From positions 1 to 42,433 of IMG/VR virus record IMGVR_UViG_3300048586_000911: a stretch of 42,433 nucleotides of DNA. The stretch is one strand, 5' to 3'. Position numbers and translations under genes: made by a program. Under the pieces are notes generated by a model, which saw only the letters and a list, made by a program, of their open reading frames with translations, ran no database searches and was not told the origin of the DNA. The first letter of the stretch is position 1; the number at the start of each line of letters is the position of its first letter. The DNA comes from a virus. Positions 1-42,433 of this stretch are shown here, piece by piece.

Positions 1-1377
1 ATGGCACGCAAGCATTTCGGCACGGACGGCGTTCGCGGCCGCGTCGGCGAAGCGCCGATCACCCCCGATTTCGTCCTGCGACTGGGCTACGCGGCCGGCA
101 AGGTGCTCGCGGGCGCCGCCGGCGCTTCGATCGCCGGCGCCGCGCAGCTGGCGGGCGCGAGCACGCGTCCCACCGTCATCGTCGGCAAGGACACGCGCGT
201 CTCGGGCTACATGCTCGAGGCGGCGCTGCAGGCCGGCTTCTCCGCGGCCGGCGTCGACGTGCTGCGCTCGGGCCCGATCCCCACCCCCGCGGTCGCCTAC
301 CTGACGCGCGCGCTGCGACTGCAGGCGGGCGTGGTCATCAGCGCCTCGCACAACCCGTACGAGGACAACGGCATCAAGTTCTTCGCGGCCGACGGCAACA
401 AGCTGCCCGACGAGGTCGAGGCGGCGATCGAGGCGCAGCTTGATGCGCCGCTCGAATGCGTCGCCTCCGCCGCCCTCGGCCGCGCCCGTCGCATCGAGGA
501 CGCGGCCGGCCGGTACATCGAGTTCTGCAAGAGCAGCTTCCCGAGCGCGCTCGACCTGCGGGGCATGCGCATCGTCGTCGACTGCGCGAACGGCGCCGGA
601 TACCACACCGCGCCGAACGTCTTCCACGAACTCGGCGCCGACGTGATCCCGCTAGCCGTCGCTCCTACCGGCACCAACATCAACGACGGCTGCGGCGCGA
701 CCGACACCGCGACGCTGCAGCGCGAGGTCGTCGCGCAGCGCGCCGACCTCGGCATCGCGATCGACGGCGATGCCGATCGCGTGATGATGGTCGACGACGC
801 CGGCCGGCTCTACGACGGCGACGCGCTGCTGTACGCGATCGTGCGCGACCGCGCGCAGCGCGAGCGCGTCGAGGGCGTGGTCGGCACGCTGATGACGAAC
901 CTGGGCCTGGAGCAGGCGCTCGGGCGGATGGGCATCGGCTTCGCGCGTGCGCGCGTCGGGGATCGCTACGTGCTCGAGATGCTGCGCGCGAAAGGCTGGC
1001 GCTACGGCGGCGAGAACTCCGGCCACATCCTGTGCCTGGACTGCCATTCCACCGGCGACGGAACGATCAGCGCGCTGCAGGTGCTGGCGGCGATGCGCCG
1101 AGCGGGCGCGACGCTCGCGCAGGCCTGCTCCGGGCTCGAGCTGTTTCCGCAGACGCTGATCAACGTGCCGATCCGTCGCGACTTCGACTGGCGCAGCGAT
1201 CGCTCGCTGCAGCAGGCCAGCGAGGAGGCCGAACGTGCGCTCGGCGAGACCGGACGCGTGCTGATCCGTCCGTCGGGCACCGAGCCGCTGCTGCGCGTGA
1301 TGGTGGAAGCGCGCGAGGCCGTGCTGGCGCAGCGAACGGCGCAACGGCTGGCCGACGCCGTGCGATCGGTGGCGTAG
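1..1377 (+). CDS. glmM: Phosphoglucosamine mutase GlmM
   Basis: GlmM converts glucosamine-6-phosphate to glucosamine-1-phosphate in the cytoplasm, on the route to UDP-GlcNAc for peptidoglycan and LPS. The 458-residue protein has the usual family length and all hallmarks: the N-terminal [10 protein letters not shown] segment, the active-site loop ISASHNP with the phosphorylated serine at about S116, the metal loop DGDADR at about 255-260, and the C-terminal phosphate-binding RPSGTEP at about 423-429. The window starts on its ATG, so upstream signals are not visible. Residues 38-54 form an Ala/Gly-rich stretch, which looks like a surface loop. It is a host housekeeping gene marking the left chromosomal flank; the three tRNA genes follow on the same strand. 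Confidence 0.98.
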
Positions 1378-1416
1378 CGCCTCGTCGTTCGCCGGTCGGC
1401 ACGGCCGCCCGGATGC

Positions 1417-1422
1417 TACAAT
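1417..1422 (+). promoter_or_regulatory. Possible -10 box of the tRNA cluster
   Basis: TACAAT matches the sigma70 -10 consensus at five of six positions and lies ten bases before tRNA-Pro, a usual distance for a stable-RNA promoter. No good -35 box is visible 16-18 bases upstream, so the call rests on the -10 and its position. Confidence 0.4.
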
Positions 1423-1432
1423 TCGCGTCCTC

Positions 1433-1509
<77 letters not shown>

Positions 1510-1576
1510 TCGCGTTCCCGATGCGCCGGCCTCACAGGGCATCGGACGCGCGATTCCCGGATAGCCCGACACGATT

Positions 1577-1653
<77 letters not shown>

Positions 1654-1660
1654 TCCCGAT

Positions 1661-1736
1661 GGTGGGCGTAGCTCAGGGGTAGAGTCCCGGATTGTGATTC
1701 CGGTTGTCGTGGGTTCGAATCCCATCGCCCACCCCA
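1661..1736 (+). tRNA. tRNA-His (anticodon GUG)
   Basis: The anticodon loop TTGTGAT between CCGGA and TCCGG gives anticodon GTG. The acceptor strands GTGGGCG and CGCCCAC pair. The extra encoded G at position -1 (base 1661) faces C73 (base 1733), the identity element special to bacterial tRNA-His, and CCA is encoded. The integrase gene lies 77 bases downstream on the opposite strand, the usual arrangement for a phage using a tRNA 3' end as attB. However, no second copy of the tRNA 3' end is present at the right end of the prophage. Confidence 0.97.
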
Positions 1737-1813
1737 ATTAAATCAAGAACTTAAGCGAGTTCTTGCAGCGCTCCGGACCGATTTTCTAACTTCCCGTCCG
1801 GAACTTTCTAACA
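1737..1813. repeat. tRNA-integrase gap with inverted and direct repeats (attL region)
   Basis: This 77-base gap holds three small repeat structures. A perfect 8-bp inverted repeat CAAGAACT/AGTTCTTG lies at 1744-1751 and 1758-1765. A 7-bp inverted repeat TCCGGAC/GTCCGGA lies at 1772-1778 and 1796-1802. The octamer TTTCTAAC is directly repeated at 1783-1790 and 1805-1812, 22 bp apart, about two helical turns. Repeats of this kind next to an integrase gene suit integrase or excisionase binding sites. The first hairpin could also end the tRNA transcript, but no T tract follows it. Confidence 0.5.
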
Positions 1814-2857
1814 TCACAGCGCCTTCACCTTTACGACGCGCCGCCGGTCGTACACCCGCCGCGTCGTCGCAGGGTTCGCGTGCGTGGCCGGGTCTTCATC
1901 GCGCTCGAGCTTCTTCGACACGAAGAGAGCGCGCAGGTCGTGCGCCGTGAAGTGCTCGCCGCCCGCCTCGACGTAGTCGGTCATGATGCGGTTCCAGATC
2001 GCCTTGAAGCCGGCATCGCTGTACGGCCCGCCTGTGCGGCTGGCGAACAGGTAGATCGAGGTCGTCGGCCGCTCAAGCGAGCGCGCCTCGTCGACGACTT
2101 CACGCAGCGTCGGCGACCACTGCACAAGGAACGAACGCGCCTTGCGTCCGCGCTTCGCCTTCGCTTCCTGGCCGACGAGCCCTTCGGGCGTGATCGACGC
2201 GAGCGTCAGGCGCAGGATCTCGGCGCGCCGCCGACCCGTGATCGCAACCATCGCGGCGATCAGCGCGACCATGTAGCTGCCGGTGCCGCGCGCCTTCGCG
2301 GTCGCGATCAGCGCGTTCATTTCGGCGATCTTGACGCTGCGATCGCGAGGGATCTCGGTGTTGCGCTTCACGCCATGGCATGGGTTCGCGTTGACGGCGC
2401 CGATCTGCATGCCGTAGGCGAACATCGACCCGAGCGCAGCGATCTCGCGATTCGCGCGCACCGCGCGCCCCTTCTCGGCCATGCGCGACAGGTACTGCGA
2501 GGCGTGGGTCGGCAGGAAGTCGGCCGGGCGCATCTTGCCGAAAACCGGCAGCAGGCGATCGTTGAGCGCCTCGGTGTAGTCGTCGACCGTGCGCTGCGCG
2601 AGCGCCGTCTTCACGCCCTTCTCGCGCTCGAGCTGCATGTGCTTGATGAAGCGGGCGGCCAGGTCGGCGATCGACCCGGATACGGGGCGCCCCTCGATCA
2701 GGTCGCGCAACTGGCGCTCAGCGTCGGACCGGTCGTTTCCGAGCCCGTGGTACTTGCCACCGAGCAGCGTCCAGTACGTGTCGACGCGCTTGCCGCGCTT
2801 CACGTAGAGGCGCGGCGCGAGGTGTCGCTCGTTCTTTCTCTTGCCGACCATCCGCAT
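1814..2857 (-). CDS. int: Tyrosine-recombinase phage integrase
   Basis: A site-specific recombinase that inserts and, with a directionality factor, excises the prophage. At 347 residues it has normal phage-integrase length. The N-terminal part (about 60-160) looks like the SAM-like core-binding domain. The catalytic domain follows, with the first arginine in TGRRRAEI (about R210), the H-x-x-R box in AHDLR (H306, R309), a histidine in THANPATT (H326) and the nucleophilic tyrosine in RRVYDRR (Y336). The gene points toward tRNA-His and ends 77 bases from it. It is the last gene of the leftward early operon, 12 bases after the DUF4224 gene, so it can be expressed from PL. Confidence 0.96.
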   Translation of the reverse strand: MRMVGKRKNERHLAPRLYVKRGKRVDTYWTLLGGKYHGLGNDRSDAERQLRDLIEGRPVSGSIADLAARFIKHMQLEREKGVKTALAQRTVDDYTEALNDRLLPVFGKMRPADFLPTHASQYLSRMAEKGRAVRANREIAALGSMFAYGMQIGAVNANPCHGVKRNTEIPRDRSVKIAEMNALIATAKARGTGSYMVALIAAMVAITGRRRAEILRLTLASITPEGLVGQEAKAKRGRKARSFLVQWSPTLREVVDEARSLERPTTSIYLFASRTGGPYSDAGFKAIWNRIMTDYVEAGGEHFTAHDLRALFVSKKLERDEDPATHANPATTRRVYDRRRVVKVKAL

Positions 2858-2869
2858 AGCGTAGCCGCG

Positions 2870-3094
2870 TCAGGCGATTGCCTGCCAGTTCGGCTCGGTG
2901 GCATGCTCCTGCGTTTCGCCGGCGGTCGGCACGCCCATCCGCAGCAGGAAATATGCGCGCGCCACGCGCGGCGAGCCGTCCCGAGCGACGGCGTAGCGCC
3001 AGCCGTTCTCGTCGAGCCACTTGCGCTGCCCGCGCGCGCTCGGGTAGCCAGTGAGTTCGGCAACCTCGTCGGCGGTGAGCAGCGCGGGGTTCAT
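2870..3094 (-). CDS. DUF4224-type protein, probable excisionase
   Basis: A 74-residue protein with the DUF4224 pattern: LTADEVAELTGY at 6-17, a central W at about 26, and a DG-PRVARA segment near 39-47. This family is small, helix-turn-helix-like and typically lies directly upstream of tyrosine integrases, where a recombination directionality factor is expected. Here it sits between the J-domain gene (two bases away) and int. The excisionase role is inferred from position and family; no classical Xis signature is visible. Confidence 0.75.
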   Translation of the reverse strand: MNPALLTADEVAELTGYPSARGQRKWLDENGWRYAVARDGSPRVARAYFLLRMGVPTAGETQEHATEPNWQAIA

Positions 3095-3096
3095 GG

Positions 3097-3744
3097 TCAG
3101 CCGGCGGCGGCCTGCGCCTGCTGCCAGGCGCGATTCACGGCGGCCATGCGATCGTCGCTGCCGCCCCGATCTGGATGTGCTTCACCTGCGGCGCGTCGAT
3201 ACGCGATGCGTGCTTCCTCGAGCGTCGCCGTGCGCGACACGCCGAGCACCTCCCACCATTCGCGCGTGGCGCCGGGCGCGGGCAGCGCGACGAACCCAGT
3301 GAACGCCCGCTCGAGAATCGCCGCGCCGCCATGCCGCTCGATCGCTCGCATCGCCTCGAGCGTCGCAGCGACTGCAGCGAGGTTGTCCGCGACGCGGTCG
3401 TATTGGTCGATCGCCATCACGCGGCGCGCGCCGAGCACCTCCTGCCAGTACACCGCACAGCCGGGGTCGTCCGGCTCGCGCTCACCAGAGCGCGGCAGGC
3501 CGTCGAGCCTCGTGCGCACGTTCGTCGAGACGACGACGTCCTGCTGGTCGACGCCTATGCGCCGCAGCTCCTCGAACACGCGCTCGACCGCCTCCGCGAG
3601 CGTGACCGGGCGCGAGGCGTCCCAGTTGCCGTCGCTCCGCTGCTTGCGTGCGCGGCCGAAGCGCCCGGCGCGGCGATGGTGCGCGTGCGTGCGCTTCCAG
3701 CCGGTCGGCCACTGCAGTGGAAACGCGGCGATTGGCTCGCTCAT
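3097..3744 (-). CDS. Phage protein with C-terminal J domain
   Basis: The last ~55 residues of this 215-residue protein form a DnaJ-like J domain. It has a WEVLGVSRTAT helix start, then the HPD tripeptide (H190-D192) followed by RGGSDDRMAAVNRAW. J domains recruit and stimulate DnaK/Hsp70. The N-terminal ~150 residues are unfamiliar, with a helical central part. The ATG at 3744 is chosen over the in-frame GTG at 3753 because it overlaps the upstream stop codon as ATGA. No zinc-finger or Gly/Phe region is present, so it is not a complete DnaJ. It may redirect the host chaperone during replication, but that is inference. Confidence 0.8.
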   Translation of the reverse strand: MSEPIAAFPLQWPTGWKRTHAHHRRAGRFGRARKQRSDGNWDASRPVTLAEAVERVFEELRRIGVDQQDVVVSTNVRTRLDGLPRSGEREPDDPGCAVYWQEVLGARRVMAIDQYDRVADNLAAVAATLEAMRAIERHGGAAILERAFTGFVALPAPGATREWWEVLGVSRTATLEEARIAYRRAAGEAHPDRGGSDDRMAAVNRAWQQAQAAAG

Positions 3745-3842
3745 CGCGTCCACACCAACGCCAGCAGCACGATCAACAGGAAGATCGCTCCGATGATCCA
3801 GGGCCAGTCGGCCGGCCCGATGGTGATGGCGATGTGGGTCAC
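3741..3842 (-). CDS. Small single-span membrane protein (33 aa)
   Basis: Starts at GTG in a GTGA overlap with the preceding stop and has GAGGAG eight bases upstream. It ends in an ATGA overlap with the J-domain gene. The sequence is almost entirely one membrane helix: WPWIIGAIFLLIVLLALVW occupies about residues 14-32. There is no cytoplasmic domain. Function unknown. The overlaps on both sides and the good ribosome-binding site make it a real translated gene rather than chance. Confidence 0.65.
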   Translation of the reverse strand: MTHIAITIGPADWPWIIGAIFLLIVLLALVWTR

Positions 3843-3985
3843 GAAAGCGTCTCCTCGAGGATTCGCTCGAGCGTCTCGCGCGCAGAAGCCATGACCCGGC
3901 GCGCCTCGAGAAACAGGACGAGGGCCAGAAGGAGCGCGCTCAAGGCCAGCCAGTCGCGCAGCGAAGCGTCGGCGCAGGCGGTCAT
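3839..3985 (-). CDS. Small membrane-anchored protein (48 aa)
   Basis: Begins at ATG inside an ATGA overlap with the upstream gene and ends in a GTGA overlap with the downstream one. Residues 12-27 (WLALSALLLALVLFLE) form a membrane helix, followed by a charged amphipathic tail (RRVMASARETLERILEE). With the adjacent 33-residue protein it makes a pair of tiny membrane proteins, which may work together. No homologous family recognised. Confidence 0.65.
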   Translation of the reverse strand: MTACADASLRDWLALSALLLALVLFLEARRVMASARETLERILEETLS

Positions 3986-4275
3986 GGCGCGGCCTCGATA
4001 TGTTCCGGGAACTGATAGCTGTCGTCGCGCGGCTCGGCCGGGTCGCCGCCGATGACCTCGCCCGGCTCATCATCCAGCTCCAACTCCGGCTCGTCGTTGG
4101 TGTCGAGCACCTTCGCGCCGGCGCCGAGCATCTCGATCAACGTCTCCTGCGATGCCACGGCCGCGTGAAACTCGCCGCGCACGACATGCCGGATCGCCTG
4201 CGCGGCGTTGTGCGCGCGCACGAGCCACTCGTCGCCGGTGCGCGAGGAGGCGACTCTGTAGACGCGGCGCGTCAT
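3982..4275 (-). CDS. Conserved-type small phage protein, unknown function
   Basis: A 97-residue protein beginning MTRRVYRVAS. The N-terminal half is basic and compact (VRAHNAAQAIRHVVRGEF), and the C-terminal third is very acidic (EPELELDDEPGE). The ATG at 4275 is chosen because it overlaps the previous stop as ATGA; the open frame extends further upstream only as an arginine-rich shadow of the neighbouring gene. The charge split suggests a nucleic-acid-related or interaction role, but no domain is recognised. Confidence 0.7.
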   Translation of the reverse strand: MTRRVYRVASSRTGDEWLVRAHNAAQAIRHVVRGEFHAAVASQETLIEMLGAGAKVLDTNDEPELELDDEPGEVIGGDPAEPRDDSYQFPEHIEAAP

Positions 4276-4796
4276 GCTGCGAGCCTCTCGTCGTTCGCCG
4301 CCGGCGGCTCGATGCTCACCGTCACCTCGCGGCCGATCATCACGCCGAGCCTGCCGGCGAGCTTCTCGTCGACCTCGAACTGCGCGCGCAGCTTCAGCGC
4401 GACGCTGCCGCCTTCCTTCGGGTCGACCGTGATCGCGTTGATACGCGCGTCGTAGATCGTAATCTCCGTCGAGTCGTCGATGCCCCACTCGATGCGGATG
4501 GTGTAGCCGGCGCCCTCGTAGTCGATGCCAAGCGGGCCGACGAGGCGCGGGTTGCGCAGGTTCGGTTTGTCGCTCACGGGCTCGATCTCGTCGAGTTCGC
4601 CCTGTGCGAAGTCGGCCGGCGCCTCGTTGCGCCAGTACAGCGAGTCGAGCAACTGCGAGCCGAAGAAGGACAACACGCTGTTCGGCTGGTCGCTCTCGAT
4701 CTTCAGATCGCAGGCGGGCACCTCTTCGGGGCCGTGTTTCTCCGCGCGCAGGTTCACGCTGCGGATGGTGGCGGTGATGCGGTCGAGTTCGAGCAT
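4272..4796 (-). CDS. Unknown protein encoded next to RecT
   Basis: A 174-residue protein with mixed alpha/beta composition and no recognised domain. The start at 4796 (MLELDRITAT) is preceded by GAGG five bases upstream. The frame stays open to a GTG at 4949, which would add 51 Arg-rich residues of low protein-like quality, so the shorter form is preferred. It lies downstream of recT in the recombination operon and overlaps the next gene as ATGA. A role near single-strand annealing or DNA binding is possible from position only. Confidence 0.7.
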   Translation of the reverse strand: MLELDRITATIRSVNLRAEKHGPEEVPACDLKIESDQPNSVLSFFGSQLLDSLYWRNEAPADFAQGELDEIEPVSDKPNLRNPRLVGPLGIDYEGAGYTIRIEWGIDDSTEITIYDARINAITVDPKEGGSVALKLRAQFEVDEKLAGRLGVMIGREVTVSIEPPAANDERLAA

Positions 4797-4989
4797 GAGG
4801 TCCTCATGGTTGAGGCGGGCCTTCCACCCGCCCGGCGAAGCTAGCTTTCGACGCATCCCGGCCTCACGCTCTGGCCGGTGGCTTGCACGTCCGGTTGCGT
4901 TCGCTCGCACCTGTGCTCGGTTGTTCGGTGGCCGCTCTCGGCCGGTCACGCCTGGTCGGAGGAGGAGCCCGCGGCGTTCCGGGCCGGGG
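4797..4989 (-). other. 193-base gap behind recT
   Basis: The longest gap in an otherwise overlapping operon. On the minus strand the recT stop overlaps an ATG (ATGA) that opens a 15-codon frame. Its stop in turn overlaps a GTG (GTGA, 4949) in frame with the next gene. No domain, T-tract terminator or convincing promoter was seen. It could be an untranslated spacer, or a coupled leader that reaches the downstream gene. Confidence 0.35.
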
Positions 4990-6168
4990 TCATCCTTCGA
5001 GCTTCGTGCGCAGCTCGCGGTACAGCACCGAAAGCTCCTTGGCCTGGTCGAGCGCCGCGACGAGTTCGATGCCGGTCGCGGCTTCGTCGAGGGCGTCGAC
5101 GGTCGGCGCACGCTCGAGCGCCTCGCGGACCTCGGCGTAGGACTTGTGCGCGGGGACGTCGGCCGCCTTCGCGGCGCGCGCTGGCGCCTTGCTTGTGGCC
5201 GCTGGCTCCGGTTCGCCGCGCTCGTCGACGTGGATCGTCTGCGCGCCGACCAGGTCCTCGAGCGTCCCGGATGGGTTGTGCTCGATCGCCGGCGGCTCGA
5301 CGCCGTCGCCGACCACGGTGCGCACGAGATCCGGGTCGGCCATCGCCCGCATGTCGACGCCGCGGCTGTCGGCGCGCGAGTCCAGTTCGGCCGCCGCGAG
5401 GAGCGCATCGCCGCTTGCGATGGGCAGTTGCTTGGCGTGCTTCTTGATCACCGATTTCGAGGCCATGTCGTCTTCCCACATGACCCACGGCGTTTCGGCG
5501 AGCTTCTGCTCGGCCTTCGAGCGATCGCGGTCGCTCTTGGCCTCTTCGACGTTTCGCACGAGAGCGCGGAAGGTCTCGCTGCGCGAGCGGATCTTCTCGA
5601 TCTCCGAGAGCGGCAGCACGCACGCCGTTTCGCCGCCGTCGGCGAGCCGGGCGTAGGAGAACGCGCCGATCAGCGGCCCTCGGTCGCGCAGCGTCTTCGA
5701 GTAGCGCAGGAAGGCGTCGCTGCCTTCCATGTGCTCGAACAGGTCGCCGTCATGGATCGCCTCGGCGACGATCGACTTGATGTGCGGCGATCGGTAGGCG
5801 AGCGTGATAAAGCCGCGCGCGCCGACCTGGAACTGGCATTCGTAGGTGTCGACCCACTCGTCGCCGATCTTCACGCGCTTCTTGTACGGGATCAGGAACG
5901 CCTGCTGCTGGATCGTGTTCGGTTCGAGCCCCAGCGCGCTCGAGGTCATCATCGCCCCGAGCACCGTCTGCGGATCGCAGCGCGTCAGCAGCGGCGTCTT
6001 CTTCACCGCGTTCACGCACAGGCGCAGCATGCGGTCGGCGCTGAGATAGCGGCCGGCGACCGCCGCGATCCCGTCGCGCACGCGCTTGTCCTCGAGGTAG
6101 TCGAAGATCGTCTTCGGCCGGGGCGCGGCCTCGCGCTGCGTGACCGCCTTCAATGCGGCATTGCTCAT
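4990..6168 (-). CDS. recT: RecT-family single-strand annealing protein with long C-terminal tail
   Basis: RecT proteins coat single-stranded DNA and anneal complementary strands in phage recombination. The first ~260 residues match the family: MLRLCVNAVKKTPLL, then ALGLEPNTIQQQAFLIPY, CQFQVGARGFITLAYRS and the WEDDMASKSVIKKHAKQLP block. Residues ~285-392 form an Ala/Glu-rich low-complexity tail that most RecT proteins lack; it may tether partners. The start at 6168 has GAGGAG upstream. The exonuclease gene ends 13 bases before it, giving the usual exonuclease-annealase pair. PL controls both. Confidence 0.95.
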   Translation of the reverse strand: MSNAALKAVTQREAAPRPKTIFDYLEDKRVRDGIAAVAGRYLSADRMLRLCVNAVKKTPLLTRCDPQTVLGAMMTSSALGLEPNTIQQQAFLIPYKKRVKIGDEWVDTYECQFQVGARGFITLAYRSPHIKSIVAEAIHDGDLFEHMEGSDAFLRYSKTLRDRGPLIGAFSYARLADGGETACVLPLSEIEKIRSRSETFRALVRNVEEAKSDRDRSKAEQKLAETPWVMWEDDMASKSVIKKHAKQLPIASGDALLAAAELDSRADSRGVDMRAMADPDLVRTVVGDGVEPPAIEHNPSGTLEDLVGAQTIHVDERGEPEPAATSKAPARAAKAADVPAHKSYAEVREALERAPTVDALDEAATGIELVAALDQAKELSVLYRELRTKLEG

Positions 6169-6181
6169 CGTCGTTGCTCCT

Positions 6182-7093
6182 CTACTTGATGCGGAAAACG
6201 CGGCTCTCGCTCGCGCGCTTGAACTGCTCGAATAGATCCGGGTGTGCGGCCTTGAAGGCCGACTGGTCGAAGCGGCTCGCCGTCTGCGTCTTCCACGTGA
6301 TCGCCGGCTTGCCGTTGATCGTCACGCTCGCCGCGTCGCACATGAACAGCTGAATCGCTTCCTTCTCGTCGCCGATCGCGCTCTCGAGCTCCTTCGCGCG
6401 GTGCGTCAGGTCGACCAGGCGCGCGATGCGCTCGGCGATCTCCGGCGTCGCCTCGATCCCATTGCCTGCGTCGCGCTTGTAGAGCACGCGCAGGTCTTCG
6501 ACGTTGGCCGGCGCGGGCGGCGTCCGCGTGAGCACGTGTTCCTGCCAGAACGCGATTTCGCGCTTTCGCAGCGTCGCGATGATTTCCTCGTCGCGCTCGA
6601 TGCGGTACACGCGGACGTCGTCGAAGCCGATCATCGCGAGCGCATAGCAGAGGTCGCGGGCGCGCACCATCAGCCCGTGCTGCGCCTGCGCGGTCACGTA
6701 CACCGGGCAGTCGTCGGCGCCTTCCTCGCCCCAGTCGCGCGCTGCCAGCGGGTGCACCGTCTTGATCTCGACGTTCTCGCCGCCGGCCGTCTCCGCGTCG
6801 ATCTCGGCCTTGATGAACGGGTGCTCGCGATCGGTGTATCGCTCGTTGACCGTCACCAGCTGCAGGCCAGTCTTCTCCTGGAAGAGCTCGGCGGCGACCG
6901 GCTCGAAGCTCTTGCGCCGGCGGAAGAACGACAGCCGCTCTGCGCTCGGCGCTTCAGCCTCGCCGACGATCGTGAGGTACTCCTGCAGCGGCGTCTTGTA
7001 GGGCGAGACGCCGAGGATGCCGGCGACGTTTCCACCGCCCAGGTAGTGGCGATCGCGCACCGGCGCGTCGACGTGTTCGAGCACGGCGGCCAT
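6182..7093 (-). CDS. YqaJ-family (lambda Exo-like) exonuclease
   Basis: A phage recombination nuclease that resects double-strand ends so RecT can load. At 303 residues it shows the YqaJ fold markers: GGGNVAGILGVSPYKTPLQEY near the N-terminus, FEPVAAELFQEKTG, and the PD-(D/E)XK core with the aspartate in AEIDAE and E-x-K in VEIKTVHP. The ATG at 7093 overlaps the upstream stop as TGATG; an adjacent GTG at 7096 is an equally coupled alternative adding one residue. It is encoded directly before recT. Confidence 0.92.
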   Translation of the reverse strand: MAAVLEHVDAPVRDRHYLGGGNVAGILGVSPYKTPLQEYLTIVGEAEAPSAERLSFFRRRKSFEPVAAELFQEKTGLQLVTVNERYTDREHPFIKAEIDAETAGGENVEIKTVHPLAARDWGEEGADDCPVYVTAQAQHGLMVRARDLCYALAMIGFDDVRVYRIERDEEIIATLRKREIAFWQEHVLTRTPPAPANVEDLRVLYKRDAGNGIEATPEIAERIARLVDLTHRAKELESAIGDEKEAIQLFMCDAASVTINGKPAITWKTQTASRFDQSAFKAAHPDLFEQFKRASESRVFRIK

Positions 7094-7266
7094 CACGACA
7101 CCCTCCTCAGCCGCCGCCCGACCCGCGGCTTCTGCCCGAACAGCGGCCGGATCTGCAGGCCCTGCGGGTTCTCCCGGCAGATGCGCGCGACGAGCTGCGC
7201 GAGGTCGCGGTACTCGTCGCTGGCGCGGCGCAGGGCGGCGATTTCGTTGGCGCGGGCGCGGCTCAT
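7093..7266 (-). CDS. Small basic phage protein (57 aa)
   Basis: A 57-residue, strongly basic protein beginning MSRARANEIAALRR and ending GRRLRRVS, with a helical first half. The ATG at 7266 forms an ATGA overlap with the preceding stop, and its own stop overlaps the start of the exonuclease. This makes it translationally linked to the recombination pair. High arginine content suggests nucleic-acid contact, but no domain is recognised. Confidence 0.6.
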   Translation of the reverse strand: MSRARANEIAALRRASDEYRDLAQLVARICRENPQGLQIRPLFGQKPRVGRRLRRVS

Positions 7267-7388
7267 GCCAGCCACCACGCCATCAGCACGAACAGCGCGC
7301 CGAAGAAGCCGCCGCCGAGCACGTTGCCGATCGAGTCGGCGTTCAGGCGCACGACGCGGTGCCATGTGGGTTCGCGCCAGGCCGTCAC
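7263..7388 (-). CDS. Small membrane protein (41 aa)
   Basis: Starts at a GTG at 7388 in a GTGA overlap and ends in an ATGA overlap. It has an amphipathic first half (TAWREPTWHRVVRLNADSI) and a single membrane segment, NVLGGGFFGALFVLMAWWL, at about 22-40. This is another micro membrane protein of the early leftward operon. Function unknown. The coupled start and stop support expression; the longer open frame upstream is an arginine-rich shadow. Confidence 0.6.
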   Translation of the reverse strand: MTAWREPTWHRVVRLNADSIGNVLGGGFFGALFVLMAWWLA

Positions 7389-7798
7389 AGCAAACCCCAC
7401 TCGCGCTCGACGTTCTCCCGCGCGCGCTCGCGCAGCACTGTGGATCGTTCGAACGCCGCGACCAACTCGCGCCGGATGCATTCCTCGACGCAGCGAATCG
7501 CGTCGGTGTCATCGCGCCGGCGGATCATCGCGGCGAGTTCGAGGGCCGCGCGCCCGTACTCCATCGACTCGCCGTGCACGCGGACTCGGATGCCGTCGAC
7601 GTCGATCTCGTACTCGGCCAGTGCTCGCCAGCACTCGGCGGGATCGTCGGTGGACAGGCGCGCGAGCCGGTCGATCTCGATCTCGACGGCGGCGTCGATG
7701 GTGTCGGGGTCGGCCTCGAGGCGGTCGAGGGCGCGGCGGTGCTCGGGGGTCCAGGTCTGCGAGTCGCCGGGGCCGGCGGTGATGGGGCGCGAGTTCAT
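7385..7798 (-). CDS. Hypothetical early protein (137 aa)
   Basis: A 137-residue acidic, predominantly helical protein (MNSRPITAGP start) with many Arg/Glu pairs and no membrane segment or cysteine cluster beyond single residues. The ATG at 7798 overlaps the preceding stop (ATGA). It is the second gene of the PL transcript. In lambdoid phages this position often holds anti-host or counter-defence genes, but nothing in the sequence identifies a function. Confidence 0.65.
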   Translation of the reverse strand: MNSRPITAGPGDSQTWTPEHRRALDRLEADPDTIDAAVEIEIDRLARLSTDDPAECWRALAEYEIDVDGIRVRVHGESMEYGRAALELAAMIRRRDDTDAIRCVEECIRRELVAAFERSTVLRERARENVEREWGLL

Positions 7799-7920
7799 GC
7801 CGCTTCCTTCGCCGCGGCATCGACGCCGAAGACGGTGATCTTGCTGTCGGCGAGGAGTTCGTACTTGCGGCGGGGCGCGCCCTCGGCGATCGGCTCGGGT
7901 GCTGCTGTGGTTGGTTGCAT
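7795..7920 (-). CDS. First gene of the PL operon (41 aa)
   Basis: A 41-residue protein starting at ATG 7920, with GGAGG six bases upstream and the predicted PL transcription start about 16 bases before the ATG. It is Ala-rich at both ends around a central RRKYELLADSKITVFG segment. It is followed by an ATGA overlap. Being first after a strong promoter with a strong ribosome-binding site, it should be highly made early. The function is not recognisable. Confidence 0.7.
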   Translation of the reverse strand: MQPTTAAPEPIAEGAPRRKYELLADSKITVFGVDAAAKEAA

Positions 7921-7942
7921 GTGGCCTCCGTTGATGGGAGGC

Positions 7943-7971
7943 ATTATCACGATCGTGTTTGTAGTTGTCAA
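7943..7971 (-). promoter_or_regulatory. PL, early leftward promoter
   Basis: On the minus strand TTGACA (7971-7966) is a perfect -35. After exactly 17 bases comes GATAAT (7948-7943), matching the -10 consensus at five of six positions. Initiation is expected near 7936, 16 bases before the first ATG. One palindromic operator lies between the two boxes and a second overlaps the upstream edge of the -35, so CI bound here would block RNA polymerase. Confidence 0.88.
7946..7959. promoter_or_regulatory. Repressor operator in the PL spacer
   Basis: ATCACGATCGTGTT has the perfect palindromic core CACGATCGTG. It matches the 14-bp perfect palindrome AACACGATCGTGTT found at PR except in one half-site base. 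It occupies the PL spacer and contains a GATC at its centre. Confidence 0.8.
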
Positions 7972-7983
7972 CACGTCTGTGTT
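7970..7983. promoter_or_regulatory. Second repressor operator at PL
   Basis: AACACGTCTGTGTT keeps both half-sites AACAC and GTGTT but has GTCT at the centre. Its centre is 24 bp from that of the spacer operator, suitable for cooperative dimer pairs on one DNA face, and it overlaps the PL -35. Confidence 0.75.
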
Positions 7984-7999
7984 TGTGATGACGAAATAA

Positions 8000-8019
8000 A
8001 AACCCGCCGAAGCGGGTTT
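8000..8019 (-). terminator. Rho-independent terminator of the cI operon
   Basis: AAACCCGC and GCGGGTTT form a perfect 8-bp stem around a four-base loop (TTCG on the minus strand). On the minus strand the stem runs straight into a T-rich tail (7995-8004). It ends transcription of cI and the three genes behind it, just before PL starts a new transcript in the same direction. Confidence 0.9.
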
Positions 8020-8040
8020 CACGGCGGAGCGGGGTAGCGC

Positions 8041-8469
8041 CTACTCGCGCGCTTTCGGGCCCTGCAGTTGACCCTCGGCGCTCACCGAGCCGGTCGCGGC
8101 CCCGGAGAGCTGTCCGGGAATGTTGATGATGATCGGCGGCTGCTGAGGCGGCGGCTCGTGGTCGATGCGCGAGAAGAGGAAGCTGAGCACGCTGATGATG
8201 ACTGTCACCGTGGCGATCCCGATGCCGGCGACCCACTTAACGATCTTCGACTCGATCGAGGCGATGTCGGCCTTCGTCGCCAGCGTCGGAAGAACGGTGT
8301 CGAGGCGCGTTTCGAGCGCGGTGAGCCGTGAGTTCATATTGTCATCGTCGCCCGACACACGAGGCGAGTCAACCGGGCCGCGCGGCGGTGTCCCGCCGCG
8401 GCGGAATCGGGCGAGCACGGCGTCCGTCTCTCCCAGCGAGCCGAGATCTCGCTCAGAAGTCGACGGCAT
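8041..8469 (-). CDS. Coiled-coil single-span membrane protein, last gene of the cI operon
   Basis: A 142-residue protein with a charged N-terminal part, a heptad-like helix (LTALETRLDTVLPTLATKAD), a membrane helix WVAGIGIATVTVIISVLSFLF at about 80-100, and a Pro-rich tail (EPPPQQPPIIINIP). The 8469 ATG overlaps the preceding gene by 17 bases. An internal ATG at 8337 would give a 98-residue form starting at the coiled coil. It is followed by the operon terminator. The topology suits an oligomeric membrane sensor or channel; a superinfection-exclusion role is inferred only from its place behind cI. Confidence 0.7.
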   Translation of the reverse strand: MPSTSERDLGSLGETDAVLARFRRGGTPPRGPVDSPRVSGDDDNMNSRLTALETRLDTVLPTLATKADIASIESKIVKWVAGIGIATVTVIISVLSFLFSRIDHEPPPQQPPIIINIPGQLSGAATGSVSAEGQLQGPKARE

Positions 8470-8791
8470 GCTTCTGCAGTTCTTCGTCGAACTCGAGCGT
8501 CGCCCGGGCGATGCGTTTCATCGCATGGCTGATTGCGGGCAAGTCGACAGTCTGGTCGCCAGCCTTGTGACGCTCGGCTACGCTGTCCGTAATCTCGCTC
8601 GCTGCGATCGCCACTTCGCTCATGTAGCGGCGGGCCGCGTGATGGATTTCGACGTTGTGCATGAGCATGCGACTCAACGCGCGTAGCGGCACGAGCGGTG
8701 CGTCCTGCGGATCGTCGTAGGCGTCCAGGAATGTACGCAGGCGGGCGAGCTGCTGCTCGAGATCGCCCGACGGGTTCGCCTCATCGCTCAT
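8453..8791 (-). CDS. Helical cytosolic protein, second gene behind cI
   Basis: A 112-residue protein with no membrane segment, predicted almost wholly helical and acidic at both ends (MSDEANPSGDLEQQ start). It begins in an ATGA overlap with the two-span membrane protein upstream and overlaps the coiled-coil membrane protein downstream. It therefore forms the soluble middle of a membrane-soluble-membrane trio that should be transcribed with the repressor. No domain recognised. Confidence 0.7.
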   Translation of the reverse strand: MSDEANPSGDLEQQLARLRTFLDAYDDPQDAPLVPLRALSRMLMHNVEIHHAARRYMSEVAIAASEITDSVAERHKAGDQTVDLPAISHAMKRIARATLEFDEELQKHAVDF

Positions 8792-8997
8792 TTCGAGCCA
8801 CTCCTGTCACGCATGAAGCCGCGCCACACCCACCACAGACCCCAGAGAAACGCCGGCGGCAGGACGCCGGTGATAATGAGTGACCCGAACGGGTAGGGCG
8901 CCGACGAAAAGCGCGACGACTCAATGAGGGCCAGGGCGAACAGCACCCAGACAACGGTGAGGAGGATCGATAGTCGGCGCCAGCCGGAGAGGTTCAT
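8788..8997 (-). CDS. Two-span membrane protein, first gene behind cI
   Basis: A 69-residue protein with two membrane segments: about 8-26 (RLSILLTVVWVLFALAL) and about 38-60 (GSLIITGVLPPAFLWGLWW). A short loop joins them and the C-terminal tail is basic. The start lies 19 bases after the cI stop on the same strand with no terminator between, so it should be expressed in the lysogen. The stop overlaps the next start (ATGA). Similar two-span proteins are widespread and uncharacterised; here the context suggests immunity or exclusion. Confidence 0.7.
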   Translation of the reverse strand: MNLSGWRRLSILLTVVWVLFALALIESSRFSSAPYPFGSLIITGVLPPAFLWGLWWVWRGFMRDRSGSK

Positions 8998-9016
8998 TCA
9001 ATGGCTTCCGATCTTT

Positions 9017-9712
9017 TTACGCAGGCCGCCACTTGCTCGCCGGAACAATCGCGGCGACCGGATGCATCTTCTCGATATTCGATTTCTCGACGGTCAGGCG
9101 ATCGCCGCCGTTCACCGACTCGACGACGACCTCATCGGCGCGCTCGATCACCAGCTCCTTCACCATCTTCTGGCCGGTCGCAAGCGCAAGCACAACGTAC
9201 TCGCCAGGCACGCAGGGGCGGCTCGGCTCTGCGACAATGAAAGCGCCGTGCCGGATTGCCGGGTGCATGCTGTCTCCCTTCACGCGTAGGGCGTACGCAT
9301 CCTCGTCCGTCGAGTAGCTGTCGACCTGGCCATCGCCGTGTCCGGGCGGGTACTGCAGCTCTTCGTAGTAGCCGTTCGTTCCGAGGCGGGCGGTGCCGAC
9401 CACCGGGACCGGCTTTGCTTCTCTGGCGCTTCCTCCGGGCTCGAGGTGGTCGTCACTGTTTCTCTTGCCGTGCGCAGATCGCGCCGCTCGGCGGGCCGAA
9501 CGCATGCCCGCCTCGGCGAGGATCTCATCGGTGGTCGCCTCGAGCGCATGTGCGATCTGCGGCAGCGTGTTGGGCGTTCTCTTCGCCCCTCTGGAGCCTG
9601 CCTCGATGTTCCCGATCGTGGACTGGCTGACGCCAGCGCGCTGCGCCAGCTCCTTTTGGGACAGGCCGAGCGCCTCTCGGCGGCGCTTGATCACCGTAGC
9701 AAGTGTAATCAC
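9017..9712 (-). CDS. cI: CI-like repressor with XRE HTH and S24 peptidase domain
   Basis: The lysogeny repressor. With the chosen GTG it has 231 residues. A helix-turn-helix lies at about 17-40 (LSQKELAQRAGVSQSTIGNIEAG) and an S24/LexA-type self-cleavage domain at about 105-225, with Ser148 in GDSMHP and Lys185 in MVKEL. The probable cleavage segment is VGTARLG at 105-111, without the classic Ala-Gly pair. The open frame runs upstream into cro, so an upstream start is impossible if PR is divergent. GTG 9712 (or GTG 9694) is the first usable start. It lies inside an operator, implying autoregulation, and has no Shine-Dalgarno sequence. Confidence 0.9.
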   Translation of the reverse strand: MITLATVIKRRREALGLSQKELAQRAGVSQSTIGNIEAGSRGAKRTPNTLPQIAHALEATTDEILAEAGMRSARRAARSAHGKRNSDDHLEPGGSAREAKPVPVVGTARLGTNGYYEELQYPPGHGDGQVDSYSTDEDAYALRVKGDSMHPAIRHGAFIVAEPSRPCVPGEYVVLALATGQKMVKELVIERADEVVVESVNGGDRLTVEKSNIEKMHPVAAIVPASKWRPA

Positions 9713-9722
9713 GACCGTGATT
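9707..9722. promoter_or_regulatory. Operator overlapping the cI start
   Basis: AATCACGACCGTGATT has half-sites AATCAC/GTGATT around GACC. It matches the family found at PL and PR but differs in the outer bases. It covers the chosen cI start codon, so binding would repress cI, like OR3 in lambda. Confidence 0.65.
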
Positions 9723-9737
9723 AGATCGACCTGATCC

Positions 9738-9751
9738 AACACACGGGAATT
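9738..9751. promoter_or_regulatory. Degenerate middle operator
   Basis: AACACACGGGAATT keeps the left half-site AACAC but only part of the right one. Its centre is 23 bp from the PR spacer operator and it touches the PR -35, the same geometry as the second PL operator. The match is weak, so position is the main support. Confidence 0.4.
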
Positions 9752-9778
9752 GACCTGATTAACACGATCGTGTTTAAT
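9750..9778 (+). promoter_or_regulatory. PR, early rightward promoter
   Basis: TTGACC (9750-9755), a 17-base spacer and TTTAAT (9773-9778), each matching consensus at five of six positions. The operator fills the spacer as at PL. Initiation is expected at about 9784-9786, which is the cro start codon itself. Confidence 0.85.
9761..9774. promoter_or_regulatory. Main operator in the PR spacer
   Basis: AACACGATCGTGTT is a perfect 14-bp palindrome with GATC in the centre, lying between the -35 and -10 boxes of PR. It is the best match to the operator consensus in the window. Confidence 0.85.
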
Positions 9779-9785
9779 CCGGGAC

Positions 9786-10043
9786 ATGCAAGCACTCGAC
9801 GAAGCCATCAGGGCAGCTGGAAGCCAAGCTGCGCTCGCCGCTGCGTGCGGCGTCGTGCAGGGCGCAGTCGCCAACTGGAAGGCTCGTGGAAGCGTCCCCG
9901 CTGAACACTGCGCCGCCATCGAGGCAGCGACCGGAGTTCATCGTTTTCGGCTGCGACCGGACGACTGGTACCGCATCTGGCCCGAGCTGATCGGCCGCGA
10001 GGGCGCGCCGGCCGTGCCAACCGTCCCTGAAAAGGCCGCCTGA
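9786..10043 (+). CDS. cro: Cro-like regulator, YdaS type
   Basis: An 85-residue DNA-binding protein of the YdaS/Cro-like type. The helix-turn-helix runs at about 11-35 (SQAALAAACGVVQGAVANWKARG), followed by VPAEHCAAIEAATGV and the family tail LRPDDWYRIWPEL. It is the first gene of the rightward transcript and divergent to cI, so it should antagonise CI and control early transcription. The ATG sits at the predicted PR start point with no Shine-Dalgarno sequence, so the message may be leaderless. Confidence 0.9.
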   Translation: MQALDEAIRAAGSQAALAAACGVVQGAVANWKARGSVPAEHCAAIEAATGVHRFRLRPDDWYRIWPELIGREGAPAVPTVPEKAA

Positions 10044-10115
10044 CCTCGTGCTGCTCATGCCGCCGATTCTTGCGCCCACCCATGTGCAACCACCGTACAT
10101 CCGTCGGTACGGCGC

Positions 10116-10484
10116 ATGACGACGAGCCAGCTCACGCTCGACTTCACGCCCGGGCTGACCGTGCAGTACCGGTCGCTGCGCGAGGTCACGGCGGCCACCG
10201 TCTACGCCTCGAGGAAGGGTGTGGCGGGCGTGGCGGCCGACCTCGACATGGCGCCCACCGACCTCACGAAGCGCCTGAACCTGGAGGGCGCCGAGCCGCG
10301 CCCGCTGCGCGTGGACGACTTCGAGGGAATCCTCGCCTCGACGCAGGACTACCGGCCGGTCTACTGGCTGATCGAGCGCTTCCTGCGCGATCCCGACGCG
10401 ATGCGCCAGCAGGCGGTCTCGCAGATCGCGCAGCTGCTGCCGGCGCTGATCGAGCTCACGAAGCAGGCGGGAGTCAGGTCGTGA
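10116..10484 (+). CDS. CII-like phage regulatory protein
   Basis: A 122-residue protein with the pattern of the phage regulatory CII group: LTLDFTPGL near the N-terminus, then a helix-turn-helix-like part (VAGVAADLDMAPTDLTKRLN) and a DFEGILASTQDYRPVYWLIERFL segment. Such proteins activate lysogeny promoters. It follows cro on the same transcript after a 72-base gap that holds an inverted repeat, CCGTAC/GTACGG, at 10093-10112 directly before the start. The CII assignment is by similarity of pattern and by position. Confidence 0.75.
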   Translation: MTTSQLTLDFTPGLTVQYRSLREVTAATVYASRKGVAGVAADLDMAPTDLTKRLNLEGAEPRPLRVDDFEGILASTQDYRPVYWLIERFLRDPDAMRQQAVSQIAQLLPALIELTKQAGVRS

Positions 10485-10615
10485 GCGAATCCAACCTGCA
10501 CCGCCTCACCCTGCGCGCCCGCCGCCTGCGCACCATCGAATCGCTCATGCGCACCGCGCGCGGAGTGCGGCTGCGCGTGCTCGTCGCGCAGTGGTGCAGG
10601 GAGTGCGGGCGATGA
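10481..10615 (+). CDS. Small basic protein (44 aa)
   Basis: Starts at GTG in a GTGA overlap with the CII-like gene and ends in an ATGA overlap with the next. It has 44 residues, 11 of them arginine, and is largely helical (LRARRLRTIESLMRT), with a CREC pair near the end. Possibly nucleic-acid binding; no family recognised. Confidence 0.55.
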   Translation: MSESNLHRLTLRARRLRTIESLMRTARGVRLRVLVAQWCRECGR

Positions 10616-10881
10616 CGCTGCGCTGTCGCGAAGGCGATCTCGCGCTCATCGTGCGCTCACGCTCACCCGAGCGCGCGTGGGGCATTGGCCGCGTCGTGCG
10701 TGTCGTGAGGCTCGTGCCGCCCGAGGTCTATCCCGACGAGGGGCCGGCGTGGATGGTGAGCGCCCCGATCATCGGGCCATCCGGCGAGGCGTTCGACCAT
10801 GTGCTCGATGCGTGCCTGCGCCCCATCCGCCCCGACGCCGAGCCGGTCGACGTGCCGGCAGAGGAGGGGGTGACGTGCTGA
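10612..10881 (+). CDS. Hypothetical phage protein (89 aa)
   Basis: An 89-residue, beta-rich protein (GDLALIVRS, WGIGRVVRVVRLV, AWMVSAPIIG) that looks like a small barrel-type domain. The ATG at 10612 overlaps the previous stop as ATGA. An in-frame upstream ATG at 10591 would overlap more and is less likely. It precedes the methylase by one gene. Function unknown. Confidence 0.65.
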   Translation: MTLRCREGDLALIVRSRSPERAWGIGRVVRVVRLVPPEVYPDEGPAWMVSAPIIGPSGEAFDHVLDACLRPIRPDAEPVDVPAEEGVTC

Positions 10882-11168
10882 CGCCCGAGCAACGCGCCGC
10901 CCGCGCCGAAATGCGCCGCCTCGAACGCGCGCTTGCCTACAGCGCGGCGAGGAGCGACATCGAGTGCCATTGCATGTCGGTGGGCAACTGGCGCGAGCGC
11001 TGGTTCGACCCCTCCCAGAAGCCAGAAGTGGCCCTCGGCCAGCGTAACCCGCTCAACGACGAGGACCGCGAAACCGTCGCCATCGCCATCCGCTACCTGG
11101 ATGCACGCGGCCTCATCGAGCGCCATCCGGATGGGTGGGTGAGGGTGAGAGAGGACGACGCGGCATGA
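10875..11168 (+). CDS. Hypothetical protein with winged-helix-like C-terminus (97 aa)
   Basis: The GTG start at 10875 has GGAGGGGG upstream and overlaps the preceding stop by seven bases. The 97-residue protein has a helical N-terminal part, a Cys/His pair (IECHCMSVGNW) and a C-terminal AIAIRYLDARGLIERHPDGW stretch that reads like the end of a winged-helix fold. It overlaps the methylase start as ATGA, so the two are translated together. Function unknown. Confidence 0.65.
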   Translation: MLTPEQRAARAEMRRLERALAYSAARSDIECHCMSVGNWRERWFDPSQKPEVALGQRNPLNDEDRETVAIAIRYLDARGLIERHPDGWVRVREDDAA

Positions 11169-12028
11169 CGTCGATCACGCGCCCGGCGCTTCGATACCAC
11201 GGTGGGAAATTCCGCCTGGCGCCGTGGATCATCGGCTTTTTCCCGCCGCACGCGGTCTACGTCGAGCCGTTCGGCGGCGGCGCCTCGGTGCTCTTGCGAA
11301 AGCCGCGCGCGCACACCGAGGTCTACAACGACATCGCCGACGAGGTCGTCAACGTCTTCCGCGTGCTGCGCGATCCGTTGCTCGCCGGTCGGCTTATGCG
11401 CCTGGTTGAGCTCACGCCGGCCGCGCGCGTGGAGTTCGAGCTCAGCTACGAGAACAGCGACGACCCGGTCGAGCAGGCGCGGCGCACCGTCGTCCGGTCT
11501 TTCATGGGGTTCGGCAGCGGCGCGGTCTTCCCGAAGCACCTCACCGGCTTCAGGACTGGCGCACGCGGCCCTAGGAACAAGAGTGCCGCCCACGATCTCG
11601 CGAGCTGGCCCGACCAGGTGCCGGCGTTCGTCGAGCGCCTGCGCGGCGTGACGATCGAGTCGCGCGATGCCGCCGTTGTCATGCGGTCCTGCGACGGGCC
11701 CGATGCACTGCACTACGTCGATCCGCCATACGTCCATGCCACGCGGTCGGTCGCGCGTGGCACGCGTCAGAAGTACACGCGCGAGCTCACCGACGACGAT
11801 CACCGAGCGCTGGCGCAGGTCCTGCACGGGCTGAGCGGGATGGTCGTTCTCTCTGGCTACGCGTGCGAGCTATACGACGTCGAGCTCTTCGCCGGCTGGG
11901 AGCGGCACGAGCGCGCAACGCTGGCCGACGGGGCGCGAGAACGCATCGAAGTCGTCTGGCTGAATCCCGCCTGCTCGGCCGCGCTCGAGCGATCGCGCGG
12001 GGGATTGTTCGCTGAGGAAACCGCATGA
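11165..12028 (+). CDS. D12-class (Dam-type) adenine-specific DNA methylase
   Basis: Transfers a methyl group from S-adenosylmethionine to adenine N6 in DNA. The 287-residue protein has the D12/Dam family layout. YHGGKFRLAPWI at 11-22 and EPFGGGAS at 34-41 form the SAM site, NDIADEVVN the acidic loop, and DPPY at 186-189 the catalytic motif, followed by a conserved C-terminal part. The ATG at 11165 overlaps the preceding stop. No restriction enzyme is beside it, so it is an orphan methylase. Specificity is unknown; GATC is typical of the family, and two prophage operators contain GATC. Confidence 0.92.
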   Translation: MTSITRPALRYHGGKFRLAPWIIGFFPPHAVYVEPFGGGASVLLRKPRAHTEVYNDIADEVVNVFRVLRDPLLAGRLMRLVELTPAARVEFELSYENSDDPVEQARRTVVRSFMGFGSGAVFPKHLTGFRTGARGPRNKSAAHDLASWPDQVPAFVERLRGVTIESRDAAVVMRSCDGPDALHYVDPPYVHATRSVARGTRQKYTRELTDDDHRALAQVLHGLSGMVVLSGYACELYDVELFAGWERHERATLADGARERIEVVWLNPACSAALERSRGGLFAEETA

Positions 12029-12405
12029 GCTACGTCCCCCGCGCCGGCTCCGTCGCCGCGCGCCTCGTCGAGCACCTATCCGCGGACGGTGCGCCGGAGT
12101 CGATGACCGGCTCCGAGATCGCGAAGCTCTTCGGCTTTGACGTGAAGCAGATCTCCACGCGCCTGGCCGCCGCAGTAGGCGCAGGCGTCATCGTGCGCGA
12201 GCAGATCGGCATGGGCTACGTCTACCGGCTGCCGAAGGACGATGCGCCGGCAGCGGTCGATTTCGAGGCCTGCATCTGGGACAACGGCGAGCTGTACCTC
12301 TTCGGGCTCGATGCCATCAACGTCAACGGCATGCCCGGCGTGCGCCTGACGCATGAGCAGGCCGAGCACGTCGAGCGGCTGTTGCGGGCGAGGGCGCAGG
12401 GGTGA
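12025..12405 (+). CDS. Winged-helix-like DNA-binding protein (126 aa)
   Basis: The first ~75 residues read as a helix-turn-helix/winged helix: VAARLVEHLSADG, MTGSEIAKLFGFDVKQISTR, then VGAGVIVREQIGMGYVYRL as strand and wing. The remaining ~50 residues are mixed and end with a helix. It overlaps the methylase stop (ATGA). It may regulate or assist replication, as it leads into the replication genes. Confidence 0.7.
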   Translation: MSYVPRAGSVAARLVEHLSADGAPESMTGSEIAKLFGFDVKQISTRLAAAVGAGVIVREQIGMGYVYRLPKDDAPAAVDFEACIWDNGELYLFGLDAINVNGMPGVRLTHEQAEHVERLLRARAQG

Positions 12406-12749
12406 GCGGCATCGCATCCAGCGTCGCCAACCTGCTCGGCGGCTCGCGCATCCCGGCGAGCGCGGAGCCGGTGACGGAACCGTCGCCAGTGCGTACCGGC
12501 AAACCCGACGCGCGCCGCAACCGCAAGCGCCCGTCCAAGTCGACCGGCAAGCGCGACGGGCGCTCGCGGATCATCGCCGCGCTCGATCCGCACGAGGCCC
12601 GCACGGTGAACGAGTGGGCTCGCGCCGCGGGCGTGACGGCGCACGTCGTCTACGACCACCTGCCCGGGCTGCTCGAGGCCGGCATCGCGATCGAGCTGCG
12701 GCCGCTCGGGCATCGGATGGGGAAGCGGTATCTGAGGGGGCGAGGGTGA
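12402..12749 (+). CDS. Winged-helix-like protein with basic N-terminal region (115 aa)
   Basis: Starts at GTG in a GTGA overlap. Residues 1-50 are low-complexity and very basic (RRNRKRPSKSTGKRDGR). Residues ~52-115 form a predicted winged helix (RSRIIAALDPHEARTVNEW, GVTAHVVYDHLPGLLEAG). It is similar in layout to the preceding gene but not a copy. It precedes the initiator-like DUF1376 gene and overlaps it by four bases. Probably DNA-binding. Confidence 0.65.
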   Translation: MSGIASSVANLLGGSRIPASAEPVTEPSPVRTGKPDARRNRKRPSKSTGKRDGRSRIIAALDPHEARTVNEWARAAGVTAHVVYDHLPGLLEAGIAIELRPLGHRMGKRYLRGRG

Positions 12750-13831
12750 GCGAGCAACAGAATCCCGCGCCGCTCGTCGCGGCCGACGTCGACCTGACCG
12801 ACTTCCCGTACATGCCGCTCGACGTTCGCCGGCTGCGTGACTCGGGACTCGCATCAAAGGTGAGCGGTGACGCGTTCCGCGCGGCTGTGCTGCTGTGGTG
12901 CGCGTCGTGGCACCAGGTTCCCGCGGCAAGCCTGCCCGACGACGACGAGGAGCTCGCCTCGCTCGCCGGCTACGGTTTCGGCTCCGGGGTGCGCGACTGG
13001 CGAAAGATCCGGGTCGGCGCGCTGCGCGGCTGGGTGAAGTGCAGCGACGGGCGCCTGTATCACGGCGTCGTCGCCGAGAAGGCGAACGAGGCCTGGACGT
13101 CGAAGCTGCAGCACCGGCACCGCCGCGAGTGCGAGCGGCTCAAGAAGATGGGCCAGCGCCTCGACGTCAAGCCGGTCTATCCGTCTTTCGAGGAGTGGGT
13201 CGAGTACCGCGAGCGCACCGGTTCCGATCGTTGGCCCGACCCGAAATGTCCCGAGGGACAAGCCTCGCATGTCCCCGGGGACATACCGAACGAGTCCCGA
13301 GGGACAGGCCCGGCGCGTCCCGAGGATGTCCCTACCCCTGTCCCCGGGGATTCTGTGTCTAAGGGAGAGGGAGAGGGAAAGGGAGAGAGAAGGGAAAGGG
13401 AAACTCCCTCACTTCGTTCGGGAGCCTCGCGCGAGCCCGCGCGTGAGTCGCCGGAACCGACCCTTTCCGGGCAGGCGTGCCGCCTCATGCGCGAGGCGGG
13501 CGTGCAGCGGGTCAACCCCTCCGACCCGAAGCTCGCGCAGCTGCTCTTGCAGGGCGTGACGCCGCAGCAGCTGGGCGATCTCGCTCGAGAGCTCCGAGAG
13601 ACGAAGCCCGACGCGCATCAGCCCTACGTGCTCGCTGCGATGCAGGGCCGACTGCGCGACGCCGCCGCCATGCCGCAGCACCCGCCAGGCACCGCGCAGC
13701 GCGCCGGGCAGCGCCCCGGCTCCGCCTTCGGCGACGAGATCGACCGCATTTCCGCGGCGATCGACGGCCGCACGAAGCCGGCGAAACCAGAACCCGTGAC
13801 GATCGAGGTGGAGGCCCGCCGTGTCGGATGA
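12746..13831 (+). CDS. DUF1376-type replication protein containing the putative origin
   Basis: A 361-residue protein whose N-terminal ~130 residues match DUF1376 phage replication-associated proteins: DLTDFPYMPLDVRRLRDSGL, AAVLLWCASWHQVPAASLPD, GALRGWVKCSDGRLYH and VAEKANEAW. The middle (about 165-220) is low-complexity because its DNA carries five iterons and a purine run. The C-terminal part is helical. The GTG start overlaps the preceding stop (GTGA). By position before the lambda P-like gene it is the likely counterpart of lambda O, binding the iterons inside its own gene; that role is inferred. Confidence 0.82.
   Translation: MSEQQNPAPLVAADVDLTDFPYMPLDVRRLRDSGLASKVSGDAFRAAVLLWCASWHQVPAASLPDDDEELASLAGYGFGSGVRDWRKIRVGALRGWVKCSDGRLYHGVVAEKANEAWTSKLQHRHRRECERLKKMGQRLDVKPVYPSFEEWVEYRERTGSDRWPDPKCPEGQASHVPGDIPNESRGTGPARPEDVPTPVPGDSVSKGEGEGKGERRERETPSLRSGASREPARESPEPTLSGQACRLMREAGVQRVNPSDPKLAQLLLQGVTPQQLGDLARELRETKPDAHQPYVLAAMQGRLRDAAAMPQHPPGTAQRAGQRPGSAFGDEIDRISAAIDGRTKPAKPEPVTIEVEARRVG
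13247..13350. repeat. Five palindromic iterons with 23-bp period: putative replication origin
   Basis: Copies of TGTCCC(GA or CG)GGGACA have centres at about 13253.5, 13276.5, 13299.5, 13322.5 and 13345.5, so the spacing is exactly 23 bp each time. Copy 2 is a perfect 16-bp palindrome; copies 4 and 5 have degenerate right arms. Since 23 is not a multiple of three, the same DNA is read in different frames, which argues for selection on DNA rather than protein. The array lies inside the initiator-like gene. Confidence 0.85.
13361..13403 (+). repeat. 43-base pure purine run beside the iterons
   Basis: Every base from 13361 to 13403 is A or G on the plus strand, starting ten bases after the last iteron. 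It encodes a GEGEGKGERRERE-like stretch. A strand-biased tract next to iterons resembles the unwinding region of lambda ori, although here it is G-rich rather than A/T-rich. Confidence 0.7.
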
Positions 13832-14477
13832 CCGCAAGCAGCGCACCATCGGCGGCGAGGTGTTCGCCAAGCTGCGCGCCACGTGGGGAACGCGATTCCT
13901 CGCGCTTTGGCGTGGCTCCGACATGGTCGAGGTGCTCTCGACCTGGGATGAAGCGCTCGCCGGCATCGATCCCGAACGCATCCAGCGCGCGCTCGTCGAC
14001 TGCCAGAACGCCGAGAATCCCCCGACGCTCCCCGAGTTCCTGCGCCTGTGCCGCGCGCAGCCGGCGGGCTCCGATCGCACGCCACGGCTCGAATTCGTTG
14101 GCACGCCGACGACCCGCGAGCAAGCCCGCGCGAACCTCGCGCGAGTGCAGCAGATGCTCGGCACGATCGGCCGCAACACTCGGCGCGATCCGCTCTTCTG
14201 GGCACGTCGACCGTTGACCGCGCTGGCCGTGCAGAGGCTCGCGCGCGGCGCGTTCACCGACCATCGCCTGCGCGCGATCCTGCTCGAGCATGTCGACACA
14301 GGAGGTGAGCGTTGCCGCAGCGAAGAAGCCGAGCTCGCGCTGCTTGCGCTCATGCAGGCCGGCGTCATCGACCGGCTGCGGACGGGCGAGGACGTGCCGC
14401 CGTGGGATCCCGAGAACGAGCCCGACGTCGCGCCCGCGCGCGCATTTGCGGAGCCGGCCGATTCCGGCGTTTTCTGA
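13821..14477 (+). CDS. Lambda P-like helicase loader
   Basis: A 218-residue protein with the replication protein P pattern: an N-terminal helical part (GGEVFAKLRATWGTRFLALW), then NPPTLPEFLRLCRAQP, the characteristic proline-rich/LCR segment. In lambda, P brings the host DnaB helicase to O at the origin. The GTG at 13821 overlaps the DUF1376 gene by 11 bases and has GGTGGAGG upstream. The pair matches the lambda O-P order. The phage also encodes a J-domain protein, relevant because P-loaded DnaB is released by DnaJ/DnaK. Confidence 0.8.
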   Translation: MSDDRKQRTIGGEVFAKLRATWGTRFLALWRGSDMVEVLSTWDEALAGIDPERIQRALVDCQNAENPPTLPEFLRLCRAQPAGSDRTPRLEFVGTPTTREQARANLARVQQMLGTIGRNTRRDPLFWARRPLTALAVQRLARGAFTDHRLRAILLEHVDTGGERCRSEEAELALLALMQAGVIDRLRTGEDVPPWDPENEPDVAPARAFAEPADSGVF

Positions 14478-14491
14478 GGGAGCAGACGACG

Positions 14492-14857
14492 ATGAACGAC
14501 GACCAGATCGAGCAGGAAATCCAGCAGAAGGGCCTCACCGCGCCGCGCGTCACGCCGGCCGACATCGAGGCGAACATCACCAGCGAGTTCTACTTCACGG
14601 CCGCGCAAGGTGTGAACGGGCGGTTTCAGGCGGACGGCGATGACGTGCGGCTGGACGCCGAATGCAGTCCGCTCGGTCTGCTCACCTTCTGCGTCCTCGT
14701 GCTGCGCAACGGCTTCACCGTCACAGGCGAGAGCGCGTGCGTCTCGCACGAGAACTTCGACGCCGAGCTGGGCCGCAAGATCGCGCGCCAGCACGCGGTC
14801 GCGAAGATGTGGCCGCTCATGGGCTACGCGCTGCGGGAGCGGTTGGCGGCCGCATGA
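14492..14857 (+). CDS. Gp49-like family protein
   Basis: A 121-residue protein with the conserved core of the phage Gp49/66 family: ITSEFYFTAAQG, LLTFCVLVLRNGFTVTGESACVS, then ENFDAELGRKIARQHAVAKMWPLMGYALRERL. The function of this family is not established; it is common in early regions of many temperate phages. ATG 14492 has GAGGGAG about ten bases upstream. The next gene overlaps its stop as ATGA. Confidence 0.85.
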   Translation: MNDDQIEQEIQQKGLTAPRVTPADIEANITSEFYFTAAQGVNGRFQADGDDVRLDAECSPLGLLTFCVLVLRNGFTVTGESACVSHENFDAELGRKIARQHAVAKMWPLMGYALRERLAAA

Positions 14858-15030
14858 CCCACCTCGCCGACACGCAATGCCCCGCCTGCGCGCACTACCG
14901 CGAGCTCGCGCGCTACGGCGGCACGCCGACCTGCGCGCGGGCGACGCATCCGCATGGCGGCGGCGCGCAGCGGGCGGCGGTTCTTGCGTGGGAGCGGTGC
15001 GAGGGGCGGTACCGGGAGGCGCGGTCGTGA
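14854..15030 (+). CDS. Small Cys-containing protein, possible zinc ribbon (58 aa)
   Basis: A 58-residue protein starting in an ATGA overlap. It has CPAC near residue 9, then single cysteines near 29 and 50 and two histidines, enough for one zinc site. Short Cys-rich proteins of this sort are frequent beside RusA-type resolvases. Ends in a GTGA overlap with that gene. Function unknown. Confidence 0.65.
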   Translation: MTHLADTQCPACAHYRELARYGGTPTCARATHPHGGGAQRAAVLAWERCEGRYREARS

Positions 15031-15479
15031 TTCGCCTGGTCATCCTCGGGCAGCCGTGTTCGAAGGCGAATAGCCGCCAGATCGTCACGATCAAGGGCCG
15101 ACCGACGCCGATCAAGTCGAAGGAGGCGCTCGCCTACGAACGCGATGCGCTGCGGCAGATCCCGCCGGCGGCGCGTCAGCGTCTCGAGGGTCCGCTGCGG
15201 ATGACCATCCGGATCTGGTACGCGAGCGAGCGGCCCGACCTGGACGAATCGCTGCTGCTCGACGTCCTGCAGGACCGCTACGAGACCGACAAGCGCACGA
15301 AGGAACGCGTGCTCGTGCAGGCCGGCGTGTACCGCAACGACCGCCAGGTGCGCGAGCGGCACGTCTACCACGGCATCGATCGCACGAACCCGCGCGCCGA
15401 GGTCGAGATCGAGCCGATGCAGGCGCAGCAGGCCGAGCTCGCCATCCCCGAGCGCGAGCCGGAGCCGGAGTTCTTCTGA
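15027..15479 (+). CDS. RusA-like Holliday junction resolvase
   Basis: A 150-residue protein with the RusA-type opening VILGQPCSKANSRQIV and a SKEALAYERDAL segment. An acidic DLDESLLLDVLQDRYET block follows in the place of the RusA catalytic aspartates. RusA enzymes cut four-way junctions formed during recombination and replication. The GTG start overlaps the preceding stop. With RecT, the exonuclease and the P-like protein it completes the DNA metabolism set. The C-terminal 25 residues are a low-complexity Glu/Pro tail. Confidence 0.8.
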   Translation: MIRLVILGQPCSKANSRQIVTIKGRPTPIKSKEALAYERDALRQIPPAARQRLEGPLRMTIRIWYASERPDLDESLLLDVLQDRYETDKRTKERVLVQAGVYRNDRQVRERHVYHGIDRTNPRAEVEIEPMQAQQAELAIPEREPEPEFF

Positions 15480-15676
15480 TGTCCGCGCCGACCACCTTCC
15501 CGCCGTGCTTCCCGGATCTCGACGCATACGCCGCATGGCTGCGCGCTGCACGCCGAGTGCACAACGGCGCGACCTCGCCCTGCGAGGACTGCACCGACGA
15601 CTACCGCGATCAGATGGCGCGCGAGGGGCGGTGCGACCCGCAGGGAGTGCGCGAGCGGTTCAAGGTGGGCGCATGA
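15479..15676 (+). CDS. Small Cys-rich protein (65 aa)
   Basis: A 65-residue protein with CEDC near residue 35, another Cys about 14 residues later and one near residue 10, plausible for a metal-binding knuckle. The ATG shares its first base with the RusA stop (TGATG). It is followed by an ATGA overlap. Frequently, small proteins of this kind accompany resolvase genes in beta- and gammaproteobacterial phages; no role is known. Confidence 0.65.
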   Translation: MSAPTTFPPCFPDLDAYAAWLRAARRVHNGATSPCEDCTDDYRDQMAREGRCDPQGVRERFKVGA

Positions 15677-15780
15677 CGGCCTCTATCCTCCTCGCCATGC
15701 TTTTCGGTGCGTTCATCGGCGCGATGGCGATGTTCTTGGCGCTCTGGCGTTGGGCTGCGCGCGGATGGAGCGGGGATTGA
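15673..15780 (+). CDS. Small single-span membrane protein (35 aa)
   Basis: ATG in an ATGA overlap. Nearly all of its 35 residues form one hydrophobic helix with small residues (ASILLAMLFGAFIGAMAMFL) followed by a Trp/Arg-rich end (WRWAARGW). The GxxxG-like spacing suggests helix packing or self-association. Function unknown. Confidence 0.6.
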   Translation: MTASILLAMLFGAFIGAMAMFLALWRWAARGWSGD

Positions 15781-16073
15781 ATGGCATCACGGCCATCGTT
15801 GCCGACGACGAGCGGCGGTCTCAGCCGCGGCGTCTGCTGCGCGCGGCACCGATGCGCGAGCAGGTGCTGTTCTGGCTGCGGCGGCGCGCGCTGTGCGCCG
15901 CCGAGCTGGCCGAGCGACTCGGTATCGAGCGCGTGGATACCGTGCGCAACACGCTCACCCGCATGCGGCTGGATCGGCAGGTGTTCGTTGCCTACCGGCG
16001 CGTCGTCGAGTACGAAACCGAAGGCGCAGGCAGGAAACGGCACGTGGTGAGCTACTACAGGGCGAGGATGTGA
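15777..16073 (+). CDS. Winged-helix-like regulatory protein (98 aa)
   Basis: Contains a helix-turn-helix (REQVLFWLRRRALCAAELAE, then ERVDTVRNTLTRMRLDRQV) and a beta wing (VVEYETEGAGRKRHVVSYY). TTG 15777 is chosen because it overlaps the previous stop as TTGA, as nearly all genes here do, and has GGAG six bases upstream. ATG 15765 is the alternative. It is the last gene before terminase and may control the switch to late transcription; that role is inferred from position. Confidence 0.65.
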   Translation: MNGITAIVADDERRSQPRRLLRAAPMREQVLFWLRRRALCAAELAERLGIERVDTVRNTLTRMRLDRQVFVAYRRVVEYETEGAGRKRHVVSYYRARM

Positions 16074-16651
16074 AACCGCTGACGCCGAAACAGCAGCGCT
16101 TCGTCGACGAGTACCTCGTCGATCTGAACGCGACGGCTGCCTACGCGCGCGCGGGATACGCAGCACGCGGAAATGCGGCGGAGGTGAACGCCTCGCGGCT
16201 ACTCAGGAATGCTCAGGTGGTTGCTGCAGTGCAGGAAGCCATGAGGGCGCGCGAGCGGCGCACGCACATCACGCAGGACCGAGTGCTGCAGGAGCTGGCG
16301 AGGATCGCGTTCTTCGACATCCGCAAGCTGTACAGCGACGACGGCTCGCTCAAGAAGCCGACCGATCTGGACGATGACGCGGCGGCGGCGCTCGCGGGCA
16401 TCGATGTTGTCGAGATGGCCGGCGGTGCTTCGATCGACGAGGGTGGGAATCTGAAGCACGTGCCGATGTTCACCAAGAAGGCGAAGGTGTTCGACAAGGG
16501 CGCCGCGCTGGCGCTCGCCATGCGTCACCTCGGCATGCTGACCGACAAGGTCGAACACACCGGCAAGGGCGGCGGCCCCGTGCAGCACGAGCACCGCCAC
16601 GCGCTCTCTGATGCAGACCTCGAAGCTATCGCCGGCGGAAGCCGCGGCTGA
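16070..16651 (+). CDS. terS: Terminase small subunit
   Basis: The DNA-recognition subunit of the packaging motor. The 193-residue protein has the Terminase_2 pattern: LTPKQQRFVDEYLVDLNATAAYARAGY, then a helical ASRLLRNAQVVAAVQEAMRAR and the ITQDRVLQELARIAFFDIRKLY segment. The GTG start overlaps the preceding stop (GTGA). It overlaps the large subunit gene by 41 bases. It probably binds a pac or cos site nearby; none was recognised. Confidence 0.92.
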   Translation: MKPLTPKQQRFVDEYLVDLNATAAYARAGYAARGNAAEVNASRLLRNAQVVAAVQEAMRARERRTHITQDRVLQELARIAFFDIRKLYSDDGSLKKPTDLDDDAAAALAGIDVVEMAGGASIDEGGNLKHVPMFTKKAKVFDKGAALALAMRHLGMLTDKVEHTGKGGGPVQHEHRHALSDADLEAIAGGSRG

Positions 16652-18179
16652 GCTGCTGCGCCGGCGCCGCGCCCGTGCCTCGCTGGTCGACTATGCGAAC
16701 GCGATCGAGGTTCCTGGCAAGCCGGCGAGCGACGACCCGGACGAGTGGCTGTTTCGGCCAATCGAGACGAACGTCACCGCGCACCATCGGCTGCTGCTCG
16801 AGGCGATCGAGCGCACCGCGGCGCGGCGTCACGGTCGGCTGATGGTCTTCATGCCGCCAGGCAGCGCGAAGAGCACCTACACGAGCGTCGTCGCGCCGAC
16901 GTGGCTCATGGGCAAGCACCCGGGCTATCGGATCATTCTCGCGTCCTACGGGTCGGATCTGGCGCGTCGTCACGGCCGGCGCGCGCGGCAGATCTGCCGG
17001 CAATCCGGGTTCGAAGCGATCTTCGGCGCCGGCATCGCGCCGGACACCTCGGCGGCCGACGAATGGGCCCTCACGAACGGCTCCGAGTACCTCGCCGGCG
17101 GCATCCTCTCGGGCATCACCGGCAACCGCGCCAACGGGCTGCTGATCGATGATCCGGTGAAGGGCCGCGAGGACGCCGACAGCCCGGTGATCAGGAAGAA
17201 GACGCGCGAGGCGTACGACGACGACCTGAAGACGCGCCTCATCCCGGGCGGCTGGATCGTGCTCGTGCAAACGCGATGGCACGAGGCCGACCTCGCCGGG
17301 TCGATCTTGCCCGAGGGCTACGATGGTCGCTCCGGGATGATCGAGTGCCGCGACGGGCAGACGTGGGAGGTGCTCTCGCTGCCGGCCGAAGCCGAACGCG
17401 CTGACGATCCGCTCGGGCGTGCGCGTGGCGAGATGCTATGGCCAGAGTGGTTCGACGAACAGCACTGGGCGAACTTCCGATCGAACGCGCGCACCTGGGC
17501 CTCGCTCTACCAGCAGCGCCCCGCGCCGGACAGCGACGGCTACTTCGACACGACGAAGATCGCCCGCTACGGCATCGCTCCGAAGGGCATGGTGATCATC
17601 GGCGCGAGCGACTACGCCGTGACCGAGGACGGCGGCGACTACACCGAACACGGGATCATCGGCATCGACCATGAGTCGCGCTGGCACCTGCTCGACTGGT
17701 GGCGCGATCGCACCGGTTCGGACGTCTGGATCGAGCGCCAGCTCGACCTTGTCGAGAAGTGGAAGCCCGCGATCTGGTTCGGCGAGGCCGGGCCGATCCG
17801 TCGCGCTGTCGAGCCGTTCCTCATCAAGCGCATGCAGCAGCGGCAGATTGCCTGCTGGATGGAGTGGCTCGCGTCGATCCACGACAAGCCCACGCGCGCC
17901 AGGTCGTTGCAGGCGCTCGTCGCGATGGGGTGGCTCGCGGTGCCCGAGGGGCGCCCGTGGGTCGCTGCGCTCATGGATCAACTGCAGGCGTTCCCGGCCG
18001 GCGCGTACGACGACGGCGTCGACGTGCTGTCGCTGGCCGCCCGCGGCATGCAGAAGTTCGGCAAGGGGCTCCTGCCCGAAGCCGAGAAGGCCGCGCCGCC
18101 CCCGCCGACGTTGGGCAGGGTGCCGGCGCGCGTGTTGGACGCACCGGAGCGAAAGCCGGTGAGTCGGTATAAGGCGTGA
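16611..18179 (+). CDS. terL: Terminase large subunit
   Basis: The packaging ATPase-nuclease. The 522-residue protein has Walker A MPPGSAKST at about 81-89 and a Walker B-like GLLIDDPVKG near 180. The RNaseH-like nuclease domain follows with an acidic site in IGASDYAVTEDGGDYTEHG near 326-345 and a distal acidic pair in YDDGVDVLSL. The ATG lies within the end of terS, and no clear ribosome-binding site precedes it, so translation is probably coupled. Length and domain order are normal. Confidence 0.95.
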   Translation: MQTSKLSPAEAAAELLRRRRARASLVDYANAIEVPGKPASDDPDEWLFRPIETNVTAHHRLLLEAIERTAARRHGRLMVFMPPGSAKSTYTSVVAPTWLMGKHPGYRIILASYGSDLARRHGRRARQICRQSGFEAIFGAGIAPDTSAADEWALTNGSEYLAGGILSGITGNRANGLLIDDPVKGREDADSPVIRKKTREAYDDDLKTRLIPGGWIVLVQTRWHEADLAGSILPEGYDGRSGMIECRDGQTWEVLSLPAEAERADDPLGRARGEMLWPEWFDEQHWANFRSNARTWASLYQQRPAPDSDGYFDTTKIARYGIAPKGMVIIGASDYAVTEDGGDYTEHGIIGIDHESRWHLLDWWRDRTGSDVWIERQLDLVEKWKPAIWFGEAGPIRRAVEPFLIKRMQQRQIACWMEWLASIHDKPTRARSLQALVAMGWLAVPEGRPWVAALMDQLQAFPAGAYDDGVDVLSLAARGMQKFGKGLLPEAEKAAPPPPTLGRVPARVLDAPERKPVSRYKA

Positions 18180-18188
18180 GGGAACCTG

Positions 18189-18581
18189 ATGGCAAAGTAT
18201 GACGACGAGATCATCAAGGCTCTGGGAGGTGGTCCATACCCCGGACCGTGGTGGAGCGAGGAAGGTGGTGAGGTGCTGGCGAAAAGTCGCCGTAATCCCG
18301 GGGGCGTGGTGTACATCGCCGATTCCAACGAGATCATCGATCTGGAGACGGCCGCCTACATCGCCGCATGCAGTCCGGCGAACATCGCGCCGCTGGTCGC
18401 CGAGGTGAGGCGGCTGCGCGCCGACGCAGCGCGCATCGAGAGGATGGCCGAGTACATGATCGGGCAGCGCGGCATCGGCGGCGACACGCTGTACGTGTTC
18501 GCCACGCCGATCCTGCGTGCCGGCGACTCGAAGCCGACCGCTGACGATCTGCGCGCCGCAATCGATACCGCGCTGCGATGA
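18189..18581 (+). CDS. Ead/Ea22-like protein
   Basis: A 130-residue protein with the pattern of the Ead/Ea22 group: a GPWWSEEGG region, VVYIADSNE, then LETAAYIAACSPANIAPLVAEVRRLRADAARIE, followed by a helix. These proteins are common accessory genes without a known function. GAGGGAA lies upstream of the ATG. It is unusual that it lies between terminase and portal rather than in the early region. Confidence 0.7.
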   Translation: MAKYDDEIIKALGGGPYPGPWWSEEGGEVLAKSRRNPGGVVYIADSNEIIDLETAAYIAACSPANIAPLVAEVRRLRADAARIERMAEYMIGQRGIGGDTLYVFATPILRAGDSKPTADDLRAAIDTALR

Positions 18582-18823
18582 CCATCCGCTACACCGGCCA
18601 TCGCAGCAAGGGCGGCTGCCTGGACATCGACGAGACGGCGCACGCGAAGCTCGCCGCCGACAAGGAGCGCCTCGAAAACGAGGTCGCCTCACTCAAGGCG
18701 AGGATGCACGCGCTGCGCGTATCCGCCGAAGAAGTGATTCGCCGCGTGTCCGACAACTCCTGCGTCGAGGAAGCGCACAACGCGATTCGGGCGATGGCGG
18801 CGACATTGAAAACGACCGCTTGA
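18578..18823 (+). CDS. Helical protein (81 aa), partner of the Ead-like gene
   Basis: Starts in an ATGA overlap with the Ead-like gene. It has a short beta-like start (MTIRYTGHRSKGGCLDI) and then a long charged coiled-coil helix (HAKLAADKERLENEVASLKARM). No known family. The overlap and the shared Ea22-style helical part suggest the two proteins function together. Confidence 0.6.
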   Translation: MTIRYTGHRSKGGCLDIDETAHAKLAADKERLENEVASLKARMHALRVSAEEVIRRVSDNSCVEEAHNAIRAMAATLKTTA

Positions 18824-18831
18824 TCGCGAAG

Positions 18832-18862
18832 GTGGAGTGAGTCAATTCGCCCCAGGTAGAAG
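18832..18862 (+). promoter_or_regulatory. Late element copy 1 (putative phage promoter)
   Basis: GTGGAGTGAGTCAATT at 18832-18847, then nine bases, then TAGAAG at 18857-18862. It lies in the 47-base gap before the gene at 18871. Two further copies with the same spacing occur at 22818 and 31898. The last hexamer is the least conserved here. Confidence 0.55.
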
Positions 18863-18870
18863 GGCGAACC

Positions 18871-19254
18871 ATGAACCTCATCGCCCGCCTGCGCGAGACG
18901 CGCCCCTCGTTGACCTTCGCCGAGCTGCTGGCCGCCCGAGGCGCTTCGACCCGGTACGAAGGCGTCGACGAGTTGCGCGACGAGCGCGGCGATCTGCGCC
19001 GGTTCCGGGTCTACAGCATCGGTGGGCACCTGTTCGAAGGCGCTCCGATCCTCGTGCCGATAGCGAAGTCCGCGCTCGAAGCCGATTCGATCGCCGAAGC
19101 CGGCCTCGCCGACACGATCCGCGACGGCCTGGCTGCGATGGCATCGCTCACCGACGAGACCGAACAGACGGTCGAGGCTCGCACGGATGGATCGGCGGGC
19201 CTGAGCGGTGAGCAGCGCCTGAAGCTCGAACGGATGTTCGCCGACCGTGGCTGA
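18871..19254 (+). CDS. Hypothetical protein before portal (127 aa)
   Basis: A 127-residue protein, helical at both ends with a central beta-like part (RRFRVYSIGGHLFEGAPILVP). The C-terminus is a helical SGEQRLKLERMF segment. It is the first gene after the late element and overlaps the portal gene by eight bases. No family recognised; a minor head or chaperone-type role is possible from position. Confidence 0.65.
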   Translation: MNLIARLRETRPSLTFAELLAARGASTRYEGVDELRDERGDLRRFRVYSIGGHLFEGAPILVPIAKSALEADSIAEAGLADTIRDGLAAMASLTDETEQTVEARTDGSAGLSGEQRLKLERMFADRG

Positions 19255-21193
19255 CGAGCAGCAGACAACGCCAGCACAGCCGGAGACCGATCCGCGAACG
19301 CTGGCGCTCATCAAGCGCTTCCAGTCGTCCATCGAATCGGCGACCGACGACAACAAGGCGCGGCGCAAGCGCAACGTCGAGCTGCAGAAGTACGTGCGCG
19401 GCGTGCAGGGGCTCGAGGACGAGACCAAGCGCGACCCGGAGGAAGTGCGGGCGAACCTGATCCTCGGGATCATGCAGACGCTCGTGCCGCTGTACTACGC
19501 GAAAGATCCCGAGATCGATGTATCGCCCGAGGAGCAGGTGCAAGACCAGTCCTATGGGGCACTGGAGACCTTCTGCCAGACGCTGCAGATCGTCCTGAAC
19601 CGGATGTTCGTTCGCGGCGGCCGGCTCAAGAAGCGCATCACGCGCGCGATCCCGAGCGCGATGACGAACGGCGTCGCCTGGCTGAAGGTCAGCTACCAGC
19701 GCGACTTCCAGCAGGACCCGGTCATTGTCAACCGCATCGCCGACGCACAGGACAACCTCGCGCGCATCCGGGCGCTCACCGCCAGCATCGAGCGCGGCGA
19801 CGGCGACACCGAGGCGAAAGAAGCGGAACTGCAGCAGCAGCTCGCGGCGCTCGAGCAGCAGGTCGAGGTGCTCGTCGAGGAAGGGCTCGTGATCGACTTC
19901 GTCGCCGACGAGGACATCCTGATCCTCGACGAGAGCCTGACGACGTTCAGCGAGTACCCGCAGGCTCGCGCCATCGCGCACCAGCTCTTCATGACCTGCT
20001 CGGACTTCGAGGAGCGGTTCGGCCGCAAGCCGAAGGGCACGAAGTACGGCGACCGCCGCGAGGCTCGCGACAATCAGGCGGGCAACCGAAAGCGCGAGCG
20101 CGAGCAGTTCGTGCGCGTGCTCGAGATCTGGGACCGTGCGAGCCAGACCATCTACACGCTGGAGTTCGGCGCGAGGGAATGGGCGCGTGAGCCGTTCCGC
20201 CCGGAACGCGTTGGGCGGCGCTGGTACCCGTTCTTCGCGCTCTACTGGAACGAGGTCGACGGTCAGCTCTATCCCCTTTCCGACGTCGAGCAGTGGACCG
20301 GGCTGCAGGACGAGTACAACGCGATGCGCACGCAGCTTGCGCAGGCGCGCAAGGAAAACCGCCCGGGCTGGGCCTACCGCAAGGGGGGCGCCCTCACCGA
20401 CCAGGACGTCGACAACCTCGCGAACCGGCGCGGCCGGCAGATGATCGGCGTCGCGACGAACGGCGCGAACGCGCCGCTGCAGGGTGAGCTTGTTCCGATC
20501 CCGGCTTCGCCGATCGACCCGACCGCCTATGACACGACGCCTGTGCTGCGCGACTTCGAGCAAACGTCTGGCGCGAGCGACGCGTCACGAGCCTCCATTC
20601 AGAAGGCCAAGACCGCCACCGAGGCCGAGATTCAGTCGATGGGCATGCAGTCGCGCACCGCCTATCGGCAGGACACGATCGAGGAATTCATCGGCGAGAT
20701 GGCCGAGTACGCCGCGCAGATTTTCCTGTTGGAACTCACGCCGCAACAGGTCGAGCGCGTGGCCGGCCCCGGGTACGTGTGGCCGACGCTCCCGCGCGAT
20801 GAAGTCGTCGACATGGTCGCGATCCGCATCCGGGCGGGCTCCACCGGCAAGCCGAACCGCCACCAGGAGCGCGAGCAGTGGGTGCAGCTCGCCCCGCAGT
20901 TGATGTCGTTCATGCAGCAGGTGCTGCAGTTCCGCCAAGCCGGATTGAACGACCAGGCCGAGGGCGTGATCGAGTTGCTGCGCGAGACGCTAAAGCGCTT
21001 CGACGAACGCATCGACATCGAGAAGTTCTTCCCGCCGCTGCCGGCACTGCCGATGCCCGGTGCGATGCCGGGCGCCACCCCGGCTGAAGGGCTGCCGCAG
21101 CAGGGCATGCCGGCCGAACTGCCGCCCGAGATCATCGACGCGGCGATGAATCCCCAACCTGCGGGCTCGCCCGCTGAACTCGTAGGAGTGTGA
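19247..21193 (+). CDS. Portal protein
   Basis: A 648-residue protein forming the dodecameric DNA channel of the capsid. It has an acidic start, VRANLILGIMQTLVPLYYAKDPEI, then IPSAMTNGVAWLKVSYQRDF, a coiled-coil insertion (AKEAELQQQLAALEQQVEVL), WYPFFALYWNEVDGQLYPLS and ASIQKAKTATEAEIQSMGMQ, all typical of large podovirus portals. The C-terminal 120 residues are Gln-rich and Pro-rich, likely the barrel/tail. The GTG start follows a short overlap. It lies after terminase and before the scaffold, as expected. Confidence 0.85.
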   Translation: MADEQQTTPAQPETDPRTLALIKRFQSSIESATDDNKARRKRNVELQKYVRGVQGLEDETKRDPEEVRANLILGIMQTLVPLYYAKDPEIDVSPEEQVQDQSYGALETFCQTLQIVLNRMFVRGGRLKKRITRAIPSAMTNGVAWLKVSYQRDFQQDPVIVNRIADAQDNLARIRALTASIERGDGDTEAKEAELQQQLAALEQQVEVLVEEGLVIDFVADEDILILDESLTTFSEYPQARAIAHQLFMTCSDFEERFGRKPKGTKYGDRREARDNQAGNRKREREQFVRVLEIWDRASQTIYTLEFGAREWAREPFRPERVGRRWYPFFALYWNEVDGQLYPLSDVEQWTGLQDEYNAMRTQLAQARKENRPGWAYRKGGALTDQDVDNLANRRGRQMIGVATNGANAPLQGELVPIPASPIDPTAYDTTPVLRDFEQTSGASDASRASIQKAKTATEAEIQSMGMQSRTAYRQDTIEEFIGEMAEYAAQIFLLELTPQQVERVAGPGYVWPTLPRDEVVDMVAIRIRAGSTGKPNRHQEREQWVQLAPQLMSFMQQVLQFRQAGLNDQAEGVIELLRETLKRFDERIDIEKFFPPLPALPMPGAMPGATPAEGLPQQGMPAELPPEIIDAAMNPQPAGSPAELVGV

Positions 21194-21194
21194 A

Positions 21195-21629
21195 ATGGCA
21201 GGCGAAGTCGTCACTTTTCCCCTGAAGGCGGGCGTCGAAGCTTCGAAAGTCTTCGCGGTGCCTCCCGGCGCGCCGGTGCGCCTCATCACCCCGGCGTCGT
21301 CCACCGCGAAGGTCGAAGTCAGCGCCGATGGTGGGCTGACGTACCAGGATTGGGCCTTCGGCACGATCCCGCAGAGCACGACGCAAGAGCAGCGCTTCCC
21401 GTATTCGGTGGTGGTGCGCGGCGTGCCCGTCACCGGCACGGCGACGCTGGAGATCGACAAGACGCTCGGCCCGCCCCTGCTGTTCGTCAAGGGCACGCCC
21501 GAGGGCGCGGTCGCGGCAGCCCCGGGCACGGTCGCCATTCGATACGACGGCAGCGAAGACACGATCGTCTACGTGAAGGAAACCGGCACCGGCAATACCG
21601 GTTGGTCGCCGCTGACCGACGCGGCGTAA
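21195..21629 (+). CDS. Beta-rich head protein, possible decoration protein (144 aa)
   Basis: A 144-residue beta-rich protein with AGGAG before its ATG. The N-terminal half has regular short strands (VVTFPLKAGVEASKVFAVPP). The C-terminal half contains FVKGTPEGAVAAAPGTVAIR and YVKETGTGNTGW, a motif also seen in phage fibre and knob tips. It lies between portal and scaffold, where head decoration or head-completion proteins are often found. Exact role unknown. Confidence 0.65.
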   Translation: MAGEVVTFPLKAGVEASKVFAVPPGAPVRLITPASSTAKVEVSADGGLTYQDWAFGTIPQSTTQEQRFPYSVVVRGVPVTGTATLEIDKTLGPPLLFVKGTPEGAVAAAPGTVAIRYDGSEDTIVYVKETGTGNTGWSPLTDAA

Positions 21630-21640
21630 CAGGAGGACGG

Positions 21641-22741
21641 ATGGATCCCGACCAGAACGAGCAGATCGACGACGGCGCGCTCGACGCGCCCGAGCAAGGC
21701 CAGCAGCCCGAAGCCGAGAGCACCGACGACCGCGGCCCCGGTTCGATGCTCGATGCGCTTCGCGGCTCGCTGGGCCAGCCGAGCGAAGACGATGACGGTG
21801 CGCAGCAGCCCATCGCTGGCGACGATCGTCCGCGAGGTCCCGATGGGCGCTTCCTGCCGAAGGATGCAGCCGCCGATGCTGACCCGAACGCGCAGCAACA
21901 GCAGCCCGCCAAGCCCGCGGCGAAGCCCGGCGAGCAGCAGCCGCCCGCCGACGACCCGTACCGCGAGCCGGAAGGCCTGAAGCCCGAGGCGCGCGAGCGC
22001 TTCCAGGCGCTGGTCACGCGCGCGAAAGAGGCGACGACGGCCGCCGAAACCGCGACTGCGCAGCTCGAGGAGATGCGCGGCACCGTCACCGCGTTCCAGC
22101 AGATGATCGCCGACACCGGAGCCGACGATCGCGAGATCCTCGCCATGCTCGACTTCACCCGCGCGGTGAAGGCCGGCAACTGGCAGGCGATCGAGCCGCT
22201 GCTCGGGCACCTCACGCAGCAGTTCCGAACGGTCATGGGGCGCGATCCGAACGGCTCCGATCCGTTCGTGCAGCACCCCGACCTGGCGCAGGCCGTGCAG
22301 GACGGCAAGATCACGCCGGAGTACGCCCGGCAGGTGCTGCAGGCTCGACAGTTCCAGGCGCAGCAGCAACAGCAGCAGCAGGCGGCGCAGGCCCAGCAGA
22401 GCACGCAGCAGCAGTACGTGCAGGCCGTGCAGCGCGCTACGCAGAGCGTGAGCGCGATGGTCCAGAAGTGGTCGCAGACCGACCTCGACTGGCCGAAGAA
22501 GCAGGCGCTGATGCAGCAGCACGCCAAGCGCGTGGCCGAGACCATCCCGCCCGAGCACTGGGCGAGCGCGCTGCAGATGGCCTACGACGCGATCGGCCAG
22601 ACGATGACGACGATGGCACCGCCGCGCCCGACGCCGACACCGAACACGCCGCAGCCGCTGCGCCCGTCGGCGGCCAACGTCGGCCGGCGCGAGCCGTCCT
22701 CGATGCAGGAAGCCATCGCCGGCGCGATCGGCACAGCCTGA
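21641..22741 (+). CDS. Scaffolding protein
   Basis: A 366-residue protein preceded by AGGAGG. The N-terminal ~110 residues are acidic and disordered with many Gln and Pro. The middle is a coiled-coil helix (FQALVTRAKEATTAAETATA), then a Gln-rich segment, and the end is helical and basic. This composition and the location between portal and coat are those of internal capsid scaffolds, which guide coat assembly and leave before packaging. Identity rests on composition and gene order. A terminator follows 46 bases later. Confidence 0.8.
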   Translation: MDPDQNEQIDDGALDAPEQGQQPEAESTDDRGPGSMLDALRGSLGQPSEDDDGAQQPIAGDDRPRGPDGRFLPKDAAADADPNAQQQQPAKPAAKPGEQQPPADDPYREPEGLKPEARERFQALVTRAKEATTAAETATAQLEEMRGTVTAFQQMIADTGADDREILAMLDFTRAVKAGNWQAIEPLLGHLTQQFRTVMGRDPNGSDPFVQHPDLAQAVQDGKITPEYARQVLQARQFQAQQQQQQQAAQAQQSTQQQYVQAVQRATQSVSAMVQKWSQTDLDWPKKQALMQQHAKRVAETIPPEHWASALQMAYDAIGQTMTTMAPPRPTPTPNTPQPLRPSAANVGRREPSSMQEAIAGAIGTA

Positions 22742-22786
22742 CGCCTTTTCCCGGTTGTCTCCTCCCGGTGGCATTGCGCCACCTTG

Positions 22787-22811
22787 GCCCGCCTACATGG
22801 CGGGCTTTTTT
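22787..22811 (+). terminator. Rho-independent terminator after the scaffold gene
   Basis: GCCCGCC and GGCGGGC form a perfect 7-bp stem with loop TACAT, followed by six T. A second hairpin, GGTGGC/GCCACC, lies just upstream. It separates the scaffold transcript from the coat transcript. Confidence 0.88.
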
Positions 22812-22817
22812 CGCACT

Positions 22818-22848
22818 GTGGAGTGAGCCAATTCGTCCTCGGTACGGT
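22818..22848 (+). promoter_or_regulatory. Late element copy 2, before the coat gene
   Basis: GTGGAGTGAGCCAATT at 22818-22833, nine bases, then TACGGT at 22843-22848. It begins six bases after the terminator tail, as a promoter restarting transcription would. A leader of about 130 bases (22849-22979) with no coding frame follows, ending in AGGAGG before the coat ATG. Confidence 0.65.
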
Positions 22849-22979
22849 CGCACCTGACAGCACCTGCACGCCTCGTCAGCGCGCGCCCGCCCGAGCAATC
22901 GGCTGAATGCGGCCTCGCCAACCGCGAATCGGAGCGGCCCCGAAAGGGTTCTTCCATCCAATTCGCACAGGAGGCTGAA

Positions 22980-24041
22980 ATGCCGTTCACTGCCGGACAG
23001 CTCGCCGAGGCCGCAAAGGTCGGCCTGGACTTCTACCTGAAGAACAACCCCGTCGATCAGATCGCCGTCGATCGGCCGCTCATGAACGAGCTGAACAAGC
23101 GCAAGACGTCGTTTCCCGGCGCGAAGGAATACGTCGTCGAGCAGCTGCGCATGCGCTACAGCTCGAACTTCCAGTGGTACCGCGGCTCGGGTTCGGTGAC
23201 CTACAACGAGCGCAACACCATCGAGCAGGCAAAGTACCCGTGGCGCAGTGCGCACGACGGCCTGATGCTCGACGAGGACCGGCTCGCGCAGAACGGGATC
23301 ATCGTCACCGACGATCGGCAGGCGAGCGCGAGCGACGCCGAGATGATCCAGCTCACGAACCTGCTCACCGAGCAGAGCGAGGTGCTTCGGCTGGGTTACG
23401 AAGAGAAGTTCTCGCAGGCCCTGCACCTGGACGGCTCGTCCTCGACCGACGCGATCGCGGGCCTGGACTTCCTCGTGCCGATCAAGGCCGCGCCCACGGC
23501 GACCGGCACGGAAGTCGTCGGCGGCATCGATCGGTTCGACGTGCCGGCGTGGCTCTCGAATCGGGAGACGGGGCTCGCGGCCGGCACGATCCTGGGCAAG
23601 ACCGAGAACATGTGGCGTGCCTGCTCGCGCAACGGCGGTCGTCCGACCACGATCATCGCTGGCAAGGACTACATCGACATGTTCCGCGATGCCGCGGCGA
23701 ACGCCTCGGTCATCCAGCGCTACATCCAGATCGCGCCCACCGGCGGCACGAAGCTCGATCCGGCGATCACGGGCCTTGCCTTCAACGGCGTGCCCATCCA
23801 GTGGGCGCCGGAGTGGGACGACAACTTCGGCGGGGCGGTCACGCCCGCGGTGCACTGGGCCAAGCGCTGCTACATGCTGAACCTGCGGCACCTGAAGCTG
23901 CGCCCGCTGCAGGGGCAGGACATGGTCAGCCGCAAGCCGCCGCGCCCGTACGACAAGTACGTCGTGTACATGGCGCTGACCTGGAAAGGCGCGATGACGC
24001 TGAACCACTCGAAGGCGCAAGGTGTGATCTCGATCACCTGA
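22980..24041 (+). CDS. Major capsid (coat) protein
   Basis: A 353-residue protein after a strong AGGAGG site. It begins MPFTAGQLAEAAKVGLDFYL and has FQWYRGSGSVTYNERNTIEQ, an EKFSQALHLDGS loop, a LDFLVPIKAAPTATG segment and a C-terminal part (YMLNLRHLKLRPLQGQD, YVVYMALTWKGAMTL) typical of HK97-fold coats of podoviruses. Its position directly after the scaffold and its own terminator-promoter unit indicate high expression. The fold is inferred from pattern and context. Confidence 0.85.
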   Translation: MPFTAGQLAEAAKVGLDFYLKNNPVDQIAVDRPLMNELNKRKTSFPGAKEYVVEQLRMRYSSNFQWYRGSGSVTYNERNTIEQAKYPWRSAHDGLMLDEDRLAQNGIIVTDDRQASASDAEMIQLTNLLTEQSEVLRLGYEEKFSQALHLDGSSSTDAIAGLDFLVPIKAAPTATGTEVVGGIDRFDVPAWLSNRETGLAAGTILGKTENMWRACSRNGGRPTTIIAGKDYIDMFRDAAANASVIQRYIQIAPTGGTKLDPAITGLAFNGVPIQWAPEWDDNFGGAVTPAVHWAKRCYMLNLRHLKLRPLQGQDMVSRKPPRPYDKYVVYMALTWKGAMTLNHSKAQGVISIT

Positions 24042-24047
24042 GCATCC

Positions 24048-24071
24048 GCGGGGCCTTCGGGCCCGCCCTTT
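24048..24071 (+). terminator. Possible weak terminator or attenuator after coat
   Basis: A GC-rich hairpin with loop TTCG and one bulged G, followed by CCTTT, begins six bases after the coat stop. The tail is short, so read-through into the next genes is likely. It may reduce downstream expression relative to coat. Confidence 0.4.
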
Positions 24072-24086
24072 CAACCCGGAGACTCC

Positions 24087-24413
24087 ATGCAGATCTCGAT
24101 CAAGCGCGTTCCCATCCGCCGCGACATGGCGGAGACCCTCCTCGTCGACGTCGGCGAGCACGAAATCCCGGTGCTGCAGGCGGTGCACGGCGAGCAGATC
24201 AAGCTCGACGCGATCGACGCCACACCCGACGAGGTGACGATCGACGATCCGCGCATCGAGTACGAGCGCCTGGCGCGCCTGTACGGCGAGGAGCCCAAGA
24301 GCGGGCGCTCCTACGTCGACCTCGCCTACACCACGATGCGCCAGTTCATCGCCGACCTGCAGCAGCTCGCCGTCGGCCCGAAAGCGCGCGCGAAGGAAAA
24401 GGCCACCACGTGA
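24087..24413 (+). CDS. Hypothetical protein after coat (108 aa)
   Basis: A 108-residue protein with a beta-rich start (MQISIKRVPIRRDMAETLLV) and acidic middle (DATPDEVTIDDPRIEYERL), ending with a helix and a Lys-rich tail. It lies between coat and the connector gene, which it overlaps as GTGA. Possibly head completion. No family recognised. Confidence 0.65.
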   Translation: MQISIKRVPIRRDMAETLLVDVGEHEIPVLQAVHGEQIKLDAIDATPDEVTIDDPRIEYERLARLYGEEPKSGRSYVDLAYTTMRQFIADLQQLAVGPKARAKEKATT

Positions 24414-25117
24414 CGTTCTCGGCCACGCCCCCGCGAACGCTCGAATCATTGCGCACCGAGCTACAGGTGCGGATCGGTGGTGCGGCCGGAATCTCGTTCG
24501 CCAAGCCCATTCTCGACTCGTTCCTGCAGCGCGCACAGGAGGCGCTCTACGAGGTCGGCGAGTGGAAGCACCTGCGCGCCTCTGCGGTCATCGACGTCGC
24601 AGACGGCTCGATCTGGTACGACCTGCCGACCGACTGCAACCTCGAGCGCATCGAGGGCGTATGGATCCTCTCCTGGGGCGCCTGGCTCGCGCTGCGCGAG
24701 GGCATCAGCGTGCAGCAGCGCAACTTCTCCGCGCCCGCCGATCCCTGCCGTTACGAGATCCGGTGGAACGCGGATGCCGTCAATCCGTCATGGAAGGTGC
24801 AGATCGAGTTGCACCCTGAGCCCATCGTCGACTCGAAGCTGCGCATCGAATACGTGCGGTCGCTGCTGCCGTTCACCGAGGACAGTCACGTCGCTTCGAT
24901 CCCGACTGGGCCGCTGTTCCTGCATGCGCTGACCAACGCGAAGCTGCACTACCGACAGCCGGACGGCCCGCAGTACGCGCAACAGCTCGAAGCCATGCTG
25001 CTCGATCTGAAGGGCCGGCATCGGCGCGCGACGGTCGTCACGCCGCGCAGCGAGCGCCGCGTGCTCGACGAAGACGTGCCGTACCTGCTGCCGCCCACGT
25101 CGGTCCCGGGGGGCTGA
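24410..25117 (+). CDS. Head-tail connector/adaptor protein
   Basis: A 235-residue protein starting at GTG in a GTGA overlap. The N-terminal helical part (LESLRTELQVRIGG, ILDSFLQRAQEALYEVGEWK) is followed by beta-rich sections (SIWYDLPTDCNLERIEGVWI, KLRIEYVRSLLPF) and a C-terminal helical segment. This helix-then-beta arrangement, and position between coat and the propeller-like nozzle, match ring-forming adaptors below the portal (gp4/gp11 type). Assigned by context and composition. Confidence 0.65.
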   Translation: MTFSATPPRTLESLRTELQVRIGGAAGISFAKPILDSFLQRAQEALYEVGEWKHLRASAVIDVADGSIWYDLPTDCNLERIEGVWILSWGAWLALREGISVQQRNFSAPADPCRYEIRWNADAVNPSWKVQIELHPEPIVDSKLRIEYVRSLLPFTEDSHVASIPTGPLFLHALTNAKLHYRQPDGPQYAQQLEAMLLDLKGRHRRATVVTPRSERRVLDEDVPYLLPPTSVPGG

Positions 25118-25118
25118 T

Positions 25119-26657
25119 GTGGCGAGCATCGTCTATGCGGAGTTCTCCGGCGGCGTAGATCTCTCGCGCCCGGCGAACATTCAGGATGCGAACCGCTTCC
25201 GGGAACTTCGGAACGCCTACGTGACGCCCGGCAAGGCGGTGCGAAAGCGCCCCGGTGCGCGCTACGTGTGGTCCTGGGGGCCGGGGGTGCGGGGGCTGTT
25301 CAGTGGCCCGGGGTGCCTCACCGGCTTCTGGGGCGGCGCGAACCCGCAGGTGCAGGCGATCACCTCCGTACCGTTCGTGCAGGACTCCGCGCGCTACCGC
25401 ACGATGCGACTGGACTACGCGGGCAGCATACCGGGCAACCCGGGCGATCGTATCGATCGCGTGCACGCGGCCTTCCTCGTGGCCGACTCGCTGTACGTGG
25501 TCGCGGCGACCGACGTCGGCGTGCGGCACTTCTTCGGCAAGCCGACGGACCTGACTGCCAACCGCATCGAGGACGCCAACTGCCCGAACGGCACGACGGC
25601 GATTCCGATCGCGAGCAAGGTGTTCGCGGGCGACCCCTCGGGCGTCGTGCGATTCTCCAAGACCGATGATCCGCGCGATTGGACGGCCGAGGACGACGCG
25701 GGCTTCCTGCCGACGAACCGCAAGACGCGATCGAGCAACACGATTGCCGCGCTGGGCGAGTTCGACGGCCGGCTCGTGGTGAGCACGGGGGACGCCGCGC
25801 AGCTGTGGGATGTCGACCCCGACCCGGCGGAAATGCGGTTCTACAAAACAATCGCCGTGGGCCAGGTGGCCGGCGACACGGGCGCGAACGTGGGGGCGGA
25901 CCTGTTCTTCCTCTCGCCGTCCGGCGTGCGCAGCATCGTGCTCAACGCCCAGAACGCCAACGCGATGGACCTGGACGTCGGCGTGCCGGTCGATCGCCTG
26001 GCCACGCAGTTCACCACGCGCGCGCTCGCGCGGTTTTTCCCCAGCCTCGGACAGTTCTGGCTCATCGAAGGTGCGCGCGCTCTCGTGTATTCGTTCAGCC
26101 GCACCGCGAAGGTCTACGCGTGGAGCGAGTACGTCTTCCCGTGGGAGATCGCCGGCGCCGTGGACTTCGAGGGCACGGCCTACCTGCGCTCGGCCGACGG
26201 CGACATCTACCGTCTCGACCCGGACTACGCCTACGACGACGACGCGCGAGCCGCGGTGGCGGCGCTCAGTTCCGATCGCGATCCGTACGCATGGGCCGAT
26301 GAGATGCCGGCCGAGGGGCGAGCGGCACCGCGCGTGCGCGTCGTCACGCCGTTCTTCGACTTCAAGTCGCCAGCGGCGCTGAAGCAGATCCACGCGATGG
26401 ACGTCGTCGCCACGCGCAGCGCGCGCGCTGGGCGCTTCGAGATCACGCATCTCTTCCGCTCCGACACGGGCTCCGAGGTATTCGAAGCCGGCCCGATCGA
26501 CCTCTCGATGCTCCCCGACGATTCGCGCCCACAGGGCTGGATCCCGGTCGGACTCATGGCGCCGTCGGTGGCCGCCGTCATCGAGCACGAGGCGCCGGAG
26601 TCCTTCGAGCTGTCGGCGCTGATCTACCACTTCGACAACCTGGGGGTTGCGGGATGA
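25119..26657 (+). CDS. Tail nozzle/stabilisation protein with propeller-like repeats
   Basis: A 512-residue protein with repeated short beta units. It begins VYAEFSGGVDLSRPANIQ and FRELRNAYVTPGKAVRKRPG, the typical opening of short-tail nozzle proteins. Next come VFAGDPSGVVRFSKTDDPRDW, GEFDGRLVVSTGDAAQLW and AVDFEGTAYLRSADGDIYRL. In podoviruses this protein (P22 gp10-like or tubular B-like) closes the portal and holds fibres. The GTG start lies one base after the previous stop. Confidence 0.75.
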   Translation: MASIVYAEFSGGVDLSRPANIQDANRFRELRNAYVTPGKAVRKRPGARYVWSWGPGVRGLFSGPGCLTGFWGGANPQVQAITSVPFVQDSARYRTMRLDYAGSIPGNPGDRIDRVHAAFLVADSLYVVAATDVGVRHFFGKPTDLTANRIEDANCPNGTTAIPIASKVFAGDPSGVVRFSKTDDPRDWTAEDDAGFLPTNRKTRSSNTIAALGEFDGRLVVSTGDAAQLWDVDPDPAEMRFYKTIAVGQVAGDTGANVGADLFFLSPSGVRSIVLNAQNANAMDLDVGVPVDRLATQFTTRALARFFPSLGQFWLIEGARALVYSFSRTAKVYAWSEYVFPWEIAGAVDFEGTAYLRSADGDIYRLDPDYAYDDDARAAVAALSSDRDPYAWADEMPAEGRAAPRVRVVTPFFDFKSPAALKQIHAMDVVATRSARAGRFEITHLFRSDTGSEVFEAGPIDLSMLPDDSRPQGWIPVGLMAPSVAAVIEHEAPESFELSALIYHFDNLGVAG

Positions 26658-27376
26658 GCACCCTGACTGGAATTCGCGGAAACCTATCGACCGATACCGG
26701 TGACGGCTTCTACCTGCAGACCACGCCGCGCGCAGGCGGCAATACGTCGGTGTGGCTGCCGAATTCGGCGCGCGAGTCGCAGGAGGAGTGGGATCTCGCG
26801 CTACGCATCGCCGAACTGAACCGCCTGTTTGGCATCGTCGGGCGACCCGGCAATAACCCGAGCGGGCGTGCGCCGATCTACAACCAGGTGCGCGACGACG
26901 TCTACGACCTGCAGGCCAACCGCCTGAACGAGAACCGCGAGGATACGTTGCGGAAGCTCCGCTTCGGTCTTGCGCGCACGGGCCTGACCGGCGGCTCGGC
27001 CGACGTGAGCGCGCAGGGTCTGGAACAGCGCGAGTTCGGCCGCGCGCTGATGGACGCGAGCAACACCGCGCAGTCGGCTGCCGACGAGGTGCGAGCCAAC
27101 GACGAGCGGACGCGCCTGAATCTCATCTCACAGATGCGTTCCGGGTTGGACGCCGGCAACGCCACGCAGAACGCGCTCTCGCAGATGGCCTCGAACGTCG
27201 ACGCCGCCAAGGGCGCAACGAACTACGCGGCCGTGGACTCCTACGCACAGGCGATGCAGCCGGCGCTCGCGCGCTACCAGATCCTGTCGGGCCGGCAGCA
27301 GGCGCAGCGTCAGTATCAGCCGCAGTACCCGATCGCCAGGCCGAGCAGCGGCACGATCATCCAGGGGAGCTTCTGA
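26654..27376 (+). CDS. Virion protein, probable first ejection/internal protein (240 aa)
   Basis: A 240-residue protein rich in Asn, Gln, Ala and Arg, mainly helical after residue 50 (YDLQANRLNENREDTLRKLR). It starts in an ATGA overlap and ends in a TGATG junction with the next gene. It is the first of four successive Ala/Gln-rich proteins between the nozzle and the tail fibre, where podoviruses encode the proteins ejected with DNA. No sequence domain is recognised. Confidence 0.65.
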   Translation: MSTLTGIRGNLSTDTGDGFYLQTTPRAGGNTSVWLPNSARESQEEWDLALRIAELNRLFGIVGRPGNNPSGRAPIYNQVRDDVYDLQANRLNENREDTLRKLRFGLARTGLTGGSADVSAQGLEQREFGRALMDASNTAQSAADEVRANDERTRLNLISQMRSGLDAGNATQNALSQMASNVDAAKGATNYAAVDSYAQAMQPALARYQILSGRQQAQRQYQPQYPIARPSSGTIIQGSF

Positions 27377-28128
27377 TGTTTGGCCTCGATCTACTGATAC
27401 CGCTCATCATCTCGGCGATCGCCTCGGCGGGCGGCGCGTACCTGCAGTACGACGCGCAGCGCGACGCGCAGAAACGCCAGCGGCGCGAGATCGAGGCTGC
27501 GCAGGACGAGCAGGAGGAGTTCGACCGCCGCCGCCAGGCACAGGTGCTCGAAAACGCCGTGAAGGTCGCCGCGGACCCGCAGGAGCAGCTGCAGCGCGTC
27601 GTGCAGCCCGCGCAGGAGCGCCTCGAGGGCGTCGCCCAGCAGGCAGCGCAGACGACCGCGCAGAGCGCTTCGCGCCCGGTCGGGGCGTCGAGTCGCTACG
27701 ACACGGAGATGGCCAAGCGCGCCGCGGCGGAGCTCGAGCGCGCGATCCTCGAGGCAGGCATGGCAGCGCGCGCCGGCGGCGGGCGGCAGATGATGTTCGA
27801 GCAGGGGCTCACGAACGCGCAGGGCGCCAGCGACGTCGACAACCTGGTGTCGATCATGCAGCAGGCGGCGCGCAACTCGCGCACGCGCATCGATCAGGCA
27901 GGCAACGTGAACTCGGGGCAGATGCTCGCGGGTGGCTTGATACAGGCCGCAGGGCCGGCGATCGGCGCCGGCGTGGGTGGAGCGTTCGGGACGACGGTTC
28001 CCGCGGCGCCTGCCGATCCGAATCTCGGCAATTTCGGCACGTTGACGGGCAATCCGATGCTGTCCGGCCAGCGCAGCGCCATCCCGCAAAGCAGCTTCGG
28101 CTCGCTCACGGGCATGCGAGTGAGGTGA
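27376..28128 (+). CDS. Probable ejection protein with N-terminal membrane segment (250 aa)
   Basis: Begins MFGLDLLIPLIISAIASAGG, a hydrophobic segment. A long charged coiled coil follows (DAQKRQRREIEAAQDEQEEF) and then a Gly/Ala-rich part (GGLIQAAGPAIGAGVGGAFG), which could insert in membranes. These are the traits of internal virion proteins that form a channel across the cell envelope. Context as for its neighbours. Confidence 0.65.
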   Translation: MFGLDLLIPLIISAIASAGGAYLQYDAQRDAQKRQRREIEAAQDEQEEFDRRRQAQVLENAVKVAADPQEQLQRVVQPAQERLEGVAQQAAQTTAQSASRPVGASSRYDTEMAKRAAAELERAILEAGMAARAGGGRQMMFEQGLTNAQGASDVDNLVSIMQQAARNSRTRIDQAGNVNSGQMLAGGLIQAAGPAIGAGVGGAFGTTVPAAPADPNLGNFGTLTGNPMLSGQRSAIPQSSFGSLTGMRVR

Positions 28129-28132
28129 GACG

Positions 28133-29635
28133 ATGCCACGTGGCTATGCACCGATGACGGGAGTCTCCGGACTGGCTGGTCTGTTCGGCGGCGGGCTGAA
28201 GCAACAGGCGGCCGACGCCGAAACGGATCGGCTCCTGAAGGCCGACGCCACGCGCGGTCAGATCGACTTGTACGGCGCGCAGGCCGAGAAGGCGCGCACC
28301 GATGCTGCACAGAAGGTGCGCGAGGTCGATCTCGCTGAGCAGATGCAACGCGCGAACCTCAGGGCGCGCGAGATGCGCGCCGACCCCGAGTTCCTCGCGC
28401 AGAACGCCGCCTACCGGCTGGGCATTCCGCTCGAGACCGCGCGGGTCGCGATGACGGAGGGGGCGAAGGCCGGCCTCGGCCCCGAGCAGCTGCGCCTGCT
28501 GGGCGAGACCATCGCCTCGCTGCACGCCGCGCGCACCGAGAGCGCGGAAAAGGGCTCGGGCGTCGGCGACATCGCCACGCTGATGAAGGAAGCGGGCATG
28601 AGCGCGCAGCGGCTCGCCGCGCCTGGCATGCTCGCCACCGACCCGAACCGCGCGGCATTCATGCTCGGTGCCGGCACCAACAAAGGCGCGCCCGATCTGT
28701 TCGCCGCGCTGCCCGGCGGCATGGGCACGTTCGGCGCGTTCACCGGCGCGCATCAGTACGACCCGGGGCTGCACGACGCGGCAGTCGCGAAGGATCGCGC
28801 GTCGGCGAATGCGTCGAATGCGAGCGCGGCGCGTACGCGCCAGCAGATCGAGCAGGGCAACCGCACGTGGGACGCCGACCGCGGCGGGTTCATCGATTGG
28901 CGCACCGGCGCGTTCGTACCGGCGATGACGGCCGAGGGGACGCCGATCGGGCCGAAGCCCACCGCGACAGCCAAGCCGACCTACGACTCGGCGCGTGGCA
29001 TCCAGATCAACCCGGACGGAACGGCCACGCCCGTGACGGTCAACGGCCAGCCTATCGGCGGGAAACCGCTATCGCCCGCGGACCAGGCGCGCATCGACAG
29101 GCGCAACCGCGAGGCTGGGCGTGCGCGCGCTGCGCTCGACCAGAGCGTGGCCGAGCTCGACCGCCTCGGCGAGATCGCGCGCGAGGTGAAGGATCACCCG
29201 GGCTTGAAGGGCATCACCGGCATCCCTGGCATGTTCCCGAACATCCCGGGCACCGATCGCGCGAACGCCGCGGCGAAGCTTGACACCCTGAAATCGCAGG
29301 TCGCCTTCCGCGTGCTGCAGACGATGCGCGATATGTCGAAGACCGGCGGCGCACTCGGGCAGGTGTCCGATCGCGAAAACACGATGCTGCAGAACAACCT
29401 CGCCGCGCTCGACCGGGCGCAGAGCTACGAGGAGTTTCAGCGCGAGCTCGGCCGCGTGATCGAGTTCGTCGACGGCGTGAAGTCGCGCATGCAGCAGGCG
29501 TACACCTCCGAGTTCGGCGATCCGGATGTCGGCGCCGGACCGCCGCGCGCCGGCGAGATCGTCGACGGCTACCGATACCGCGGCGGCGACCCGGCCGATC
29601 GCGAATCGTGGGAGCCCGTGGAGAGCCGTCCATGA
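28133..29635 (+). CDS. Internal virion / DNA-ejection protein (500 aa)
   Basis: A 500-residue protein with GAGGTGAG before its ATG. The N-terminus has a Gly-rich hydrophobic patch (SGLAGLFGGGL), then helices. The C-terminal ~130 residues carry the conserved helical block found in many phage internal proteins (AKLDTLKSQVAFRVLQTMRD, GALGQVSDRENTMLQNNLAAL, FQRELGRVIEFVDGVKSRMQ). It overlaps the next gene as ATGA. Likely ejected with the genome; no lytic motif seen. Confidence 0.7.
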   Translation: MPRGYAPMTGVSGLAGLFGGGLKQQAADAETDRLLKADATRGQIDLYGAQAEKARTDAAQKVREVDLAEQMQRANLRAREMRADPEFLAQNAAYRLGIPLETARVAMTEGAKAGLGPEQLRLLGETIASLHAARTESAEKGSGVGDIATLMKEAGMSAQRLAAPGMLATDPNRAAFMLGAGTNKGAPDLFAALPGGMGTFGAFTGAHQYDPGLHDAAVAKDRASANASNASAARTRQQIEQGNRTWDADRGGFIDWRTGAFVPAMTAEGTPIGPKPTATAKPTYDSARGIQINPDGTATPVTVNGQPIGGKPLSPADQARIDRRNREAGRARAALDQSVAELDRLGEIAREVKDHPGLKGITGIPGMFPNIPGTDRANAAAKLDTLKSQVAFRVLQTMRDMSKTGGALGQVSDRENTMLQNNLAALDRAQSYEEFQRELGRVIEFVDGVKSRMQQAYTSEFGDPDVGAGPPRAGEIVDGYRYRGGDPADRESWEPVESRP

Positions 29636-31722
29636 AACCCTGGGAGCGCTACGCGCAGCAGGCACCGCAAGGCCAGCCGACGCAGCCCGCGCCCGCTGGC
29701 GGCCCGTGGGAGCGCTACGCGGCGCCTGCGCCGGCCGCAGAGTCGGTGCCGCTGGTCGAAGAGCCTCCCGTACTGGCCGAACAACCCGGCGCCGTCGAAG
29801 CCCTCGGCGCCGGCGCAGTGCGCGGCGCGCGCGATCCGGTGGACAGCGGCGCGTACCTCGTGCCCAAGGCGCTCGCGTTCGCCACGAGCGCATACGGTCT
29901 GGTTCCCGACAACCCCATCGCGAAGTTCTTCGGCAGCGAAGCCTCGCGCGTCTCCGACCTGAACAAACAGGCCGAGCAGCAGTATCAGGACGCCTACGGC
30001 GGCAGCGGATGGGCAACAGGCGGGCGCGTGGCGGGCAACGTCGCGACGGCGTTCCTGCCGGGCACGGGCCAGACGCAGGCGGCGAACGCCGCGCAGCAGG
30101 CGTGGAGGGCTGGTGGCGCGCTGAACAAGCTGCGCTCGATGGCGATGGCCGGCGGTCTCGGCGCAGGACAGGGGACGATTCTCGGCACGAAGACCGACGA
30201 CGACTCGGCGATCGTGAACGCGCTGCTCGGCTTCATGGGCGGCGCAGGCGGACAGGCGATCGTCGGCGGCGGAACGGATGCGGTCAACGCCGTGCGTCGG
30301 ATGCGCGCCGGTGCGCCGTACCGCGCAGGCGAGCGCCTCACGCGCGCCGCGGTGGGCCCGGATCGTGCGATTCAGAACCTGACCAACGCGCCCGAGCTGG
30401 TGCCCGGCGCGATGCCGATGGCGCACCAGGCTGCCGACGACGCCGGCATCGCGCGGCTCGGCAAGGTCGTGCGCAACTACTCGGCGACGATCCCGGCGCG
30501 CGAGATCGAGCAGGACGCGGCGCGCCGTGCGGTGCTCGAGGGAATCTCGCCGATCACGAGCGCGCCGATCGAATCTGCGACGAACGCCGGCAACATCATC
30601 GCGAGGAACGCCACCGAGAACCGCAACGTGCTGCGCGAGGCGATCAACGCCGCGTACAACGTGCCTGAGCTGCAGGGCGCGTATCTCACGCCACCTTCCG
30701 GCGATCTGCAGGCAGTGCTGCGCCGCTACTACCCCGGTGCGCCCCTGCATGGCGTGCCGAACGCGACCGAGTTTCGCGGCATGATCGACGATCTCTCGGG
30801 TGGCATTCCGATGCGCTTCCCCGACGTCAACCTCGCGCGCAGCACGGCGCAGGGCAAGTCGGTCGCGCTCGCCAACACCGACCCGCGTGCATCGGCAGCC
30901 TTCGGCAACGTGCAGCGCATTCTCGACGACACGTTCGACAACGCAGTGCAGGCGGGCAACCTTGCTCCCGAGTCTGCGAAGGCATTCGATGCGGCGCGCG
31001 CGCTGCGCCGCACGATGGGCGAGCGCTACGACACCGGCCCGGCGAAGGCGATCTTCCAGTGGGGTGCCGATGACCTGCCGAAGGCGCAGGGCGCGGAGGT
31101 CGCGCGCGGCTTCTTCAACTCTGGCGCCACGCAGGGCATCGACATCGACCGCCTGCAGCAACTGGTGCCCGGCGACGCGGAGGCCCTGCAGGCGTTGCGC
31201 AACTACGCAATCACGGACCTCGATGCGTTCGCGTCCAAGGCCGGCGGCGAGCTTTCCTCGTCGAGGTTCAACAGCTGGATCCGTGGTCGGGCCGAGGCGC
31301 TGCCTGGACTGTTCGAGCCCGATCAGGTGCAGGCGCTGCACAACGTCGGCACTGACCTCGCGCGCGCCGAACGTGCGACAGCGATGGCTGCTGCGCGCGG
31401 CGGCTCCGACACGGAGATGAATCGCATCCTCTCGAGCACCGCGATCGACTCGCCGATTCTCACCGGCGTCATCGATCAGGTCGTGCGGCGCGTTCCGCTC
31501 GTTGGGCCGACGACGGCAAACCTGCTGCGCGGCGCGCAGACTGGCCTTTCGGAGTCGGCGAGGAGGCGCGCGGCCGAGGAGCTTGCGCAGATCATCCTCG
31601 ACCCGCAGCGCACGGTCGCCGCAATGAACGCGTTCCGCGGCGCGCAGGCGACGATGGTCGCGCCTCCCGCCCTGCCGGCTCAGGTGCTCACGCCCGCGCT
31701 CGCGGGGATGCTTGCGCAGTGA
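29632..31722 (+). CDS. Large internal virion protein (696 aa)
   Basis: A 696-residue, Ala-rich, mostly helical protein. It begins with two PWERYA repeats and a Pro-rich stretch, followed by Gly/Ala-rich hydrophobic patches (about 150-230) that may be membrane-active. The rest is helical and holds no recognised transglycosylase motif. It is the largest of the putative ejection set. ATG 29632 overlaps the previous stop. The last 35 bases overlap an antisense frame. Confidence 0.7.
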   Translation: MKPWERYAQQAPQGQPTQPAPAGGPWERYAAPAPAAESVPLVEEPPVLAEQPGAVEALGAGAVRGARDPVDSGAYLVPKALAFATSAYGLVPDNPIAKFFGSEASRVSDLNKQAEQQYQDAYGGSGWATGGRVAGNVATAFLPGTGQTQAANAAQQAWRAGGALNKLRSMAMAGGLGAGQGTILGTKTDDDSAIVNALLGFMGGAGGQAIVGGGTDAVNAVRRMRAGAPYRAGERLTRAAVGPDRAIQNLTNAPELVPGAMPMAHQAADDAGIARLGKVVRNYSATIPAREIEQDAARRAVLEGISPITSAPIESATNAGNIIARNATENRNVLREAINAAYNVPELQGAYLTPPSGDLQAVLRRYYPGAPLHGVPNATEFRGMIDDLSGGIPMRFPDVNLARSTAQGKSVALANTDPRASAAFGNVQRILDDTFDNAVQAGNLAPESAKAFDAARALRRTMGERYDTGPAKAIFQWGADDLPKAQGAEVARGFFNSGATQGIDIDRLQQLVPGDAEALQALRNYAITDLDAFASKAGGELSSSRFNSWIRGRAEALPGLFEPDQVQALHNVGTDLARAERATAMAAARGGSDTEMNRILSSTAIDSPILTGVIDQVVRRVPLVGPTTANLLRGAQTGLSESARRRAAEELAQIILDPQRTVAAMNAFRGAQATMVAPPALPAQVLTPALAGMLAQ

Positions 31723-31894
31723 CGCCCTTGCGGCGCCAGTAGGCGACGTACACGCGATCCCACGCCGAGTCGATGAACCGCGCCCACTTCGGCGCGAGCC
31801 AGTCGTGCCACAGCAGGACGTAGGCCGCCCAGAAGACGAGTGGGATCACCTTCGCCAGCAGCGGCACGAGGAACAGTCGCTCAGCTTGCGTCAT
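31688..31894 (-). CDS. Antisense single-span membrane protein, possible moron
   Basis: On the minus strand between two late plus-strand genes lies a 68-residue frame starting MTQAERLFLVPLLAK. A membrane segment (VIPLVFWAAYVLLW) and an aromatic/charged region (DWLAPKWARFIDSAWDRVYV) follow. The hydrophobic pattern is protein-like and the frame fills a 212-base gap otherwise without genes. No clear ribosome-binding site or promoter is seen for it. Moderate support. Confidence 0.45.
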   Translation of the reverse strand: MTQAERLFLVPLLAKVIPLVFWAAYVLLWHDWLAPKWARFIDSAWDRVYVAYWRRKGVTAQASPRARA

Positions 31895-31897
31895 GGG

Positions 31898-31928
31898 GTG
31901 GAGTGAGCCAATTGCGGTTTCGTACGGT
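31898..31928 (+). promoter_or_regulatory. Late element copy 3, before the tail fibre
   Basis: GTGGAGTGAGCCAATT at 31898-31913, nine bases, then TACGGT at 31923-31928. The fibre ATG follows six bases later. It is identical to copy 2 in both conserved blocks although the nine spacer bases differ. Confidence 0.65.
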
Positions 31929-31934
31929 GCGGGC

Positions 31935-33209
31935 ATGCCGCAGGCGCCAATCTACACCCCGCAGACCAACTTCAGCGAGACCACGGGCTCGGCCGGCCGC
32001 GATCTGATCGCGCTGCCGTCGGTGGACGAGGAGTTCGCGGCGATCGCGCGCACGACCGGCGCACTGCGCTCGAACCTCGCGCTCATCCAGAACGACGACG
32101 GCACGCTGCGCGATGGCGTCGTCACGCCCTCGGCGCTCTCGGGCGATGCGATGCAGGCGATCGCCGCATTGGCGCCTCCCGGCCCGAAGGGCGACCGGGG
32201 CGATCCAGGCCCGGAAGGCCCGGTAAGCACCACGCCTGGCCCGAAGGGAGACAAAGGAGACCCGGGCCCGGAGGGTGACGTCGGCCCGCGCGGGCTCGCC
32301 GGCTACAGCTTCGAGCCGAACGTGACGGTGCTCGAGGTCGCCGACCGCGCGGCGTTCGACATGGCGCCCGTGGGTTTCTCGGTGCTCGCGCTCGACGTCG
32401 GGATGATCTACTTCCGCGAGGCTCCCGAGGACGGTACGTGGACGGCCGGCACGGCATGGGGGCAAGGCCCGGCCGGCCCCGCCGGTGCAGTCGGTCCTCA
32501 GGGACCGCAAGGGCCAGTAGGCCCTGAAGGCGGCACGACGCCCGGCTCGATCACGCCCAACGCGCTGACGACGGGCCACCCGACGTGGGACGCTGCGGGA
32601 CGCCTGGCGGTGTCCGGTGCGCCGACCGCGGCGAACCACGCGGTGCGCAAGACCGATCTGGACGCGGCAATCGCTGCCGCCGCGATGCCGGCTGGCGCCA
32701 TCATCATGTGGTCGGGGTCGATCGCATCGATCCCTGCCGGCTGGAAGCTGTGCGACGGCACGAGCGGCACGCCCGACCTGCGCGACCGATTCATCGTCGG
32801 CGCTGGTAACGGGTACACCCCCGGAGATACGGGCGGTGCAGCATCGGTCGCGCTCTCCGCCGCGCAGATGCCGGCGCACTCGCACTCGCTGTCCACGACG
32901 ACGAGCACGGACGGCTACCACACGCATAGCGGCTCCACGTCGGCCGACGGGAATCATCGACATCAGCTGTACGCCGGAGATGCTGGCAGCGGCACCTTTA
33001 CCGTCAAGCGCAACGACACGTCGTCGCCAAACCAGACGCTCACCGCGACGTATTCCGACCACGCCGGCAACCATGCCCATAGCTTGGGCATCAACGCGGC
33101 GGGCAGTCATGCGCACAGCATCAGCGGCACGACCTCTGGCGTGGGCGGCGGCGGCGCGCACGAGAACCGCCCGCCCTACTACGCGCTCGCCTACATCGCC
33201 CGCCTATGA
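31935..33209 (+). CDS. Tail fibre with collagen-like repeats and tail-collar domain
   Basis: A 424-residue receptor-binding protein. The N-terminal ~80 residues attach to the particle. Gly-X-Y repeats follow at about 82-123 and again near 190-212 (GPAGPAGAVGPQGPQGPVGP), which form trimeric collagen helices. The C-terminal part has the collar pattern IPAGWKLCDGTSGTPDLRDR and FIVGAG, then a His/Ser-rich tip with repeated AHSHS and HTHS, probably metal-binding. Start chosen at MPQAPIYTPQ; the open frame begins 42 bases earlier, inside the late element. Confidence 0.88.
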   Translation: MPQAPIYTPQTNFSETTGSAGRDLIALPSVDEEFAAIARTTGALRSNLALIQNDDGTLRDGVVTPSALSGDAMQAIAALAPPGPKGDRGDPGPEGPVSTTPGPKGDKGDPGPEGDVGPRGLAGYSFEPNVTVLEVADRAAFDMAPVGFSVLALDVGMIYFREAPEDGTWTAGTAWGQGPAGPAGAVGPQGPQGPVGPEGGTTPGSITPNALTTGHPTWDAAGRLAVSGAPTAANHAVRKTDLDAAIAAAAMPAGAIIMWSGSIASIPAGWKLCDGTSGTPDLRDRFIVGAGNGYTPGDTGGAASVALSAAQMPAHSHSLSTTTSTDGYHTHSGSTSADGNHRHQLYAGDAGSGTFTVKRNDTSSPNQTLTATYSDHAGNHAHSLGINAAGSHAHSISGTTSGVGGGGAHENRPPYYALAYIARL

Positions 33210-34195
33210 GCATCACGCTTGCACCATCGACGTGGGCCGCGATCTTCGCGCAGCCCGACGTGCCTTCGCGTGCGCAGGCGTTCGCTGGCCAGTTCGCCGC
33301 CGGCACGCAGATCGATTTCGTCGACGATGACGACGAGACAATTCGCTCGGTGACGGCTGGTACCTGGACGGTGGTCGAGGACCCGACAGGCGATCGCATC
33401 GTCGCGCCCGGCCCCTACGTCGACGCGGCGCTCGGCGCAGGCTTGCCGACGCTCGCGGTGTTCCGCAGCGGCAGCACAGAGGTCTTTCGCGCCTCGTGCG
33501 GGCTGACCGAGGATCACGAGTATCGGCTGCTCGCCGAGATCGAGGCTGGCGTGCCGATCGAACGCGGATCCTTCGCGATTCGACTGCTGGCCGATGCACC
33601 GGCACCCACCGACGAGGCGCCGGCGAACGTGACTCCGGCGCTCATCTCCGGCGTCGGCGCGATCGACTCCGCGCTGACCTCCACCGCTGGGGTGTGGTCA
33701 GGGCGGCCAGCGCCGATCGTGACGCTTCAGTGGGAGCGCAATAGCGGTAGCGGTTGGATGCCGATCGCCGGCGCCACCTCACCGTCGTACACGCCGACGA
33801 TCGCAGATCTCAACTGTTCGATTTCGCTCGTCGAAACCGCGGCGAACAGCGTGGGCTCCGCTTCCGCCCGCTCGAACACGATCGGCCCCATTACTGAGGC
33901 CAGCGCGGCGCTGCGCAGTTCCGGCGTGCCAGCGCCGATCACGCTCGCCCCAGGGCAGACCTACGACCTGGCGCAGCACATCTCGGGCGGCACCGGGCCG
34001 TACACGTTCGTGCTCGAGCTCGGCGCGCTGCCGACCGGCGTCACGCAAGGCTCCTCGAACGGCAACACCGGAAACCTGCTGATCGTCGCCCAGGACGCTC
34101 CGTCCGGCCAGTCGTTCGCAAGCCCGACTGCGCTGTCGCGCGACACGCGGGCGATTTCCAACGACATCTGGATCAAGGTCGCGGATTCATCGTGA
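33206..34195 (+). CDS. Virion surface protein with Ig-like segments (329 aa)
   Basis: A 329-residue beta-rich protein overlapping the fibre stop as ATGA. The middle (about 140-235) resembles an Ig-like repeat (TPALISGVGAIDSALTSTAG, WERNSGSGWMPIAGATSPSY, SISLVETAANSVGSASARSN). The C-terminus has GGTGPYTFVLELGALPTGVT, a typical putative-Ig motif. Probably an exposed tail or head-fibre protein aiding attachment. Function inferred from composition and place. Confidence 0.7.
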   Translation: MSITLAPSTWAAIFAQPDVPSRAQAFAGQFAAGTQIDFVDDDDETIRSVTAGTWTVVEDPTGDRIVAPGPYVDAALGAGLPTLAVFRSGSTEVFRASCGLTEDHEYRLLAEIEAGVPIERGSFAIRLLADAPAPTDEAPANVTPALISGVGAIDSALTSTAGVWSGRPAPIVTLQWERNSGSGWMPIAGATSPSYTPTIADLNCSISLVETAANSVGSASARSNTIGPITEASAALRSSGVPAPITLAPGQTYDLAQHISGGTGPYTFVLELGALPTGVTQGSSNGNTGNLLIVAQDAPSGQSFASPTALSRDTRAISNDIWIKVADSS

Positions 34196-34257
34196 AGAAG
34201 CTCATCGTTCGGTGGACGCGTCGGATCGTTGCGCTGGCCCTGCGCTTGGCGAGGTAA
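34192..34257 (+). CDS. Tiny basic peptide frame (21 aa)
   Basis: A GTG start overlaps the previous stop as GTGA and the frame ends six bases before the next ATG. The 21 residues (VKKLIVRWTRRIVALALRLA then R) form an amphipathic cationic helix. Its stop region supplies the GAGG site of the next gene, so it may only be a coupling leader. Low support as a functional product. Confidence 0.35.
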   Translation: MKKLIVRWTRRIVALALRLAR

Positions 34258-34263
34258 GAGCAC

Positions 34264-37200
34264 ATGGCCACGGACACCCTCGTCAGCCCTCTGAATCCGC
34301 TGCTCACCAATCAGAACATCGGCGGCGCCGATCGGTTGGTGATGCTCAAGTCGCAGCACACGGCCTCGCGCTACGAGCGCCACCAGAACTACGTGGAGCT
34401 GAACGGCAATACGGCGAGCCTGCCGTTCCACTGCTACGACCTGGTGGCGGGCGGCGCTCGGCGCGCGTTCGCGCAGCCGCAGTACACGTTGTATGGCGAC
34501 GGCATCGCGGTCGCGACTCTGAACGTCGATCAGGCGTCCGGGCAGGGCACCTTCGTCGCCGACCTCACGCTGCTGCCCGACAAGAGCTGGGTCGCGTTCA
34601 CGATCGGCCCCTGCGTGCCGCCCGAGTACAACCCGGTCTGGTTCATGTTCGTGAACCGCAGCGGCGCGAAGATCACCGACCAGAGCGAATTCCCTGTCGC
34701 GCGAAACTCCTACTACTGGGTGCACTCGCAGCCGGAGCTCGCCGTTTTCCCACATCAGCACCAATACGCCTGGCTGCACGCGCGCTTCGCGCCGCGTCCG
34801 GTGCCGATGGTGCCGCGCGAGACGCCGCCGTTCAGCAACGCCGAAAGCAAGAGCAACCTGTTCCGCACGAACATGGGGATCTCGCAGGGCGCAAACATCC
34901 ACAGGCCTGTGCGATCGCCGAACGGCGTGGTGAGCGGGTGCAATTTCCAGTCGTACCACTTCAGCGAGTTGGTACGGAAGATGCCCAAGCTTCCCTTGAT
35001 CGATGGTCCGCGTGGCGTCGGCAAGATCGCCATGCCGACGAGCATGCACCTGGATCGCGTGGGCGGCATCCACGTGCTCACGCCGTGGAGCCTGGTGCGT
35101 ATGGCACCGGACGGTTCGATCGAGACGCGTTGCGGGTGGCGCAGCAGGCGCGATCCGAAGAACGGCACGGTCATGGGGTTCAGCACCGGCGACGGCAACT
35201 ACAACGCCGAGGCGCCGCAGGATCTCGAGCTGGTCGGCGACTGGTCGGCGATCCCACCGGAGCGACACGGCTTCCATGAGACTTGGGGGTTCGCTTGGGA
35301 CGATAGGTCGCTCGAGATCGACGGCACGGCACCGCTCGTGGGGCCGCCAGCCAACAGAGTCGGCTTCGAGCACCCGCACCTCGGGGCCGGGCCCGTCGCG
35401 TTCATCGCCGACTCGCAGAACAACCGCGTCGTCCGGCTGCAGTTCCCCGCGACCACGCATAACCCGCCGGTCGTCACCGAGTTCCTGACCGGCTTGGCGG
35501 ATCCGTGGGACTGCGTCTATCACGACGGCAGCCTCTACGTTTCCGAGCGCAAGGCGAACCGCATCGTCGAGTACGACGCGACGACTGCTGCGCTGATACG
35601 CGTTGTCCTGCAGGGGCCCGCCTATCCAATGCACGCCTACATCGACAGTAACCGATTCGTTCGTCGAACATCGGCGCTTGCAACGATCCGCGCGCAGAAC
35701 TGCGTGCTGCCCGAGGGGCTCGCCTACCAGGATGGGTGGCTCTACTTCGGCTCGCAGGCGATGGGGCAGGTCAAGAAGGTCAACCTCGAGACTGGGGAGT
35801 TGCTCGTCGCGTGCCAGCCGTACACCGACAACAACAGCAGGTACATGAAGATTTCGTTGTCCGACGGCACTTTCGGGCCGAGGGGAACGATGTTCGCGTC
35901 GACGTGGAGCGTCGCGCGACAGGGCTTCCCGGAGGCGTTTTTGCCGGACGGGACGAAGTGGAACTACTACTCGTCCGCGGGCAACTCGCCGGCGGTCGGA
36001 CGAGGCAATCTCGGATGGGCGAGCACTTCGTACGGTGCTGCCCAGGCCGTCGGCATGGGACGGTTGTATTTCGGCACCGCGGCCGAGGGAGTCATCATGA
36101 TCTCCAAGGCGCTGCCCTCCGATCCGGTGCTCGACAAGACGCGATGGGATCGCGGCTCGCAGCTGTGGTCGCAGCACTTCAGCCTCACGCACGGCCCGCA
36201 AGGCTTCGACTACCAGGGCAAGGAACTGCCGTGGGGGCTGGATCCCGACATTGACTACTTCCTCGAGTGGCAGGGCCATCGCCGCAACGAGACGAAGATG
36301 CGCGTCAACCTGTGGGTGACGGCAGACAGCAGTGCGTCGCTTCCGTCCAGCGGACAGGCCAAGCTCGTCGCACCGTCCGAGTCGTATCAGGCGATCCGCC
36401 CGCCCATCAAGAACGAGGCGCAGTGGCGCGCGTCGCTCTTCGAGTCGTACGGCTCGGGCACGTTCAACCCGCACTACTCGACCGATGGCGCGTTCGTCAT
36501 CACCGGCACCGGCGGGCACAACCATCAGGAGACGTTCGGCGCGGCGTGCTTCAACTTCACCACGCGCGCCTGGGACTGGGTACCCGCACAGATCCCCGAG
36601 CGCAACACGCCGATCCAGGTGGATGAGACGACTGGCGATCCGTGGTACGAAATGCCTGGCACCGAAGTGCCGTCGCCCGCGCACGCCTATCGCCTGCTCT
36701 CGGTGATTTCGCCGGCGCTCGGCGGCGGGCCGAAGGGCTCGATGCTGTACTTCGGGCGTGCGGCGACCGCGAACAAGGACGTGCCTGGCGACGTCTCGGC
36801 GACCTACAACGCGCGCACGTGTCACCGCTTCGATCTCGCCACCGGGCAATGGAGCCGCACGTCTGGCGCGACGTTCTCGCACTTTTCGGGGTCGGCGCTG
36901 ATCGAGGGCACGACCGTCTACGATCCGGTGCTGCAGCGGTACTACTCCGTTCGCTCGAGGCTGCAGGAAATCAAATTCCTGCCGTACCTCAGCGCGACGG
37001 ATTGGAGCTACGGACAGACGAGCGACTTCAGCGCGTTCCCGGCCGCGGACGCATCGAACTACGCGACGGCGACGTATTGCGTCGTGCGCGGGCAGCGGTT
37101 GGTGCTGCACAACCGCGGGCAGTTGTTCCAGGTGCTTGACCTTGGCGACCTGCCGCGAGGGTTCGTGCAGCCGCCAGTGTCCAGCTCGCTCTCGCCCGCC

Positions 37201-37518
37201 TGGCCGCAGACCATCATCAGCGGTGCCGATCGCGGCACGCAGAACGCCTGGGTATGGCACGAGGCGCAAGGCGTTCTCTACTACCGCCACCACGTCGGCG
37301 CTGGCAACAAGCTGCTCAAGTTGACGCCGCCGCCGTCGGGGGACGCGCTGACGGGTACTTGGACGATCTCGGAGGTCACGCTCGCGGGGGATGCGATCCC
37401 CGAGTTCCACGCGAACCCGTCGACCAACATCATGCACTACCGATCGCTGTTCTATATCCCGAGTCTGCAGATGCTCGGCTGGGTGTCGCCCAGCGGCGTT
37501 TGCCTGCTGAATCCGTGA
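34264..37518 (+). CDS. Giant beta-propeller virion protein, probable adhesin/tail spike (1084 aa)
   Basis: A 1084-residue protein. The N-terminal ~300 residues are beta-rich. The centre (about 370-530) has NHL/SMP-30-like propeller repeats such as GPVAFIADSQNNRVVRLQFP, DCVYHDGSLYVSERKANRIV and GLAYQDGWLYFGSQAMGQVK. The C-terminal ~350 residues have Kelch-like blades (ARTCHRFDLATGQWSRTSGA, AWVWHEAQGVLYYRHHVGAG). The gene lies among receptor-binding genes, so binding to a cell-surface glycan or protein is likely. No hydrolase triad was recognised. GAGGTAAGAG precedes the ATG. Confidence 0.78.
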   Translation: MATDTLVSPLNPLLTNQNIGGADRLVMLKSQHTASRYERHQNYVELNGNTASLPFHCYDLVAGGARRAFAQPQYTLYGDGIAVATLNVDQASGQGTFVADLTLLPDKSWVAFTIGPCVPPEYNPVWFMFVNRSGAKITDQSEFPVARNSYYWVHSQPELAVFPHQHQYAWLHARFAPRPVPMVPRETPPFSNAESKSNLFRTNMGISQGANIHRPVRSPNGVVSGCNFQSYHFSELVRKMPKLPLIDGPRGVGKIAMPTSMHLDRVGGIHVLTPWSLVRMAPDGSIETRCGWRSRRDPKNGTVMGFSTGDGNYNAEAPQDLELVGDWSAIPPERHGFHETWGFAWDDRSLEIDGTAPLVGPPANRVGFEHPHLGAGPVAFIADSQNNRVVRLQFPATTHNPPVVTEFLTGLADPWDCVYHDGSLYVSERKANRIVEYDATTAALIRVVLQGPAYPMHAYIDSNRFVRRTSALATIRAQNCVLPEGLAYQDGWLYFGSQAMGQVKKVNLETGELLVACQPYTDNNSRYMKISLSDGTFGPRGTMFASTWSVARQGFPEAFLPDGTKWNYYSSAGNSPAVGRGNLGWASTSYGAAQAVGMGRLYFGTAAEGVIMISKALPSDPVLDKTRWDRGSQLWSQHFSLTHGPQGFDYQGKELPWGLDPDIDYFLEWQGHRRNETKMRVNLWVTADSSASLPSSGQAKLVAPSESYQAIRPPIKNEAQWRASLFESYGSGTFNPHYSTDGAFVITGTGGHNHQETFGAACFNFTTRAWDWVPAQIPERNTPIQVDETTGDPWYEMPGTEVPSPAHAYRLLSVISPALGGGPKGSMLYFGRAATANKDVPGDVSATYNARTCHRFDLATGQWSRTSGATFSHFSGSALIEGTTVYDPVLQRYYSVRSRLQEIKFLPYLSATDWSYGQTSDFSAFPAADASNYATATYCVVRGQRLVLHNRGQLFQVLDLGDLPRGFVQPPVSSSLSPAWPQTIISGADRGTQNAWVWHEAQGVLYYRHHVGAGNKLLKLTPPPSGDALTGTWTISEVTLAGDAIPEFHANPSTNIMHYRSLFYIPSLQMLGWVSPSGVCLLNP

Positions 37519-37528
37519 GGCCACCGAG

Positions 37529-38812
37529 ATGAGCGTTCTATTCGACGCGTCCGGCAAGTACATCAGCGTCGATCTGGGCGATCCGCCGGTCGACTCAGAT
37601 TTCAAGCTCCTCGCGTGTTGGGTGAAGCTGCCCGCCGGCACGGCGCTGGGCGGACACAACGTCATCATGCATCTCTACAATGCCGATGACGCGATGCTCG
37701 AGCTGCGCGCGAGCTCGACGCCTACGCTGACGGTGGCCGCGAAGTACGGCACGCAAAGCCCGACGGCTACCAAGACGGGCCCTGTAGCCGATACGTGGTC
37801 GCTGGTCGGCGCATTGGTCGATCCGATGTCCGCGAGCGCGAGCGCGAAGCCCTACGTGTTCCTCGACGGCACGCTGTACGACAACGCGGCTCAGATCTCC
37901 GCGTTGACCCCGCTGGGCCGCCAGTTCATCGACCTCGTCATCGGCTGCCGGAAGACCTCCATTACCGACCGATGGCGCGGGTATATCGCCGAGGCGTCGG
38001 TCTGGCGCCCGTCGAGCAAGGCGAACGCGCAGGCGATCATGACGCAGTTGCTGACCCGGCCGGCGAGCTCGGTCGATGTCGGCACGCCGCTGTGGTATCG
38101 GCCGCTGCGCGCCGATGCGTCGGGTGGAATCGGCGGCGGCGCGCCGCTGGTGGCCGGCTCGCCCACGTTCTATCCGCTCGATCATCCGGCGCTGTCGAGC
38201 GGTTCCGCGAACATCGTTCTGTCGCCCGAGCCGGCGAGCGTCGTCACCGGCGGCACGCTGCAGATGACGATCACCCGCAGCGTCGCGGCCCCCGCAGGAG
38301 CGGGTATCACCTACAACCTCGAGAGCGACAACGAGGGCGTCGCCACGGTGCCGGCGAGCGTGGTCATGAGCGAGGGGCAGACGACCAAGCAATTTACACT
38401 CACGGCCGTCTCGCCGGGCTCCGCAACGATCAACGCGACGAACGCGGCCGACTCGAACGAGACCGACGACGTCTCCGTGTCGGTCACGACGGGACGCAGG
38501 CTTCGGCTGCTCGCGCATATCGATGCGCTGGGCGCGACGAACGTGCGCGGCGCTGTGTTCGAGGCGCCCACGGGCGGTGCGCTCGTCGGCTCGTTGATCG
38601 GCGAGTTCACTGGCGCCGCGTTCAAGGCCTCGCCCGAAAGCGGACAGGCACCGCTCGAGGTCGCGGTCGACGCGTTCGGTGGCGCGGACCTGACGTCGGT
38701 GGACACGCCGGTGTGCGTGTGGGAGGCGACGTCGGCCGCCGGCAGCGCGCTGGGTAACGCCGTGCCGATCGGCTCGGTCGGTCCGCACGAGTGCACGGTG
38801 ATCGAGGACTGA
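37529..38812 (+). CDS. LamG-like lectin plus Ig-like domain virion protein (427 aa)
   Basis: The N-terminal ~200 residues resemble a concanavalin/LamG sandwich (FKLLACWVKLPAGTALGG, PYVFLDGTLYDNAAQI, WRGYIAEASVWRPSSKANAQ). A BIG2-type Ig domain follows at about 225-320 (IVLSPEPASVVTGGTLQMTI, VMSEGQTTKQFTLTAVSPGS). The last 100 residues are beta-rich. Such proteins bind sugars on the cell surface. A good GTGAGG site precedes the ATG. It is placed directly behind the propeller protein. Confidence 0.75.
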   Translation: MSVLFDASGKYISVDLGDPPVDSDFKLLACWVKLPAGTALGGHNVIMHLYNADDAMLELRASSTPTLTVAAKYGTQSPTATKTGPVADTWSLVGALVDPMSASASAKPYVFLDGTLYDNAAQISALTPLGRQFIDLVIGCRKTSITDRWRGYIAEASVWRPSSKANAQAIMTQLLTRPASSVDVGTPLWYRPLRADASGGIGGGAPLVAGSPTFYPLDHPALSSGSANIVLSPEPASVVTGGTLQMTITRSVAAPAGAGITYNLESDNEGVATVPASVVMSEGQTTKQFTLTAVSPGSATINATNAADSNETDDVSVSVTTGRRLRLLAHIDALGATNVRGAVFEAPTGGALVGSLIGEFTGAAFKASPESGQAPLEVAVDAFGGADLTSVDTPVCVWEATSAAGSALGNAVPIGSVGPHECTVIED

Positions 38813-38813
38813 G

Positions 38814-40277
38814 ATGGCGCAGGCCGCAGCACTCCTCAGTCGAGCCAGCGCGCAGAACGTCGCTGCCATCGAACACGCGGCAAGCGCCGTCGCACCGGTG
38901 ATCACGACGGTTGCGCTGCCGCCCGGACGCGTCGGCGTGCCCTACAGCCAGACGATTCAGGCGACCGGCTCGCCCGCGCCGACCGCATCGCTCGCCAGCG
39001 GCACGCTGCCGCCGGGCCTGGCGCTTACCGCCGCGACCCGACGCATCGCCGGCACGCCGACGGCGCCGGTGAAGGCTGCCTTCGAAGTGCAGGTCACGAA
39101 CGCCGCCGGCAGCGACACGAAGGCGCTCTCCATCATCGTGCCGAACGAGAGCATCGGAGCCGCTATCGTGCTGCCGATGCCGACGACGCTCACGCTCGCG
39201 CCTGCCGCGGCCGACGTGCTGCCAGGCGATACCGTCGACTTGCTGTTGACGATCGAGGATCAGAGCGAGGCCGCGATCGCGAACCTCGTCGGGGCCGTGG
39301 TCGTCGAGAACGCGCACGCCACCGCTGCGCAACTCGCGCCAACGGACACGATCGGACAGGCGACCGTGCGCGTCACCGGCGTCTCGGCCGGCTCGTGCGG
39401 CGTGTACGTCGAGGTCGATGGCGTGCGCGGCAATTCGACTGCGGTGACGGTGCTCGATGCAGTCGCGCCGACGATCACGACGACGAGCCTGCCGGACGCC
39501 ATCATCGGGCAGCCGTATTCGGTGCAGCTACAGGCGTCGGGATCGCCCACGGTCGCCTGGTCGATCGACTCGGGATCCCTGCCCGCTGGGCTTGCGCTCT
39601 CGTCGAATGGCGCGCTCTCCGGGACGGCCACCGGCAGCCAGACAGCCGTATTCGTTGTCCGGGCCGCGAACGCCTATGGCGCAGATACGCAGGCGCTCAC
39701 GCTCGTCGCGCGCGTTGCGATCTCCATTACCCAGGTGACGGTGACGCCCGCGACCGCGACGATCGCGCCAGGCGCGCAGACGCAGCTGCAGGCCGCCGTG
39801 GTCGGCGTCGGTGCATTCGACCCGACGGTGACCTGGTCGGTGCGGTCCGGGGGCGGTGCGGTTTCGCCAACCGGGCTGTATACGGCGCCGCCCGCGCCGA
39901 CGACGGCCGTCGTGCGCGCAACCTCGGTGCAGGACGCGACGAAGTTCGACGAGGCCACGATCACCGTGCAAGCGCCGGCACAAGCCGACTCCATTCGCGC
40001 GGCGGGCATTCGCTGCGGGCTGTACCAGGGCTCCACGCTGCTGATGCCGGTTCGCATCACGGTCACGCAGGGCTCTGCCGCAGGGCAGACGATCACCGCA
40101 TCCTCGAGCGACCCCACGAAGGTGGCGGTTTCGCCATCAGCCTCGATCACCGACGACCAGGGCAAGACGGTGTTCACGCTCTCGTTCCTCGCCGGCGGGC
40201 AGTCGACGATCACCTTCTCGTCGGGTCCGATGACCACCGAGATGCTCGCGATAACCCGCGTAGGCGGGGGACAGTGA
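38814..40277 (+). CDS. Ig-repeat virion protein (487 aa)
   Basis: Composed of repeated Ig-like units. Two putative-Ig repeats share LPxxxxGxPYSxxxxAxGSP followed by GxLPxGLAL (residues ~40-80 and ~225-265). BIG2-like units such as TVTPATATIAPGAQTQLQAA lie between and after them. No catalytic domain. Ig-like domains on phage surfaces mediate weak binding to carbohydrate and may be structural spacers. It is the last structural gene before lysis. Confidence 0.78.
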   Translation: MAQAAALLSRASAQNVAAIEHAASAVAPVITTVALPPGRVGVPYSQTIQATGSPAPTASLASGTLPPGLALTAATRRIAGTPTAPVKAAFEVQVTNAAGSDTKALSIIVPNESIGAAIVLPMPTTLTLAPAAADVLPGDTVDLLLTIEDQSEAAIANLVGAVVVENAHATAAQLAPTDTIGQATVRVTGVSAGSCGVYVEVDGVRGNSTAVTVLDAVAPTITTTSLPDAIIGQPYSVQLQASGSPTVAWSIDSGSLPAGLALSSNGALSGTATGSQTAVFVVRAANAYGADTQALTLVARVAISITQVTVTPATATIAPGAQTQLQAAVVGVGAFDPTVTWSVRSGGGAVSPTGLYTAPPAPTTAVVRATSVQDATKFDEATITVQAPAQADSIRAAGIRCGLYQGSTLLMPVRITVTQGSAAGQTITASSSDPTKVAVSPSASITDDQGKTVFTLSFLAGGQSTITFSSGPMTTEMLAITRVGGGQ

Positions 40278-40278
40278 G

Positions 40279-40506
40279 ATGGATCCGATCGACCAGCGAG
40301 AGTTCGGCCGCCTGGAGGCGCAAGTCGAGGCACAGGGCCGCGAAATCGGCGAGCTGAAGGAAACGCTCCGGGGTATGGCGGTCAAGCTCGACGAGCTGCT
40401 CGCCCTAGCGAACAAGGGGCGCGGCGGCTTCTGGGCTGGCATGACGTTCGTTTCGATGACGGGTACCGCCGTCGGCTGGGTATTGCACAACGTATTCGGT
40501 CGATGA
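40279..40506 (+). CDS. Small coiled-coil membrane protein, holin-like (75 aa)
   Basis: A 75-residue protein with a charged coiled-coil (EFGRLEAQVEAQGREIGELK) and one C-terminal membrane helix (FWAGMTFVSMTGTAVGWVLH), directly before the endolysin, which it overlaps as ATGA. Such proteins are usually annotated as phage holins or lysis regulators. It could be the holin or an antiholin, since a second membrane lysis domain is encoded in the next gene. Confidence 0.65.
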   Translation: MDPIDQREFGRLEAQVEAQGREIGELKETLRGMAVKLDELLALANKGRGGFWAGMTFVSMTGTAVGWVLHNVFGR

Positions 40507-41615
40507 CGACGATCGCCGAAGCCTTGCAGTCGCCCAACGTTCACGCGTTCCTGCGCGCGATCAGGCTGGGCGAGGGCACGCTCGACGCCGACGGGTACCG
40601 GCGCATCGTCGGCGGCGAGTTGTTCACGTCGTTCGCCGACCACCCTCGCAAGCGCGTTTGGATCGAGCGGTACCAGGTCTGGTCGACGGCCGCCGGCGCG
40701 TACCAGTTCCTCGCCGGCACCTGGGACGAGATGCGAGCGAAGTACGCGCTGCGCGACTTCAGCCCGGGCGAGCAGGACAAGGCGGCGATCGGCCTGCTGA
40801 TCCGTCGCAAGGCGCTCGACGACATCATCGCCGGGCGCATCGAGGACGCGATCGCGAAGTGCCGGCTCGAGTGGGCATCGCTGCCCGGATCGCTCTACGG
40901 GCAGCGCACCGAGAGCATGCAGCGCGTGCTCGATACCTATATCGCCTCGGGCGGATCGTTCGCGCCCGCGGCGCCGGCGCCCGCCGAGGCCGTCACCGAG
41001 CTGGTCGAAGAGGCACCACCGACCCCGCAGCAGATCGCCGCATCCCCCAACTCCGTGTCCGTGGAGGCAGAACCGATGGACCCGTTCACCGCTACCGCCA
41101 TTGCCGCCCTCGTGCGCGAGATCCCCGGCCTGATTCGCTCGTTCGGCAGCGACGGTCGCGTGACCGAGCGCAACGCCAAGGCGGCCGAGATCCTCATCAA
41201 CAGCGTCCAGGCGGCGACCGGCACGCAGAACGCGCAGGCCGCCGTCGAGGCGGTTCGCGCCTCGCCCGAGGTTCGCCAGCAGGTGACGCAGCGCCTCGAG
41301 GCCGACGGGTGGTTCGAGATCACCGAAGCGGGCGGCGGCGGGATCGAAGGCGCACGCGCCTACAGCACGGCAATGAAGGGCGAGGACGTACGCCATATCC
41401 CCGCCTTCTGGATCACGCTCGCGCTGCTGCCGCTGCTCTACGGGACGGTCTGGATCGTGCTCACCGGGTCGAGCGATGCGTTCTCCGGCGAGCTGCGCGC
41501 GGCGATCGCCTCGAGCGTGGTGACGGGGATCCTTGGCGGCGTGATCGGCTACTGGCTCGGCTTGAAATTTTCGGCGCCGCGCACGCAGGTGCTCGCTACG
41601 GGGCAGCAGCCATGA
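40503..41615 (+). CDS. Endolysin (lambda R-like transglycosylase) fused to a holin-like membrane domain
   Basis: Residues 1-155 closely follow the lambda R lytic transglycosylase: RLGEGT with the catalytic glutamate (E24), YRRIVGGELFTSFADHPRK, STAAGAYQFLAGTWDEM, FSPGEQD and EWASLPGSLYGQ. After a Pro/Ala linker, residues 192-370 match GTA-holin-type phage proteins. They have ALVREIPGLIRSFGSDGR, ERNAKAAEILINSV, a WFEITEAGGGGIEGAR loop and two membrane helices (FWITLALLPLLYGTVWIVL; SSVVTGILGGVIGYWLGL). A soluble cell-wall enzyme fused to its own membrane partner is unusual. A nested start could make the second half alone. Confidence 0.88.
   Translation: MTTIAEALQSPNVHAFLRAIRLGEGTLDADGYRRIVGGELFTSFADHPRKRVWIERYQVWSTAAGAYQFLAGTWDEMRAKYALRDFSPGEQDKAAIGLLIRRKALDDIIAGRIEDAIAKCRLEWASLPGSLYGQRTESMQRVLDTYIASGGSFAPAAPAPAEAVTELVEEAPPTPQQIAASPNSVSVEAEPMDPFTATAIAALVREIPGLIRSFGSDGRVTERNAKAAEILINSVQAATGTQNAQAAVEAVRASPEVRQQVTQRLEADGWFEITEAGGGGIEGARAYSTAMKGEDVRHIPAFWITLALLPLLYGTVWIVLTGSSDAFSGELRAAIASSVVTGILGGVIGYWLGLKFSAPRTQVLATGQQP
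41076..41615 (+). CDS. Nested in-frame start giving a separate 179-aa holin-like protein
   Basis: Inside the fusion gene an ATG at 41076 (MDPFTATAIAALV) lies exactly at the beginning of the GTA-holin-like domain. It is preceded by GGAGG at 41063-41067 with an ideal 8-base spacing. The product would be a complete 179-residue protein of the length such stand-alone proteins usually have. Whether both forms are made cannot be seen from sequence. Confidence 0.55.
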   Translation: MDPFTATAIAALVREIPGLIRSFGSDGRVTERNAKAAEILINSVQAATGTQNAQAAVEAVRASPEVRQQVTQRLEADGWFEITEAGGGGIEGARAYSTAMKGEDVRHIPAFWITLALLPLLYGTVWIVLTGSSDAFSGELRAAIASSVVTGILGGVIGYWLGLKFSAPRTQVLATGQQP

Positions 41616-41836
41616 GGCTCGACGATCGTCCGGTTCTCTGGTCGGTCATCGCGGCGATTGCCGTCGTCGTCACGGTGGTGGTGCTGGCGGGGTGCGCCAC
41701 GCCGCCCGAGGCTTCCGCGCCCGCGCCGCACCCTGCCTTCCCCGACGACATGCGCCTGGTCTGCCACGAGGGCGCCTACTACCTCGGCTCGGTCAGCGCC
41801 GACCAGGTCGTGCGGCTGCCGCTGTCATGCACCTGA
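41612..41836 (+). CDS. Small lipoprotein, possible outer-membrane spanin
   Basis: A 74-residue protein with an N-terminal hydrophobic signal (VLWSVIAAIAVVVTVVVLAG) and lipobox LAGC, then a Pro/Ala-rich part (PPEASAPAPHP). A short globular-like end with one Cys in the middle and one at the C-terminus follows. It lies behind the endolysin (ATGA overlap) where Rz/Rz1 genes are expected. No inner-membrane Rz partner was found, so the o-spanin call is tentative; a lysogenic surface lipoprotein is an alternative. Confidence 0.65.
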   Translation: MRLDDRPVLWSVIAAIAVVVTVVVLAGCATPPEASAPAPHPAFPDDMRLVCHEGAYYLGSVSADQVVRLPLSCT

Positions 41837-42433
41837 TCGATGCGATTCTCGACTGGTGGGCGTGGATCGTCTCGCGCTGCGTGTGGCTCGTGCTGTAGCC
41901 AGGCCGGAGAGCAGCAGCGCCAGCGTTCCGGGCGCCGGCACCGGCACTGTCGCGGCATCGAGCACCCAGCGGCCCGTTACGGTGCACGCCGAGAAGAAGC
42001 ACTCCGATTCGCCGGCGCCCTCGGCCGAGGTGTTGAACAACTCGTAGATCCACGAGCCCGCAGTTCCGGTGCCGTCGGAGGCGCCTTCCTGCACCATCTC
42101 GAGAAACATAGAACCATCGACGCCGTCGCCGACGAAGCGAATGTCGAACGAGGCGCGGAACAGGCTGGGGTCGAGATCGGAGTACCAGCTACCGCCGTCG
42201 ATCAAGGGGCTGGTCAGTACAACCGTCGCATGCCGAACCGGCGCGCCCGAGAAATCTGGCCAGTGGTCGTCCGAATTCCATTGGACCGCGCCGGACCGCC
42301 AGGCCTGATCGCTGATGACCAACTGCCCCCATTCGTCGCGCGCTCCGGGCGAATCCGGCGTCCAGTCGTACACGACGTCGCCCCACGCCGGCGTGCACAG
42401 CGCGAGCGCCAACGCACACAGGAATGCCCGCAT
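41825..42433 (-). CDS. Secreted PEP-CTERM-type protein, host flank
   Basis: A 202-residue frame whose ATG is the last base of the window. A signal peptide is clear (MRAFLCALALALCTPAWG). The middle is beta-rich (DPSLFRASFDIRFVGDGVDG) and includes two nearby Cys. The C-terminal sorting signal appears as VPAPGTLALLLSGLA followed by basic residues. This is the PEP-CTERM type processed by exosortase, with VPEP replaced by VPAP. The final ~25 residues run past the usual end of such proteins into the phage lysis genes, so the authentic C-terminus may have been altered by the insertion. Confidence 0.75.
   Translation of the reverse strand: MRAFLCALALALCTPAWGDVVYDWTPDSPGARDEWGQLVISDQAWRSGAVQWNSDDHWPDFSGAPVRHATVVLTSPLIDGGSWYSDLDPSLFRASFDIRFVGDGVDGSMFLEMVQEGASDGTGTAGSWIYELFNTSAEGAGESECFFSACTVTGRWVLDAATVPVPAPGTLALLLSGLATARATRSARRSTPTSRESHRSGA
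41827..41898 (+). CDS. Tiny hydrophobic peptide frame (23 aa)
   Basis: An ATG within the last codons of the lipoprotein gene opens 23 codons, almost all hydrophobic or aromatic (HLIDAILDWWAWIVSRCVWL). One membrane helix would be formed. No ribosome-binding site is visible. It is the last plus-strand frame before the host flank and could be a chance frame. Confidence 0.3.
   Translation: MHLIDAILDWWAWIVSRCVWLVL
41899..41990. other. Right prophage boundary region
   Basis: The plus-strand phage frames end at 41898 and the recognisable PEP-CTERM motif begins near 41990 on the other strand, so attR should lie about here. No match to the tRNA-His 3' end or to the 1737-1813 region longer than seven bases was found. 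No terminator with a T tract is visible. Confidence 0.4.

Follow-up and report, generated by a model that had tools for sequence, protein, structure and literature searches.

A phage gene joining an endolysin to a putative holin that keeps its own nested start codon

The window analysed here, a stretch of 42,433 nucleotides, is a single metagenomic virus record containing CII-like, replication, RusA, terminase, portal, head and tail genes. One of its open reading frames runs for 370 codons through an endolysin, a linker and a membrane domain (Table 1). The list of ORFs and the translation show that this frame has no interruption, so the in-frame joint between an endolysin and a membrane protein that the original prediction placed here was confirmed. 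The stop codon of a gene for a 75-residue protein overlaps the start of the fusion (ATGA), and the gene of a putative 74-residue lipoprotein overlaps its stop. A second endolysin or holin was not recognised among the window ORFs scanned.

Table 1. Features of the lysis region, in positions of the window.
Feature	Positions	Strand	Basis
Protein of 75 aa with a coiled-coil-like N-terminus and one C-terminal membrane segment	40279–40506	+	sequence
Full-length fusion gene, 370 aa: endolysin, linker and membrane domain	40503–41615	+	open frame; fused relatives
Lambda R-like (GH104) transglycosylase domain	40515–40958	+	phrog_90, PDB 1am7, Glu24
Pro/Ala-rich linker, about 39 residues	40959–41075	+	sequence; low pLDDT in model
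Internal Shine-Dalgarno sequence GGAGG	41063–41067	+	identical in L002; all 19 loci have a match
Nested frame for a phrog_1544-like putative holin of 179 aa	41076–41615	+	phrog_1544 matches; all 19 loci keep the start codon
First (N-terminal) helix of the membrane domain, hydrophobic/amphipathic	41079–41141	+	AF2 helix 2–22; hydropathy and moment
Membrane helix 1	41406–41462	+	KD hydropathy 2.02; AF2 helix 109–130
Membrane helix 2	41502–41558	+	KD hydropathy 1.64; AF2 helix 138–175
Putative lipoprotein of 74 aa (lipobox LAGC), o-spanin-like by position	41612–41836	+	sequence; L002 homologue

The enzyme domain occupies the first 152 or so residues of the fusion and is, by itself, a complete R-like endolysin. 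It matched the phrog_90 endolysins (E 1e-43), and the lambda lysozyme structures 1am7 (E 1.8e-25) and 3d3d (E 2e-25) from the PDB matched this half of the protein. These matches over the catalytic domain bear out the earlier identification of a lambda R-like transglycosylase. Glu24, found within the motif GEGT, is invariant among eight aligned R-like fusions, and we take it to be the counterpart of lambda Glu19, the catalytic glutamate of lambda R. The linker that follows is predicted to be unstructured from its low pLDDT in the AlphaFold model of the entire fusion, which is itself of low confidence (pLDDT 61). In the closest named phages with R-like lysozymes, namely Skarpretter, ZDD2 and ctn9Y15, the holin and the lysozyme are encoded by two different genes, as is usual.

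At the end of the linker, GGAGG is followed, after a gap of eight bases, by an in-frame ATG (41076–41078) that opens the membrane domain and would give a 179-residue product, just as the original prediction described. An in-frame start with its own ribosome-binding site at a domain border (here GGAGG-8-ATG) is the feature by which internal-start (iTSS) endolysins are recognised. The Shine-Dalgarno energy is −9.3 kcal/mol at the internal start versus −1.1 kcal/mol, i.e., almost none, at the outer one. Because the outer start overlaps the upstream stop codon and has almost no Shine-Dalgarno signal, coupled and weaker synthesis of the long form is predicted for this phage; unlike the window, loci L006, L008 and L009 carry a stronger Shine-Dalgarno signal at the outer start.

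In the AlphaFold model, the C-terminal domain is all-helical (pLDDT 76) and consists, in order, of an N-terminal hydrophobic/amphipathic helix, several soluble helices with the conserved motifs ERNxKAAE and EAGGGGIxGAR, two membrane segments and a positively charged tail. Strong hydrophobic segments were found at residues 111–129 and 143–161 of the 179-residue product, and the N-terminal one is borderline, as compared with the three membrane segments of GTA_holin_3TM (PF11351). The GTA-holin label given to this domain earlier was not upheld: PF11351 had no Pfam match up to E 10 to the window domain or to eight related domains, and hhalign against seven genuine members from Burkholderiales genomes gave a probability of only 2.4%. 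Pfam and NCBIfam searches with the membrane domain yielded no match above threshold and no curated holin family, and profile searches with the C-terminal part found no cell-wall-binding family.

The best family for the membrane domain is phrog_1544, a family of no known function. Its match to the window domain alone is weak (E 0.037), and lower E values were obtained for the domain of L002 (2.1e-4), the fusion of Azohydromonas lata (1.2e-6) and the stand-alone homologue L027 (1.4e-20); hhalign of the membrane domain with phrog_1544 members gave 98% and E 1.5e-13 with a profile that contains L027. Foldseek comparison of the domain model with viral structures gave nothing at E <0.001, the best hit, ORF20 of Vibrio phage VHML (E 0.063), being uninformative, and a PDB search with the domain profile returned only chance-like matches to helical proteins. 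Among 50,697 phage records, tblastn found zero matches for the domains of the window and L002, and only weak N-terminal matches, in Vibrio phages, for that of L004. In two proteins of one genome (G058), L049/L054 and L051/L058, a phrog_1544 match lies more N-terminally and a PF11351 match more C-terminally. This suggests that the two holin-like families may share or exchange halves, the contact between them being only indirect.

Searches of viral contigs and Burkholderiales genomes revealed 18 further distinct loci, i.e., 19 together with the window, in which the membrane domain is preceded by an open extension in the same frame. Most of the 19 are metagenomic contigs. Contig ends truncate L010 and also account for the missing membrane helices of L013. 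The enzyme could be read in 17 relatives and the window, and these 18 enzymes belong to three unrelated families. Twelve are R-like (by alignment, and by inspection for L025 and L032–L034), four are GH24 (Pfam E 7e-44 or better) and two are GH19, of which L022 was recognised by Pfam (4e-12) and L024, with no Pfam match of its own, was assigned by its 50% identity to L022. A single metagenomic record could by itself suggest a frameshift or an assembly artefact of two genes; as independent assemblies, among them bacterial genomes like that of Azohydromonas lata NBRC 102462, show the same fusion at 18 further loci, this explanation was ruled out and its probability is negligible.

In none of the 18 fusion relatives is the gene split. 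The fusion might be a precursor in which a protease of the host or phage cuts the linker to give a soluble endolysin, the internal start adding extra holin. An enzyme domain complete by itself would suit such processing, as would an unstructured linker that varies in length and sequence among the relatives; but inspection of their linkers showed no shared cleavage motif, and splitting the gene would be the simpler route to the same end. In our opinion, a precursor is rather unlikely.

The membrane domain seems to have been combined with its enzymes repeatedly. The DNA of loci L024 (GH19) and L025 (R-like) is about 90% identical downstream from the Shine-Dalgarno site, starting with GGAGGCYCCCRTG, and shows no identity above background upstream of it. 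Since homology begins at this very site, the exchangeable unit appears to consist of the ribosome-binding site and the holin ORF. On the domain tree, the enzyme types are interleaved (7 changes for five labels versus a minimum of 4), which indicates joining or swapping on more than one occasion.

Conservation of the internal GGAGG/ATG, on which the original prediction could have failed, was checked in all these loci, and the start and a Shine-Dalgarno match are kept in 19 of 19, across the three enzyme types. About five residues at most separate the start codon (18 ATG, 1 GTG) from the domain border; in L010, L012, L020 and L034, this codon stands 3–5 residues ahead of the first conserved Pro/Phe. 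A match of 4–7 bases to the anti-Shine-Dalgarno complement, at a workable spacing, accompanies each of them. L025 is the only relative with a GTG nested start (its positions 1498–1500), and AGGAGG is located five bases ahead of it. Matches of at least 5 bases (5–7) were found at the junction in 14 of 17 non-redundant loci versus 6 of the 63 other in-frame ATGs that these ORFs contain (Fisher p 1.3e-8). When the junction was ranked against every in-frame position, the combined p was 2e-10, and dinucleotide shuffles of the linker gave 9e-15, all these p-values treating as independent loci that are not fully so. The existence of the fusion and of its conserved nested start is near certain.

It might be supposed that the nested start is a fossil of a former holin gene and that only the full-length fusion is made or relevant. 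Synonymous recoding with the peptide fixed fits this idea, as the amino-acid sequence explains the strength of the Shine-Dalgarno match, which was no stronger than expected (combined p 0.74), because each peptide supplies a suitably flanked Glu codon and GAG is the favoured Glu codon. Retention of the conserved GAG might, in theory, serve the protein. However, the start codon has survived in every locus at membrane-domain identities of only about 23–54% between the relatives and the window, and the change from ATG to GTG in one locus preserves start function. In addition, synonymous recodings are more structured than the actual mRNA from −21 to +24 of the internal start (Fisher p 1.1e-5), the mean openness z being +0.95 at the junction versus −0.29 at 295 control sites (p 6e-5). 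Such predicted openness is a codon-level signature of initiation, beyond what the amino acids explain, and indicates selection that a fossil would hardly experience. We consider the fossil explanation improbable and conclude from these sequence features that the internal start is very probably used.

Relatives with the two halves as separate genes, which had been suggested as a check, were sought and found. Unfused homologues of the membrane domain begin at the equivalent Met (MDPF/MDPI or MDW). A GH108 endolysin gene is located directly upstream of the stand-alone homologue in L026, L035, L037 and L059, overlapping the holin gene by 4 bases in L026 and joined to it through TGATG in L035; a GH24 lysozyme gene takes this place in L052 and L053 (TGATG), and an M15 peptidase gene in L028. 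As most stand-alone homologues directly follow endolysin genes, the endolysin–holin gene order is likely ancestral, and the fusions would have kept the holin's own start. The recurrent position beside endolysins points to a holin function for phrog_1544. Of the earlier claims, the holin role of the membrane half thus stands in part: it is supported by membrane topology and by the endolysin synteny of the stand-alone homologues, but not by a match to a curated holin family. On this basis, the short product probably functions as a holin.

The small gene preceding the fusion offers another candidate for this role. Its 75-residue product, with no family match above the cut-off in profile searches, has one membrane helix and may be a second holin or a regulator. 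If it were the true holin, the membrane domain could be just an anchor or an antiholin-like partner, and the nested start would provide an accessory subunit. The lack of a Pfam holin match for the domain agrees with this, and so does the presence of similar coiled-coil-like one-helix membrane proteins ahead of the fusion not only in the window, but also in L004, L013, L019 and L021. At the same time, such a small upstream ORF is not recognisable at every fusion locus, and stand-alone homologues of the domain directly follow endolysin genes. This explanation seems to us possible, though unlikely.

Summarizing these data, we prefer to regard the fusion as a two-product lysis gene whose tethered endolysin and free holin co-assemble, with a probability of roughly 0.7. 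We infer holin activity, the use of both starts, co-assembly and the exit route of the enzyme as follows. Initiation at 40503, through coupling with the upstream gene that overlaps this start, would lead to the endolysin–linker–membrane protein, in which a flexible linker joins the enzyme to the cytoplasmic face of a membrane protein with two helices. Initiation at the internal GGAGG/ATG would give the membrane protein alone, i.e., the holin. The long and short products would probably co-assemble, because the membrane part is common to both. When the holin lattice opens, the enzyme would already be at the lesion and could reach the peptidoglycan via the linker with no diffusion out. For the tethered enzyme acting at the lesion without cleavage, we see about even odds. 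A tethered endolysin may also alter the timing of lysis, as the original prediction proposed.

The same two products might also work as a lysis timer. The long one would be an antiholin and a tethered enzyme at once, its folded N-terminal enzyme retaining the first, hydrophobic segment of the holin at the cytoplasmic face, and the internal start would supply the active holin. We regard this mechanism as a minority possibility. If it operates, the time of lysis would be set by the relative use of the two starts within the gene, and the logic of dual-start holins would be realised with the endolysin itself as an antiholin tag, reusable with any endolysin class.

In canonical lysis, the enzyme and the hole-former are separate proteins, and the holin gates the release of the enzyme. 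In lambda, the nested in-frame starts of S105/S107, two codons apart, provide two holin forms that differ in their N-termini. The gene of the window is similar in having two nested in-frame starts in one holin gene, but 191 codons separate them, and the enzyme is part of the long form. The tandem endolysin–holin genes of L026, L035, L052 and L053 resemble it in gene order, in the equivalent Met start and in encoding a homologous phrog_1544-type protein; the tandem loci differ in having separate genes, with a stop/start overlap in several, and GH108, GH24 or M15 enzymes, while here one gene is fused.

The dual-start motif of holin genes is also cited in PMC9636201. Two-polypeptide internal-start endolysins of Type II (CTP1L, LysIME-EF1) are known from phages of Gram-positive bacteria (PMC9430671, PMC12203907). 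As in these, one gene of the window contains an in-frame internal ribosome-binding site and start between the catalytic and C-terminal domains, and two products are expected; the short product of Type II is, however, a cell-wall-binding domain, in contrast to the membrane protein, probably a holin, of the present gene. Phages of Gram-negative hosts were excluded from a survey, since internal starts were thought unlikely there (PMC9430671). In mycobacteriophage Ms6, a second lysis protein is likewise encoded in frame inside the endolysin gene lysA (PMC3111421), but the embedded lysin is another enzyme and not a membrane protein. A natural fusion from Clostridium sporogenes (TpeE family, WP_163247266.1) also unites endolysin and holin on one polypeptide, and a membrane-anchored lytic enzyme was proposed for it. 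The relevant passages of that source describe a reverse order with the holin first, a Gram-positive host and another holin family, and mention no internal start (PMC9527704). In the open-licence literature, no report was found of the endolysin–holin order, of a holin start nested in this way or of the conservation of such a start across types of enzyme; this absence is weak evidence.

The significance of the gene lies in the union of an enzyme and a putative hole-former on one polypeptide with the nested start retained, for three unrelated enzymes, in phages and Burkholderiales prophages. A two-product gene of this kind would add phages of Gram-negative hosts to those with internal-start endolysins and may be a natural system for testing if lysis requires the endolysin to leave the membrane.

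Several minor observations concern the surroundings of the fusion. The putative lipoprotein after it, without a family match in profile searches, has a homologue at the same place in L002, where the viral contig ends with the stop codon of the lipoprotein gene (5280–5286), perhaps a genome terminus. On the minus strand of the window, at 41825–42433, there is an ORF resembling a secreted protein, the end of which, VPVPAPGTLALLLSGLATAR, is like a degenerate PEP-CTERM (Pfam PEP-CTERM E 0.03, below the cut-off); this is an odd cargo for the end of a phage record and is perhaps a bacterial flank. Just before the lysis genes, positions 37529–40277 encode two adjacent proteins with bacterial Ig-like folds, one of them with a lectin-like domain.
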